DNA of 64,000 bases, from the NCBI GenBank assembly GCA_030068145.1, contig JAPJBO010000109.1, positions 1 through 64,000 of the forward strand. Reading direction: 5' to 3'. Below, in pieces: positions 1 to 64,000 of this stretch. The DNA is from Diplonema papillatum (Eukaryota; Euglenozoa; Diplonemea; Diplonemida; Diplonemidae). The notes below the pieces were generated by a model. That model did no database searches and was not told where the DNA came from. It saw nothing but the letters and a program-made list of their open reading frames with translations. Numbering within the stretch: position 1 is the stretch's first letter; every line of letters begins with the position of its first letter. A program made the translations under genes and the position numbers.

Positions 1-199
1 TTATCATTTCTTTATAAAGATGGAGAAAAGTGAGCATGAACAGCCTTATGTGGCCTTATCCCTGTGTGGCTTCCCAAACTTGGAAGAACAATGCTTCGAA
101 AGAAACCCTCGTGTGAAGTCGAAGCTTCCACTACTAACTACTGAGACTTTCTTTGAAGGCCACAACTTCAGGGAGGTGAGCCTTTTCATTTCAATGTTG

Positions 200-2945
200 C
201 TCATCTGAGCTTCGGATTCCTGCGAGGGCTTCTTTGAATGAATCGGTAATGAATACACAAAAACGGGTACCCGCACCTCTCTCAGAACCTCTTCATTGAC
301 CCGCAAATTCGGATGCTTTTATTGTTTCCGCAAGAGACCCGCAAAACCACTCATTGAGAACCCCTGGGCCTCCCAAAGCCAGTCTCCTTCACTTCATGCT
401 CTACAGGGGCCATATTGCTGAAGGAACGTCATAAAACGCACGCGCCTTTTCCTGATGTATCTTCGAAACCCCGTCGAAAGAATCCTTGGGAATAATGTGA
501 GGCCAGTCTTTTTCACTTCCTGGTCTTTGGGGGCCATCTTGTTCAAGGAACGTCAAAAACGGCAATACGCGACCTTCTCCTGACGTCGAACTCGAGGGGC
601 CTTGTTCCCGAAGTTCCGACCCTCGAAAGAACATGGTTCGTCTTAGCGGTCAAGAATTGAAGAACATGAGTACCCATAGCACTGTCAGAACCTCTTGAAT
701 GACTTGCAATTCGCATGCTTTGACAGTTTCCGCAAGACGAGCTTTTCCAATCAACCAAACACACGGTCATTGATGACCAACCAATTGGGGAAACAACATC
801 TAAGACTGCCTGCGTCGGCCGCGCGTTGAGCACGTTTCCGAGGGACACCACGAGGAGGTGCAGGTCAGATTCTTGTCCCTCATGTAAGGAAACACGAGAT
901 ATGAGACCTTCTCGCTTTCAAAAAGGGGGGCTTGTACTTCCGAAGTTCTGACCATCGAAATAACACTGTTCGATATGAGCATCGAATTCCTGTGGGGGTT
1001 TCTTTGGATGCATCGGTCCGAAATGGAAGAAAACGGGTACCCATAGCTCTCTCACAACCTCTTCAATGACTCACAAATCCACATACCCTGATAGTTTCCA
1101 CACAAGACCCGCAGAACCACTCATCGATAACCCTTGGGCCCCAGAGGTCAGTCTTCTTCACTTCCTCGACTTTAGGTCATCTTGTTCAAGGAACGTCAAA
1201 AACGGCAATACGCGACCTTCGCCTGTTGTCGAATTCGGAGGGGCTTGTTCCCCGAAGTTCCGACCCTTAAAAGAATGATGTTTGTCTAAGCTTCGAATTC
1301 CTGTGAGGGCTTCTTTGGATGAATCGGTCAAAAATGGAAGAAGATGGGTACCCATAGCTCTCTCACAACCTCTTCAATGACTAGAAAATCCGCATACCCT
1401 GATTGTTTCCACACGAGACCCGCAGAACCACTCATCGATAACCCCTGGGCCTCCGGAGGCCAGTCTTCTTCTCAAAAACGGCAATACGCGACCTTCTCCT
1501 GATGTCGAATTCCCCGAAGTTCCGACCTTAAAAGAATGACGTTTGTCTGAGCTTAGAATTCCTGTGAGGGCTTCTTTGGATGCATCGGTCAAAAATGGAA
1601 GAAAATGGGTACCCATAGCTCTCTCACAACCTCTGCAATGACTAGAATCCGCATACCCTGATTGTTTCCACACGAGACCCGCAGAACCACTCATCGATAA
1701 CCCCTGGGCCTCCGGAGGCCAGTCTTCTTCACTTCCTGGTCTTTAGGGGCCATCTTGTTCAAGGAACGTCAAAAACGGCAATACGCGACCTTCTCCTGAT
1801 GTCGAATTCCCCGAAGTTCCGACCTTAAAAGAATGACGTTTGTCTGAGCTTAGAATTCCTGTGAGGGCTTCTTTGGATGCATCGGTCAAAAATGGAAGAA
1901 AACGGGTACCCATAGCTCTCTCACAACTTCTTCAATGACTCGCATATCCGCATACCTTCCACACGAGACCCGCAGAACCACTCATTGATAACCCCTGGGC
2001 CTCCGGAGGCCAGTCTTCTTCACTTCCTGGTCTTTAGGGGCCATCTTGTTCAAGGAACGTCAAAAACGGCAATATGCGACCTTCTCCTGTTGTCGAATTT
2101 GGGGGGAGCGTTTTCCCCGAAGTTCCGGCCCTTCAAAGAATGACGTTAGTCTGAGCTTCGAATTCCTGTGAGGGCTTCTTTGGATGAATCGGTCAAAAAC
2201 GGAAGAAAACGGGTACCCATAGCTCTCCCAAAACCTCTTCAATGACTCGCAAATCCGCATACCCTGATTGTTTCCACACGAGACCCGCAGAACCACTCAT
2301 CGATAACCCCTGGGCCTCCGGAGGCCAGTCTCCTCCACTTCACGGTCTTTAGTGGCCACCTTGCTGAAGGAACACCAAACAATTTAATATGCGACCATCC
2401 CCTGGTGTCGAATTCGGTGGGGCGTTCCCCGAAGTTCCGACCCTCGAAAGAACGTCGTTCGTCTGAGCTTCGAATTCCTGTGAGGGCTTCTTTGGATGAA
2501 TCGATCAAAAATCCAAGAAAATGAGTACCCATAGCTCTGTCAGAACCGCTTGAATGACTCGCAAATTCGCATGCTTTGACTGTTTCCCCAAGAAGAGCTT
2601 TTCCAATCAACCAAACACACGGTCATTGTTGACCAACCAACTGGGGAAACAATATCAAAGACTGCCTGCGTCGGCCGCGCGTTGAGCACGTTTCCGAGGG
2701 ACACCACGAGGAGGTGCAGGTCAGATTCTTGTCCCTCATGTAAAGAAACGCATGATAAGAGACCTTCTCCCTTTTCAAAACGGGGGGCTTGTACTGCCGA
2801 AGTTCCGACCGGCGAAAGAACACTGTTCGTATGAGCTCGAATTCCTGTGAGGGTTTCTTTGGATGAATCGGTCAAAAAATCGAGAAAACGGGTACCCATA
2901 GCTCTCCCAGAACCTCTTCAATGACTCGCAAGTGGGCATACCTTG
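200..2945. repeat. Degenerate ~300-bp tandem satellite array
   Basis: The phrase 'gaattcctgtgagggcttc' followed by 'tttggatgaatcggtc' recurs near 210, 980, 1290, 1550, 1850, 2155, 2467 and 2834, giving spacings of about 260 to 370 bp over most of the array. Between these anchors the order is constant: 'gggtacccatagctct', 'aatgactcgcaaatccgc', 'gagacccgcagaaccactcat', a 'ggcctccggaggcc' palindrome, and 'gttcaaggaacgtcaaaaacggcaatacgcgacc'-type text. A second motif (cgcgttgagcacgtttccga) occurs near 822 and 2677, suggesting a higher-order period of about 1.85 kb. Open frames across the array are short and share the repeat, so no gene is called. Confidence 0.85.
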
Positions 2946-3660
2946 GTTGGTGTCGCGCGAAACCTCAAAGACCAGCTTTTCGATCACCAAATTCGTCCGA
3001 CAATGTCGCCATTCATTGTGAACTTGTTCTTTGGTGCTAATTATTCCTGTTTTTGTTGCGTTTTTCGCTCTCTTTCGAGTCGGCCTCTTCACAAAGAGGC
3101 CGTATCTAGAAGGAAGGCTAAAAACACTGAGAATCAATCCAATCCACGAGGGGGCCCGCAGGGCAACCGAGTGCGGGTTTGCGGGTTTGCGGGGTTTTCA
3201 ACTGGGAGCATCGTACGGGAAACAAATGGGGCTAGGGGTGTGTTGGGCTAGTTCCTTTTCAATTTTCTCGTGGGATACGAGAAGAACCCTCTTCCTCCGC
3301 GTCCACCCGCGGGGAAGATCTTACACCCGAAGAGAAGTTCCTTCACCAAGCGGCCATGTCATTTTGCGAATCGGCGCTTGGAGTGAAGGAAAGTCTCTTG
3401 GGAGCAAGTCTCCTGGGAATAAAAATGCACCGCCGTACTGTTTCCAGACGTGTACCTGGTGCCTGGCCGGTGTTCCCCGTGTTTCGAATTCTTTTTAACA
3501 CAAACAGCAAATGTGTGCCCCCCTCTATCTCTTCCAATCAGGCTTGGCAACACAGGACCCCCAAAGAACGCGCAGAATGGGAAGCAAAAGGATGAGTGGT
3601 GGGAGTCCTGTGTGTCTAGGGGCTTGTCTCTCACTCAAGGCTTTTTGTTGGCTGGCTTGC
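2946..3660. other. Spacer with duplicated block; no gene
   Basis: The block 2950-3195, with 'tttcgagtcggcctcttcac' and 'cacgagggggcccgcagggc', recurs at about 6700-6940. The rest, 3200-3660, has only short overlapping open frames in several phases and no recognisable domain. Confidence 0.5.
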
Positions 3661-3980
3661 TGGCTGCTGCCTTGCTGGTGCTGACTTGCTGGTGCTGACT
3701 TGCTGTTGCTGACTTGCTGGGTGCTGACTTGCTGGTGCTGACTTGCTGGTGCTGACTTGCTGGTGCTGACTTGCTGGTGCTGACTTGCTGGTGCTGACTT
3801 GCTGGTGCTGACTTGCTGGTGCTGACTTGCTGGTGCTGACTTGCTGGGTGCTGGCCTGGGTGGGTGTCTGCTGGTACTGCGCTGCCTGCTATGTGCTTCC
3901 TGCTGGTGCCTGCGTGTGCTGCCTGCCGTTGGTGCTGCCTGCCGTTGGTGCTGCCTGCTGCTGGTGCTGGCTGGTGCTCC
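3661..3980. repeat. 14-bp minisatellite (gctgacttgctggt)n
   Basis: About a dozen head-to-tail copies of a 14-bp unit run from about 3675 to 3855, then decay into 'gctgcctgccgttggt' and similar text to about 3980. Frames through it give only Leu/Cys/Ala runs, so it is non-coding. Confidence 0.9.
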
Positions 3981-4490
3981 TGCTATTTTTTTTTTAAAAA
4001 CTTGAAAATTCGAAAAATATACCCAAGTATCACAGTCCCCGTGCCAAAGATTGTTGCTATGCGTGTGCTTTGTCTGTCTCTAATCTGCCCAAAACTTCCA
4101 CCGATTAGGGATCATCAGAACTATGAACACGCAGACCTCGAAAGGTTTGCTTCCTCCTGTTTTGTTTCCACTGCGGTTAGCCACATACAATGTCGTGAGA
4201 CAAAGTTTTTTCGGCCAGTTGCGAGGAACTGCCTGCAGGAGTTGCTCAAAGCATGAACGTCAAGGACGCTCAACAAAGCCTATGGAGGGGCTCGCATCTG
4301 ATCCAAAATGCTGGCATAGTGACACGGGTTGATCTTGCTGACTGGCTCGACAGGTACTCCCGCGTTGCAAAGTGCAGCTTCCTTTCAACCCTTCAAAGAT
4401 AGGACAAAGCACGCACACAAGAGACAACCAATAGCCATTTTCCCCTCCCCCATCCTTCCTCCCAATGTTTTGGGTTCCTGGTTTGGTTCT
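3981..4490. other. No gene seen
   Basis: Unique-looking sequence with an oligo-T run near 3987. Short open frames only, none with a recognisable domain or splice pattern. Confidence 0.4.
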
Positions 4491-4539
4491 GCTGATGCTG
4501 TGCTGCTTCTGCTGCTACTTCTGCTGCTGCTGCTTCTGC

Positions 4540-4570
<31 letters not shown>

Positions 4571-4625
4571 TCTGCTCCTTCTCCCCCTGCTGGTGCTTCA
4601 GTCTTGCTGATGTTTCTGCTGCTAC
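4491..4625. repeat. CTG/CTT-rich triplet tract
   Basis: Runs of tgctgctgcttctgctgc type. Translations are poly-Leu, poly-Cys or poly-Gln depending on frame, as expected from a triplet repeat, so none is taken as coding. Confidence 0.9.
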
Positions 4626-5010
4626 AAAAAAAAATGCGAATGAGTGGAAACCCCATGTGCTGACAACGGTGGCTACCTGTTCTTTGGGCCAAAAGGGGCC
4701 TGCCATGCCAGCACTGGGACATCTTTTCATTTCTTTACATTCATTTCTTTAAAATAAGAAGAAAAGTGTGGACAAAAGGCTTAAAGCAACCTTCTCTTGA
4801 CTTCGATGGGGTTTGACCTGTGTTTGGTGCTGGTGCTGCTCTTGCTCCTGCTTCTCTTGTTGCCTTTCATCGAAGCTGTGAAACTCTCTCAAAAGCTGCA
4901 GTAAACGACCCTCCCCCTTCGAAATGGAAAGGCTTGCATTTTTCATCGAAGCCCCGATTCGCAAACTTCGTCTGTGTTTTAATTTCCTGTTTAGGTTTCT
5001 TTGAAACGAA
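4626..5010. other. No gene seen
   Basis: Spacer between triplet tracts. A stretch near 4860-4990 ('gaagctgtgaaactctc', then 'cttcgtctgtgttttgatttcctgttt'-like text) recurs loosely at about 5100-5240, so this is a decayed local duplication. Confidence 0.4.
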
Positions 5011-5470
5011 AGTTGCTGTCTGCCTTGCTGCTGCCTTGCTCCTCCTCTTGCTGCTCTTCTTGCTGCTACTCTTGCTCCTGCTGCTCTGCTGCCTTTCTCC
5101 GAAGCTGTGGAATTCTCGCAAAACCAAACACTGCAGTCAAGGACCTTCGCTTGCAAAGACTGCTTTCATTGCAAGCTCCGATTTCCTTCTTAAGCGCTTC
5201 AAACAAACTTCGTCTGTGTTTTGATTTTCTGTTTATGTTTATTTGAATTCAAAGCTCCTATCCTGTCTGCTGCCTTCTGTTGGTGCTCTTCCTCCTGCTG
5301 ATTAACCGCTGCTGTCTTGCTCTGGCTGCCTTGCTGCTGCTGCCTTGCCTGCTGCTGCTGCTTGCTGCTGCTGCCTTGCTGCTGCTGCCTGCTGCCTTGC
5401 CTGCTGCTGCTGCTTGCTGCTTGCTGCTGCTGCTGCTTGCTGCTGCTGCCGCTGCTGCTTTTTTTTACGC
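5011..5470. repeat. CTG/CTC-rich triplet tracts
   Basis: Two tracts, about 5015-5095 and 5270-5465. The second is almost pure (CTG)n with interspersed TTG and CTT and ends in an oligo-T run. Confidence 0.9.
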
Positions 5471-6460
5471 CTGGGAAGAGTAGGTGCACAGCTCGGAGGC
5501 CAGATACGAAGTTAGGGGCTTTCACCCACAGCAAAGGAACTGCTTGCCTTGGCCGCGTTTCGAAAAACACGTTTCCAGGGGACACCGCGAGGAGGTGGCA
5601 AGTCAGATTTTGTCCCCCAACCCCAAGACCACCCATTGAGAATTCTTTTTTTTTTTTGGAAGAATCGCACGGGGGCCTTCGAGGCAAACTGGGAAAAATG
5701 GGCAAGACAAGCAAGTTCCAAAAGGGGAAGTTCAAATACTTCGTTTGTGGGCCGACACTCGGGTATTCTCCGGTGTCTTTTCGATTGGTGTGACTCAGTC
5801 CCTCCTGCTGCAAATTTTGTGAAATGCAGGAGTGGACTTGTCACAGCCAACCGCACAGACAGCCTTGATTTTTTTTTAAACACCAGGCCGTACAGTTTGC
5901 CAGACAAGAAACCTGGTGCCTGACCTGGTGGGTTCTCCGGGTTCACTTCTTCACAACGAAAAACGGCACAACCACGAACACAGACAGGCGCGGTTTGAAC
6001 CCGCACCAGTTGCACACTGCAACCGGCGCCTGCCCCACGGCACTGGGGACTCAGAAAAACGAAAGGAGAGTCGGCTAAGGGCCTGGAAAGGCCGCGGCTC
6101 AGCCACAAGCCGCCACCTGTCACTCAGACTGGGGCCAACTAATTCAAAAAACCGGGGGCACATTGGTAACCATCCCGATTTTACCCCGCCTTCACGATGA
6201 GAGGGCCACAAGGGAGTCAAACTTGGCAAGGCTCACCTGGAAGGTGCCTCTTTGCACCGCCCCCCCCGTTCCTGCTGGGCAGCTTGGGGCAGGATCTTTT
6301 ACGCCCGGGAAGGGTAGGTGCGCAGCTCGGACGCCAGATACGAAGTAAGGGGCTTTCACCCACAGCAAAGGTACTGCTTGCCTTGGCCGCGTTTCGAAAA
6401 ACACGTTTCCAGGGGACACCGCGAGGAGGTGGCAAGTCAGATTTTGTCCCCCAACACTGT
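5471..6460. repeat. Duplicated ~150-bp block and spacer
   Basis: The segment 5471-5620 (from 'tttacgcctgggaagagtag' to 'cagattttgtcccccaac') is repeated almost exactly at 6299-6452. The ~680 bp between the copies has no supported gene; a tRNA-like B box near 5985 on the minus strand does not fold as a tRNA. Confidence 0.8.
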
Positions 6461-6940
6461 TCGCATGAGCTCCGAATTCCTGTGAGACACCGAAAACGTG
6501 ATAGGCAACTGTTGCATGTCGAAATGGGGGGGGCACGTTCTCCCGAAGTTGCGACCCTTGAAAGAACGTCGTTCGTAGGAGCTTCGAATTCCTGTGACGG
6601 TTTCGTTGGATGCATCGGTCAAAATATCAACAAAAATATGTACCCATAGCTCTGTCAGAACCTTATCGCTGACTCGTAACTTCACATACCTTGACTGCTT
6701 CCACACGAACTCTCGAACACCAGATTTTTCAAGCACAACTCCGACCCGAACCATCTTGTGAATTTCTTTTCTTCTTCTAGTTCCTGTTTGCGTTGTGTGT
6801 GCTGAATCCTGTTTTCTTTCGAGTCGGCCTCTTCACACAAGAGGCCGAACCTGGACAAGAAGGCCCACATCGAAGCACTAAGAATCCATCAAATGCACGA
6901 GGGGGCCCGCAGGGCCACCGAGTGCGGGTTTGCGGGGCTC
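6461..6940. repeat. Detached satellite monomer plus duplicated block
   Basis: 6465-6690 repeats the ~300-bp satellite of the first 3 kb ('gcttcgaattcctgtgacgg', 'gtacccatagctctgtcaga'), and 6700-6940 repeats the block seen at 2950-3195. The two ends of the 0-7 kb region are therefore parts of one repeat family. Confidence 0.8.
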
Positions 6941-7444
6941 AGACGACACTTGGCTCCGCATGCATCTCATTTCAGGCGTGCAGAACCTCAAGTGCTTCGT
7001 TAAGTCTTGCGCCCTGCGGAAGGTATCCCCGCACCGTTTGCACTCATTTTCCCGCCTGGGAAAGGAACGGTGTGCTTCGGGTTCTTTCAGACTAGTTATG
7101 TCGACTCGCTGCACTTTTTGGTTGAAAGCCGCCAAGAACTTCGGCTTGTTCACTGGGAGTATGCTGATGTTCCTGTAGTGTTCATCACGCAGACTGACGA
7201 AGTGGGTGTCCAAGATGCTGGGCGGTGACTTCGTATAGCAAAACCAATGCATGGTTCTTCTGCAAACAACGAGAACGTTCACGTTCAAAACCGCGCAGGC
7301 TGCAACGAACGAAAGGTACGTCATGCAGCTCTTGCCGTCTGCCGCATGCCTCTGTGCGTCGGCAACGTCGGAGGATGTCAGGTTGCTGGCTTCAACGAAC
7401 TGATCCCGTCGGTCCTTGAGCTTCTCTGCCACCCGCTGGCGCAA
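6878..7444 (-). pseudogene. OTU-like cysteine peptidase C-terminal half with C2HC zinc finger (fragment)
   Basis: The minus-strand frame shows a hydrophobic strand pattern 'NVNVLVVCRRTMHWFCYT' and then 'SLRDEHYRNISIL', which resembles the end of an OTU deubiquitinase fold where the catalytic His sits in an H-Y pair. It is followed by 'ECKRCGDTFRRAQDLTKHL', continuing to a Cys, which reads as a C-x2-C-x12-H-x4-C zinc finger. The OTU catalytic Cys block would lie upstream but is not visible; the frame degrades toward a G-rich run near 7470. The downstream end runs into repeat sequence duplicated at 3.1 kb. OTU plus zinc finger next to repeats suggests a mobile-element protein rather than a host gene. 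The family call is tentative. Confidence 0.4.
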
Positions 7445-7759
7445 CCCTTGGATCTTGTCATCAACCTCTTTCTGGGGGGCGGGTTTTTGTGGGGGGTGGG
7501 TTTTTTTTTTTTAAGGTTGAGAATGAACCTGGTAGGGGTTGGTTGTTTATGATATGCGGGCAAAGTGCAAAACACCAATGAGCAGGGCATAAACAAAAAG
7601 GTTCAAATTTGAATTAAATGCGCTTCTGTGGGCCGGTTCCCCGGCGGCACAGTTAGGCATCAATCAACGGATGATGTTGAGATGCATTGAATAAACGTGT
7701 GGAGAGCGCAGGCGTCGACACGCGCTATCGTACAGCGCGCGCTATGCGGGCAGACGGCG
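7445..7759. other. Spacer, no gene
   Basis: Contains G-rich and T-rich runs (7468-7512) and a short palindromic stretch near 7715-7745. No supported coding. Confidence 0.4.
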
Positions 7760-8640
7760 TGCGGAATGAGCCTATTGACTCGCCCACACCAGCGAGGCCA
7801 AAGAGGCACAGGGAGGTTTTCGTGATGTCGCTCAGTGCGACGTTCACAGCCTGCCTCATCTTTGGTGCCCAGACCGTCGGTGCAGTTGTGGCCACTTCAA
7901 CGGAGCTCAGTTGCGACTCAACACAAGAGTTTGCCGTCTCTAACGAGGTCTGCGAGATTCATCTTGTTACCGATGACTCCGGCCACCAGGTTCAAGTGCA
8001 AGTTTGCGATGTTCAGACCACTGTGCAGGTGTCGTTTCAAGAGATGAACACAACATTCTGCATAGTAGCAAGAACAAACAGCTCACAAGCAAATGGCACT
8101 CTCATCGCACAACCAATCCCGGTCACCTACATGGCCACCGTTGCGGTGAATCTTTTGTCTCCTTCTGTTTTTCTTCGGTCCCTCTTTCCGTTCTTACAAA
8201 GGAAAAAAAAATCTCCCCATCGGTGCTGGCGTGGACCCCTTTCGCAGCAAGGCCAAAGACAGGAACAACAGAAGCCAGCACATGGGTACTTCACTGGCTT
8301 ACCGTTAAAAAAAAAAAAAAAAAAAGTGAACGTGGGCGCTGAGGAGATATACACTACTTCATCCATTGCCTACAAGACCTACACTACTGAACATGGTGGC
8401 AACTATGAATGGTGCCACAAAGACCTCGGAATTGCTTCACCCGAGGCCTGCGACTCCGGCAGTCAGCCACTTCAGTGTGACAGAAATTGTTGCAACTTCG
8501 CAACTCCTACCGTTTGCGTCGACAATCTCGCACATTCGCCCACAATGCTTGCCCTAATCCCTGCGTTTCTCTTTGCTGTGGTCGAAATGACCGTACACCA
8601 CCAAAACGGGCTCGTGTACTACACCGTTCAGTCAACTCGG
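7760..8640 (+). pseudogene. Virus-like glycoprotein segment, copy A (fossil)
   Basis: Matches copies B and C from 'gcggaatgagcctattgact' onward. Features of the shared segment: a basic stretch (ARPKRHRE), a hydrophobic internal-signal-like stretch ending near 'GAVVATS', and then a Cys-rich ectodomain with several N-x-S/T sites. Basic tail, hydrophobic signal, Cys-rich ectodomain is the layout seen at Gn/Gc-type junctions of viral envelope polyproteins. The copy ends abruptly at 8640, where a LINE fragment abuts; copy D shows a different continuation at the same point. Family beyond 'viral envelope-like' is not assigned. Confidence 0.5.
8151..8325 (+). mobile_element. 175-bp poly(A)-ended retro-insertion in glycoprotein copy A
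   Basis: A 175-bp block ending in ~19 A residues is flanked by the pentamer gtgaa (8146-8150 and 8326-8330), the signature of a LINE-mobilised insertion with target-site duplication. The same insertion, at the same site, is in copy B (12702-12876) and copy C (14171-14345), and its 3' end is in copy D. It therefore predates the amplification of the segment. The sequence is not recognised as a known SINE. Confidence 0.7.
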
Positions 8641-9679
8641 ACCTCGAGCACAGAGACCGAACTGGCGGCAATGATGCTGTTGGCAACCGTGCTGAGACGG
8701 TGGGATGTCGCCCCCGAGAGGGTTTCGTGGTACAGCGACAGCGAAGCGGCCATCCTGCGAATCCGCCGAAAGGAGCCCGGTGACCCCGTGGCAGGCGTGG
8801 TCGGCGAGTATGAGCAGTGCCTCCGATGGGGTAAGGGACACGCCGACAACACCGACATCAACGGCGCAGATGAGGCGGCGACGCGGGCCCTCCAGGAGAG
8901 ACTTCCGGTTCTGGACGTTGAGCTCCTGTATCGGAAGAACGGGGTAAGAGCCGTTTGCTGTTACGCCGCAGAGGACTTCCCGCAGCTGGAGAGCCCCATT
9001 CGGTACGTGAAGCGCGTGTGGCAGTACAGCCGGACAAAGACGGCGACGAGGAGCATACGGGAACTTGCGTCGGCGGAGACAACGAAGGGGAGTACGCTCC
9101 GCTCCCTCGAAGCACTGCCCGGCGCCGTGGACCTCTTGCAAGCGATTATCCGGCGAGCGGTGATGCCGCGAGCCACCCGGATCGCCTGCAAGCGGTGCGC
9201 GGCGCTGGCCAACGCGCAACACGTCCTGCTCGCAGATGATGCGACGCACAACGAAGTGTCCGACATCCGTCACGCATACCCCACCGACCCGCCACAACTG
9301 AAGGGACTGCTCGCGGACTTTGCAAAGAAACGAAGAGACACGATCCGGCACGTGGCGAAACGCGTGAAGGTCCTGTGCGACGACCCGTTAGCGGCACGGT
9401 GGTCCTCGCTAGTTTTGAGATATCTCGAGTAAATCAGCACTGCGTCTTGTGTGGGGGGCAACGGAAGAGGAAGAAGTGGAAAGAGAAGGGATCGGAGCGG
9501 TAGGGAAAAGGGAGAGTGAATGACTAACGATATCAACGGAAGGAGAAAAAAAAAAAAAAAAACGCTAACCCAAACAACTTCCGCCGGTAGAGAAACCTCG
9601 CCTAAAGAAATCAACTGCCTTCGGGTAGGCTAGTCTGACACTAGTTGTCGTCGGGAAAAAAAAAAAAAAAAAAAAAAAA
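8641..9679 (+). mobile_element. LINE 3' fragment with RNase H domain and poly(A)
   Basis: The frame to the stop at 9430-9432 carries RNase H hallmarks: 'TETELAAM' (Glu), 'WYSDSEAAIL' (Asp) and 'GHADNTDINGADEAA' (terminal Asp in N-G-A-D). About 150 residues later comes 'CKRCAALANAQH' with further His, like the Cys/His region at the end of I- and R1-type LINE ORFs. An untranslated tail follows and ends in ~24 A residues at 9656-9679. Reverse transcriptase is absent, so it is 5'-truncated. The upstream open frame is a chance fusion with the viral segment. Its poly(A) abuts the same 'gtgaacgtgggcgctgag' text that follows the poly(A) of the 175-bp insertion, which suggests recombination between A tracts. 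Confidence 0.75.
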
Positions 9680-9747
9680 GTGAACGTGGGCGCTGAGGAG
9701 ATGTACACTACTTCATCCATTGCCTACAAGACCTACACTACTGAACC
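9680..9747 (+). pseudogene. Glycoprotein scrap between LINE tail and polymerase
   Basis: 9680-9746 repeats the glycoprotein text that follows the poly(A) in the other copies ('gtgaacgtgggcgctgagga', 'tacactactgaac') and then switches to the polymerase region. It marks a rearrangement junction in the fossil locus. Confidence 0.75.
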
Positions 9748-11265
9748 ATGATGCACGACTCCTGTCACGTTGGAAGGCTTCTGGAGTTCAACCAAAATCC
9801 GTTGGCGACCTCGCGCTGCATCGCTAAGCGTTACAACCCAAAGGTGCCCAGGAAGCGGGTCACTCCTGAAATGCGTCAACTCTTCAAGGACATGGCACAG
9901 AATTACATCGATCTGCACACCTTCCCTGTTTGGGCTCCCCTTACTGACGACGAAGTAAGGGTCGAGATAACCATTGCCATTGACAAATGGCTATCAACGA
10001 ACAAGGCGGCGGTCCAGAGAGAGGACATACTCATCGAAGGTGAGGTCTTCTTTTCAATCAAGCATCAGTCCAAGCGAGTTTCTCTCGGGACAACCATCGA
10101 AAGGGTCGCAAGCACCATTGAGAAGAAGTGTAACAAAGTCGCACAGGGCCTCTCTGCCTGGGCGCCTGGGCAGCAGCTTAGACTTGGCCTCGGCCTTCGT
10201 TTGGTACAAGCCACACTCACAAAGAATGAAAAACCGTATGTTGTTTCGTCACAGCGCAAGGACGAATTGTCGTATTTGAACGAAATTCGACGGCAACTCG
10301 AGGAACTGCCAAAATGGTCCAATGCCATTTACCTTGACCAGACCGAAGCCGACAGCCGTCAGAATGAAGCTTCTTTCGGTGCCGAGGTCGTTCTAATGCG
10401 CAAGTGTGGCCTTGACGACGCTTTTTGTGAATTGTACAGGAGGATGCGGATCAATTACAAGCTCCGTAGCAAGTTCATCACGTCCACTGGCCTCTCGGCG
10501 AAGACTTCCGGCGACCCCGGTACTTTTGTCATGAACACTTGGCTCACGAAAATATACGCGACCTGGATAGTGCGTGTAAAGCGGGGGAAGATTGTCATCA
10601 CAGCCCAAGGCGACGATGTCGTCATTTGGGGCGAAGACGTTGGGATATGGCACCTACGTTTAGATGCCTTTCTACGTATCACTGACATCCTGCTTGCAAT
10701 CGACGAGTCAAATCGCCCAGAGTTTTGCGGATATCTCAGCGTCGGAACTAGCGTTGGTCCGGATGTCACCAGACGTTTCGAGAAACTCCTCTGCGCACGG
10801 TATCGGGACTATGGGCATTTCCGGGAGTCGCTCATGTCCGTGACCAACTACGTTGACATGATTGAGGTCCTCGGCGTCGACCAGGTTGTTGAAGTCAACG
10901 CCATGGCGCAGTACCAACGGTACATCGAAGAGGGCAATCATGTCGAGATGGAGAAGGTCGTCGCCCACATCACCATGTTGATCGAGATCCTACGGGATTT
11001 CACCAACTATTCCGAAGAGGATTTCGTGAACATTTGGCGCGTGGTCCCGCAAGGGTATTGCCTGCCAACGCGTGATGGCTTCGACATTTTTGGCCAAGGT
11101 GAAAAACCGGACATGCCAGTCTCCCAGAAAACCGAGGCGCAGCGGGCACGTCGCGCCCGCATGCGAGGCAAGCGACGCCAGAAGGTGGAAGTGATGTTCT
11201 CCTTTGAACACAAGCTGCGCGGCACTGTGGTGCCAAACAGCCAAGTCCAAGGTTCTCCGGCATAA
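9748..11265 (+). CDS. RNA-dependent RNA polymerase of a plus-strand RNA virus (endogenous, fossil)
   Basis: A 505-residue open frame with the polymerase palm motifs in order. Motif A is 'YLDQTEADSRQNEA', with Asp197 and Asp202 spaced as in D-x4-D. Motif B is 'SGDPGTFVMNT' at about residues 254-264. Motif C is 'QGDDVVIWGED' with GDD at 288-290. The spacing and the 'DSRQNE ... GLDDAF' context match the alphavirus-like supergroup (tobamovirus/virga-like RdRp_2 type). Only the polymerase region is seen; no capping or helicase domain is recognised next to it. The C-terminus is basic (RRARMRGKRRQK). The frame looks whole over this region. Whether it is transcribed is unknown. Confidence 0.85.
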   Translation: MMHDSCHVGRLLEFNQNPLATSRCIAKRYNPKVPRKRVTPEMRQLFKDMAQNYIDLHTFPVWAPLTDDEVRVEITIAIDKWLSTNKAAVQREDILIEGEVFFSIKHQSKRVSLGTTIERVASTIEKKCNKVAQGLSAWAPGQQLRLGLGLRLVQATLTKNEKPYVVSSQRKDELSYLNEIRRQLEELPKWSNAIYLDQTEADSRQNEASFGAEVVLMRKCGLDDAFCELYRRMRINYKLRSKFITSTGLSAKTSGDPGTFVMNTWLTKIYATWIVRVKRGKIVITAQGDDVVIWGEDVGIWHLRLDAFLRITDILLAIDESNRPEFCGYLSVGTSVGPDVTRRFEKLLCARYRDYGHFRESLMSVTNYVDMIEVLGVDQVVEVNAMAQYQRYIEEGNHVEMEKVVAHITMLIEILRDFTNYSEEDFVNIWRVVPQGYCLPTRDGFDIFGQGEKPDMPVSQKTEAQRARRARMRGKRRQKVEVMFSFEHKLRGTVVPNSQVQGSPA

Positions 11266-11537
11266 ACATCACTGGTGTAAAACACCCCAAGGTCGCGCCT
11301 CAACGATACGTGAAATGAGATTCCCAATCGAACAGCAGCTGAGCTGCATCCCACTCGCAAAGCCAAATACGCGACGCCTTGGCATCAACATCACTGTCGG
11401 AGCAAACGGCACGACCACCCGTTAGAAAGTTAAACAGGAAAAGTCGAAAACAGGGACACGGTCTTAGGCAGAGGCGCCTGCGATCGCTAACCAACGATTT
11501 AAAAGCCGCAGTTTCTGCACTTTACTACATCTAAACA
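11266..11537 (+). other. Spacer between polymerase and glycoprotein
   Basis: 272 bp with no ORF of note, directly between the polymerase stop and the signal-peptide-like start of glycoprotein copy B. It could be the old viral intergenic region. Confidence 0.4.
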
Positions 11538-13043
11538 ATGTTCCCCTTTTTCTTTTTCCTGTCTTTCTTTCTTTCTTGGGCCGATGCCAGGACTTTCAGT
11601 AGTTTCCTACTGAACGAGAGGGCGAAACGCGCCTTTGAAGCACAAACCGCGGCGTCTGGTGGACGCTCTCCGACGGTCTACTTCGCTGGCGGGTTGCTCA
11701 ACACAACCAGAAAGACATCAAATGGCACTCGTGAACTGCAGCTACGACCGATTTCTCGGGCGGCCACAGCACTGCACTCGTGAACTGCAGCACCATGAGA
11801 CGTCAAAGAACAACCCGACGAAAGCGCGTCAGACAGCTCTCAAATCCCTAAGGCGAGCACGCGTACAAAACGACACGCCCAAGGGTGTCAACACTCGTGC
11901 ACGATGAACGCCCTAGCCGCCGAAACCCGTGTGTGTGTAACTCTGACGTGTGTGTGTAACTCTGACACACAACTGTTTTCAACGCCCAACGTTGTTGTTC
12001 TTCGGGCCGACCGGTGCCGGGCAGAGAGAGTTGGTTGAGGTCGGCGTCAGCGTCGCTGCATCCAACAGCACTCACTGCGGGTCTGTGACCAACACTCGGA
12101 CACAACGCCAATGGCAGATTCAGCCTTCCAATTACTACTCCGCACCCGGTTGCTCCGGATACACAAGCCTGCAGCTGCAGGCCAGCGCTGCAACTGAGGC
12201 ACCAGCTGCAAAGAAGACCTGGCCGATGCTGTATTATGCAGTCGCCGGTGGCATGGCCTTCCTAGCGCTAATGCTGGTCCTGTGTCGGACCAATCCGAGA
12301 CCTGCAATCGTGCGGAATGAGCCTATTGACTCGCCCACACCAGCGAGGCCAAAGAGGCACAGGGAGGTTTTCGTGATGTCGCTCAGTGCGACGTTCACAG
12401 CCTGCCTCATCTTTGGTGCCCAGACCGTCGGTGCAGTTGTGGCCACTTCAACGGAGCTCAGTTGCGACTCAACACAAGAGTTTGCCGTCTCTAACGAGGT
12501 CTGCGAGATTCATCTTGTTACCGATGACTCCGGCCACCAGGTTCAAGTGCAAGTTTGCGATGTTCAGACCACTGTGCAGGTGTCGTTTCAAGAGATGAAC
12601 ACAACATTCTGCATAGTAGCGAGAACAAACAGCTCACAAGCAAATGGCACTCTCATCGCACAACCAATCCCGGTCACCTACATGGCCACCGTTGCGGTGA
12701 ATCTTTTGTCTCCTTCTGTTTTTCTTCGGTCCCTCTTTCCGTTCTTACAAAGGAAAAAAAAATCTCCCCATCGGTGCTGGCGTGGACCCCTTTCGCAGCA
12801 AGGCCAAAGACAGGAACCACAGAAGCCAGCACATGGGTACTTCACTGGCTTACCGTTAAAAAAAAAAAAAAAAAAAGTGAACGTGGGCGCTGAGGAGATG
12901 TACACTACTTCATCCATTGCCTACAAGACCTACACTACTGAACATGGTGGCAACTATGAATGGTGCCACAAAGACCTCGGAATTGCTTCACCCGAGGCCT
13001 GCGACTCCGGCAGTCAGCCACTTCAGTGTGACAGAAATTGTTG
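11538..13043 (+). pseudogene. Virus-like glycoprotein, copy B (fossil)
   Basis: Begins with a strong signal peptide (MFPFFFFLSFFLSWADA). Further on are a membrane segment near 12225-12290 ('MLYYAVAGGMAFLALMLVLC'), a basic stretch, and the second hydrophobic signal and Cys-rich domain described for copy A. Several N-glycosylation sites are present (NTT, NGT, NSS). Signal, ectodomain, membrane anchor, internal signal, second ectodomain is an envelope polyprotein plan. The copy carries the 175-bp poly(A) insertion and a few breaks, and ends at 13043 where copy C begins. Confidence 0.55.
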
Positions 13044-14495
13044 TCTTTCTTTCTTTCTTGGGCCGATGCCAGGACTTTCAGTAGTTTCCTACTGAACGAG
13101 AGGGCGAAACGCGCCTTTGAAGCACAAACCGCGGCGTCTGGTGGACGCTCTCCGACGGTCTACTTCGCTGGCGGGTTGCTCAACACAACCAGAAAGACAT
13201 CAAATGGCACTCGTGAACTGCAGCTACGACCGATTTCTCGGGCGGCCACAGCACTGCAGCACCATGAGACGTCAAAGAACAACCCGACGAAAGCGCGTCA
13301 GACAGCTCTCAAATCCCTAAGGCGAGCACGCGTACAAAACGACACGCCCAAGGGTGTCAACACTCGTGCACGATGAACGCCCTAGCCGCCGAAACCCGTG
13401 TGTGTGTAACTCTGACGTGTGTGTGTAACTCTGACACACAACTGTTTTCAACGCCCAACGTTGTTGTTCTTCGGGCCGACCGGTGCCGGGCAGAGAGAGT
13501 TGGTTGAGGTCGGCGTCAGCGTCGCTGCATCCAACAGCACTCACTGCGGGTCTGTGACCAACACTCGGACACAACGCCAATGGCAGATTCAGCCTTCCAA
13601 TTACTACTCCGCACCCGGTTGCTCCGGATACACAAGCCTGCAGCTGCAGGCCAGCGCTGCAACTGAGGCACCAGCTGCAAAGAAGACCTGGCCGATGCTG
13701 TATTATGCAGTCGCCGGTGGCATGGCCTTCCTAGCGCTAATGCTGGTCCTGTGTCGGACCAATCCGAGACCTGCAATCGTGCGGAATGAGCCTATTGACT
13801 CGCCCACACCAGCGAGGCCAAAGAGGCACAGGGAGGTTTTCGTGATGTCGCTCAGTGCGACGTTCACAGCCTGCCTCATCTTTGGTGCCCAGACCGTCGG
13901 TGCAGTTGTGGCCACTTCAACGGAGCTCAGTTGCGACTCAACACAAGAGTTTGCCGTCTCTAACGAGGTCTGCGAGATTCATCTTGTTACCGATGACTCC
14001 GGCCACCAGGTTCAAGTGCAAGTTTGCGATGTTCAGACCACTGTGCAGGTGTCGTTTCAAGAGATGAACACAACATTCTGCATAGTAGCGAGAACAAACA
14101 GCTCACAAGCAAATGGCACTCTCATCGCACAACCAATCCCGGTCACCTACATGGCCACCGTTGCGGTGAATCTTTTGTCTCCTTCTGTTTTTCTTCGGTC
14201 CCTCTTTCCGTTCTTACAAAGGAAAAAAAAATCTCCCCATCGGTGCTGGCGTGGACCCCTTTCGCAGCAAGGCCAAAGACAGGAACCACAGAAGCCAGCA
14301 CATGGGTACTTCACTGGCTTACCGTTAAAAAAAAAAAAAAAAAAAGTGAACGTGGGCGCTGAGGAGATGTACACTACTTCATCCATTGCCTACAAGACCT
14401 ACACTACTGAACATGGTGGCAACTATGAATGGTGCCACAAAGACCTCGGAATTGCTTCACCCGAGGCCTGCGACTCCGGCAGTCAGCCACTTCAG
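11562..14495 (+). repeat. Tandem duplication, unit ~1.47-1.48 kb
   Basis: Unit B (11562-13043) and unit C (13044-14495) start with the same 'tctttctttctttcttggg' and are nearly identical. The offset is 1482 bp at the left and 1469 bp further on, because unit B has 13 extra bases near 11775. Near-identity implies a recent tandem duplication, or an assembly duplication. Confidence 0.9.
13044..14495 (+). pseudogene. Virus-like glycoprotein, copy C (fossil)
   Basis: Same parts as copy B apart from the very start, including the 175-bp insertion at 14171-14345. It stops at 14495, where the hAT element begins; copy A shows the continuation the viral text would have had. Confidence 0.55.
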
Positions 14496-16690
14496 CACGC
14501 GGCCGACTCACAGCAAAGGCGACAGAACACAGCAAATCCCATCTGCACAAGGCCGCCTACCCAGTCTTCATTGAACGCGAGCGCAACCTGCAGAGAGCCG
14601 AAGGTAATGCTGCTTTAGCGGCGATGCTTCGTAACGAAACCATCGACAGCATCCTGAAGACTCAGCACCTTGTCGTCAACATCCTGGCAACGGTCGCAGC
14701 GTGCAAAGAGAACACGCAACCTTAGCGCGGGCTTCTTTTGTTGGGTTCCTCACTGATGAAGCGCAGGACATTGCGAAGGTAGAGCAGTACGTTGTTTTGG
14801 CTCAGTGTTGGGATCCCAAGGAAACACGCATTGTCACGCGGTTCTGCGGCATCAGACCCCACAAAGAAGAAGGGAAAACGGCGGAGAAGATTGCCGGGCA
14901 CCTCAAGGACATGACACGGGCATTTCCTTGGCCGAAGTGCACTTGTGTCTGCACAGATGGGTGTTCCACAATGAAGGGGCACTTGTCTGGGGTGCAGCTT
15001 CGCCTGCGGTGCGAAAGGTGTGTGAACGCCTTCTTCGTATGGTGTTCGGCACACCGGTTCAACCTTGTGTGCGTTCATACGGCCGACAGCTTCGACGTCA
15101 CAAAGCAGGCGTATCAAGCACTTGAAAAGGTGTACTCTCTGATCTATCGGGGTCACGGCAACGAGAGGCTGAAATACTTCAAAAAATGCCGCGAAGCGTT
15201 AGCCGGCTTCTATACACAGCAGACCCTCGAGCTCGTTCAACCAGGCTCCACAAGATGGATCAGCCACGAAAAAGCCGCGAAGAACTTGCTCACACTGCAC
15301 CGGGAAGTGGTACTTACGTTGAACAAGATAATTGCCGACGGTGCGGGTGATATGGTTGAGTCGGCACGGCATTTGAAGTCTGTGCTTGCATCCGCTTCCA
15401 TTTTGGCGACATTCATTCTCCTGAAGACCCTGCTCCCGACACTGCGAAGATTCTCGAAGCTGCTGCAGAGGGATAACGTGACGTACGCCGACCTTCCAGT
15501 ACTGTCATCGTATTTCTGCAGGGTTCTGGAGAAGTTTGCCAGTGACCACGCGCAAGTAAGCGCAGCCGAAATTCCGGAAGCAGCCGCCTACAGCCAGATG
15601 CACTCAACTGTGAACGACTTGCTGGATACCCCTCCCAGCGAGGCACGGAACGAGACCTTTACCCGAGCTTTTCATGAGGAAGTAGGTCAGCCGTTTGTGG
15701 CAAAACTGGTTGGTGAAATAAAGAAGGACCTCGTCAGCTCTCCACAGCTAAGTGGGTTTTGCGTGTTTGATCCACGCTGGGAGTTTTTCGGAGAGGTCGA
15801 AAAGTCCAAAGACAAGATCGCCCCGCTTGCGAACCACTTAAAAGTAGCCCAGAGTCTCTCCATGGATGAAGTTGCGTACGTCGCCACGTCTCCGCTCGTG
15901 CCTAATGCACACGACGTTAACGACGAGCTACAGGATCTGATTGCATTGATCCAGGCACGGGGATGGACCGACTTCAATCAGGTCCTTGCAAACGTTCTGG
16001 GTGACGCATACCTCAGATCACTGTACCCAGTTTCGACACAGTTTCTGCTGATTGCAGCAACAGTTCCCATCGGGACTGCCGGTGTAGAGAGGCTGTTTTC
16101 GCTCCTGAAGCTTGTCAAGAGCCGTCTCCGTGCCACTCTGTACGACGATACATTGGAGGACATAATGTTCACCACCTTGGAAGTACCGTTCTCCCACGAC
16201 AAAGGGATGGAAGACGAGGACCTCGAGTGTGTTGTTGAGGCATTCAGGGCTCACTCCGCAAACCCCGACGAGGACGGAAGATCACGAACAACCCGTTACT
16301 GCTCGTTCAAAACATACAAGGAGGCCTTGGTGCGCGTACGCGCTTTGGACAATCGAACTTTTGTCTCTGTACACACACAAACAGAGTAGCTGGTGTATGA
16401 AGCTGGTGTTTCTTTACGTCTCCGCCTTTTTGTCATTTCTTATTGCAACCTTTTGTTCTGAAAGAAAAATGTGCTTTTCTGACCAACACAGTGCTTCTTT
16501 TTGCTTCCTTCATGTGGATCATGGAAACCGAGAGTGCCTAGAGTGCGGAAAACTCCACACAGAGTGCAGAAAGTAGCCCGCTCGTGATGCAGCACCGCAT
16601 GCAAGTGTGATACACCGACCTACATAACCAAACCGGTTTTTTGGCTCAAACCGGGTTTTTGGCTCGGACCCCAAACTTTTAAAGTCCCCT
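14496..16690 (+). mobile_element. hAT-superfamily DNA transposon, defective
   Basis: Lies between the end of glycoprotein copy C and the restart of copy D at about 16691. It contains a hAT transposase ORF. The left part shows a BED-finger remnant (HSKSHLHK, about 14535) in a frame different from the main ORF. Clear terminal inverted repeats and an 8-bp target duplication were not found, and the flanking viral text restarts at an earlier point of the unit, so one or both ends were probably lost in rearrangement. Confidence 0.7.
14701..16389 (+). CDS. hAT transposase
   Basis: The 562-residue frame carries the RNase-H-like core and dimerisation region of ZBED/ZMYM-type hAT transposases. 'FLTDEAQDIAKVEQ' has the first catalytic Asp at about residue 19, 'CVCTDGCSTMKG' the second at about 86, and 'STRWISHEKA' is the R-W region. 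Near residue 460 is the hATC signature 'GVERLFSLLKLVKSRLR', followed by a conserved Leu-rich end. The BED zinc finger lies in another frame (14510-14720) and the linker looks short, so the protein is 5'-damaged. It would cut and paste DNA in the nucleus; the copy is probably inactive. Confidence 0.85.
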   Translation: MQREHATLARASFVGFLTDEAQDIAKVEQYVVLAQCWDPKETRIVTRFCGIRPHKEEGKTAEKIAGHLKDMTRAFPWPKCTCVCTDGCSTMKGHLSGVQLRLRCERCVNAFFVWCSAHRFNLVCVHTADSFDVTKQAYQALEKVYSLIYRGHGNERLKYFKKCREALAGFYTQQTLELVQPGSTRWISHEKAAKNLLTLHREVVLTLNKIIADGAGDMVESARHLKSVLASASILATFILLKTLLPTLRRFSKLLQRDNVTYADLPVLSSYFCRVLEKFASDHAQVSAAEIPEAAAYSQMHSTVNDLLDTPPSEARNETFTRAFHEEVGQPFVAKLVGEIKKDLVSSPQLSGFCVFDPRWEFFGEVEKSKDKIAPLANHLKVAQSLSMDEVAYVATSPLVPNAHDVNDELQDLIALIQARGWTDFNQVLANVLGDAYLRSLYPVSTQFLLIAATVPIGTAGVERLFSLLKLVKSRLRATLYDDTLEDIMFTTLEVPFSHDKGMEDEDLECVVEAFRAHSANPDEDGRSRTTRYCSFKTYKEALVRVRALDNRTFVSVHTQTE

Positions 16691-17266
16691 GGTACTTCAC
16701 TGGCTTACCGTTAAAAAAAAAAAAAAAAAAAAGTGAACGTGGGCGCTGAGGAGATGTACACTACTTCATCCATTGCCTACAAGACCTACACTACTGAACA
16801 TGGTGGCAACTATGAATGGTGCCACAAAGACCTCGGAATTGCTTCACCCGAGGCCTGCGACTCCGGCAGTCAGCCACTTCAGTGTGACAGAAATTGTTGC
16901 AACTTCGCAACTCCTACCGTTTGCGTCGACAATCTCGCACATTCGCCCACAATGCTTGCCCTAATCCCTGCGTTTCTCTTTGCTGTGGTCGAAATGACCG
17001 TACACCACCAAAACGGGCTCGTGTACTACACCGTTCAGTCAACTCGGCTTCCGCCGCACAACTTTGTGCTTGACATGCACACTCGTCTGTTGTTCAACAC
17101 CAGTCTGCTTCTGCCGTACCAGGACACGTCCTGCACGCCATTCGTTCTCTACTGCTTCGTAGATTTCGACGGGCACAGGGCCATTAGTTGCGCATCTCCT
17201 AACCACGTACAATCTTGCACCTGCACTTACGTGCCCAATGACAATTGTTTTCATTCTACTTTCTGA
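16691..17266 (+). pseudogene. Virus-like glycoprotein, copy D (fossil, 3' part)
   Basis: Restarts inside the 175-bp insertion (ggtacttcactggcttaccg, poly-A) and runs past the point where copy A is cut, giving the longest C-terminal part here. It has a hydrophobic stretch ('LALIPAFLFAVVEMTV') and a Cys-rich end containing 'SCTCTYVPNDNC', with a stop at 17264-17266. It is only a part of the glycoprotein. Confidence 0.5.
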
Positions 17267-17529
17267 GTGTTTTCTTTTACCAATTGCTTCTTCTTTACAA
17301 AGCTATCGGCCGCACAAAAGCGATACACTTTTAATGAAGGCAAACGCGTACACCAAGGCCGTTAGTCGCGAACAAACCACCAGTTTCTACTTTTCTTAAA
17401 CTGACTCCACACACTGCATGCGATTCGTGGGTAGAAACCTAGCGGCCTCCCGGGGACGCGCCAAGCCGAGGGGCGACGACCGCGGAGGACAACGACTGGC
17501 TGCCTGGAGAGAGGGCGGAGGACACAAGG
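17267..17529. other. Spacer, no gene
   Basis: Boundary between the virus-derived locus and the USP-like fragment. Nothing recognised. Confidence 0.4.
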
Positions 17530-18543
17530 ATGGAGCCCGGGGAGTACATCGCGAGACGAGAGGAAGCAGCAAAGAGGGAGGCTGCAGACAGGGCCGCGCT
17601 CTGGGAGAAACAGAGTGGAAGATTCGCCAGGGCGTTGGAGGAAGACTCGCTGAGTTCCGTATCGGACGACGCCGACTCCCAGGCGGCGGCAGACAGAAGG
17701 AGAAGGAGAAAGAGGGCGGTAGCCCCGCGGGTCCCGGGAGCCCCCCGTGGGACTAGAGCGAAGCGGGCGAAGCAGAAAGGCGTGATAGAAGCTCCATCCC
17801 CAGGGGCAGACGGTGGTGAGGGCGGCGCCGGGCGCACATCGAACCAGAGTGGCCGGCCACGGGCCAACCCCAGCGGGGAAGGCGCACGCCACGCCCCCCC
17901 GGCCTCAGCAGCGGCAGACTCCACACACAATAGCCAGGCCTGGGGGTGGCAGGAGAACCTTTCGACCACCAACTCGTGCTACCTGCAAGCGGCCTTGAAC
18001 CTGATTGCGGTCACTGACATGGCACAGCAGGTTATGGTCTACCAGGGGTGCGGTACGCATGAGAAAGGCGGGCTTACCGCGGCAGTCCACAGGTGGGTGA
18101 CAGGGGGGCGGTCAGCCGCGGCACTGCTGTCGGTATTTGCGAACATCTCAGGCCCGTTTGGTGATGGACGACAATGTGACTTGGGAGAGGTCCTGCGAAC
18201 GGTTGCCACCACAGTCCAGGAAGAGAACGCCGCCCACCGGGCCTGCAACACTCGGCAGACAGACCGGATCGCGGGCCTAGGGCACAGGTACACGGTCGAT
18301 GTCAGGTGCGGGAAGTGCCAGGCTGGCCACACTGCCCACGAGGACCTTGACACAACCATCCTCCCCGTGAGGGCCGGGTCGCTGCAGGAGCTGGATCTTG
18401 TTGTTGTCACGCCACAATGGCGAGCCATTGACTGTTCCAGTGATGCCGGTTGTGCTGCCGGTTGCCGTTCACGCGAGTGGATCGGTTCCTCTGGTAGTGT
18501 CGAGGAGATGGAGGGGTGTCTCGGGATTCTGCTCGAGGGTTGA
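17530..18543 (+). CDS. USP-like (peptidase C19) deubiquitinase, N-terminal part
   Basis: A 337-residue frame from ATG at 17530. Residues 1-130 are charged and low-complexity with a nuclear-signal-like RRRRRKR. Residues ~145-175 read 'LSTTNSCYLQAALNLIAV', which matches the ubiquitin-specific protease Cys box with Cys150 as nucleophile. 'RCGKCQAGHTAHEDLDTTI' at ~259-277 matches the USP finger (C-x2-C, then acidic and Leu-rich text). The His box and second finger half are missing: the frame stops at 18543 and a LINE tail lies 80 bp downstream. It may be a truncated host gene or a protease domain carried by a mobile element; the latter is favoured by the setting. Confidence 0.55.
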   Translation: MEPGEYIARREEAAKREAADRAALWEKQSGRFARALEEDSLSSVSDDADSQAAADRRRRRKRAVAPRVPGAPRGTRAKRAKQKGVIEAPSPGADGGEGGAGRTSNQSGRPRANPSGEGARHAPPASAAADSTHNSQAWGWQENLSTTNSCYLQAALNLIAVTDMAQQVMVYQGCGTHEKGGLTAAVHRWVTGGRSAAALLSVFANISGPFGDGRQCDLGEVLRTVATTVQEENAAHRACNTRQTDRIAGLGHRYTVDVRCGKCQAGHTAHEDLDTTILPVRAGSLQELDLVVVTPQWRAIDCSSDAGCAAGCRSREWIGSSGSVEEMEGCLGILLEG

Positions 18544-18622
18544 GGAAGCTTTTGAGCTGTAAAACAGAAATTGGAGGTTTGGAGTTGAGGATGGCGAAAG
18601 CCTGTCAGCAACACGAAAGGAA

Positions 18623-18703
18623 AGAGAGAGAGAGAGAGAGACGAGTTAGAGTGCAGGGACCATCTCTCCGAGGAGTATTCGGTCGCCCCACTACTATCCC
18701 GTA
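18623..18703 (-). mobile_element. LINE-A 3' end, short (GA)n-tailed copy
   Basis: 'gagagagagacgagttagag' then 'tgcagggaccatctctccga' and 'ggtcgccccactactatccc' match the 3' ends of the LINE copies at 38.1 and 59.5 kb. The hexamer aggaaa on both sides may be a target-site duplication. It is 5'-truncated to ~80 bp and non-coding. Confidence 0.7.
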
Positions 18704-19385
18704 CAGGAAATGTACAGGGAGGGAAACCTGTAGTGTACAAGTGTACTGGCAATAAGACGGCAGGAAAACGGGAGATTGAGCTTCCGCTTCCCTGATTCTT
18801 CTTGGTGACAGAGAAGGTGGGTTTTTACGAGGCGGGAAGGTGGGTGAAAGGGAGAGAGAGAGAGGGAGGGAGAGAGAGAAGAGAGAGCCAGAGAACACAC
18901 AATCGTTGGCCCTAGTCTCACCCGTAGTGAGACTCTATAGTACCTTTTCCCGACTGAGAAACAGAGCAAGTCTGACCACATGCTTCTACAGCCAGGCTCG
19001 GTGTCTGGGACCTTTCTGGGAGGGGGGCTGGCAAACCCGCAAACCCAGGCATTAACAGTCTCAAGGGCCTGAAAGGAGCTTTTAACTCGTTCGAAAAAGA
19101 GTTGCCTGGCGTGAGAGGAAACTAGCACTATGCAAGAGGGCGGCCGCGGCCTATAGCCTGGAAAGGATTGATTCGAAGCTGGGGCAAATTTTGCTTTCCC
19201 TTCAAAAACGGCTGCTGCCCTCACTTCAAACTCTCGAGGCACCGTGCGGGCTCTAGAGGTGACAGAGGTGATAGCCATGTGCACGTTCCACAGACGACCT
19301 CAAGAGGACGTGAACGTAGTCGCCGACAGCGAAGACACGATAGACCAATCTCTCGGTGGGAAGTAGACCTCTAAATACGCACCGT
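18704..19385. other. Downstream region of the LamG gene; (GA)-rich tract
   Basis: Holds a purine-rich (GA)n stretch at 18846-18893. No supported gene. It would contain the 3' untranslated region of the minus-strand LamG gene if the terminal exon is right. Confidence 0.4.
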
Positions 19386-20506
19386 TCACCTCCCGTTTTT
19401 GGGCGCTGATGCGTAGAAAGGGATTACAGACGGCACTCCTGCAGCAATTTCCGTCATCGCGGACCACCCGAACAGCGGTGAGACATAAGTTTCCCACTGG
19501 TGCCCCGTGTGTGCACCGGAGCTCTGCACCCGTGCAAGCCCCCACGACCAGACAGCCGTCGCGACCACCGCAATCTCGCTGATGTCCCAGCTTCTGAACA
19601 AGCAAGCTGGGGTCTCGACGATCGAGCGGTCTGTGATATCTGCGATGGGCACCTGCACGGTGCAGACGCCCCCTGCGGTCGACAAGAACCGCACAGCCAC
19701 CGCCGGCGCCTCGGGTGTGTCCATGCGCAGCTCGAGGGGCTGCCTCCGAGAGGGGTAGATTCGGACCGAAAACGGGACCAGGAACACCGCGGTGGTATGT
19801 GACATGGTCAGCTTTTTGATCATGCGGCTGAACGGCGGGTGTGTACCGTCGACCGTCAGTTTTTTCCAACTCCGATGCGAGAGCAACAGCTGTGCAGAGA
19901 TGACGGTCCAGCTCTCGGCTCCAATGTCCCACTCAGATGCTGCCACATCGACACGGTCGACAGTGCCAGTCTCGAAGGGACATTTCACAGTGATAGTATG
20001 AGTTCTACCAGCCGCCGACTTGCTCAGCCACCCCCCTCCGCAGGTCTGGTTCCTCGAGTAGAACGTCAGGTCGAGACCAGAGAGGGATGCACTGTTCAAA
20101 ACGCCAGAAGTCATCACCCTGAACGTCACGTCGAACAGTTTGCTGAATGCCGAAGGCGGCAGCAGCACGACAGCCGCCCGAGAACCCCCCAGGGGCCCGC
20201 CGTTCCGGCTGCCCCATGTCTCCGAGAGCCACTGGTGCAGGATGCCGCTCGGCTTCTGCTCGAACTCGATGGACGTGACATCCCACAGCACCACCCCTTG
20301 GGTCAGGATCTCAACCCGGGTGATCGTTTCCGTCGAGCGGTGGGCGCATGACACTGTGAATACTACCGTGCTGGAAGCAGCAGGCGCCGTCATGACCGCT
20401 TCCGACAAGCACACAGTGCCTTGGTCGGTGGTGAAGCTGACTTGCAACACAGTGTCAGTGCCCTTAAACCCGAGGGGGCCCGTGACAACCCACGCAGTAG
20501 CGATGG
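19386..20506 (-). CDS. Candidate terminal exon of the LamG gene
   Basis: Long open frame ending in TGA at 19386-19388. An acceptor AATCCACCTGCAG just before 20506 leaves two bases before the next codon, matching the phase-1 donor of LamG exon 6 across a 736-bp intron. The ~370-residue product is beta-rich looking with scattered Cys ('TVSCAHRST', 'QTCGGGWLSKS', 'VKCPFETGT') and no membrane segment. The domain is not recognised. It could be a separate gene, but no good start or promoter was seen. Confidence 0.5.
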
Positions 20507-23500
20507 CTGCAGGTGGATTGGTGGGATTGGCATATGTAGGATGGAAACGCTGGAATCATCTCTGTTTCCATTTCCGTTTTCCTTCTTTTCCATGGGTGGA
20601 AGAATGCCTCTTTCATTCAAAAAAAAAATTAACGGCTTGGGCTCCACCAGTGTACTGTTTGTAGGTCCGCGGACCAAGCAACACAGTGGGAAAGCCAGAG
20701 AAACTTGCGACTGCTTAGCCGACGCAACCGTGCGCCTCTCCCAGACCACTCGTGTCTGCTTGTTGTAACCAGGCTCAAACTACCAAAGAGAAATGCGGCG
20801 ACGCTAATAGGGGCTGTTGGCGAGGTTGCTGAAAACGATAGGAACTTGCCGCTTCCAGGAAGAACACGGTCGTTCTGGTATGCTGGCCGTGACAAAAGGA
20901 AATCTCCATGCACACAAACGAGCAAATGCCACCACCAGAACGTGAGACGTGGACGGGCACATGCCGAAACATGTCGGGATTTGGAACAGTGCCAGAAGGG
21001 CGATGTAAGATGTGTATGAAACACCGCTTGACACTGCACTGTGTAAAATGACGGCAACTGTCCCCGGCTGGAAGGGTTGACAGTTGCCATCAGTTCGCAC
21101 CCAGCTGCCGCCCGGCTTCAAACATATTCGAGTTTAGCCCCTTTGTATCTGCTGCACCAACCTTACTAATTTCAAGGATCACCGCCATGAGGGAAGAACT
21201 GAAGTATGGCTGCCTGTTGTGACTTTGGTGTCAAATTGATACCTGAAGTCGGGTGCACTGCAGTCGTCAGAGGCGCGAAGGTGGCAACTTTGCGGGGTAC
21301 TGCTGTCGGAGGTCCGAAAGTAGCAGATTTGACACACGATGCTCTCAACTCGCAGAACATGACGACACTGCTTGCGAACACAGCCTCATCGAATAGCCAC
21401 TCCCCGCCACGGTGGTATTTAGTACCGCCACCATGAGATTCGCCGATGCTCATCTTGCCGTACAAGTCGCTGGCCACTAATCTCAGCGCAACGTCCTCAC
21501 GATGCACTTCAACTTCATCAACGTACACTATCAGAGTCTTGCCGTCGTATGTAGTGGCATAGTGATGCCAATCGAAGTCAACCACTGCATTTGTGATCAG
21601 AGCCTCGTGACCATCAGATCTGTTGAAAAAGTCAACGAACAGGGTCAAGTCTGAATCATCAACGTACTGAATGCCGATACCAACTCCGGCCAAATGAGTC
21701 TCTCCGCCGACATGAATTAACATTCGCTTCCCTCCTGCCTGCTTGCATTTGGCATAGATGGACATCGTCCAAGGATCCGACCCGAGCGGAACGTCATTCG
21801 TCCCGAAACTGTGAAAAATCGTTTCCTTGACCAGCAAGCTTCCTCCGCAGATGGTGTCAGAGTTGGGGGTGAACACGTGAGGGTTGTTGTTGCCAGCACT
21901 TCCTTCGTCAATCAAATTCCCGTCGTTGAACGAGTACCGCGAAAACACTGATGGTGGTTGTATGAGCGATATATGTTTTGGTAGCGTGTGGCAAAGTCAT
22001 GGAGTACACCGGTGAGCAGCTTTCTACCTGGGTGCGACATGCTGCTGCACGTCCCGTCCGAAGGCACAGGGCGACGGTGCCACGGATCGAAGTCGGGTGG
22101 AAGGCAGGGACAGATGCGTTTCGTCTGCATCCGTGTCGAGTTGGACCTCGCGTCAGGTGAGCAGAGGCACTGGCTGGATCCGACGCGGGTGGAGGGAGCT
22201 ATTAAACCTCAGTTCTAGCTGTCGCCACGAGCCAGTGCAGGCCTCGGTAGATCTCCGGAACACTCGTGTGGACATTTGGAATCTCGGGTGCCTTTTTTCT
22301 CCCGTTTTCCACGACACTAAATAAGGGTAGAAAGTTTTTTTTTTTTTTGTGCCCATGTTATTTTGACCCCCAAAATTTTCCGCGCGCGCGCGCAAAAATA
22401 AAACTTTTCTTGGGGCTAGGAAACCACAACGTCCCCGAAGAGGAGCAACGAAGATTCGGGTCCTCATGAGGACCAGAGGGGCACCAAAAGAGACAGCCAA
22501 ATCCAAAGAACTCCAAATTTCCGCGTTTAGAGGCAGGGTTTAACATAGAGTGATTTTTGGCGGACCAAAAAAATCGACAATTTGTCACAAGTCTGTCATG
22601 CCACACTGTGACGTTCGTGTGTGCATGAAGAGACTTTGCGTGTCATTTCGTTGTTGTTTTGCTTTTCTTGTGCTCGACTCTCACAGCGTGCGTATCGTTC
22701 TCCGCTTGTTGAGCCAACATACGGCTTCGTCAAAAAGGTTTGGGCAAGGGAGCTACACAGGTGTGCCTACAAAAGACCATCACGTCGAACGGCGAAGGAA
22801 AACCGCAATTTGTGTCAATTGGACACGAAACCTTCTGCTTCACCTTTTCTTTTGAACGGACCCCTTACCGCCACCATGCTACGGTTGCAGTCTGATGCTT
22901 GAATGGGAAAACTTGACTTTTTCTTTGAACCACCTACACCCTGAAGGCTGTGTAAAGTTCTCGTATCGAGTGTTCCTGCAACCGGGAGGCAGCAGAAGAC
23001 GCGCAACCGATGAACCTGGACGAGCAGTCGACGGAGTCGCGAGGCACCAAACGCGCGCCTGAGGCGACGATCAAGACAAAAGCATGACACATCACGTATG
23101 TGGAACGGCTTATTGGCAACTTCTAAAGCACAAAGCCCCAACAGCATGACGTTTAGGGGACGTGCATCCTCCTCTAAGTCTGCAAGTCACCTAGAAATCG
23201 CCAAGTCCATAGTTGGTCATCGTCCAGGAGTTTGGAACTTAGCCGTAAGCTACCTCGAAGGACACTGAAACGCGACTTTTGCGGTTGGCGTAACTTACTG
23301 GCCAGTACTACAAGTTCCACAGGCCATCGTTCCTAGGTTCGTGTGTGTGTGTGCCTGCTGGTGACTTGACCGCGCAGAAGGCGCAGAAAAGTGAGACTCC
23401 GATGTTTCATCTCGCATAGGCTCCAGAACGTTGCCAAGCTGACCTGCACACAGTAACAATCCGTTGTCGCAAGCAGCTACTGCACCGCACATCCTGGAAT

Positions 23501-26500
23501 GTGCGACCAGTGCACGGTCGAAAAGCCCAGAGCCCGACATACTTGCTGAGATGTGCCATGTTGATTGGTCAGCTGCTTTTGTTTGCTGATTGTAGCAGAT
23601 TTCTGGAAAGACAGGCCAACCTCTCCGACAACCCGAACCTGTTAACAACCCAAACCTAGAAAAAAAGTGCATGCTCACCGAAAATTAGAAAAAAAACACC
23701 CTGTATGAAAATTGGAAAAAAAGTCGCAGTTTCAAGGACCGGGGGTCCCGAGTTACATACACCCCTGCACTTTCCTGTTGAAAAGTTTTTTTTCCAAAAG
23801 TTTTTTTTTCCCAGAGGTTTGGAAAAATTTGCGCGCGCACGAACATGGGCACAGTAGTAGTAGTAGTATGTGTCATCCTAATCCGGGAACAAGTCAGGGA
23901 GAAGAACGGAGCAATCTTTACAAACGAACGAGTGACATAAGGTGGCCGCTTGAGCGGCGCCAATCCGAGCGCACACAGCAGCAGTGACGCGTCGGCAGTA
24001 TTTGCACTTCAGGATGGGGCTGCCGTCATGAGCGTCGACGGCTAGCGAGTGTCGGCAGAGGTGCAGTGGTCGGAGCAAGCTTGAACGTGGCTGGTCGGTG
24101 CCGCACAAATGAGTTGGTCGATGTACTTCAGCGCATTAACCTTGCGCATGCGCCGCGCAGCCTGCGAGATCACGCGCTTCCGGGGTCGTCCGGATCCGGT
24201 CCCACGTGCCTTCATGCCTTTCCGCGTCTTCCGCGGCGGCCGCACGGTTCTCTGCCTAATGGTCTCCACCACCCGCTGGACCTTCGCGTCCCATGCTACC
24301 CTGTCTGCCATCAGCTCCCGGATCTCCTCAGTGTTCGACATGCAGAGGTCGCGTTGGAGCACATCGAGATAAGAAAGCGGAGGTCGACCGCGTTTCTTCT
24401 GAACATGGGCACAAAAAAAAACTTTCTACCCTAACTGTTTTTCTTGGCATCGGTGAAAGGTTTGCTGAGCGGTGTACAACTACACGGGTTATGGTACCGT
24501 GTTATTGTGCAGAAAACTGAAGTAGGCTGCCAGTCGTGACTTTTTTGGGAGTAACAAATCGATACCTGAAGTAGGGTGTACTGCAGTCGGAGAGGTTGCA
24601 CATCTGGCACACGACGCTCTCAACTCGCAAAACCTGACGACACCGCTTGCGAACACAGCCTCATCGAATAGCCACTCCCCGCCACGGTGGTACTTAGTAC
24701 CGCCACCATGAGATTCGCCGATGCTCATCTTGCCGTACAAGTCGCTGGCCACTAAGCCCAGTGCAACGTCCTCACGATGCACTTCAACTTCATCAACGTA
24801 CACTATCAGAGTCTTGCCGTCGTATATAGTGGCATAATGATGCCAATCGAAGTCGACCACTGCATTTGTGATCAGAGCCTCGTGACCATCAGATCTGTTG
24901 AAAAAGTCAATGAACAGGGTCAGGTCTGATTCATCTATATACTGAATGCCGATACCAACTCCGGCCAAATGAGTCTCTCCGCCGACATGAATCAACATTC
25001 GCTTCCCCCCTGCCTGCTTGCATTTGGCGTAGATGGACATCGTCCAAGGATCCGACCCGAGCGGAACATCATTCGTTCCGAAGCTGCAAAATTTCGTTTC
25101 CTGGACCAACAAACTTCCTCCGCAGATGGTGTCAAAGCTGGGAACGAACACGTAAGGGTTGTTGTTGCCAGCACTTCCTTCGTCAATCAGATTCCCGTCA
25201 TTGAACGAGTACCGCGAAAACACTGATGGTTGTGAGAATCGTTTGGTCCGAGTATTGATAGGAAATTACCAACCATAGCCCTACAGAACTCTTGTCCTTA
25301 TTGGGAATCTGGGGGTATTTTCCGTTGAACGCAAGCACGGTTTGCTACGAACTTGGGACAAAGGACTGGATGAGGCTCAGTGGGCGTGCTGTTGATGATG
25401 CTAGTGGCGCAGCAGGCTCGATTTATGTGTACTCGTCCGAGACATTTGTAGATGCACTGACAGGGTGTGCTCGGCGGGAAGCGTTGACCTGTTTCCGATG
25501 CGGCCTTACGGCCTGAAGGCCAACCTCGGGTGCAAGAGCGGTGCTTCAGTCGTTCGGTGACCAGGTGGGGGAAGACGACTGGGTCTGCTGGTTTGCCCGG
25601 GTACAGTAACAGATCATCATCGTGACCGGAGTTCGGACGTCGCGGGTATCGATGTGGAGGAGTTGCTAGAACAAACACCGCCTGCGCCCCTGAACGTGAT
25701 CATGAAACACGTTCTTGCCCGAATCAAAGCCCAAGAGGGAATTGGAGAGTTTGCCTTAAAAATGGCGAACTCATAGTTTCGGCTGGGAGTCCAAGCTACA
25801 GTAGGTAAATGCATCCGAGTTCTCTCGCACGATCTTAAGAAACGCCGCGAGCTGTAGAGGTGGCTAACGGAGAGGAGCTGCCTGTCGTACTCTGATGGAA
25901 GTAGCAAATTCATACCTGAGGGTACTGCAGTCGGAGGCACGAAGGCTGCACATCTGGCACACGATGCTCTCAACTCGCAAAACATGACGACACCGCTCGC
26001 GAACACAGCCTCATCAAATAGCCACTCCCCGCCACGGTGGTACTTAGTACCGCCACCATGAGATTCGCCGATGCTCATCTTGCCGTACAAGTCGCTGGCC
26101 ACTAAGCTCAGCGCAACGTCCTCACGATGCACTTCAACTTCATCAACGTACACTATCAGAGTCTTGCCGTCGTATGTAGTGGCATAGTGATGCCAATCGA
26201 AGTCGACCACTGCATTTGTGATCAGAGCCTCGTGACCATCAGATCTGTTGAAAAAGTCAACGAACAGGGTCAAGTCTGAATCATCAACGTACTGAATGCC
26301 GATACCAACTCCGGCCAAATGAGTCTCTCCGCCGACATGAATTAACATTCGCTTCCCTTCTGCCTGCTTGCATTTGGCATAGATGGACATCGTCCAAGGA
26401 TCCGACCCGAGCGGAACGTCATTCGTCCCGAAGCTGTGAAAAATCGTGTCCTTGACCAGCAAGCTTCCTCCGCAGATGGCATCAGATTTGGGAGTGAACA

Positions 26501-29500
26501 TGTAAGGGTTGTTGTTGCCAGCACTTCCTTCGTCAAGCAGATTCCCGTCGTTGAACGAGTACCGCGAAAACACTGCAGGTGGTTGTGTGAACAAGAATAT
26601 GACAATAATATGTCAGATTTACTACCTGCCTAAAGCCTAAATTATCAGGTAATAAGACGCTCACATATGTTCCGAGGATTGAGAGTTGAGAAATTTCGAA
26701 TTTTCGCTCTACCGAGCACTCCCGTTCTCATTGGAAATCTGGGCCCGCATCCCCAAATGCACTCAATGGGCACGGAGACTTTCGGGTTTTCGGGTCAGAG
26801 ATCGCAAGCGCCGGTGTGCATGTGTCGCACGACAAGGAGTGTACGAGTAGACACTGGATACGGTGCCCTTTCTCGCCTATTGGGAAGTCATCGCCCCCGC
26901 CCTGGTCGCCGGTAGAGGACCGCAGCCCACCATTTGGACGAGGCGTCTGTCCAGAGAGTGACCGATGAGGGAAAGGATTCTGACCTACTGACCCAGCGAT
27001 TCTCTTCGACCAGGGAAACAAGATGCTCGACCTCACGCACCGTCGAGGGCGGAACAGCCCTCGTTACATCCCAGGCAGCTGGATCCGATGCCAGAGTCGA
27101 GGCCAGCCTCTGCAGGAACGACAAGGAACATCGGGCGTAGGCCAGTTGGAAACGCGTCGTGTACGCGAACCAGACCAAAGATCCGAACACCCGGTAGAAC
27201 TGGCGAGGGGATACTCCTCCAAGCCGAACCATGGCGAGCTCGGGGGAACCAAGCAATTTCGACACCCACGATTCTGCCATCCTATACCGGGCGGGGCGGT
27301 CGAACCGGGAGAGTTCGAAATGGAGTCCTAGGAGGTCGAACTCCCTGAGGGGGGCTCCAAACTGCTCGTCGTCTTCGTTGAGCTCGCAGTTAACGTCCCT
27401 GCAGCGTTGCAAGAAAGAGTCGAACCGTGAAGTTGCCTCCCGCAACGAGCTTCCCACGACGACGAAGTTGTCCACCCAGGGTAGACCGTCAGCCTCCGGT
27501 AGGAGCACCCGGGAGGCCCTCTGAGCTATCGCCGGCGCCCAGCTCCAGCCCATGCACATGGCGGCGAGTTGTGCCTTTGCAAAACGGCCCCGCGGCCCTG
27601 CCAGGTGCATGCCGAAATACGGTCGGATGTCTGCGTCGAGCCGGAACTGATAAAAATAGCTCCGGGCGTCCGCGAGAAACACCACCGATGAGGCCAACAC
27701 GCGGTCGATCACCTCGTGAACCGAAGGGAGCAACATTGGAGGCGGGCGCGCCAGTTGTCGACAACTTTTTTGTATTGAGGTGTCATTCAGATGTAAATCT
27801 AAAGCCGCCCACGCAAATTTTGTTAACCACATCCAGACGAACTACGCCATATGGCGTAGTTAATACAAGTTATTCGCGAGTATCTGCAAGAGACACCCGT
27901 GCCGTGCCGTCCTGGGTCACTTCCATGATCGCGTTGAGCTTGCGACCGTCACACACAAACCTCAGCCCACCGCTCTTCTTGTCGACAGTGAAGGCGGGGA
28001 GGACGACCCTCAACCCGCCCGATGCGACCTCTGTCACGCCATATCTCACCAGATCTGGGAGGTGGCGTAGCACGTCGTTCGTGTGATCGCTGATGCCATC
28101 AACGCTTCCTCCGCCCCCGGGAGCAGGGCGGATCGGAAGGATTCCCACGAACGGACCACGTCCAGCACACCGCGCAGCAGCCCCCGGCTGTCCAGCGCCG
28201 TCAATCTCTCAAGGTTTATGAACGATGACGAGATGGGCGCGAGAGCCTCGCCGATTCTGCGTTGCGTAGGGACGGCCGTGAGGTTGTTGACGAGAAGTTC
28301 ACCCCCGTAAGCAACACCAACAAAGGGAGTGAACATCGAGGGGGGCAAGTCTTCTTCGGGGCCTTCTCCCGGCCCTTGGTAGAACGTAGCCAACGGGTCG
28401 GGGAACTTCTTGGGCGGCTTAAACGGGAAAGGGGGTTCAAGACGAAGGGTTAGAGAAGGCATGCCGACGCCCTCGCGGTGTTCCCGACGAGCGGAACCTC
28501 GGCCTCCGGAAGGTATCGCATTAGCGCACTCAGCGTCGTATGGCGCGACACACTTTGGATCACCTTCAGGTTCATCCCGCTTCTCAGGAGGTGAAACAGG
28601 GCGCCTCGCCGGAGAGAATGGCCGGAGAGTGAAATGTTCGCGCGCTTCAGCGCGGTCACAACTCGCCGGAAAGGGAGGTCCGGGAACAGGAGGCGTCCCG
28701 GCGGTGTTTGCAACAACAGCGTCCGGAGCTCCTGGTCCTGGGCTGGAGGGAGAATCACTCCTGTCACCTGGCCGAGACGGAAAGGATCCGACTTCGAGCC
28801 CACCCAGTTCACCGCCCAGAAACCAGCACTTTCGGTGACGTGCTCTGCCTTTCTCGTCAGCAGTCGTCCACGCGGGCGGCACCCTGCCAGGCCAAAGCCA
28901 GCGCAACACGCACCCTGGAGTCCGCTTCCAGGGCAACGGCAAGATGCAGCTCGTCCTTCGTCACCGGTACGGTAGAGTCGTCTGTAGAGCCCTCGTGCGG
29001 CTGCCTTTGGAGAGACGGGAAGCTGGATGCCCTGCACAGTGGCCTGTGGGCGGCCCGGGCCGGAAGGCAAAACGCCGCGCGCGCGCGAGCCTATTACGAC
29101 ATTGACAGAAGAGTTGAGCTGCAGCCGTGGAGGACTTGGACGAAGCCTGCGCCTGGTCCTCCGGCGGGGCGGTGACTTGCGAGCCGTCTCTGTGCTCGCA
29201 GGGGAGACTGCCCATCGGATGCTCGTAGCCGCGAGGCCTGCCAAGCGCCATCCGCCGGGTGCTACTACAAGAAATCGGCGGGAGGCAAATTCATACCTGA
29301 GGGTACTGCAGTCGGAGGCACGAAGGTTGCACATTGGCCACACGACGCTCTCAACTCGCAAAAAATGGCGACACCGCTTGCGAACACAGCCTCATCAAAT
29401 AGCCACGCCCCGCCACGGTGGTACTTAGTACCGCCACCATGAGATTCGCCGATGCTCATCTTGCCGTACAAGTCGCTGGCCACTAATCTCAGCGCAACGT

Positions 29501-32500
29501 CCTCACGATGCACTTCAACTTCATCAACGTACACTATCAGAGTCTTGCCGTCGTATGTCGTAGCATAGTGATGCCAATTGAAGTCGACCACTGCATTTGT
29601 GATCAGAGCCTCGTGACCATCAGATCTGTTGAAAAAGTCAACGAACAGGGTCAGGTCTGAATCATCAACATACTGAATGCCGATACCAACTCCGGCCAAA
29701 TGAGACTCTCCGCCGACATGAATTAACATTCGCTTCCCTTCTGCCTGCTTGCATTTGGCATAGATGGACATCGTCCAAGGATCCGACCCGAGCGGAACGT
29801 CATTCGTCCCGAAGCTGTGAAAAATCGTGTCCTTGACCAGCAAGCTTCCTCCGCAGATGGCGTCAGAGTTGGGAGTGAACATGTAAGGGTTGTTGTTGCC
29901 AGCACTTCCTTCGTCAATCAGATTCCCGTCGTTGAACGAGTACCGCGAAAACACTGAAGGTGATTGTGAACAATATGTTCCGAAGATTGAACGTTACGAA
30001 TCCAAATATTAGCTCTACTGAGCTGTGCAAAAGTACGATGCCCATATAAATTAAGCGAGGAGAACTGAAGTAAGGCTGCCTGTCGTGCCATTTGGTGGAA
30101 GTGGCAAATTGATACCTGAAGTAGGGTGTACTGCAGTCGGAGACGTTCCACATTTGGCACACGGGGCTCTCAACTCGCAAAACATGACGACACCGCTTGC
30201 GAACACAGCCTCATCGAATAGCCACGCCCCGCCACGGTGGTACTTAGTACCGCCACCATGAGATTCGCCGATGCTCATCTTGCCGTATAAGTCGCTGGCC
30301 ACTAAGCTCAGCACAACGTCCTCACGATGCACTTCAACTTCATCAACGTACACTATCAGAGTCTTGCCGTCGTATGTAGTGGCATAGTGATGCCAATCGA
30401 AGTCGACCACTGCATTTGTGATCAGAGCCTCGTGACCATCAGATCTGTTGAAAAAGTCAACGAACAGGGTCAAGTCTGAATCATCAACGTACTGAATGCC
30501 GATACCAACTCCGGCCAAATGAGTCTCTCCGCCGACATGAATTAACATTCGCTTCCCTTCTGCCTGCTTGCATTTGGCATAGATGGACATCGTCCAAGGA
30601 TCCGACCCGAGCGGAACGTCATTCGTCCCGAAGCTGTGAAAAATCGTTTCCTTGACCAGCAAGCTTCCTCCGCAGATGGTGTCAGAGTTGGGAGTGAACA
30701 TGTAAGGGTTGTTGTTGCCAGCACTTCCTTCGTCAACCAGATTCCCGTCGTTGAACGAGTACCGCGAAAACACTGAAGGTGGTTGTGTGAACAATACATC
30801 TTTGGTAGCGTGTAGCGAAGTCATGGAGAAGACCAGTGACATTCGGATTGCTGTTGGGACGAAAAACCTGGGTGTGCCATCCTGCTGCATGTGCCGTTCT
30901 GAAGTTGGTTGTGTGAACAGTATATTCCGAAGATTGAGTGTTATGAAATTTCCAACGAGAGCTCAACCCACATACTAATAGCGATTTATTCACTGTGATT
31001 AATAGAGGAAAAAGGCACTCGAGTTTTAGTGTGTTTCCGACGATCCCGTGAGACGTACAAATTGGTGTCTTTCGACCTTTTGTTTGTTTTGTGAGGTTCA
31101 GGTACATGTGGTCGGGGGGCTGGGAAAAGAAGCTTTACCACTGGATCGGGCTAGACTTTAACTCATGATTGAGCCAGGATGCCCACTCTGCTGCCTTTCT
31201 GCTGGGCTCTTGGTAGCAGACCCGCTCGCAAACACTTCTCATAACGGTGGCGCTGCGCGCTGCGAAGTCATCCATAATTTGCCAGAGCATCACGTCGCGT
31301 CGCCCGTAGATTCTGGCCAGGTCTGCTTCGGGTCTGTAACTCCGCACGTGGAGCTCGTCGTTAGTCGTGAGCACGTGCTTAGAGGTCCCTCGTTCGTCGC
31401 ATCCTACGACTGCGCACGCCTCGTTGGTCCTGTTCGGCATGATCGCTCGACCAGGGCCTGAAGCAGGTCCGTCGCTCCGTGTAACCTCCGCAGTGTTCGT
31501 AGGGGCTGCGTGCTGAGGCATCGTGGCGGCACTTCGGGAGGCACGAGTGGCCAAAAAATAAAAAACGAGAGTGCCTTTTTCCTCTATTCAGTGAAGTAGT
31601 AGTAGTAGTTTGAACTTGTTATGCAGCAACAATCTGTGTCGATAGACTGCACAAGTCGCTACAGACTACCTCTTTGCACGCGTCGTGTCATGCTTCGATC
31701 GCTTCTTGCCCCGCGTACTGTTTGTCTCCGGCGCGCGCTTCACGTCGGATGTGCAGTTTGATGACGAGGAATCAGATGATTCGGCGCACTTCTTTCTCCC
31801 TCGCAGGTTGTTTCCGCGGCCGAGATCTCGACTCCTGTCCCCCTAGCCTGCTCGTCTTCGCGGCTCCGCTTCGGCTGGGCTTGTGGGCTGTCCTCTTTTG
31901 GGGTGCGCTTCTCGTTCAGAGGCGGCTGCTGCGGCTTCGGCTTCTTGCAGGCGCTCCCACCTGCTTGCTCTTCGTCGCGTCCCGGTGGTGGCGTCCGATC
32001 TGTTGGTTTTGGGCCTTGTGGCCGCGGCTTCGGCTCTGGCACCTTCGAGGCGCACGCGCTCGCCCGTTGGTCGACAGGCCCTCGCTTTACCGCTGGCCGT
32101 GCTCCGTGGTGCCCTCGCTTGCAGCGGCCTGCGGCACCGCACGTCCTCGTACCGCATGCACGTATCGCACGTCGGCAGCTCGTGTGTCAGGCACTTGTGG
32201 TGCGAGTTCTTGCAGCATGCCGCCACCGACGTGCGTGGAGCACGCCGTCATGCGGTGCTTCGTGCACATCTTCACCGCAAGCCCGTCCCCGTCCTCGTGG
32301 TGGTTGGAGCAGCACCCTTCCAGCTTCAATTTTCGGCGGATCCAGTCCCCGCACTTCGGCTTGCCGTGCAGCGGACACACGCGCTGGTTTCCCTCGAAAA
32401 CGGGGACACGGGTGGTTTCGCTCGGCCCGGATGTCTCCCCGCACCAGCTAGTAGTAGCAGTCCTGTTTTGCGGTTAACTGGCAGGTGTGTCGCGACACCT

Positions 32501-35500
32501 CCCGATGAAAGCAGCGAAGCATCCTGGGAGTCATCTGTCTCCAGCCCTCGTGGGGGCTGGCGCCTACGTCGACCTTCAACCCTCCTTTTGTTTGCCACTG
32601 CCATTCCATTCGAGGGTTGATGACCATGATGCCTGCACTCCTCCTCGGGGGACGATCCCTTGGGTAAGGATCACAAGTTCGCGGGAGCCAATCCTATCCT
32701 CCTGTTGAAGTGTTGAGGTGGGACCTGTCCTCCCATCGCGACATAGAAAGGGCGAAAGAAAACGGGACAAAGAGCGGGTGAGAAAGGGCGAAAGAAAACG
32801 GGACAAAGCCGCGAGAAGACTGGAGGCAAGAAGTTCCCAGGGACACGAAGCCACCCAGCCCCCTTCACTTGGGTGTGCAGAGCGTTTCCTACAACCAGCA
32901 CTCAAGTGCCGCGATACTCAAGCGCCGCCTGCCCGAGGTACGCAGTGGCACTCCAGAATAGGCGTCTATTCAGTGGAAAACATAATTCGAGACTGGAGGT
33001 CCTATGAACATGCAATGTGAATAGCCTCTATTCGAGCCAACCCGGCTTTTCTTCATGAAAAAAGTGTATTGTTTTTGGAAAGAGCCGGCCAAGCTTTTTT
33101 TTTCCCTCGCAGAAGGTATGCGGGTGGCAGAGTGACCGGGCGTCGGCCTTCAGGCCGGTGGGTCCGGGTTCGAACCCCGCCCATGACATTTTTCCGGTCG
33201 AAGATTGTTTTCGAGGTTTGTTGCGTTTCGGGGTCAAATGTGCCCGAAAATTGCGTTTTTGGCGGAGTTTCTCAGTATCTCGCGGTATTTGGGTCACCCC
33301 GGGAAACGGAGTCGGGCGGCCGAGCTTGCCATCACAGGCCAAACTTGCTACGAGAACCGAACTTTGCTTCACCAGAACTCAGCTTCGTGCGAACTTTGCT
33401 TCGTCCGAACTCAGCTGCGCCCGTACCAGAATTTAGCATCGCCCGAACTTTGCTTCGCCAGAACTTAACTTCGCCCGAGCGTTGCTTCGCCCGAACTCAG
33501 CTGCGCCCGAACTTTGCTTCACCAGAACTTAGCTCCGCCCGAACTTAGCATCACTCGAACTCATTATCGTCCGAACTGAGCTTCACCAGAACTTAGCTGC
33601 GCCCGAACTTTTGCTTCGCCGGGGGGCGGCGGGGGGGGCGCCCACCCGGGTACCAGCGCCAAACTTTTCCCGCACTCGGTGGGTCGGGGGGGGTCCGGGG
33701 GGGGTGTCCCCCCGGGTACGAGCACCGACCTTGGCTTCACCCGGACTTTACACCCTGGCCGAACTTCGCTTCGTGCCCGAACTGTTTTTTAGTACCAGCG
33801 CAGCCTGAGCGGTTAGCAACGCCCGAACTAAGCATCACTCGAACTTAGCTTCACCAGCATTGCCCGAACTTAGCTTCGCCCGAACTTTACTGTTCCCCGA
33901 ACTTTAACTGCTGCCTCCAGTCTCGCCACGCGCCGGCCTTAGCCGAGCGCACGTACTTTTTTGCATCTGTCCCAAAATTGAGTCACTCCCCAGCCATTTT
34001 TTACGTGCTTAAATGTATGGCCTCATGCAAAAAAAGCCGTGAGGCCCGTTACGAAAAGCCTGACAGCGCCAGCATCTAAGGGAGTTGTAGTATGGTTAAA
34101 GATAAAGTGGTGTCACCTGAGGGGGTAATCTCAGGGCCGCCCACGTGATAAGCCGTTAAGCATTGAGTTCTTTTAAGTACATGAACCACATGGATTAGCA
34201 TGCACTGCCTTGAAAGTCAGGTTATCGGATGACGTCGTCACCCGTCAAGGTCGAGCATTTGTGGAGCTAGCGGGGTTTGGCTTTCTTGCGATTCCAGAGA
34301 CTGAGTCGGCGAGTACGAGGGCGGGCACGTGTGCCCGTTTTTCACTTTCGAGGGCATTGGCGTGCCCGTGGTTCCCGGTCGTTTCTGAGAGCTGCTTGCC
34401 CTCGGAACCTTCTTCTTCCTTCGATGCACCCCTGAGTCGGGGGTGGTCGCCTTCGTCTTCTTCCGCTTGCGGCCGGCGATCGGGCCTTCCTTCGGGGTGC
34501 CAAGCACCCTCTTCTTCAGCGCTGGTCGTTCGCTGGTTCCTGGCGTTGGTGGCGGCCTCTTGGTCGCCCGTCCGGTTGCCGCCGTCTCCTTTTTCGTTGC
34601 CGCGAGCGGCGCTCGCGCCGCTCGCTTTCCTAATGGCGTCTCCCGCTGTACACCCACCTGGGTGGGTGAGGAGGGCCTCTTCTTCTTGTTGCGTCCGGGG
34701 GTTGACTGGACGTTCGGCTTGTTGGACTGGTGGTGGCCGCGGCTGCAACATGCCGCCGGTCGCCTCTGCGTCAGCGTAGGGAGCCTTTTGCACTCTTGGC
34801 AGGTTCCTCTGCCATGCGTGCGGCAGGCATGATGCCCGCTGCGGCAACACGCCGCCGCCGTCTTGCACTCGCCGCACTTCGACGTGCTGTGCTCTGTGCA
34901 CACCGCGATCGGCTGCCCATCGTTCGCGTGGTGATGGTGCCGGCAGCACATCTCTACCGTCCTTCGGACGAGTGCTCTGCACGAGTGCCTTCTCTTTTCC
35001 GACACCCGGCATATGCACGGGGTCTGGGTGCAGTTGTGGTGGGGCAGGCAGGGCCCACCTTGCCGCTCTCCCGATCGTCCAGTCAGGGTACGTCGGGCAC
35101 TGCGTCCCTACATCGCTTCCTTTCACTTGTTCCTCAAGTATCGTCCCCGTGTGTGCCTCGCGAAAGCGTGGCCTGGGCCGTATACCCGATATCCCCGTGA
35201 TGCCCATGAACGACAGCGACGTCGTCGGGCACACCCTCTCTCCTCTCATGCAGCTTCCCAGCCCTTGCTGTGCCGCCAGCTTGTCCAACGCGCTCATCAT
35301 GCAGCGCAGGACGTTTCCCCGTTCTCTCACCCCCTTCGGCGCATTCCCGTGCAGCGGCATGCTGAGGCCCGAGAAGAGTTCAAAGTCGATCGCAAGCTCC
35401 AGCATTGACGCCTGCCCGTTCTCGGTCCATTGCATGTCCGACAGCCACGCTACCAACGCATAAAACGTCGGTAGTCCCCAGGTCTTGTTCCGCTCCCACG

Positions 35501-38500
35501 TCCATGCCGGGGCAATCCGCGCGAAGGGGTGGTCAAATTTCTCGGCAGGCATCGCATTCGCTCTCGACCAGGGGGTCGTGGGGTTCCTGGCCACCCAGCC
35601 ACGTGCTTCGAGCCCAGCCCGTTCCGCAAGGATTTCAGCCATCATCTCCTGGAGCCGCCTCGAGAATTGGGCATTCTCGGGTACTACCACACCGTGTTCC
35701 AGCGTGCATCTGGGCCAGTTTGGCTGCCATCAGCTCGGCATGTGCCTCTCGTCGCCGTATGTGCGAGTACGCTCCGCAGTCCCAGAATACGTGTTTCTCG
35801 TCCTCGGTGTCGCCGCTTCCACAGTGCTTGCAGCTGGGCGCCTGCGGCTCAGCTCCGGCCTGCCTCATCCGCGACGTGTACTCAGCCGTGTTCACCCCCC
35901 CCGCCAACGCTACACGTATAAGCCTCGCGGTGTGCGCGGGACATTCACGCATCCTCCAGAAGGTGTTCGTCCGCTCCAGGTCGGCTCTCTGTATGCCCTC
36001 AAATCCCGGCCGCCTCGCCACCAGTCGGGACCACGTCTTCGCCCTCAAGTCCGCCCTAACTTCATGTCCCCTCTTCGAAGGTGCCGAGGCTAACGGGTCA
36101 AATGTTGCACCATTCCTCAGCGTGCGAGACAGGGGCCCGGGTCCCCATACGTGTCCACACTCCTCCATGCTCCTCATCGCCAGTCCAACTGGCCCCAGGG
36201 GTAGGTCCCCCTCGGCGTATCTTCCCCGGATGCTCTCCATCAGAGGCAGCAGTCGTGGCAACCTCTCGCACGCCGCGTAAAACGCTGTCGTCACCCTATA
36301 TGCTAGGCATGTACCGGGATCCGTCAGGTGGCCCTTCTCCTGAAAGTTTAGGACCATCTCCCTCGCGCGCTTCGGGTTGGATCCACCCCAGATCAGTCCC
36401 ATCACCGACGCCGTTAAGCATTGAGTTCTTTTAAGTACATGAACCACATGGATTAGCACGCACTGTGTCGCCGTTAAGCAGCGGCTGCCGGCTTATCCCG
36501 TGACACCTTTTATATGTACGTTATTGAAAGAGTAGTGTTGGCACTCTTACAGGTTCGTTCCCTCGTAGCTCGCCGGGAACGGGCACTCCAGTGAAACTGG
36601 GTATATTACCGTTTCAGGTTTGGATTTTGGGAGCATTGCCTCATGTGAATTCTGAGACCAATTTCTCCCACGAATGGTGAACCAGCTTTGGTGACCGCTG
36701 TTCCGCAGTGGATACATCGATGACCGAGCGGATCGTGCTCGGTCATTTGAAGGGGCGCGGACAGTCGACGAGTGGTCTGGTTGAGATGAAGAAGCTCCTC
36801 GTTCGGCTGTGGTGGTATGACTGGACGTGGTTGTGGTTGCGGATGCGGTTGAAGACGAGTCGGTGAGGTCGCTGCGCTGGCGCTGAGGTTCCGGTGAGGC
36901 TCGTACCTCCAGGTGGTCACCTTCGTCTCGCGCGCGGACAGAGTGGATGAAGAAGCTCTTCGTTCGGCTGTGGATGTGGTATGACTGGACGTGGTTGTGG
37001 TTGCGGATGCGGTTGGAGACGAGTCGGTGAGGTCGCTGCGCTGGCGCTGAGGTTCCGGTGAGGCTCGTACCTCCAGGTGGTCACCTTCGTCTCGCGCTGG
37101 GCTATCAGCCGGGTTACCGAGCCCTTGGCACCACTGCTCCGCGTAGCTTGCTCGAAAAACCCCAGGGACGTAGTCGTAATGCGTCTCGCCGTAGTGAGCG
37201 AGCATAATTGCCGATTCGTCTTGTTGATCACTTCCGATCCGCAAGTACGTAGGGCTGCCGGTCCGGGTGAGGATAAAGAGAGCTATCGGCCGCTGGTAGA
37301 CTACGCTAGCGACCTGGAGTGACGCAAGGTCACCCTTCGGAAGTTCCGACCGAACTCAAACTCCTCTTCCATTGGGTCCAGGTGCGGTGGGGGAGGACTT
37401 CGTTGGTGAAGAATGCAGGGTTGCGTTCGGCGAATTCAAGGACGTCCGCCCGAACAACGGAACAGTGTGTTGATAAGGGAGCGCGCAGAATATTCGAGCA
37501 GCTCGAGTCGACTTTGAGCTCATCCGGAGCCCTAGATGCCAGCAAAGCGCAGAAACAGAGCTGGCTGGAATGCCTCAGAGTCGAGACCTCTGTGCCCGAG
37601 GTCCCTCAGGCTTTGCCTTCTGCAGAGAATTTCGTGCCCCGTTCGGTGCAGTTCCCTTCAGGAAACCCCGTCTGCTGTGAATTCCTGCAACAGTTCGTTC
37701 TCGTACATTTGTGAAGGTGCACATATCACCATTCGCGTTCCTTCTGCGCCGATATCAGCGCCAAAGATGGCAGCAAAGGCAGCACCAAAGCGTTCTAACA
37801 AGTAGCTCTCAGACGACCACCTCGCACCGCTCTTTCTCCTTCTCTTTCGTCATCAGCACAGCATTCCTCTTGTGTTCCGACTCACTTTCGGTGGTGTATC
37901 AGTTTTTTACTTGGTTGGCGACCATTTTTTCACTTTTGTCTCATTTACGCATCACACATCCTCATTTTTTTGTGCTGTCCCATATTTTTGGAGCCGTGAC
38001 ATAATGAGTGTTTGCGTGACATAATGGAGTGAAGAAATTTGTGTGACCCATGCAAAAAAAATTAGAGAGAGAGAGAGAGAGACGAGTTAGAGTGCAGGGA
38101 CCATCTCTCCGGGGAGTTTCCGGTCTCCTCACTTCTCTTCGCACTGCTACGGCGGGCGTAAGTCGCTCCGGAGGCGCGCTGCAGGTTGCGGCTCTGCTAC
38201 AGTGAGTGGCGGCACCGGAGTTGGTGCTGCAGCGGGCGCTCTGGCCGGCGGGCGAGCTCGTCTCGCGGGGGATCGCCGCCTTGTAACGCTGCGGGCCCTC
38301 TTCTTCCTCGCGACTGCGCGGCCTACGGCGGCGGCTAACACCTTGATGGGAAACTTCAGCTTCCATTGAGCGAAGGCTACGTCCTGAGGGTACACGGGTT
38401 TGGCGTCATTCCAGCTGTCTTTGGAGCAAACTGCTACTATGCCGTTTAACATCGCCTCTGTCCTCCGTCCAGCCGCAAAACGTGGACGGTGTGTGAATCC

Positions 38501-41500
38501 CGGCATTGCCGGCGCACCCAGACAGCGTAAAGAGCATACACCCTGACGCCACTTCCCGGGGAAGGCTGAGGCCCCCGTGTCAGCAAAGCTTAGGTCGTTG
38601 ATGGCTCGTGTTAGATATCCTATCTGCAACCCTTTTTCGGCAAACGTTTCCCCAGGCAGCTTGGATCGCGTGTAGGCCTCAAAATCCAAAGCGAGTTCCA
38701 CGCCGGTCGTAGGGAGAGGGGGGGTGTTGACCCAACGTAGATTCCTTAGCCAGTAGACTAGCGTCGCCGCGAAGCGCGTCCCGATCTGCTTCGTGAGGAG
38801 CTCACGGCTGTCCCTTGCCAGCTCAACGTCATATCTCCCTGCCGCGGCGGAGGCAAGCTCCCAGGGGCGCGTCGTCGCGATATTACGCTGCGCTTGCGCC
38901 ATCTCGATGGAGATGGTCCCGATCAGCTTCTGGACCCTCTCCACGAGTACCGGCGGGGTTCCGATGGGGGGAATCCCCCGTGTGCTCAGGCATAGGGGCA
39001 TATTCTGTGCCGCCACTCCTGCGACGTCGAGTCGGCAACGTAGATTGACCCACCTGCCCCCCGGTCCCGGGCATTCCCAGAAATAGTGCAGCAGGGTCCC
39101 CGGCGTCCCACCGTCGCAGAACTCGCATACGCCGTCATCCGTTCCCCATTTTCTGTTGCACCACTCGCGAGAGTACACCGCTCCTGCGATGCATTTGCGG
39201 ATTGCAAAGCTGAGCCTGTCCTCCGTCGCGCGGTTCTGCCACAGTCTGTTCAGCAGGCGCACATCCACCCCCCTCTCGATACCCGAGTAGCCTTGCCTTT
39301 GTGTCGTCAGGTAGCGCCACGCTCGAAGACGCAGGCCCTCACGGACGAAGTGCAGTGTCTCCTTCCCGGAAAAAGGCACGGTCGCACCTTCGAACGATAG
39401 CAACTCGAAACTGTGCCGCTTCGCCGGCAGGAAACGTATCTCTCGAAGGAGATTGGATATCAGCCCGACGGGGCCCTTTAAGGAGGCGTCAGCCCCGGAT
39501 ACAAGAAGGGCATCCATTCGCAGCCGAAACCTCTCCTTCTGGTATTGCTTCGCGGCGGTGCGGAGTGAGCTGTACCCGGAGGCGCATGCCGGATCGCACA
39601 AGTGCGCCTTCGCAACAAGGGTAAGTGTCGCGAGGGGGCTCTTCGCCCGATTTGAGCGAGGAATCAAGCAGGCGGAGAGAGCCGTGCGAAGGACGGAGTT
39701 GTTCGCAAAGCCACCGGCCGAGTTGGCGCAGTAGGCCGCGGAAGTCGAGGAGACGGGCCTATGGCCCGACGGGGTTCTAGACGCGCTAGTCACCCTGATT
39801 CCCAAGGGAGAAGGAGATGACCCCCTGAAGCTGCGGCCCATCACCGTCTCCAGTGTCGTTTATCGTCTTTGGGCTAGTGTGCGTCTGCAGGAGGTTCTTG
39901 TCTGGCAAGAGCAGTGGATACACGAGTCTCAACATGGCTTCCGGAAAGGCCACTCCTGCGACGACGTCGTCATGGACATCGCGCTGTCGATAGAGGAATC
40001 CCTTATTAACGGAACGCCGCTACATGGGATCGCGCTCGACTTTGCGAAATGTTTTGACCGCGTTCCACAAGGTTTGGTACTCGACCTAGTTGAGGCTCTG
40101 GGGCTGCATGAGCGTGTGTCTATATAAGTACCTCAGACGTCGTTTCAAGTACCCGCTGGGAGTGGGCGATGAATTCAAGGTCACGAACGGCATCCTCCAA
40201 GGCTGCCCTATCTCCGTGGTCCTGATCAACGCCCTTCTGTCCGTGCTCTCGAAAGCCCTGGTCAGCCGGGCACGAGTGAGTCCGAAGTCCTTTGCTGATG
40301 ACTTGTACCTCCTCTCGCGACTCGCGAAGCTGCTCCAGGAAGGAATAGAAGTCACCGCGATATTCGGGAGTCTGACCGGCCTCGCTCTCAACGAAGGCAA
40401 GTGTGCCTCCTTCTCGACGTCGGAAAAAGGCCCCCGTCTCGAGGTTGGAGGCAAGGCGGTGAAGTCGGTGAAGACCGTTAAGGTTCTGGGCGTTCCCCTG
40501 GGCACAGAAGGGCCTGTGGACAACGGTAGGTCTGACGCGACCGTGGAAGCCGCAGCCAGGCTGGAAGCGTCGCCACTGAAGCCGCGCACCAAGTTCCGCG
40601 TCATGCAGACGATCGCGGCATCCGCGCACTACGGGTTCAGTACTGCAGCAAACCCTTCTAGGATTGTGTCCGGCAGGGCCGCAACTTCTCGCATGCGCCA
40701 GCCGTCCACGCCGCATGACGATTGCACACCTTTCTTCCTCGCTATCGACCGTAGGCGGTCGGCCGTGATGGGGCCCAGTTGGCACGGGTGTTGCGCAATA
40801 AAGTCACCATATTCTCGCAGGAAGGGGGCGAACTCGGGTTCCTTTTTCCCGGCATACATGCGTAGCACGGGGTCCCACTTCCTCCTTACCGTCGCGTCAA
40901 CTTCCACCAAGTTCGCCGTGAGTCGCCCGTCGCGACCGTTCGTAAAATAGAATGTCGGCGGCGCCTCCTTCTTCACCCAAGCAAAAGACTCCTTACCCAG
41001 AGGGTTACGGAGCTCGCGCTGACACCTTGCGATTTCCAGGTACCTCGAATTTAACGTAGTCTGGGCCAGGCTCTGGCACACGTCCGAGATAGTGTGTGAT
41101 AGGCCCCGCGCGGCCTTCGCCGATGGCGGTATCAGTGGCAAAGCACACTTCCCGTCCGTACGCTGGAGGATGAAGCTTTGAAACGACCGTATTTTGTCCC
41201 ACTGCCCTTTGAGCAGGAGCGACAACGGGCACGGGGCGCTGGACATATCCTCCCATTTGGCTCGTGCGGCCGAGTATTCCCGCATGCGTCCGAGAAGACA
41301 CCTGGCTCTCTTCAGAGGTGCGGTGTCGGCCCCCGCACCCTCCGGGGACGGCCTCGCGGACACGCGCTGGGTGCTCAGCCTCCGCCGCTCTCCTCGCCCG
41401 CGGTAGGCCGCCAGGTTACCCTCAATCTTGGACTTCTGGAGCAGATAATCCTCCGCCGCCCGCGAGATACGCAGCCAGAGAAAATCCACCCTCTGGCTGT

Positions 41501-44500
41501 CTTCTAGTCCGCGGGGGCACGGGTCGGCGAGTCGGTATTTCGCGACTACAGCTTTGAGAGCTGCGGTGTCGGTACGGTCAGTCAGACCGGATCCAGGGAT
41601 GGCACGGGGGAAGCGGAACACCGCGTTAAGTTGCTGGAAAGCGGTGAGGTGAAGCTCAGCTCGAATCGCCTTATGTGTCGGGAACCCGGCCTCGAAGGTT
41701 TCTACGTTTCCAAGAGCGGAAGAGGCGATTTCGTTGGTAAGCACAAGGTCAATGCGTGACGGCTCCCCGTGGTAGCAGGTGTGCTCCGGAGGCCTGCTCA
41801 GGGACTTCGCGTGAAGCTCGGCACAGTCAGTCCACCCGTTTCGCAGTGCGAAGCGTAGGGCAGGAGAGTTCAGAGGGTCTGTGTTCAGGTCACCTGCAAC
41901 TACAATCGGTACCGCGCCCAGGCGCCGGCGCATGCCCCAGAGAACCCCCTCGACCAACTTCTCACGTTCAATCCGAGCCGAGTGGCCGCAATGTCCGTAC
42001 AACGAAACCACGTGAAGCGCACCCTTCCCGCTTCCGGTCGCGACACGTACGTGGAGGAAGCGAGCTGCCTCGTAGGCCCGCTCTTCAACGACATCGAACG
42101 GGCTAACCACGCATGCCGGCAGGCCTTTCCTCACAAGGATTGCTACACCGGCGCTCCCCCCGGTTATTTGGGATGGAACGTCGTTGCCACATTTACGCCC
42201 TTCGCAGCAGGAACCGAAGAAAGGCTGCCAGACGTCGAGAGCAGCACACTCCTTCAGGGCCATCCGGATTTTCTTCTGCCCGGTGCTCGTCAGCTTCGTC
42301 TCCTGCAAGCAGATGACGTCCGCCACAATGCCGCAGAGGAGGAGCACGTTCTTTAACAACGAGGTTACGTTGATCGTTACTACACGTAAAATCACTCGTT
42401 GGGGGCACGGAGATTTTTGGGTGTTCGAGTAGCCGAGCGGTCATGGCAGGGTGTTGTGGACCCAGGGGCTCGCACAAGCACTTAGCATCAACCGTTCTCG
42501 TTTCCTCTTTCTGCCAGCCACCAGGTCAGCTTCCTCCTGCTGGGACTTGTTCCACAACAGTCTTTCTCGACCTAGACGCACTGACAATCAGATTCGGCAA
42601 CGGTGGAACCGAAGGCAACTCTCCTTCTTTGCAGCAGACCCTTGTCGAATGAAACCAGCCCTCAAAAATTTCAGTGGGGAACACCACTTAAACTTTAACT
42701 ATGACTTCATCATCACTTCAAGGTTATCCGAACTCCAGAACCTCCCGCTCGACCTACCCGATTTCCTTCAGGGAACATCCAGGGTCCCTCCATGCTCAAG
42801 CCCTCAGCGCCAGCACCAGGCTTTACTTCGTCCCTTCGAGCCTTGTTGATAAGCGCTCTAAACGCCCGAGCCTTCACCAAGCAAGTCAACGCAAATCCTG
42901 GGACCTGATGCGCTAGTAGTCGCGATACGTTCGCCCAATCGCAGGGGGCCCATGACCGGCAGCTTGTGTAGGACACAGGACACTAACCACCTCGGGACAA
43001 TGCGAGATGCAGAAGAAATGCGACACAGCTCGGCCCACCGGTATCTAAGTACGTGCGCTCGGCTAAGGCCGGCGCGTGGCGAGACTGGAGGCAGCAGTTA
43101 AAGTTCGGGGAACAGCAAAGTTCGGGCGAAGCTATGTTCGGGCAATGCTAAGTTCTGGTGAAGCAAAGTTCGGGTGAAGCTAAGTTCGGGCGAAACAAAG
43201 TTCGGGCGAAGCAAAGTTCGGGCGAAGCTAAGTTCTGGTGAAGCAATGTTCGGGCGAAGCTAAGTTCGGGTGAAGCAAAGTTCTGGTGAAGCTAAGTTCG
43301 GGCGAAACAAAGTTCGGGCGAAACAAAGTTCGGGCGAAGCTAAGTTCGGGTGAGCAAAGTTAGGTGAAGCAAAGTTCGGGCGAAGCAAAGCTCGGGTGAA
43401 GCTAAGTTCGGGGCCCCTCGGGTGGGGCGGGGCCCGGACGGGGGCCTCCGGACGGGGGCCCGGGAGGGGATCCCAGGAGGGGGCCCGCCGAGGGGGGGGC
43501 GCCCTCCGGGGCATCTATCGACCCATCGAATGTGGTGAAGTTCGGCAAGTGAAGCTAAGTTCTGCGCTCGTACCCGGGGGGGGCCGCCCCCCCCGGACCC
43601 CCCCCGCCGCCCCTCCGGGGGCGGCCTTTCCCCGCCTCCCGGCCCACCCCCCCCTCCCCTCCGCCGGCCCCTCCCGGGGCCGCACCTCCCGGGGCCTCCG
43701 GACGGGGGCCCGGGAGGGGATCCCAGGAGGGGGCCCGCCGAGGGGGGGGCGCCCTCCGGGGCATCTATCGACCCACCGAAATGTGGTGAAGTTCTGGTTT
43801 GAAGCTGAGTTCTTGCGCTCGTACCCGGGGGGGGCCGCCCCCCCCGGACCCCCCCCGCCGCCCCTCTGGGGCGGCCTTTCCCCTCCCCCTCCCGGGGCCC
43901 CCCTCCGCCGGCCCCTCCCGGGGCCGCACCCCCCCCCCCTCAACCGGCCCCCTCCGGGGGCCGGCGCCCCTTCGGGGCGCCGAGTGACCCACCGAATACA
44001 GCAAAAATTCTCAAAAACTTCAAACCGAAAAAAACACTTCGCGCGGGGATCGAACCGCGGACCTGTGGGTCCAGAGACCGTCGCACTGTTGAAGTGGACC
44101 ATACAGGCATGAAATCCGAAAAACGGAAAAAGCCAGCTCCGCGCTATTATCTAGTTCAAAAACAGTACAGTAAGTAAAAGTGGGGTTGGCTCGAATAGAG
44201 GCTATTCACATTGCATGTTCATAGGACCTCCAGTCTCGAAAAATGAAGTACCATGCGTCGCACGAGGTTACCCACTTCCACGACAGGATCGAGCCACTGC
44301 GTCATCCAAGCGCTGAAGGCCCATCTGGGCGGAGGCGCAAACACATCGCTGTCCAGTAGCCACGGCAGGCCCTGTTCAGCTGAGCCGTCTCTTGTCGTTA
44401 GTTCTTAAAAAAAATGGTTAGATCGGTTACCGTAATTGGATTAAACTTGACCCGGGTAAACCCTGGGACACCCCCAAAAATGGGGCTGCGTCCCACGTTT

Positions 44501-45568
44501 TACCCAGTTCGGCAATTTTTTTCGGGGTTTGCGACTTTGGGTACTTTGCAGATTACCACGACCCTGGTGCTTACCCGCGCCTTCGGGTGCTCAATTCTCA
44601 GCTCGACCCCTAGATGCCGCTGTCGTAGGAGGCTGCAGGACCACCCGCGGTGCAGTCACGCATGGGACAGCCCCCGGGTGTCCCATGTTTTACCCGGGAT
44701 GTCATTTACCCGTTCCAGCAGGTTTTCCGAACTTTCCAAGAAGAAACTCACTTACTTTCACCAAGGATCATTAGTGCCAGGGTGCAAAAGTCTTCTGATA
44801 CCCTTGTGGGTGGGGCCCTTGGCTTCGACCCACACGACCCACACTCCGGCAGAATCAAGCGAAGAAAATTGAAGGAAGGCTAGTCGTCGGAGGTCGGTGG
44901 CAAATTCATACCTGAGGGTACTGCAGTCGGAGGCACGAAGGTTGCACATTGGCCACACGACGCTCTCAACTCGCAAAACATGGCGACACCGCTTGCGAAC
45001 ACAGCCTCATCGAATAGCCACTCCCCGCCACGGTGGTATTTAGTACCGCCACCATGAGATTCGCCGATGCTCATCTTGGCGTACAAGTCGCTGGCCACTA
45101 ATCTCAGCGCAACGTCCTCACGATGCACTTCAACTTCATCAACGTACACTATCAGAGTCTTGCCGTCGTATGTAGTGGCATAGTGATGCCAGTTGAAGTC
45201 AACCACTGCATTTGTGATCAGAGCCTCGTGACCATCAGATCTGTTGAAAAGGTCGACGAACAGGGTCAGGTCTGAATCATCAACATACTGAATGCCGATA
45301 CCAACTCCGGCCAAATGAGTCTCTCCGCCGACATGAATCAACATTCGCTTCCCCGCTGCCTGCTTGCATTTGGCATAGATGGACATCGTCCAAGGATCCG
45401 ACCCGAGCGGAACGTCATTCGTCCCGAAGCTGTGAAAAATCGTTTCCTTGACCAGTAAGCTTCCTCCGCAGATGGCATCAGAGTTGGGAGTGAACACGTG
45501 AGGGTTGTTGTTGCCAGCACTTCCTTCGTCATTCAGATTCCCGTCGTTGAACGAGTACCGCGAAAACA
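19386..45568 (-). CDS. Multi-LamG-exon gene, likely secreted or surface lectin-like protein (gene span)
   Basis: Six homologous exons (44912-45568, 30116-30772, 29297-29953, 25916-26572, 24566-25222, 21243-21947) and a candidate terminal exon (19386-20506) lie in order on the minus strand. Each LamG exon starts after ...CAG with TG TTT TCG and ends ...TCA G before GTAT, so all are phase 1-1 and any number can be joined in frame; the terminal exon's acceptor is also phase 1. Each exon encodes one ~219-residue LamG/jelly-roll domain (Laminin_G_3 type): 'FSRYSFNDGN', 'DPWTMSIYAKCK', 'DWHHYATTYDGKTLIVYVDE', 'GEWLFDEAVFAS'. Such domains bind carbohydrate or protein, usually outside the cell. Intron text also repeats between units, so exon and flank were duplicated together. 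The 14.1-kb first intron is packed with mobile elements. The 5' exon with start and signal peptide was not found between 45.57 and 46.37 kb. Confidence 0.7.
21243..21947 (-). CDS. LamG exon 6 (long form)
   Basis: 705 bp, i.e. the 657-bp unit plus 48 bp (16 codons) near the 3' end, where a 'VATFAPLTTAV'-like stretch is added next to 'SATFGPPTAV' and looks like a small internal duplication. Phase 1-1. Acceptor ...CAACCACCATCAG, donor TTCAG-GTATCAAT. Confidence 0.8.
22426..23760. other. Interior of the TIR element; no gene
   Basis: 1.3 kb with a (GT)n stretch near 23340 and short open frames only. Confidence 0.4.
23854..24400 (-). mobile_element. LINE-D 3' fragment with 13-bp target duplication
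   Basis: Flanked by 'gaacatgggcaca' at 23841-23853 and 24401-24413. On the minus strand it encodes the C-terminus of a LINE ORF: 'KRGRPPLSYLDVLQRDL' and 'ELMADRVAWDAKVQRVVE', the G-R-P-P ... W/D-R pattern found at the end of many LINE reverse transcriptase ORFs, then a basic region. A second frame continues with 'KCKYCRRVTAAVC ... CKDC', so one frameshift near 24050 is likely. The 3' tail is (ACT)n. Endonuclease and reverse transcriptase are absent: 5'-truncated. Confidence 0.75.
24566..25222 (-). CDS. LamG exon 5
   Basis: 657 bp, phase 1-1. Acceptor ...CACAACCATCAG, donor TTCAG-GTATCGAT. It is the most diverged at the 5' end ('SFDTICGG', 'KFCSFGTNDV'). Confidence 0.8.
25223..25915. other. 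LamG intron 4-5, no element recognised
   Basis: 693 bp of unique-looking intron with short frames only. Confidence 0.5.
25916..26572 (-). CDS. LamG exon 4
   Basis: 657 bp, phase 1-1. Acceptor ...CAACCACCTGCAG, donor CTCAG-GTATGAAT. The intron to exon 5 (25223-25915) holds no recognised element. Confidence 0.8.
26880..29290 (-). mobile_element. Tyrosine-recombinase retroelement (DIRS-like), fossil
   Basis: Parts read on the minus strand. First a tyrosine recombinase ('LSGHSLRRGALFHLL' with H-x-x-R, then 'SRHTTLSALMRYLP' with the late His and Tyr), ~28450-28800. Then a reverse transcriptase ('KKSGGLRFVCDGRKLN', 'DARSYFYQFRLDADIRPYFG', 'MGWSWAPAIAQ', 'WVDNFVVVGSS'), ~28050-27150. Then the start of an RNase H ('TLWTDASSKWWAAVLYRR'), ~26940. 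Here the recombinase precedes RT-RH, unlike the classical DIRS order. It looks broken, with several breaks. It sits in the intron between LamG exons 3 and 4; its ends were not fixed. Confidence 0.75.
29297..29953 (-). CDS. LamG exon 3
   Basis: 657 bp, phase 1-1. Acceptor ...AATCACCTTCAG, donor CTCAG-GTATGAAT. The intron separating it from exon 2 is only 162 bp; the one after it holds the tyrosine-recombinase retroelement. Confidence 0.8.
30116..30772 (-). CDS. LamG exon 2
   Basis: 657 bp, phase 1-1. Acceptor ...CAACCACCTTCAG, donor TTCAG-GTATCAAT. The intron text just upstream (about 30797-30960) resembles the text at 21970-22050, 26590-26700 and 29955-30010, showing duplication of exon plus flank. 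Confidence 0.8.
30985..31596. mobile_element. Small TIR element (MITE-like), ~0.6 kb
   Basis: Left end 'ttcactg', a 5-bp insertion, then 'aatagaggaaaaaggcactc' at ~30989-31020 is mirrored by 'gagtgcctttttcctctatt' then 'cagtgaa' at ~31568-31596. The interior carries a 139-codon minus-strand open frame (31135-31554) with a Cys-rich stretch ('CAVVGCDERGTSKH') that I cannot assign. No transposase is recognised. It lies in LamG intron 1. Confidence 0.6.
31594..32965 (-). mobile_element. LINE-B 3' fragment with (ACT)n tail
   Basis: Flanked by 'ctattcagtg' at 31584-31593 and 32966-32975, a 10-bp target duplication. The 3' end on the minus strand is an (ACT)4 tail. It encodes, in two frames, a Cys/His-rich module ('VCPLHGKPKCGDW', 'GCCSNHHEDGDGLAVKMC', 'CCKNSHHKCLTHELPTCDTC') like the one in LINE-C at 34.7-35.0 kb, then a basic Pro/Lys-rich tail. 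At least one frameshift. No endonuclease or reverse transcriptase. Confidence 0.65.
33120..33187 (+). tRNA. tRNA-like relic in left arm (degenerate)
   Basis: Carries an A-box-like 'tggcagagtgaccgg' and a B box 'ggttcgaaccc' about 45 bp apart, followed by a T run (33189-33193). The T arm pairs 4 of 5, the anticodon arm does not give a standard 7-nt loop, and the acceptor arm is poor, so it is a relic or SINE head rather than a working tRNA. Its counterpart sits inverted in the right arm. Confidence 0.35.
33345..33910. repeat. 16-bp minisatellite, left arm
   Basis: Head-to-tail units of exactly 16 bp (consensus gaacttagcttcgccc) at ~33350-33612 and, more loosely, ~33730-33905, split by a very G-rich block (33615-33720). 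Confidence 0.9.
33958..34151. other. Spacer before LINE-C
   Basis: Ends in 'cagggccgcccacgtgat', the left half of a palindromic element that is whole at 62.86 kb. Confidence 0.5.
34163..36469 (-). mobile_element. LINE-C insertion, 5'-truncated, in a palindromic element
   Basis: 'gccgttaagca' at 34152-34162 and 36470-36480 flanks the insert, and the uninterrupted site is at 62.89 kb, so this is an insertion with an 11-bp target duplication. A third copy of the 11-mer plus ~45 bp (36410-36466, 'ttgagttcttttaagtacat') repeats the left inner edge, so two insertions or a terminal direct repeat are involved. On the minus strand 36459-35635 encodes a LINE C-terminal region with the finger 'CKHCGSGDTEDEKHVFWDC'. 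35690-35250 continues with 'ELAIDFELFSG', and 35005-34238 encodes a Cys/His-rich module and a basic tail. Frames shift at least twice. No reverse transcriptase core. Confidence 0.7.
34238..35005 (-). pseudogene. LINE-C C-terminal Cys/His-rich zinc-binding module
   Basis: Successive metal-ligand blocks: 'MCCRHHHHANDGQPIAVC', 'CTEHSTSKCGECK', 'CCRSGHHACRTHGRGTCQEC', 'CCSRGHHQ'. The pattern CC-x2-HH ... C-x2-H-x4-C-x2-C repeats about 2.5 times. A Lys/Arg/Pro-rich, probably disordered, tail follows. The same module occurs in LINE-B at ~32.1-32.4 kb. It probably binds zinc and nucleic acid during retrotransposition (inferred); I do not recognise it as a named family. Confidence 0.5.
36606..37244 (-). 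CDS. Ser/Thr-rich ORF with C-terminal C2HC zinc finger (LINE ORF1-like)
   Basis: About 210 residues. The end reads 'HRCIHCGTAVTKAG' and then 'GLRIHMRQCSQNPNLKR', a C-x2-C ... H-x3-C finger with the G-L-x-x-H signature seen in LINE N-terminal fingers. The middle is a direct duplication of ~150 bp (36783-36932 and 36948-37096, differing by a few bases), which repeats a Thr/Ser- and Pro/Gln-rich stretch. It may be the ORF1 remnant of LINE-C, lying just 5' of it on the same strand, or an independent element. The start is uncertain. Confidence 0.4.
   Translation of the reverse strand: MRIGSDQQDESAIMLAHYGETHYDYVPGVFRASYAEQWCQGLGNPADSPARDEGDHLEVRASPEPQRQRSDLTDSSPTASATTTTSSHTTSTAERRASSSTLSARETKVTTWRYEPHRNLSASAATSPTRLQPHPQPQPRPVIPPQPNEELLHLNQTTRRLSAPLQMTEHDPLGHRCIHCGTAVTKAGSPFVGEIGLRIHMRQCSQNPNLKR
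37245..38060. other. Unassigned interior of the inverted-arm structure
   Basis: Open frames of 70-130 codons on both strands overlap and share no recognised domain. Confidence 0.4.
38147..39734 (-). CDS. LINE-A C-terminal domain with CCHC-type finger
   Basis: The region beyond the RT thumb has 'AGAVYSREWCNRKWG' and then the finger 'CEFCDGGTPGTLLHYFWEC' (C-x2-C-x9-H-x4-C). A long conserved region ('IGTISIEMAQAQRNIATTRP', 'ELALDFEAYTRSKLPGETFA') and a basic end (AVARKKRARS) follow. The stop follows 'RSDLRPP'. It is about 65-70% like the 59.6-kb copy by eye. It probably binds the element RNA or target during integration (known for the finger class, inferred here). Confidence 0.8.
39735..40635 (+). 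pseudogene. LINE-A reverse-transcriptase core (inverted segment)
   Basis: RT motifs on the plus strand: 'LIPKGEGDDPLKLRPITV', 'QHGFRKGHSCDD', 'GIALDFAKCFDRVP' (catalytic Asp), 'GILQGCPISVVLINAL', 'SFADDLYLLSR' (catalytic FADD), 'LNEGKCASFS' and 'VKVLGVPLG'. A frameshift near 40110 separates the part up to the first catalytic Asp from the rest. Both ends read into antisense LINE-A text, which defines the inversion. Confidence 0.85.
40636..42395 (-). CDS. LINE-A endonuclease and N-terminal RT region
   Basis: Apurinic-type endonuclease (EEP fold) residues are in order: Asn in 'VVTINVTSL', Glu in 'ICLQETKL', 'GGSAGVAILVRKG', 'VSLYGHCG', 'GDLNTDPLNS', 'PSRIDLVLTN', and His in 'FPTHKAI'. It nicks the target DNA to prime reverse transcription. 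After ~300 residues of linker comes the RT opening 'GVDGWRMREVAALP'. The frame ends at the inversion point near 40636. The first codon is not fixed; the frame is open upstream. Confidence 0.85.
42396..43047. other. Spacer between LINE-A and right arm
   Basis: No recognised gene; short frames on both strands. Confidence 0.4.
43103..43425. repeat. 16-bp minisatellite, right arm
   Basis: The same 16-bp unit in reverse complement (aagttcgggcgaagct), about 19 copies with single-base variants. Confidence 0.9.
43426..43990. repeat. Extreme-GC block with internal duplication
   Basis: Nearly all G/C with long C and G runs. 'gatcccaggagggggcccgc' and 'catctatcgaccca' occur at ~43470-43530 and again ~250 bp later, and a shorter variant follows. 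Open frames here (Pro/Gly/Arg-rich) are products of composition and are not called. Confidence 0.8.
44034..44102 (-). tRNA. tRNA-like relic in right arm (degenerate)
   Basis: On the minus strand, 'cacttc ... gaagtg' pairs as an acceptor stem, and 'cgcggttcgatccccgcg' gives a T arm with an 8-nt loop and B box. A T run follows. The anticodon arm is unclear. It is homologous to the left-arm relic at 33120-33187. Confidence 0.4.
44241..44911. other. LamG intron 1, 3'-flank of the inverted structure
   Basis: Ordinary intron text with an oligo-A near 44406. The donor of LamG exon 1 is at 44911-44910. Confidence 0.4.
44912..45568 (-). CDS. LamG exon 1 (of those visible)
   Basis: 657 bp, 219 codons, phase 1-1. 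Acceptor ...CACACCTTTCAG, donor CTCAG-GTATGAAT. It has small differences from the other copies (for example 'YAKMSIGE' for 'YGKMSIGE'). Confidence 0.8.
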
Positions 45569-46369
45569 CTGAAAGGTGTGCATGCCGTGTTCAAGTTCTC
45601 GTTCGCTAGGCACGCAGCTCCAAGCATTGTCACCAGCAACCCACGGGGGGTCAACATTGCTTTCTCTTTGTTTTAACCTGGCGTGTTTGGAATGAGAAGC
45701 TGCAATCATGATGTCCTCAGTTGGGTCGATGCCCAACCACCTCCTGCGCCCTACATACATACAAGACCCAATAGTTCGACTCATCTTGGAGTTGCTGTGG
45801 ACCCGTGGTGCGTCAATACCGCGAGCTCTGCCGCGTGGGGAATATTCTTAGGAGGTGGAGATGTGTACCAGCACCCGGAGGATGGGAAATATTTTGAACT
45901 TGTGTGGTGATGAAGATTGATGATTGCAAAGTACTCTCCAGGAAGGGTCCATTTTTGGGTCCATGTTTGGGTCCATGTTTGGGAATGTCATTAAACCCCT
46001 TCGCTGGTCATGGTGGTTGACGAAGGTACTGACAGAGAGTAAGGGTGAAGAAACGGCAGGTAACTTAAACACTTTGGCTCTAAGAGTGCAGTACAACAGG
46101 TTTGTGAAAACGCAAAAATGCACGTGTCTTTTAATGTACCGTTTCCTTTACTTTCCTCGGTTTAACTCGGTGTTCTTTGCCTGTCACGTTGTTTCGCAAG
46201 ATCTGAAGTGTGAAGAAGAAAACGGGTAACACGTGTTGCTACCCGTTGTCACGGTGATCTTTTGAAGGTGTTGAGCACCCAGCTCGGGGGATTAGATGAG
46301 ATAGGTGGCAGGTCTCGCAGGTCTCATCTTTAACCCAGGGTAGAATCTTGAGCTGGAAGGTGAGTCGAA
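45569..46369. other. Region 5' of visible LamG exons; missing first exon expected here
   Basis: The acceptor of LamG exon 1 is at 45569-45570. A minus-strand frame starting ATG at 45784 and another at 46123 (begins 'MHFCVFTNLLYCTLRAKVF') were considered as first exons, but no donor with phase-1 agreement is convincing. A 12-bp repeat (gggtccatgttt) occurs near 45955-45980. Confidence 0.4.
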
Positions 46370-47836
46370 CTATTGTCTCCTGCACTCTGCCAGGATCGTT
46401 GATTGTACACAGATTCCTGATGACGACCAACCACGGTTGTCGTCTGACACGGAAAAGTTTTTTTCTTGTGTCACGCGAAACTTCTTCATCACAGAGAGCT
46501 CGGCCTTCAGGGAGGATATGGCCGCGTTTGCATCATCCAGCTCTGCAGTGGAACGGCGCTTGAGCTGGTAGAGGAGGCACTCAGCTTCACTGAGCCTTTG
46601 CTGGGTCGCGCATTTTGCGGAAAGGGCACTTTGGATGGTGGACATGAGCCTCGAGCGCAGAGCGCTTTCCTTGGTGTCAGGGTCCGTGGCAGAGCATGGG
46701 GAAAGGACTTCACTGCGCAGCAAGCGCACTTCTTCCTGCAGCATGAGGCATCTTGAACAGGCTTTGTCGCTGTTGTTCTTCACAGTTTCATCGCGTTCTC
46801 TTTCTGCTGCTGGTTCGTTCAAGATTTTCGCAGGTGCTGGAACCGGTATTTCCAAGGCATTAACAGCCTGCTCGGTGCTACCGCTACCACCTGATGCAGT
46901 GCAGCCACCACAGGGGCGTTGTTGTGCAGCCTGCAAAGCTGCCTGCAAGGCAGCTTCTTTGGCAGCAATCAACTTTTGAAGGGATGCTATCTCTTTGTCT
47001 TTGTCCTGCAAGCCCGAATTCTGTGAACGATTGTCGCAGCCAGTGCTGGAGAAGAGCTGGCTCATGCGAGTTAGGTGCTTGTGAAGGCACTGGATGACAG
47101 GCGAAATCGAGCAAGACACCGTGATGGCCCGAGCCGACGACAGTATTTGGCGCAGCTCGGCCAGGCAAGTCAATGCATGCTGGCTCGTGACTTGACCCTC
47201 CTGTTGGGGCTGCTCAGCATCTGGCCCCTGGTGGACTGCAATTTTCATACACGGTTCTCTCTCTGCAGCAACACCTGTATCCTTGCCGTTTGGCAAGCAA
47301 CCTTCAACTTCGGATGTATCTTTTGGAGATACCGGATCTGACATGCCACGTTGGGCAGCCAAATCTTGCACGGAGCTTGGTTGTATTGCCTGGCACTGTG
47401 CATCAAGCTGACCTTCCAGTGAGGAGGTGTGACTTTGTAGGCTGGAGAGCTCTTGTTCCAATTGAGTAATGCGCTCGGTCTGTGCCTGTGCCAACCGTTC
47501 CAGCCGGTTGTCGTTCGTGCCAGCAGCACACTGGCTGAGGTGTTCACACTTTGACTCCAGGTCCGCTGACAAGCTGAGGAGCCTGTCGTTTTCTGCAGAC
47601 AACTGTGAAACTTTGTGCAGGGCTGCCCGGGTATCCTCCAGAGAGGGTCGTTGGTCAAGCTCGCACTTTAGAGTTTCGACTTCTTCCACAATGAGATCAA
47701 ATGCAGCAAGCTTCTGACTGAGCTCCGCTAGCTCTGTATCTTTGCTTCTTGACTCTTCTTCGATTTGCCGGATCTTGTCGTGTGCTTCGTGTAGCAGAAC
47801 CTCGACGCGATCACGGCTCATCAGGGCAATCTCCAC
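46370..47836 (-). CDS. Coiled-coil gene exon 2
   Basis: 489 codons to a stop at 46370. Heptad-rich throughout, broken by a Gln/Asn-rich stretch and by 'QAALQAAQQRPCGGCTASGG' near 46910. The last ~30 residues (after 'AELSVMKKFR') look less conserved; a further downstream exon cannot be excluded. Confidence 0.7.
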   Translation of the reverse strand: MEIALMSRDRVEVLLHEAHDKIRQIEEESRSKDTELAELSQKLAAFDLIVEEVETLKCELDQRPSLEDTRAALHKVSQLSAENDRLLSLSADLESKCEHLSQCAAGTNDNRLERLAQAQTERITQLEQELSSLQSHTSSLEGQLDAQCQAIQPSSVQDLAAQRGMSDPVSPKDTSEVEGCLPNGKDTGVAAEREPCMKIAVHQGPDAEQPQQEGQVTSQHALTCLAELRQILSSARAITVSCSISPVIQCLHKHLTRMSQLFSSTGCDNRSQNSGLQDKDKEIASLQKLIAAKEAALQAALQAAQQRPCGGCTASGGSGSTEQAVNALEIPVPAPAKILNEPAAERERDETVKNNSDKACSRCLMLQEEVRLLRSEVLSPCSATDPDTKESALRSRLMSTIQSALSAKCATQQRLSEAECLLYQLKRRSTAELDDANAAISSLKAELSVMKKFRVTQEKNFSVSDDNRGWSSSGICVQSTILAECRRQ

Positions 47837-50252
47837 CTGTAAGGTTGGAGATTGTAGGCCGACACACGGCACGAGTGTAGCACAGTGTATGTCGGCAGTG
47901 GAAGTTATGGATGGGAGGGAGCTGGTGCTCGGTTGGTTCTCAGGCGAGATGAGACAAAAAACGGCGGTCGGAACACCACTGCTTTGTTCGTAGACAACTC
48001 ATGAAAACTTCTTCAGTTTTCGGAATTCAGAAACTAGTTTGGGTGCAAACCTGACATGCCCTCGATCCACTAAGATCGACTGTGGAATCAAGGCTGCTGT
48101 TCACTTCCGAAGAAGCAAGCTTTGTTCTCAACAACACGCATTCCTGTCGTGGGGTGGTGGGCATCAAAAGCAGTTCATTCTGAAGCTCCTGTGCAAGGGG
48201 GGGATGCGAGAATGTACTCGGAATGGTATGTGCTCATCATTGCACTGTGTCGGTCCTTTCAGCCACGGACAGTAGGGGGACCAGTAGGCGGCCGTTCGTC
48301 ACAGCCCGGACTACCCATGCTACGAGAGCACAGAAAGTCCGTCTCATACAATCACTTAAAACTCAGAGAGGGGGTGTGGAAAGTTCCGCTTCGGAATCGA
48401 TCGGGTGCATCGTTTCGGATAAACACCTGCATGTCAGAAATACTACACAATTCGTCTTCTCCGCTTCTTCTTCTGGTCAGGAACTCAAAAAACACACGGA
48501 AAAGGATACACACACAAAGGTCTCCAGGGAAACGCTTGGCGTTTAAGCTCGTCCACTTGAGGAAAGGACACGGCAGCACACCTCTTCCACGCTGCTCAGC
48601 TGTGACGCGAGCAGGTTCTTCTGATCTTGCAGCAGGGCTGCTCTAACCTCGGCCTTTTGAACACGGGATTGCGCCTGCTTCAATGCAGCAGTCGCCGATT
48701 GCTTCTCGTTGCGTGCGTGGACATCCGACTTCGGGTGTGTTGATGTCCTGTGGCACATTTCTTCCATGCGCCGAGTAAAAGAAACGTCTGCAGTGCTTGA
48801 CTGCCCTGCAACAACGAGCCCGAGGCCCGAAGCAGTCGCCTCTGTCGCCTTCGACGGTGTGGCAAGGGACTGCACCCTGTGCCACCTGCGGCTGTGAGCA
48901 CCCAAGGATGCACCTTCTCCAGAAGGAGTCTCCCCAGTCTCTTTCTGGCTGAAAACGCGCCCTCGTTCTTCGTCGGTAGCTGGGCGCTCCATCTGGTCAC
49001 TCGGACTCACATCATCCGAATGTTGTTGTCCACGGGCTCCTGGTGCTGTCAGGAAACCTGGTGTCGCTTTGGGTGCTGCATCTGTAGCCGATGCTGGGGC
49101 CGTGAAATTTGCGGGTGATGGGATGCATGATGGAATTGCGGATGCTGGCGATGTGAGACTCGCCAGATCGGATGTTGTACTTGTACAGTGTCCTGATGAT
49201 GTAAGGCGAAGGAAGGTCAGCTCTGCAGACGCTGGGGCTGTACTGTCTGCTGAAATGCACGCCGGCTCCGTGGATGCTGGGGCTGTACAAGGTTCCGCTG
49301 AGGTATGGCATGCCGGATGTGGTGCTGAGACGGATCCTGCTGGAACGGACGGTATGAAGACTGTGCAGGGTGCGGTGTTCGGAGGGTGGGGGGGTGGCAA
49401 GTACCGGCCGCTGGCTGCTTCCCGGTTTCGCTTGCTGTAGAAGTCGTCGTTGAGGGCGTCGAGCGGGTACACCTCACTGCTGACTGCATGGTTTGGTGCC
49501 TGACTGTCTGCTTCCACAGGGGGCACTTTACTTGGACCAGCCAATCGGTCAGGGCAGGAATTGAGAAATGAGCCGCCAGCAGCTCCTGTCAACACGCGTT
49601 GTTTTCCAGCACTCTTCTTGATGCAAACTAAACCGTGCGGAGAGAGAAGCACGGATTGGGGGTTTCTCACGGTGCGCAGAGCATCCGCCTCATTGGATGC
49701 TGTGTCGTCCTTCGGTAAACGTGGTTGACTCGTTGTTTGCGCATCGGTCGCCCATTGGGTGCGGTGTGAAGTTGCCTTCGCGCAGTCCCGCGCCACGACC
49801 AACAGGTGCCGATTTTCCGTTTCGTCTGAGGGTAGGACAGGACGATACGTCGACCAGTCCCGCAACCGATTGTGATGCGGGTGCGCGAGAGTCTTGTGCT
49901 CTTCGATCCTCGATATCTGCCCTTCTCGCGCCGGCAACGCCTTTTTGTTGTTGTGCAAGCGTCCTGACCCCGGCACAGCGGGACTCTGCAATGCGGACTG
50001 TCTCCGCACGTTTCCCGGTTCTTGAGTCAGCGTCTTCCTTGCCTCTTGCGCGTCTCCCGCTGCCTCCACATCGGCGCTTACCTCGGCAAGTGTGCTGAGA
50101 CCAGCAGTTGTCATGGTTAGAGTCAGCATTCGTTTTCGCCGTTCGGCTCGTGCCTCCGAACCACATGTTGAAGTCGGCGCAACAGACGCTGCTTTGAACG
50201 CCAAGTCCGGATCATCAGGAGTGCAAGCTGCACTCGAGCTTCGGCATGTCAT
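46370..50252 (-). CDS. Large coiled-coil protein (two exons, gene span)
   Basis: Exon 1 (48582-50252) ends '...GTGGAAGAG' before GTGTGC, and exon 2 (46370-47836) starts after '...CAACCTTACAG' with GTGGAGATT. Both are phase 0, and the junction continues the same heptad pattern ('LLASQLSSVEE' then 'VEIALMSRDRVEVLLHEA'). The ~1,045-residue product has a disordered Ser/Thr/Ala/Pro-rich N-terminal half and then several hundred residues of coiled coil ('IRQIEEESRSKDTELAELSQ', 'LAQAQTERITQLEQELSSLQ'). Likely a cytoskeletal, centrosomal or tethering scaffold, but no family is recognised. The start ATG at 50252 is chosen as the first good ATG after a possible acceptor near 50277; a longer N-terminus is possible. 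Confidence 0.7.
47837..48581. other. Intron of the coiled-coil gene
   Basis: 745 bp, GT-AG, with no element recognised. Confidence 0.65.
48582..50252 (-). CDS. Coiled-coil gene exon 1
   Basis: 557 codons. The middle (~49020-49340) is an imperfect 10-12-residue repeat rich in 'TAPAS' and 'SADST', typical of disordered linkers. The coiled coil begins at 'RNEKQSATAALKQAQSRVQK' near the end. The donor is a weak GAG-GTGTGC. Confidence 0.7.
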
Positions 50253-51245
50253 CAGCCGGCCGTGTCGGGGTCCTGCAAACCACCACCACACTACCCCGCT
50301 CCCCAAACCTTTGTTTGCTTTCTTCAGTGCAACATCGCAAAGAATATGCCGGCGCGGGTGCAACAAACCAGTTGCAGCTACCAATGCACCGCAACAGGCT
50401 CTGAGAGAGCCTCAGTGCACGCTGAGAGTGTGCACCGCATCTCAATGTGTGCGTGTGCAGTGCATTGTTCTGTGGGCTGTGACAATTATGGGCTCCTAGG
50501 GGATCAGGGGTTCATGCCGCACACCCGATACCCACGAGGTGCTGTGGATGCCACCAGCATACACGATACCACGATAGGTGAGATTCAGATGCTGACGGAG
50601 AAAGATGAAGCCAAACAAGGGACTCCTCCTTGTCCACTGAGTCAGAATGTGTGCTCCAGCCAAATTGCAGGCCGACAAAAAGTTGACACCGTGCAAGCAT
50701 GGCCAGCGAACGGTAGAAGAAAATGTGGGTCTGATGATAGCGCCGACGAGGCAGCAGAGGCCTCGTCGGAAGGTGGGAGCCACGCAAAGCGTCGGTGCAC
50801 CTCAAGCCACTCTGCAGACGGCCTAAGCCCGGGTATCCAATGGATCAGTGTGTGGCTAGGTGAGGGACCCGTGTCACTATCTTCGGCATGGTAGTTGTTA
50901 GCTAGAGCGCGATAAAACAAGCCTAATGGGGCCGGCAGGTAGATATGCAGCAGCTGCAACCGGCTACGGCAACTTCACGCATGCTGTCTTGACCCGCAGG
51001 CCACCTGTTGGACCATTTGACCTCAGAAACCTCTGTGATGCATGATCGCCTGCGGGAGCTTCACGTGCAATCATGATGCGAATCAGAGTCATCGTCGCTT
51101 GCGCGTTTCCGAGAACCGAGAGGCCACACGTTGCTTGTTTCGGAGGAAAGTAACACAAAAATGCTGCTTCAGGAACCTCTGCTTTTGCTTCCATAGGAAG
51201 AGGCGGTTGCTAAGACCAGTAATTTCTGGACCTTCAGATCATCAT
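50253..51245. other. Intergenic region between coiled-coil and rhomboid genes
   Basis: Minus-strand genes on both sides, so this should hold the rhomboid 3' UTR and the coiled-coil promoter or 5' UTR. No TATA-like box or other element stands out. Confidence 0.4.
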
Positions 51246-51962
51246 CTAGGGAGTCCTCGTTTGGCTCATTCGCATGTTCCGTTCGAATACACTTTTCATG
51301 TGCACGCCTGATCTCCGTCGCAGAGCAGTGTAGCCCGTGATGGCACCGAAGATGGCTCCTCCCAAGCATCCCCACTGGTGGATAAGTGGGTGGCTTTTGT
51401 CCAGTGGCTCAAGCTTCGGCATGACGTACTCGTTCACCACCCGCTCGGCCACGATCAACGAGGCCACAGGCCACGCTGGGATGAAGCTCCTCTTCGAAAG
51501 GGAGAACGTGGACGGCCCCGCTAGCAGGCAGCCACTGAGGCCGCAGATCGCGCCAGAGGAACCAGCGTTTCGGTCGTACTTCGTGGCCAGTCTGTCCGGG
51601 TTCAGGTGGCACTGCAGCTTCCAGGTAATAGTGCTGGCGGCACCCCCGGCGAGGTACACCAACACCGCAAATGTAGTGCCAAACTCTCTTGCTACTGGGA
51701 ACAGCACCACCCCGAGCTCAGCCGAGTTGCGCAAGTAGTCAACCCAGTTGCTCGTAACGAAGCACCCGGAGAGCAGGACGGGCAGGTACAAGTCGTTCCA
51801 CCGCGCGAACGCATTGTCGCCGAAAAAGACGGGCTTGTTGTACCTCAGGTAGTCAGGGCTGCGCTCGTAGCCGACACCCAGGGCGAACGATGTCCCGATG
51901 GCCGCGATGGATATTGCGTAGAAACTGACGCAGTGAGAGGCCGCATTGGCGTGTGGACTCAT
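51246..51962 (-). CDS. Rhomboid-family intramembrane serine protease
   Basis: A single-exon frame of 238 residues from ATG at 51962. Hydrophobic segments at about 10-32, 58-78, 84-114, 132-152, 160-180 and 196-214 give six membrane helices. The catalytic Ser lies in 'NAGSSGAICGLSG' (GxSG, Ser136) and the catalytic His in 'HQWGCLGGAIFG' (His195, H-x2-G-x3-G), the order and spacing of the rhomboid dyad. Rhomboids cut single-pass membrane proteins within the bilayer, in the secretory pathway or mitochondria. The short N-terminus without an obvious transit peptide leaves location open. The length is that of a minimal rhomboid. Confidence 0.85.
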   Translation of the reverse strand: MSPHANAASHCVSFYAISIAAIGTSFALGVGYERSPDYLRYNKPVFFGDNAFARWNDLYLPVLLSGCFVTSNWVDYLRNSAELGVVLFPVAREFGTTFAVLVYLAGGAASTITWKLQCHLNPDRLATKYDRNAGSSGAICGLSGCLLAGPSTFSLSKRSFIPAWPVASLIVAERVVNEYVMPKLEPLDKSHPLIHQWGCLGGAIFGAITGYTALRRRSGVHMKSVFERNMRMSQTRTP

Positions 51963-53654
51963 GAGCCTCGCCCCCCTTCAGTTCCCCTTTCTTCAACTGG
52001 TTTAGTTTTCTAGCCTCACAGCACACAAAGGATGGATTGCTTGTAGTGCCGTTACACGAGACGGGTTTTCGTCTGTACTTTTAGTTTTTTTGAGGCTGGA
52101 ATATGGAACCCAAGCCAAAAAGTTTGAGAATAGGTCGAGGAATAGATTTCCGAAATGCCTCCAATCATTCGCTTTACCTGGTGTAACTCCTGTTTTGGTT
52201 CTAGCTATCCTGACGAGCCGCAAACCCTCGATGCACGACGTACCTGCTGATCTTGACAAGACGCGAAGGCAAAGAAAGGGCAGGTACAAGTAAGTCTTTG
52301 TGTGAGCTGCTTCTTCCCTGGCAATGCCTTAGAACTCCTAAACTGGCAAAAGGACCGAGCAGGAACTGAACACGAAGAGGAAGTGTAGGAGGGGGTGGGC
52401 ATGAAAAAGGAGTAGGAAACCCGCAAAAAAACAGCCGAAGGCAAGCACAGGGGGAACCTTTTGCACGGTTGTGCCTCTTATTCTCACGCCAAGACAAGAA
52501 ATAGCAGCAAAGCGGGGAAAGTGGCAACAAGCGACAGGCACTCCCTTGTTGCATACTAACACTGTTGAAAACTCAGTTTCTTGTAGGGGGGGGGGCAGTA
52601 TCAACGGAGCACAGGGCTAGACTCAAGGGTTTCCATAAATATTAAGCTCTTTGAGCTACGAGGGCAGAGGCCCATCCGTCGCGGGGAAAAGGCACCTACG
52701 TCTGAGCAATCGGCCATTCTGACCTGGGACTTTGACTTGTCGAATTGAATGTTCGTGTGAATGCTTGGCGGCAGGGGGGGGAAACTACGGTATGCTCGAT
52801 ATCACGGGTGTGTGCACAGGTGCTGTGCGATTATAAGGGAGGTCGACGAGCAAGGCCTGGTCGGGTATCATATGGGAGGTCGACGAGCAGGGCCTGGTGG
52901 GGTATCACTACAGTGATCACAGCATCGACGCGTCACAAAAAATTGCGTAGTTTTGTTGTAGAATGCACGAGCGCGGGCGGGAGGCTCGATGCAATGGTCA
53001 ACATGGGAAGTTTGTGCTATGGTCACAAAGCATAGCAGAGAAAGTGTGTGGGGACGGCAACAGGAAATGTGCATGAAAGACAAGATGGTGCTTGCAGTCC
53101 AAGTGCGCTGTGCCATTCTCCTTATGTTCCCCCGTTATGCATTTATTTTTTGATGCATCGCGTTCACAGGAGGCAGCTTTTTTGAAAGCCAACTTGGTTT
53201 CCGGGCCCCTGCGGACTCCTCCCCCCTTCTAGTTGCTCTCAGATTCTCTTGAGGGTCTGCTGGACCTCGTTGGACCCTGAGGTTCCGGAAGGCTGGCGGA
53301 CAACGCTTGATGTCGTTCTTAAATCTCTGCCGACTTTTTGTTGTTGTTTGCTTGTTTTCTTTTTTGTTGTTGCTGTTTCCTGCTCTCCCTTATCGTCGAA
53401 CGATCACCCTTTCTTTCTCGAGGCACTTACAGGTTGCCGTTGTATCATCGTTGAAGCGAATTCGGTTCTAATTACGAAAAGCCCGGGCTCATGGCGAGTA
53501 CTAGCTGACAAACCCACAGTCAAGGGAACGAGAACTGCCAGCCAGCGTTCGGTTGAGACTCCATGGTCTCATTTGTGCAGTAACACGAGACGAGCGCAGC
53601 CCCGCGCGTGGAGAGGTGGCCACTCTCCCACCCACGGTTACACTGTTCAAGCGT
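51963..53654. other. Intergenic region; 36-bp tandem duplication
   Basis: 1.7 kb between the rhomboid start and the 3' end of the WY/WW gene. It has a tandem pair at ~52838-52911 ('gggaggtcgacgagcaaggc' and a near-copy) and a G9 run near 52590. No supported gene. Confidence 0.5.
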
Positions 53655-53747
53655 TCAGAAAATGTCTTCGTCTTCCTCGTCTTCTTCCCACATTGTATCC
53701 TGCTCTTCAAACGCGGCTTCAAGTTCTGCTTCAAGGTCTTCATCGTC
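53655..53747 (-). CDS. WY/WW gene exon i (terminal)
   Basis: 93 bp. Acceptor TCAAAACACAG, phase 0. It encodes an acidic C-terminus ('DDEDLEAELEAAFEEQ' ending 'DEDIF') with stop TGA. Its composition continues that of exon h, which supports the join. A LINE-A-like 3' end lies ~60 bp upstream in the intron. Confidence 0.75.
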   Translation of the reverse strand, partial: DDEDLEAELEAAFEEQDTMWEEDEEDEDIF

Positions 53748-56700
53748 CTGTGTTTTGAGACGTCGTTGGGTCAGGGTAGTGTCGGGCAACTTCAGGCGGA
53801 TAGAAGTCGCGTAGACGAGTTAAAATGCAGGGACAACCCGGTGGCCGCAAGTCGTTCCGTTGGAGGCGTGTTGTGGCCGGCGGTCCTGACACGGTGGATG
53901 GTGGGCAACAGCAGAGGCATCCTGATAGGCGGGCAAGTTCGGAGACAGGCGCTTTGCTATGCTGCGGGTGCTCTCTTGTCCACCGCGAACCCTCTCTTGC
54001 TACAAAAAAAGGTGTCGAGAAGTCGGTCAACGCAATGGTGGTCAGTGTCCACATTGTGTATATTTCCCCTCCTCTTTGCTATTCTCCCGTTCCTGGGAGA
54101 GCAGGATCCGGCCGGGACGGCAGCGACATCCCCTGGCCAAGAGCAAATGCCGGGACATGCTGCATGGAGCCGAGCTCTGCAGAGCCATGGTACGGATCAT
54201 GTGGTTATTACCAAAAACGTGTTGACGAAAAGTGAAGGGTTGCTTGTTGCGAGGCAAGGGTCACCACCCATCAACCTCCATATGACCCTCTGCTCGCATC
54301 CGCCCGAGAGATGGAGGGGGTTCTGCAAGATCCGACTGGTTCAAAGAAACGTAGCCACGCACACACGCCTTCGGACGGTATTGGTGAACTGCGCACCGTA
54401 AAACCACATGAAAACACGTACCTGATGCTCATTGTCTCCGTCATCTTCCTCTTCCTCCTCTTCTTCCTCCTCTTCCTCATCGGCGGCGTCCTCGTCATCT
54501 TCGTCGTTCCATGCCTTGTCCTCTTCCTGCATGGCCTCCTCTGCATTATCGGGTTCTTCCTCTTCTTCAATCCTCTCGTCTTCGGGCTGCATTTCTTCAT
54601 CGCCAGGCGCTTCCCAATCCGGGTCGTCTGGGTCGTCGTCTTCGTTGACGAACTTCTCCCCCGAGAATGGCGTTTCGTCAGTCAGCTTTTCGCCCAAAAA
54701 CGGATCTTCGGTCATCATCTTCTCTCCGGAGAAGGGATCCTCGTTGGTGAGCTTCTCGCCCAGGAAGAGGTTGCCGTCGGGAATCTTTTCGCCCACAAAC
54801 GGCTCTTGGTCTTTGAGCTTTTCTCCAAGGAATGGGGTCTGGTCCTCAATCTTCTCTCCCTCGAACGGTTCGTCGAGCTTCTCGCCTACAAACGGTTCCA
54901 GCACCTGGTTGTTTTTGAGCTTCCTTCAACATTTTTGAACAAGCACAGGCAGCCAGTTTTTTCGATCAGAATTTCGATTTCATCTTTTCCTGCTTGGTGA
55001 GTAACCTGACCCAACAGCATATCAGCACAAAAGCCCTGGTAACCACCTGCTTTGTAGGAAATATCAGAAGTGTTTGTCGTTGGGACGCGTTTGGGCAGGA
55101 TTCGGTCTGAGTGAGTAACCTGACTCATGCAGCTAATTGCACCTAGCCCGTGACTTGGGAGCCTTTGTTTCCCGTGACTGTAGGCCAGATTGCACACCTT
55201 GCGATAGAAGTCCATGCGGTCAGCCACCTGCTGCGGTGTCGCTTCGGGAACTTCTTCTTGCTCGGGAGCGGCGGCAGCGCGCTTCCAACTCTGCGTGTCG
55301 GCTGGTTCAGCTGCCGGTTCTTTTGCCGCTTTCTTGAACTCCTCGATGTGCTTCGGCGCCTTCCACCAGTTGTCTTTCATCCATTTCTCCCTCTCCGGGA
55401 TCTCTTCCGGCTTCGCGTCGCGCTTCCAGTCGTCTCCGCCGTTTTGGAAGTCTTCAACCATATCCGGGCGCTTCCACTTTTCGTCTTCGATGGCAGCTTG
55501 CCTTTCAGGCGCCTTGGCGTTCCTGAACCACTTCTCTCTCTCGGCGAGTTGCTCTTCGGTGGCTTCAGGTGTGTCATCGTCGTCAATGGGTGCCCCTTCT
55601 TCGTCTTCCTCCGGACGCGCTGCTTTCTTCCAGTTGTCGCCCATCTCGCCGTCCCGCCTCCATTCTGTGTGTTTTGATTCGGTTCGCGCTTCTGTTCTCA
55701 CCGCCAATCTCTGGTGGTCCCACCGCCAATCTCTGGTGGTCCCCCCGCCAATCTCTGGTGGTCCCACCGCCACTCTGGTTGTGCGGAAAGCTTTTTTCTA
55801 CTCGATCGCAATGATCAGATGCCCTCTTCCCTCTTGGTGTCGCAAGTCCACAAGAGACGGATGCTGTGCAGACGAGGAGGCAAGACGAGAAAAACCTTGA
55901 GCTGCAATCAAAAAAGAATACCGCCAGAAAATGCAAAAATCCTGCTCCTCTCGAAAAAAAAGCTGTCGCAGGCGACTGCTTGTTAGGCCTGCTAGTTCCG
56001 TTTCCAGCTGCACAGCTAAGCTAATGGTACAGGTACGGACGTCTCTCAAGTATTTCGGATCTGCCGCGATGCTCTGCGCTTTGCAGTGGAATTGATCAGG
56101 CAGTTGGAGTTTATTGGTGGGATGGTAACTTCGACATTGTGGTGTAGTTCTTCTTTCTCAATGCCCACAGGAGGGGGGTGCTCACCGTGGAAAACAAAGC
56201 GGACCTGTCGAGTACTTCGGGTCCTTCCACCAGTTGTCCCTGTACCAGTCCTCTCGCTTCTTAGCGTCGGCGTCCGAGCAGGGTTTCCTGCCGGTCTCCT
56301 CCTCCTTCCGCCACAGCGCGTCCGGGTCTTCTGGGTTCCGGTGGAAGTTCTCGACGACGTCTGGTCGCTTCCACCACTCGGTCTGCTCCGGGTCTCTGTA
56401 CTTGCGCTGCCAGTTCTCCGGCCTCTTCTTCTGCTCTTCCTCTGCGTCCAAGGCCAGGTACGCAAGTTCTTCCTCTTGGCGGCCCATCTCTTCTTTTTCC
56501 TGATCGACCTTCTCCTCTTCGGCCTGCATTTCGAGCTCGTCCTTGTCTGGCGCGATGTAGAAGTTTGTGTCCGCAACTGCGCGAAAGAACTCCTCTCGGG
56601 TGATCGGCTCCTCTTCGTCGTCGGCGACACCGCGTTTACTGCCGGAGGCGTCGTCGAAGTCGTCTTTTTGGCCGTCTCTGTTCTTTTGAATCGCGTCTCG

Positions 56701-59406
56701 GATGGCTTGAACCTGCGTTTTGCGCGTATTCTCACTTGTTTCCGGGTGCTTGATAGACAGTGACAAATGTCTTCACATCGCAAGAGGTAGAAAAATGATT
56801 TAACTGAACGACCAGGCTCTCAAGAGGATACAACAACGCTCTCGCCACGGTATGATTTTGAATGACTCTGACCGATGGATGTTACACAATCATTGGGGAG
56901 GCATACCTGCTTTTCCGTCGGCGGCTGGCCTTCGTTGATTGCGGTGAGCGCATCGGCAAGCTCGTCAGCCTGAATCCGCTTGTCCTTGGCGCCTCTCTCC
57001 CTCAGCCAGTCCATTCTCCTGCCTTTGTCATCGTCCGACAACTGTCCCCTGTACCAGTCTTCCCTCTTCAGCAACTGCGCACCCGAGGGTTCGACAGGAT
57101 GCTTCCTGTACCAAGCCTCACGCTTGTCTTTCTCGTCTGGCGCCGCGGGACTGCCCATGTTCTGCTTGTACCACGCGTCCCTCTTCTTTGCTTCATCCGG
57201 GGAAGCACCGTCCTTCCATGCCCCGGACGACTGTGGCCCTTTTGCCCAGTCTTCGACGATCTTCGGCGCCTTCCACGCGTTGTCTTTGTACCAGTCTTCC
57301 CGCTTTTTCTTCTGCTGTGTAGAGGCTGGGTTGGTGTGGCCCAGCCCCAGCGCGCCTGCAGTCGAACTCGCAGCGGTCCACTTCTTGCCGCTGGGCCCGG
57401 ACTCTTGATAGTCAGCGATGAACTCAGGCCTCTTCCACCAGCCGTCAGAGTCGCCGTGTTTCCGGTACCAGTCCTCACGCTTGTCCTTCTCCGGTTGCGC
57501 GACTGTCGGGTTGCATTAAATATAGCTGACAAAGCAATAAATGCGCCAAAATCTAGTACGCAAGAGCTTACTCAGAATTGTGTCGGAAACTAGTTGCTGG
57601 TCAAGTTGTGCCAGGAACTAGATTGTTGGAGTAAACACGGCCACTTGTGGTTCAGAACTTCGTCTTCACTGCATCCGGAATAGAATGCATACCGAAATCT
57701 TTGTCCCCTTGCTGGTTGCGGGAGGCGTCCGGCGTTGCCGCAGGCCACCTTTTGTCGCCTGCCTTGGCCCAGTCGTCGGAGCACGTCGGTGCCTTCCACC
57801 AGTTGTCGCGGTACCACTTTTCCCGCTTGTCCTTCTCCGGGTCTTCAGCCGGCTTTTTGTGACCCATGCCGCTGGCCGCAGCCAGAGGGTCTGCCGCCGT
57901 CCACATTTTGCCGTCGCGGTCGTTGTTGAGCCAGTCTTCGATGTACTCAGGCTTCTTCCACCACCCATCGCCGATAGTTTCGGGGTCCGTTCGGTCCATT
58001 TGCAGCGGCCGCTCTCTGCCGCACTCGGGCCCACTTTTGCCGTGCTTTTTCCAGTCGTCGTAGCAGTGCGGGGTCTTCCACCAGTTGTCCTTGTACCAGG
58101 CCTCGCGCTGCTTCTTCTCACCCTCCGGGCAGGGGTGCTCTTTGCCGCCCGACCGGTTGGCATTCCCCCGGGCGTCCGCCGTCCACATGTTCCCGTCCGG
58201 GCCGTTCTGGCCCCAGTCTTCGCAGTACTGCGGCTCCTGCCACCACTCGTTGTCGGCGTTGTTCCGGTACCAGTCGTCGCGCTTCTGCTTCTCCTCGGCG
58301 GCGCACGGGTCGCCGTCCGCGTTGCCCGCTTTGCCCGACGGCTCGCAGCCTGCCGGCCACTTTTTGCCGGATCCCTTGTTCGTCTTCCAGTCCTCCACAT
58401 ACTCGGGCGCCTTCCACCAGTTCGTGCGGTACCACTCGTCCCGGCTGAGCGCATCGGCTGAGGTGCACGGGTTCTCTGCCGCTTTCCCCGCGAACCCAAG
58501 CTCCTCACCGCAGGCCCGCCACATGTCGCCGATGGGCTTGTAGAACGCAACCCGCCCCCTTGCTTCCTTGTCGGTGCACGGCTCTTTCGACGCGCCAATT
58601 TTCGGGTCCTCGGCGCTGGCCTTGCTGGCGGCCCGCCACATTTCGCCCTTCGGACCGTGCTTTGCCCAGTCCATTGCACATCTGGGAGCCCTCCACCAGT
58701 TGTCGGCGTACCACCTGTTTTATATGGCGATATTTGCAATAGATTTGTATTAGATCACTCGAAGACTTCAATAAAACCCCGGATCCTCAAGCTTTCACTC
58801 TAAAAAGGATGGCCCGACGTGTCTCAACTTCAAGCGGTAGTGCATTTCCGCACTGTCTGACTGGGCGGGCCCGTTCAGGGTGTACTTCGCGTCTGCTTCC
58901 AGTTCAGACCAGCTTGTCTGACACCCTGATGCTTTCAGAAGCAACCCATCGTCGAAAGCGTCCCGTTGTGCACGTTTATTACAAGCTACCGGTACATGTT
59001 ATAGTCCGATGGACATTATCATGTGAGATGTCCCCGTTGGGCATTTCCCATTGGGACTAGTCCCAAACTTTTTACCTTTTTTGCTTTTATCAAAAAGAAG
59101 AAGAATCCTGTTGCCCCGTCGACTATTTACTTGATGCACCCGCCATCACACAAGCACGACGGGGAAACGGACTACAACTCCTGGAACATGGAGCAAAATT
59201 CAGGTTTAATAACATGGCAAGAGGCATGACGTGGAAAGAAGGAGGGTGTGGGGACGAGACTAAAGTTAGTGTCGTCAAACAAAACCGAGAACGGGACGCT
59301 GCTACAAGGTCGTCAAACAAAACCGAGAACGGGACGCTGCTACAAGGCGAGGACCCTCCCAGAATCCGAGAATGCCGAATACTGGCAGCCTCGTTTATTT
59401 TGAAAA

Positions 59407-59500
<94 letters not shown>

Positions 59501-62500
59501 GAGTTAGAGTGCAGGGACCATCTCTCCGAGGAGTATCCGGTCGCCCCACTACTATCCCGTACTACTACGGCGGGCGCAAGTCGTTGCGCCGTGGGCGCGG
59601 AGCGAGCCGTGGCCCTGTCAAAGATGATTGTTGCACCGATGGTGGCGCAGCCGGGGGCGTTCTGACTGGCGGACGAGACCGCCTGGCAGGCGTGTGTTGA
59701 CACGTTGTTTCGCGGGCTCTCCTCCTTTTGGCAATAGCCCGCCCTATGGCGGCGGCTAGCATCTTGACAGAGAATCTCAACTCCCACTGAACATAGGGTA
59801 CTTCGTGCGGATATTCAGGCACGGCATCGTTCCAGCTGTTACGGGCGCAAATTGTTTCCAGCTTGCCCAACATCCACTCGGTCTTCCGTCCAGCCGCAAA
59901 GCGTGGGCGGTGGGTACAACCCGGCATAGCCGGCGCACCAAAACAGCGGAGGGAACAGACCCCCTGCCGCCACTTCCCAGGGAAGGAGGCGACTCCTGAG
60001 TCGGCGCAGCACAGGTCGTTGATAGCTCGCATAAGGTACCCAATTTGCAGCCCCTTCTCGGCGAAGGTTCTCCCTGGGAGCTTCGAACGCGTAAATGCCT
60101 CAAAATCAAGCGCGAGTTCCACGCCTGTCGTCGGGAGAGGGTTGGAGCTGACCCACGATAGACTCCGCAGCCAGAAGACCAACGTCGCTGCGAAGCGGGT
60201 TCCGATGTTGGTCGTTAGCAACTTACGACTGTCCGTTGCTAAGTGTACGTCGTATTTCGTCGACGCACCTGAGGCGAGTTCCCAAGGGCGTGTTGCCGCA
60301 AGGCTCCGCTGCGCCTGCGCCATCTCGATTGAGATCGTACCGATCAGCCTCTGGATCTTCTCCAGGAGGTCAGGAGGGGTCCCGTAGGGGGGTATCCCTC
60401 TAATGCACAAGCACTGGGGCATGTCCCGGACCATCGCCTCAGCAATGCAAAACCTGGATCGCAGCTCGTTCCATCTACAACCTGGGCCCGGACATTGCCA
60501 GTAGTAATGCCACAGGGTCCCCGTCGCACCGATGTCGCAGAACTCGCAGTCGCCGCTCCCCGAACCCCACTTCCTGCGGCACCATTCCCGTGAGTACACC
60601 GCTCCCCCAATACATCGACTGATCGCGGAACTCAATTTGTGGTCCGTCGCGCGGTTCGCAGCAAAAATGATTTAAAGCGGTGAACCAGATACACGAGTAG
60701 TAACACGGGCCAAGGCAAGGGCCAGCCCGCGTCGACCGAAGAATATTATCCGGTATCAGTGGCACTGCTCAGTGAAAGAGCGTCCGTTCAGATATGTGCC
60801 TGGTACTTATGAGGTACCAATACGGGCTTCTGGGGCCTGTGTAAAATAGCTGCTGTTGGCATGAGTACGAAGACCCAGCCGACGACAGGCGTGTATTGAC
60901 GGCTTGTTATCGATGGAATCGGGAGAAAGCTCAACAACGACGGACGCAAGCCACAAAGCACCCACTGCCACCGACTAATACAGGCTTCTATGAGGCTCTT
61001 GGTTACGTTCATCACAAGCGCAGTTAGAACTGCAAGCTGAAAGCTTGACCATCCTGTGCACACGCATTTTCTGCAGAGTAGAGCGTCTTTCATGTCGGAG
61101 TGGGGCACGATCTGCTGATCTTGCAAACCTGTAAATCACTTTGTCATGGCATCATGATAGCGAAAGGAGACCAGCTATCTGATAATTCTCGGCGACGTCG
61201 AAGAACCCGGGCGAGAGCAGCAGCTCAAGCCCCTCGCATCATCTCGGAGTGGCAGCGGTCGCGAAGCGAGTCAGAGTTGGAAAAGGTAGCATTCTGGGAA
61301 GAATGGCGGATTTTCGACGGAATGCGCGGAATAGGACAAGGGTAGGATGCGCTGTGACCAGCGGTCAGCTCTGGCAGCGTATGAGATGCGGTCACCCGAT
61401 CACGGGAAAGAGCTGCATCTCGCATGTCCGCACACACCGAGTTGAATTGGGCCGAGAAGAAAGGGAACTGCCGTCCAGAGGTGCAAAGATCATTGTTTGC
61501 AACATGAATTGTGAAAGAGCATCGTACAGCGACAAAGAAGAGGAAGAGCCCCTCATTCGTGCGCTTCGAGCAGGGGAACTGGGCTCGGGAGAGAATCTTA
61601 GTGTGGGGGAGGAGTCAAAAAGGAACAAACCTCTGTCTGTAGTCTTTGTCATCAGCGGTACACGGGTTCTTGATTCCGGTGCCTTCGATGCCCGCTGTTT
61701 CGGTAGCGGCAGGCCATTTGCGACCTTTGGGACCGTGCAGCTGGTAGTCTTCCACGTACTCGGGTTGTTTCCACCATTCTTGGCCTTGAGGCTGCGATTT
61801 TGGCTTCATTGTGCGCTGCCAGTTGTCGATGAACGCCGGCTGCTTCCACCATTCTTTGTCGTGGTTCTGATCGTCGCCCTTCCCAGTCCACGCCGCACCG
61901 AGGGGCCCTGTTTTTGTACTTTTCCTGGAAAAGGGGGCCTCAACACAAAACCAGCAAGGCACAGAATAGGGTCGTCTCGTTGTTGCATGTTCTGTGTTTT
62001 GCCGTCTCCTGCTGGTATCGACCTCGGTGCAGAAAGGTGAAGGTCGTGTGTTTGCCACTATTCCACTCGAAGGCAACGAGCAAGGAGAAGTCTGAGGAGA
62101 GAAGCCATGCTTGCAGTTCGGGACTTACGGATTTTTTCGAGGGGGGTTTTGCCCCCTTCCTCTTCGTTCCGACCTTTGGAACAAATTTCTTCTTCCATCG
62201 TCGCGCAAACACTTACCTAGACCTGGAGGGGTGAAAGAACATACCGTTCTTCCAGAAGTCGTCAGTGTACTTCGGCTGCTTCCACCAGTTGGACCTGTAC
62301 CAGTCCTCACGTTTTCCCTGCTCGTCTCTGGTAGCCGGATTTTCTAGCGCGCGGCCACCCATTCCATCGTCTTTCGTTCTCGCGGGCCAATGTCTGCCTT
62401 CCGGGCCCTTCTGGAAGTAGTCTTCGATAAATCGGGGGGCCTTCCACCACTCGTCGTCGTCGTTTTTGTACCACTCCTCGCGCTTGCGCCTCTCGTCGTC

Positions 62501-63898
62501 CCCCACCGGCTTCGGGTACCCGCCCTTCTTCGCTTCTTCCTCGGTCGGCGCACGCCACTTCGTGTTTCCCGTGCGGCCGTTCTTCTTCCAGTCATCCTTG
62601 TACTCGGGCTGCTTCCACCAGTTGTTCTTGTACCACGCCTCCCTTCGGTCTTTTTCGAGGTCCGGCGCTGGTTTTTGGTCGCCGGCTTTGTCGACCGCCG
62701 CGGCTTCGTTGACCGCCGTCCACTGCCTTCCTTTCGGTCCTGCGTTATTTTGTACGTTGAAGTATGGTGACAGGTACCATCAAAATGAAAATACAGGACT
62801 TTAAATTCGGGGGCTTTGAAAGGTTGAGACCCCGAAATGGAAATACAGGACGTAAGCTCGGGGGGGTAAACTCAGGGCCGCCCACGTGATGAAGCCGTTA
62901 CGCAGCGGCGGCCGGCTTATCCCGTGAACACCCTTGTGAAGTGAAACGCGATGGGTTCGAGGTTGGAACGCAAAGGATCTGTGGCGACGGACTGCATTAG
63001 CCGCTCGAGAGAGTAGCTTCTCGAACGCGCCAGGTCATGGATTCCGGCTCGCTCGCCTCGTCGCCCCTTCGCGCGGCCGCTTGGAGCCTGTACTTGCGAC
63101 CGACCGTGATAGACGGCGGCAGCCCATGCGAAGCTCCAGGGGACAGAGATGGACCTGATAGACCGTTGGTGCTCGTGCTACCTACACCAGTGCGATGCAG
63201 GTCCAGGAGATAGGCGTGGACCGCCTCAAGCACAGTGAACGCATGCACTGGAGAAACCGCCAGCACCCACCGCGGGTCAGCGGTAATTTGTAATGGGCAA
63301 GATGGGGTGCGAGGCTGCTGATGCCGCCGTAGTGCGTGGATTATCACGCGAAGAGGATTGCCTTCGTCGTGCCGCAGCGGAAAACGACAACTCAAAACGA
63401 ACAAATGTCAAATTCGTGTTTGCTATTCTTCCATAGTGGGCTTCAGGACATAGAAAGCTAAGATAATCAAAGTTGCTGACGCTGTGTGCGGCTGGACTTC
63501 TTCAGCACTACTCAATCATGACAATTGGTAAAGGAGGGGCATACCATTCTTGAAGAAGTCGCTTCTGTAGGGCTCCTGCTTCCACCAGTCGGAGTCGAGT
63601 GGCTTGGCGGCAAAAGTGAGCGCATCGCAATCCAGGCCCCGGTCCTTGAAGTCCTCCCTGGCCCCGTCGGTCTTCCACCAGTCGCCGTTTCTGTAGTACT
63701 CTTCTCGGGCGTGCTTTTCGGGCACGGAGCATTTCTCCGGGTCCCCTTCTGTCGCTGCATTCCACTTCTTCACAACACCGCGGGGGCCATTCGCTTTGTA
63801 CCAGTCTTCCCGATGTCGCGCTTCTTCTGGAGAACACGGGTACCGTGTCCCTTCTCCTTCGAGACCTGACTCTTCGTCAGCAGCCGTCCAGCGTGCAC
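53655..63898 (-). CDS. WY/WW-repeat protein, nine exons in window, 5' end beyond the window (gene span)
   Basis: Exons: 63545-63898, 62245-62739, 61631-61907, 57693-58714, 56907-57502, 56205-56712, 55198-55664, 54422-54904, 53655-53747. All junctions are GT-AG and every donor phase equals the next acceptor phase (1,1,2,1,0,1,0,0), giving one frame of ~1,430 residues to TGA at 53655. The first exon starts in phase 1, so more lies upstream. The protein is ~20 repeats of about 45-60 residues: a charged helix-like 'DKxKREDWYR', then 'NWWKAPxYxxDW', then 'KxGPxGxxWxA', then a linker often with 'PC'. I count 17 WW pairs. Near the end come a Glu-rich segment, eight 'PFxGEK' repeats and a very acidic tail. 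No catalytic domain or membrane segment is seen. The family is not recognised; a Trp-rich structural or binding role is a guess. Confidence 0.8.
53805..53960 (-). mobile_element. Diverged LINE-A 3' fragment in WY/WW last intron
   Basis: 'gacgagttaaaatgcaggga' and the coding end 'RNDLRPP' followed by 'GCPCILTRL' match LINE-A tails ('RNDLRPP' and 'GPCTLTRL' at 59.55 kb), but without a (GA)n run. Old copy. Confidence 0.6.
54422..54904 (-). CDS. WY/WW gene exon h (PFxGEK repeats and acidic region)
   Basis: 483 bp, phase 0-0. Acceptor AAACAACCAG, donor CATCAG-GTACGT (strong). It encodes eight copies of an ~11-residue repeat (EPFVGEKLD, TPFLGEKLK, DPFSGEKMM and so on), then ~80 residues that are mostly Glu and Asp, including a run of about 11 Glu. 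Confidence 0.85.
55198..55664 (-). CDS. WY/WW gene exon g
   Basis: 467 bp, phase 1 in, phase 0 out. Acceptor AAACACACAG, donor CGCAAG-GTGTGC. Diverged repeats: 'EKWFRNAKAPERQ', 'EKWKRPDMVEDFQNGGDDW', 'EKWMKDNWWKAPKHIEEF', then 'DRMDFYRK'. Richer in Pro, Glu and Ala than the earlier exons. Confidence 0.8.
55690..55785. repeat. Four ~20-bp repeats in WY/WW intron
   Basis: 'caccgccaatctctggtggt' in four near-copies starting 26 bp upstream (in gene sense) of the exon g acceptor. Each unit has inverted ends (accgcc...ggtggt) that could pair in the pre-mRNA. Confidence 0.75.
56205..56712 (-). CDS. WY/WW gene exon f
   Basis: 508 bp, phase 0 in, phase 1 out. Acceptor GCAAAACGCAG, donor ACAG-GTCCGC (weak). 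It begins with 'VQAIRDAIQKNRDGQKDDF' and 'PITREEFFRAVADTNF', EF-hand-like in pattern, then a Glu-rich helix. It then resumes repeats: 'TEWWKRPDVVENF', 'WYRDNWWKDPKY'. Confidence 0.8.
56907..57502 (-). CDS. WY/WW gene exon e
   Basis: 596 bp, phase 1 in, phase 0 out. Acceptor CAACCCGACAG, donor AAGCAG-GTATGC. The repeats shorten: 'REDWYRKHGDSDGWWKRP', 'REDWYKDNAWKAPKIVEDW', then bare 'RDAWYKQN', 'REAWYRKH', 'REDWYRGQ'. The end ('RIQADELADALTAINEG') resembles an EF-hand helix and continues into exon f. Confidence 0.8.
57693..58714 (-). CDS. WY/WW gene exon d (largest)
   Basis: 1,022 bp, phase 2 in, phase 1 out. Acceptor ATATAAAACAG, donor TTCG-GTATGC. It holds six WW repeats ('WYADNWWRAPRC', 'WYRTNWWKAPEY', 'NEWWQEPQYCEDW', 'WYKDNWWKTPHCYDDW', 'DGWWKKPEYIEDW', 'WYRDNWWKAPTCSDDW') and one degenerate one. 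Extra Cys occur after the P position (PRC, PQYC, PHC, PTC), hinting at metal or disulfide use in this block only. Confidence 0.85.
58715..59273. other. WY/WW intron c-d, part without element
   Basis: No gene seen. This is the downstream part of the 2.9-kb intron that holds LINE-A2. Confidence 0.5.
59274..59350. repeat. 38-bp tandem duplication
   Basis: 'gtcgtcaaacaaaaccgaga' plus 'acgggacgctgctacaag' occurs twice head to tail, close to the 3' end of LINE-A2. Confidence 0.85.
59416..60662 (-). mobile_element. LINE-A2, 5'-truncated copy with (GA)n tail
   Basis: Flanked by 'aaaaatga' at 59408-59415 and 60663-60670, a likely target duplication. On the minus strand it carries the C-terminal domain of the LINE-A family and a 3' end identical in plan to the 38.1-kb copy. 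The (GA)n tail is ~85 bp long (59413-59499). It lies inside the WY/WW gene intron, in the same direction as the gene. Confidence 0.85.
59565..60635 (-). CDS. LINE-A2 C-terminal domain ORF
   Basis: 356 residues, open. It begins at 'AISRCIGGAVYSREWCRRKW', has the finger 'CEFCDIGATGTLWHYYWQC', then 'IGTISIEMAQAQRSLAATRP' and 'ELALDFEAFTRSKLPG', and ends 'RNDLRPP' at TAG. It lacks endonuclease and reverse transcriptase, so it cannot move by itself. Confidence 0.8.
   Translation of the reverse strand: MSSAISRCIGGAVYSREWCRRKWGSGSGDCEFCDIGATGTLWHYYWQCPGPGCRWNELRSRFCIAEAMVRDMPQCLCIRGIPPYGTPPDLLEKIQRLIGTISIEMAQAQRSLAATRPWELASGASTKYDVHLATDSRKLLTTNIGTRFAATLVFWLRSLSWVSSNPLPTTGVELALDFEAFTRSKLPGRTFAEKGLQIGYLMRAINDLCCADSGVASFPGKWRQGVCSLRCFGAPAMPGCTHRPRFAAGRKTEWMLGKLETICARNSWNDAVPEYPHEVPYVQWELRFSVKMLAAAIGRAIAKRRRARETTCQHTPARRSRPPVRTPPAAPPSVQQSSLTGPRLAPRPRRNDLRPP
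60671..61630. other. WY/WW intron c-d, upstream part
   Basis: No gene supported. A plus-strand open frame over 61249-62040 runs antisense through exon c and is a shadow. Confidence 0.5.
61631..61907 (-). CDS. WY/WW gene exon c
   Basis: 277 bp, phase 1 in, phase 2 out. Acceptor ACAAAAACAG, donor AGAG-GTTTGT. Two repeats: 'KEWWKQPAFIDNWQ' and 'QEWWKQPEYVEDYQ', then 'NPCTADDKDYRQ'. The next exon supplies the missing '(R)WYADNWWRAP', so this intron, which now holds a LINE, cuts inside a repeat. Confidence 0.8.
62245..62739 (-). CDS. WY/WW gene exon b
   Basis: 495 bp, phase 1-1. Acceptor AATAACGCAG, donor AACG-GTATGT. Three repeats: 'WYKNNWWKQPEYKDDW', 'WYKNDDDEWWKAPRFIEDY', 'WYRSNWWKQPKYTDDF'. 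It begins '(G)PKGRQWTA' and ends 'FWKNG', so the intron falls at the same place in the repeat as for exon a. Confidence 0.85.
62860..62932. repeat. Uninterrupted palindromic element (hairpin)
   Basis: 'cccacgtgat' and 'aagccgttacgcagcggc' face 'ggccggcttatcccgtg', so the element can fold back (CACG.GATAAGCCG against CGGCTTATC.CGTG). The same element at 34.13-36.52 kb is split by LINE-C. It lies in the WY/WW intron between exons a and b. Confidence 0.7.
62933..63544. other. WY/WW intron a-b, remainder
   Basis: A minus-strand open frame (62997-63404, ~135 codons) has no recognised domain and no splice agreement with its neighbours, so it is not called. Confidence 0.4.
63545..63898 (-). CDS. 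WY/WW gene exon a (5'-most visible)
   Basis: 354 bp, phase 1-1. Acceptor CTTTCCTTCACAG, donor AATG-GTATGC. It encodes diverged repeats: 'HREDWYKANGPRGVVKKW', 'YYRNGDWWKTDGAREDF', 'DSDWWKQEPYRSDFFKNG'. Confidence 0.8.
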
Positions 63899-64000
63899 CT
63901 GTGAAGGAAAGAGGATACAAAGTGTGCCTACTGACCATGGCAAGTGGGTCAACCTGGGGGGCAAGGGAGGCTCGAAAGGTTGGAAAAAAAACAGTCATAG

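What the first reader, a model, noticed from the sequence alone, without database searches (positions are those of the whole stretch)
53655..63898. Unrecognised family: a >1,430-residue protein of ~20 'WY...WWK.P' aromatic repeats
Seen: nine exons join in one frame with matching phases. They encode repeats with invariant Trp-Tyr, Trp-Trp-Lys-x-Pro, Asp-Trp/Phe and G-P-x-G-x-x-W positions, 17 WW pairs in all. I know of no named domain with this signature. Dense, regularly placed aromatics with charged linkers suggest a stacking or multivalent binding scaffold. The function is inference only.
Basis: partly seen in the sequence, partly recalled or inferred. Interest (0 to 1): 0.9.

Follow-up and report, generated by a model that had tools for sequence, protein, structure and literature searches.

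The report
Tryptophan-repeat scaffold of euglenozoan phosphatases
The window holds most of a real gene for a giant protein built of some twenty tryptophan-rich repeats, an enzyme-free sibling of large lipid-phosphatase proteins found in diplonemids, bodonids and some trypanosomes; the repeat has no name and no known fold match, so it is a new domain family to study.

Summary
A public Diplonema papillatum protein (1,732 aa, "putative Unc104-like kinesin") maps exactly onto them plus one exon outside the window. "Unrecognised family" is half right. The ~54-residue repeat matched no Pfam or NCBIfam family, PDB sequence or PDB fold at a meaningful score, yet the protein belongs to an existing group. 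An intron-poor paralog on contig C79 continues into a PH-like domain and a SHIP-type inositol 5-phosphatase. 28 of 38 proteins collected carry the phosphatase; named sources are D. papillatum, Bodo saltans and Trypanosoma cruzi, rangeli, conorhini and grayi. No kinesin motor was found, so that name looks wrong. The window copy stops 30 residues into the phosphatase exon; none of 23 genome matches to that exon lies on its contig. Best reading: an enzyme-free scaffold paralog in a SHIP-like phosphatase family. A link to the cytostome-cytopharynx feeding apparatus rests only on species distribution and is tentative.

The parts
63545..63898 (-). exon 2 (exon 1 is at contig C109 65683-66586, outside the window)
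   Evidence: exact mapping of annotated protein P0008, GT-AG
62245..62739 (-). exon 3, repeat units
61631..61907 (-). exon 4, repeat units
57693..58714 (-). exon 5, longest repeat exon; segments folded
   Evidence: 65% identity to the C79 paralog over 320 residues
56907..57502 (-). exon 6, last units of the main array and start of the EF-hand-like region
56205..56712 (-). exon 7, EF-hand-like region and further repeats
55198..55664 (-). exon 8, last repeats
54422..54904 (-). exon 9, 'PF.GEK' motifs and Asp/Glu-rich tail; ends at EHQ|gt, the intron site shared with the C79 paralog
53655..53747 (-). exon 10, 30 acidic residues resembling the start of the paralog's phosphatase exon, then stop TGA
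56491..57071 (-). EF-hand-like (degenerate) region, residues 1162-1290 of P0008, split by an intron
   Evidence: profile search of the PDB: the best rows are troponin C and calmodulin, best E 0.011; coordinates

Best explanation
The gene encodes an enzyme-free scaffold: a paralog of a large euglenozoan SHIP-like inositol 5-phosphatase that kept the N-terminal domain, some 22 tryptophan-rich repeats, a degenerate EF-hand-like region and an acidic tail, but lacks the PH-like and phosphatase part. Shown: exon structure; homology to full-length members with conserved phosphatase motifs; an end 30 residues into the stretch matching the phosphatase exon; no match to the phosphatase on its contig; protein-level constraint between the two copies. 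Inferred: each ~54-residue unit folds as two main helices and a short third, and the units chain into a long scaffold. In full-length relatives the scaffold would place the phosphatase on membranes where PI(3,4,5)P3 or PI(4,5)P2 is converted. The truncated copy would occupy the same assembly without enzyme, as a structural partner or competitor. Tentative: the assembly belongs to the cytostome-cytopharynx feeding apparatus.
For: Exact exon mapping. Paralog on C79: a first exon of 1,796 codons, a 255-base intron at the same EHQ site and phase, then the phosphatase exon. Phosphatase exon: PF22669 E 1.7e-56 and PF25404 PH_29 E 2.1e-39; best PDB relatives SHIP1/SHIP2, E 1e-46 to 1e-45; a SHIP second-C2-like end in T. 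cruzi just under the Pfam cut-off. PF22669 and PF25404 are listed for 28 of 38 proteins; all 28 have SEH.PV and 27 GD.NY. Window copy versus C79: 62.9% aa identity over 1,705 codons, dN 0.29, dS 1.42 (near saturation), eight of nine blocks with dN/dS 0.11-0.27, the last with saturated dS. Repeat order: 21 of 22 units of P0008 score higher against P0002 (same species), and likewise against P0009, than against any sister unit. Model of just under three repeats: pLDDT 86.9. None of 23 genome matches to the phosphatase exon lies on C109.
Against: No localisation, interaction or activity data were seen; the supplementary tables of the P. papillatum subcellular proteome, which might place these proteins, could not be opened. 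Inter-repeat geometry is unsure (pTM 0.34 for 338 aa, 0.52 for 149 aa). Against Bodo and T. cruzi only 5 and 4 of 22 units keep a cross-species best match. Feeding link: T. theileri-like trypanosomes have a cytostome complex (PMC13414494, passages) yet no row or 42 is named for T. theileri, Paratrypanosoma or a euglenid; and the lack of rows named for T. brucei or Leishmania rests on two capped, length-limited searches in which only 6 of 30 and 5 of 26 rows bear an organism name. The EF-hand-like loops look without calcium ligands, so calcium control is not claimed.
Confidence: 0.7

Rival explanations
1. Feeding-apparatus protein: the array is a building block of the cytostome-cytopharynx, and the phosphatase resets phosphoinositides on its membrane during uptake.
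For: Organism names are D. papillatum, Bodo saltans, T. cruzi, T. rangeli, T. conorhini and T. grayi, plus the labels Hpha, Rhum and PhM_4. Cytostome or cytopharynx seen in passages for T. cruzi and B. saltans, D. papillatum (PMC10161547 figure legend), another diplonemid (PMC10653844), and clone PhM-4 = Papus ankaliazontas, a predator with a reinforced cytopharynx (PMC7859406; that PhM_4 means this clone is my reading); for T. conorhini only as a title in a reference list. T. rangeli and T. grayi were not checked one by one. T. brucei and Leishmania abandoned the structure (PMC6978632) and are named in neither list. The T. cruzi cytostome protein CP1 has orthologs only in T. theileri, T. rangeli and T. 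grayi.
Against: No experiment; no row named for T. theileri, Paratrypanosoma (both reported with a cytopharynx) or euglenids; the lists are length-limited and mostly unnamed; D. papillatum and others share much else besides feeding.
Confidence: 0.3
2. Flagellar or paraflagellar-rod structural protein.
For: Large, repetitive, lineage-specific proteins are common there (recalled).
Against: Rod-bearing T. brucei and Leishmania have no named row; a T. brucei rod interaction paper has 0 occurrences of kinesin, phosphatase or unc104 in its main text (PMC2766642, term search only).
Confidence: 0.12
3. Unc104-like kinesin, as databases name it.
For: Name on the D. papillatum and four Trypanosoma proteins.
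Against: No kinesin motor in P0008 or P0029 by Pfam at E up to 1; the name may come from PH-domain similarity (inference).
Confidence: 0.01
4. The window copy is decaying toward a pseudogene, or its short end is an annotation error.
For: Truncated relative to C79; several other phosphatase-less proteins look like gene-model artefacts or fragments (P0006 reads into the EHQ intron; P0010, P0012, P0013, P0037 by their ends). Stop codons of P0009 and P0011 were not seen.
Against: Ten open exons, dN/dS about 0.2 against C79 (the ratio cannot say which copy is constrained); P0009 and P0011 end 29 and 30 residues after the EHQ site, as P0008 does at 30; no phosphatase match on C109.
Confidence: 0.1

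Closest known systems
SHIP1/SHIP2 (INPP5D/INPPL1) inositol 5-phosphatases
   Same: The C79 paralog shares the 5-phosphatase domain (E about 1e-46) and has a PH-like domain before it; T. cruzi has a second-C2-like end (26.4 bits, cut-off 27.5).
   Different: No SH2 domain in the Pfam scans; a giant Trp-repeat array instead. The window protein itself has no phosphatase.
'putative Unc104-like kinesin' (Trypanosoma, Diplonema) and 'inositol 5-phosphatase 1, putative' (Bodo saltans)
   Same: These are the database names of this family.
   Different: The kinesin name looks wrong; the repeats were not found described in the Pfam, NCBIfam, PDB or paper searches made here.
WW domain (PF00397, accession and fold recalled)
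   Same: Trp positions and a Pro, by name only.
   Different: No Pfam match; predicted fold is helical, not a three-stranded sheet.

Membership tests
SHIP-type inositol 5-phosphatase (window protein) | 5-phosphatase catalytic domain | tested here: not met
   no Pfam family in P0008; none of 23 phosphatase matches on C109; tblastn of window and L011 gave only chance rows, best E 0.76
SHIP-type inositol 5-phosphatase (C79 paralog) | 5-phosphatase catalytic domain with conserved motifs | tested here: met
   PF22669 E 1.7e-56; its database version P0002 has GTFNM, FWMGDMNYR, APSYTDR, SEHKPV; role of the motifs recalled
SHIP-type inositol 5-phosphatase (C79 paralog) | PH-like domain before the phosphatase | tested here: met
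   PF25404 PH_29, 134.9 bits, cut-off 27
SHIP-type inositol 5-phosphatase (relatives) | C2 domain after the phosphatase | tested here: inconclusive
   PF24147 in T. cruzi 26.4 bits (cut-off 27.5), in Bodo 16.4; not listed for C79
SHIP1/2 proper | SH2 domain | tested here: not met
   no SH2 in Pfam scans of C79, P0015 and P0029
SHIP-type inositol 5-phosphatase | removal of the 5-phosphate from PI(3,4,5)P3 | not testable with these tools
   needs an enzyme assay
Unc104/kinesin-3 | kinesin motor domain | tested here: not met
   no match in P0008 or P0029
WW domain | match to the Pfam profile | tested here: not met
EF-hand | paired helix-loop-helix with calcium ligands | tested here: inconclusive
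   best PDB profile rows are troponin C and calmodulin but best E is 0.011; Pfam silent; ligands look lost by eye

The most novel reading that the evidence does not exclude
The Trp repeat is a new domain with a fold not represented in the PDB. It forms long structural elements of the ancestral euglenozoan feeding apparatus and carries a SHIP-like phosphatase directly on them, so that structure and phosphoinositide turnover are one molecule; enzyme-free paralogs such as the window gene tune how much phosphatase each structure holds.
Probability: 0.2. Interest if true: 0.85.

Novelty: new variant of a known kind. Interest (0 to 1): 0.6.

Why it matters
It points to a repeat domain that the profile libraries searched here lack, questions a kinesin label carried by diplonemid and Trypanosoma proteins, and ties the repeat to a SHIP-like lipid phosphatase. 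If the species pattern holds, it offers a candidate for the poorly known molecular make-up of the cytostome-cytopharynx, testable in Paradiplonema papillatum.

Tried and rejected
The short-query protein search found one relative because of its length limits; the full-length query solved this. Dinoflagellate spliced-leader search: 0 matches. Rfam on the window at gathering scores: 0. Two other places with paired pattern hits (C34, C61; L012, L013) showed no repeat protein. Viral and prokaryote contig scans: 516 and 64 pattern hits, none a relative. Foldseek: one row, E 5.9, for the 338-aa model; nothing for the 149-aa model in PDB or BFVD; VIA-align had nothing to add. Repeat profile against PDB sequences: one row, E 1.1. 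Phosphatase-less proteins as one clade: rejected for seven rows (AU p 0.0001) and for P0006+P0008+P0012 (p 0.0078), and for P0008+P0009+P0010+P0011 (p 0.0002); the groups were named after a first tree, rows of that first tree were dropped in both later ones (among them P0014, P0022, P0025, P0036 and P0038), and several rows are probably artefacts or fragments, so the number of losses stays open. Paper searches: 'Unc104-like kinesin' with Trypanosoma gave 0 papers; the listings showed no title or abstract start about this protein. Absence from print is claimed only for these searches of the open library; supplements were not open to me.
Full report
What is there. The window is C109:1-64000 of a 271-Mb eukaryote assembly. 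That protein maps letter for letter onto ten GT-AG exons: exon 1 outside the window (66586-65683) and exons 2-10 inside it, ending at the stop 53655. The genome paper reports a ~280-Mb assembly, mostly GT-AG introns, and automated gene models built with transcript data but with many inaccurate structures (PMC10161547, passages); no transcript of this gene was seen here.

The repeats. A profile built from 42 units of P0008 and P0002 has the consensus GEGDKKPAKDDEKKKREEWYKEDDEWWKAPEYIEDWKKNGKDGKKWTAATEEAG. It finds 28 matches in P0008 (24 at i-E<1e-3) and matches all 38 collected proteins. None of 1,000 shuffles of P0008 gives a match. Wholly in exons 2-10 lie 24 matches, 20 of them below 1e-3; 22 matches in the whole protein are at least 29 residues long and below 1e-3. 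Because P0008 and P0002 trained the profile, their counts are not independent; those in bodonid and trypanosome proteins are. Order: 21 of 22 units of P0008 score better against P0002 (same species), and again against P0009, than against any sister unit. Against Bodo (5 of 22), T. cruzi (4 of 22) and P0018 (8 of 22) few do, though rank order is still correlated (68, 18 and 36 of 5,000 permutations as high).

Fold. AlphaFold2 on 338 aa of exon 5 gave pLDDT 75.9, pTM 0.34; on 149 aa (just under three repeats) pLDDT 86.9, pTM 0.52, with helices of 14-17, 13 and 5 residues per unit. Foldseek found no PDB chain at E<=10 for the second model and one row at E 5.9 for the first. Pfam, NCBIfam and PDB sequence searches with the repeat or the protein gave nothing of weight. 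This supports an undescribed domain; it does not prove a new fold.

What it belongs to. An intron-poor paralog lies on C79. Its first exon encodes the same layout; the spliced alignment gave 62.6% identity over 1,758 residues. At the site EHQ|gt, where the window gene also has an intron, it has one of 255 bases. The next exon encodes an acidic stretch, a PH-like domain (PF25404, E 2.1e-39) and an inositol 5-phosphatase domain (PF22669, E 1.7e-56), closest in the PDB to SHIP1 and SHIP2. My two-exon model of the C79 gene ends in VRIF, whereas the database version P0002 ends differently and later, so there is probably a further intron after the phosphatase. T. cruzi and Bodo relatives have the same domain order, with a SHIP second-C2 match just under and well under the Pfam cut-off. 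Of 30 proteins, 23 list both Pfam domains; one search adds five more, making 28 of the 38 collected; all 28 carry SEH.PV and 27 GD.NY. No kinesin motor is present in P0008 or P0029.

The window copy lacks the enzyme. It ends 30 residues into the stretch matching the phosphatase exon. The window and L011 show no phosphatase by tblastn, and none of 23 genome matches to the exon lies on C109. It is not obviously decaying: against C79, dN 0.29, dS 1.42 over 1,705 codons, eight of nine blocks with dN/dS 0.11-0.27; dS is near saturation and infinite in the last, short block. P0009 and P0011 end 29 and 30 residues after the same site, but the array tree does not unite P0008 with the clade P0009-P0011 (AU p 0.0002). 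Whether this is repeated loss, conversion between paralogs or a shared termination device is unresolved. P0006 reads into the EHQ intron and is likely a gene-model artefact; P0010, P0012, P0013 and P0037 look like fragments.

Other members in the genome. A protein search with exon 5 listed 17 matches: C109, C79, and weak ones on C1040, C2874 and C383; such counts are lower bounds. The C1040 and C2874 open frames (1,215 and 1,094 aa) carry, by eye, the same type of N-terminal domain and a few degenerate repeats; they look alike over the shared stretch and may be one divergent third member held twice.

How it may work. Shown: homology, architecture, truncation, constraint. Inferred: the repeats form a long chain of helical units that serves as a scaffold; in full-length members it positions a SHIP-like phosphatase on a membrane; the window copy occupies the same structure without enzyme. 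The region after the array resembles an EF-hand pair (best PDB profile rows are troponin C and calmodulin, but best E is only 0.011), with calcium ligands apparently lost.

Where it may work. Organism names are D. papillatum, Bodo saltans, T. cruzi, T. rangeli, T. conorhini and T. grayi (6 of 30 and 5 of 26 rows), plus EukProt labels Hpha and Rhum (read by me, from memory, as Hemistasia and Rhynchopus) and PhM_4. Clone PhM-4 is Papus ankaliazontas, a predator with a long reinforced cytopharynx (PMC7859406 passages). A diplonemid with an elaborate cytopharynx is described in PMC10653844 (passages) and a cytopharynx of D. papillatum itself in PMC10161547 (figure legend). T. brucei and Leishmania abandoned the structure (PMC6978632 passages; PMC11110969 passages and legend) and have no named row. 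Against this: T. theileri-like trypanosomes possess the complex (PMC13414494 passages), as does Paratrypanosoma (PMC12718327 passages), and neither gave a named row; no row is named for a euglenid; the two searches were length-limited and capped. Five more papers were term-searched only and gave nothing on this protein (PMC2766642, PMC3008729, PMC3214021, PMC12697944, PMC7300353). The link is a lead at about 0.3.

Verdict. Observation confirmed; interpretation partly supported. Undescribed repeat domain in a known but apparently misnamed euglenozoan family of SHIP-like phosphatases; the window gene is an enzyme-free paralog.

Noticed in passing
L009/L010 (C79) versus window gene: Of the nine introns of the window gene the C79 paralog has only the last, at the same site and phase: large-scale intron loss (for example through a cDNA) or gain in one copy.
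   Followed up: partly
C79:77438-79348 (+): A second copy, 100% identical over 637 residues, of the phosphatase exon lies about 20 kb before the C79 one, without an array match beside it: recent local duplication or assembly duplicate.
   Followed up: no
L025 (C1040), L026 (C2874): Open frames of 1,215 and 1,094 aa with, by eye, the same N-terminal domain type and few degenerate repeats: perhaps a divergent third family member, held twice in the assembly.
   Followed up: partly
L024 (C383), open frame of 655 aa from base 2262: One clear repeat unit (i-E 7.8e-07) in an otherwise different protein.
   Followed up: no
P0031, P0035: Two relatives list LysM domains besides the phosphatase (LysM E 5.1e-28 in P0035), lying between repeat stretches.
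   Followed up: no
window 51246-51977 (-): Open frame with a Rhomboid domain (PF01694, E 5.1e-09).
   Followed up: no
window 59565-60671 (-), inside intron 4: 368-aa open frame that by eye resembles the end of a non-LTR retrotransposon protein; Pfam silent. A GA microsatellite lies nearby at about 59418-59505.
   Followed up: partly
C-terminal ends of P0008, P0009, P0011: All three stop 29-30 residues after the EHQ site although the array tree does not group them.
   Followed up: partly
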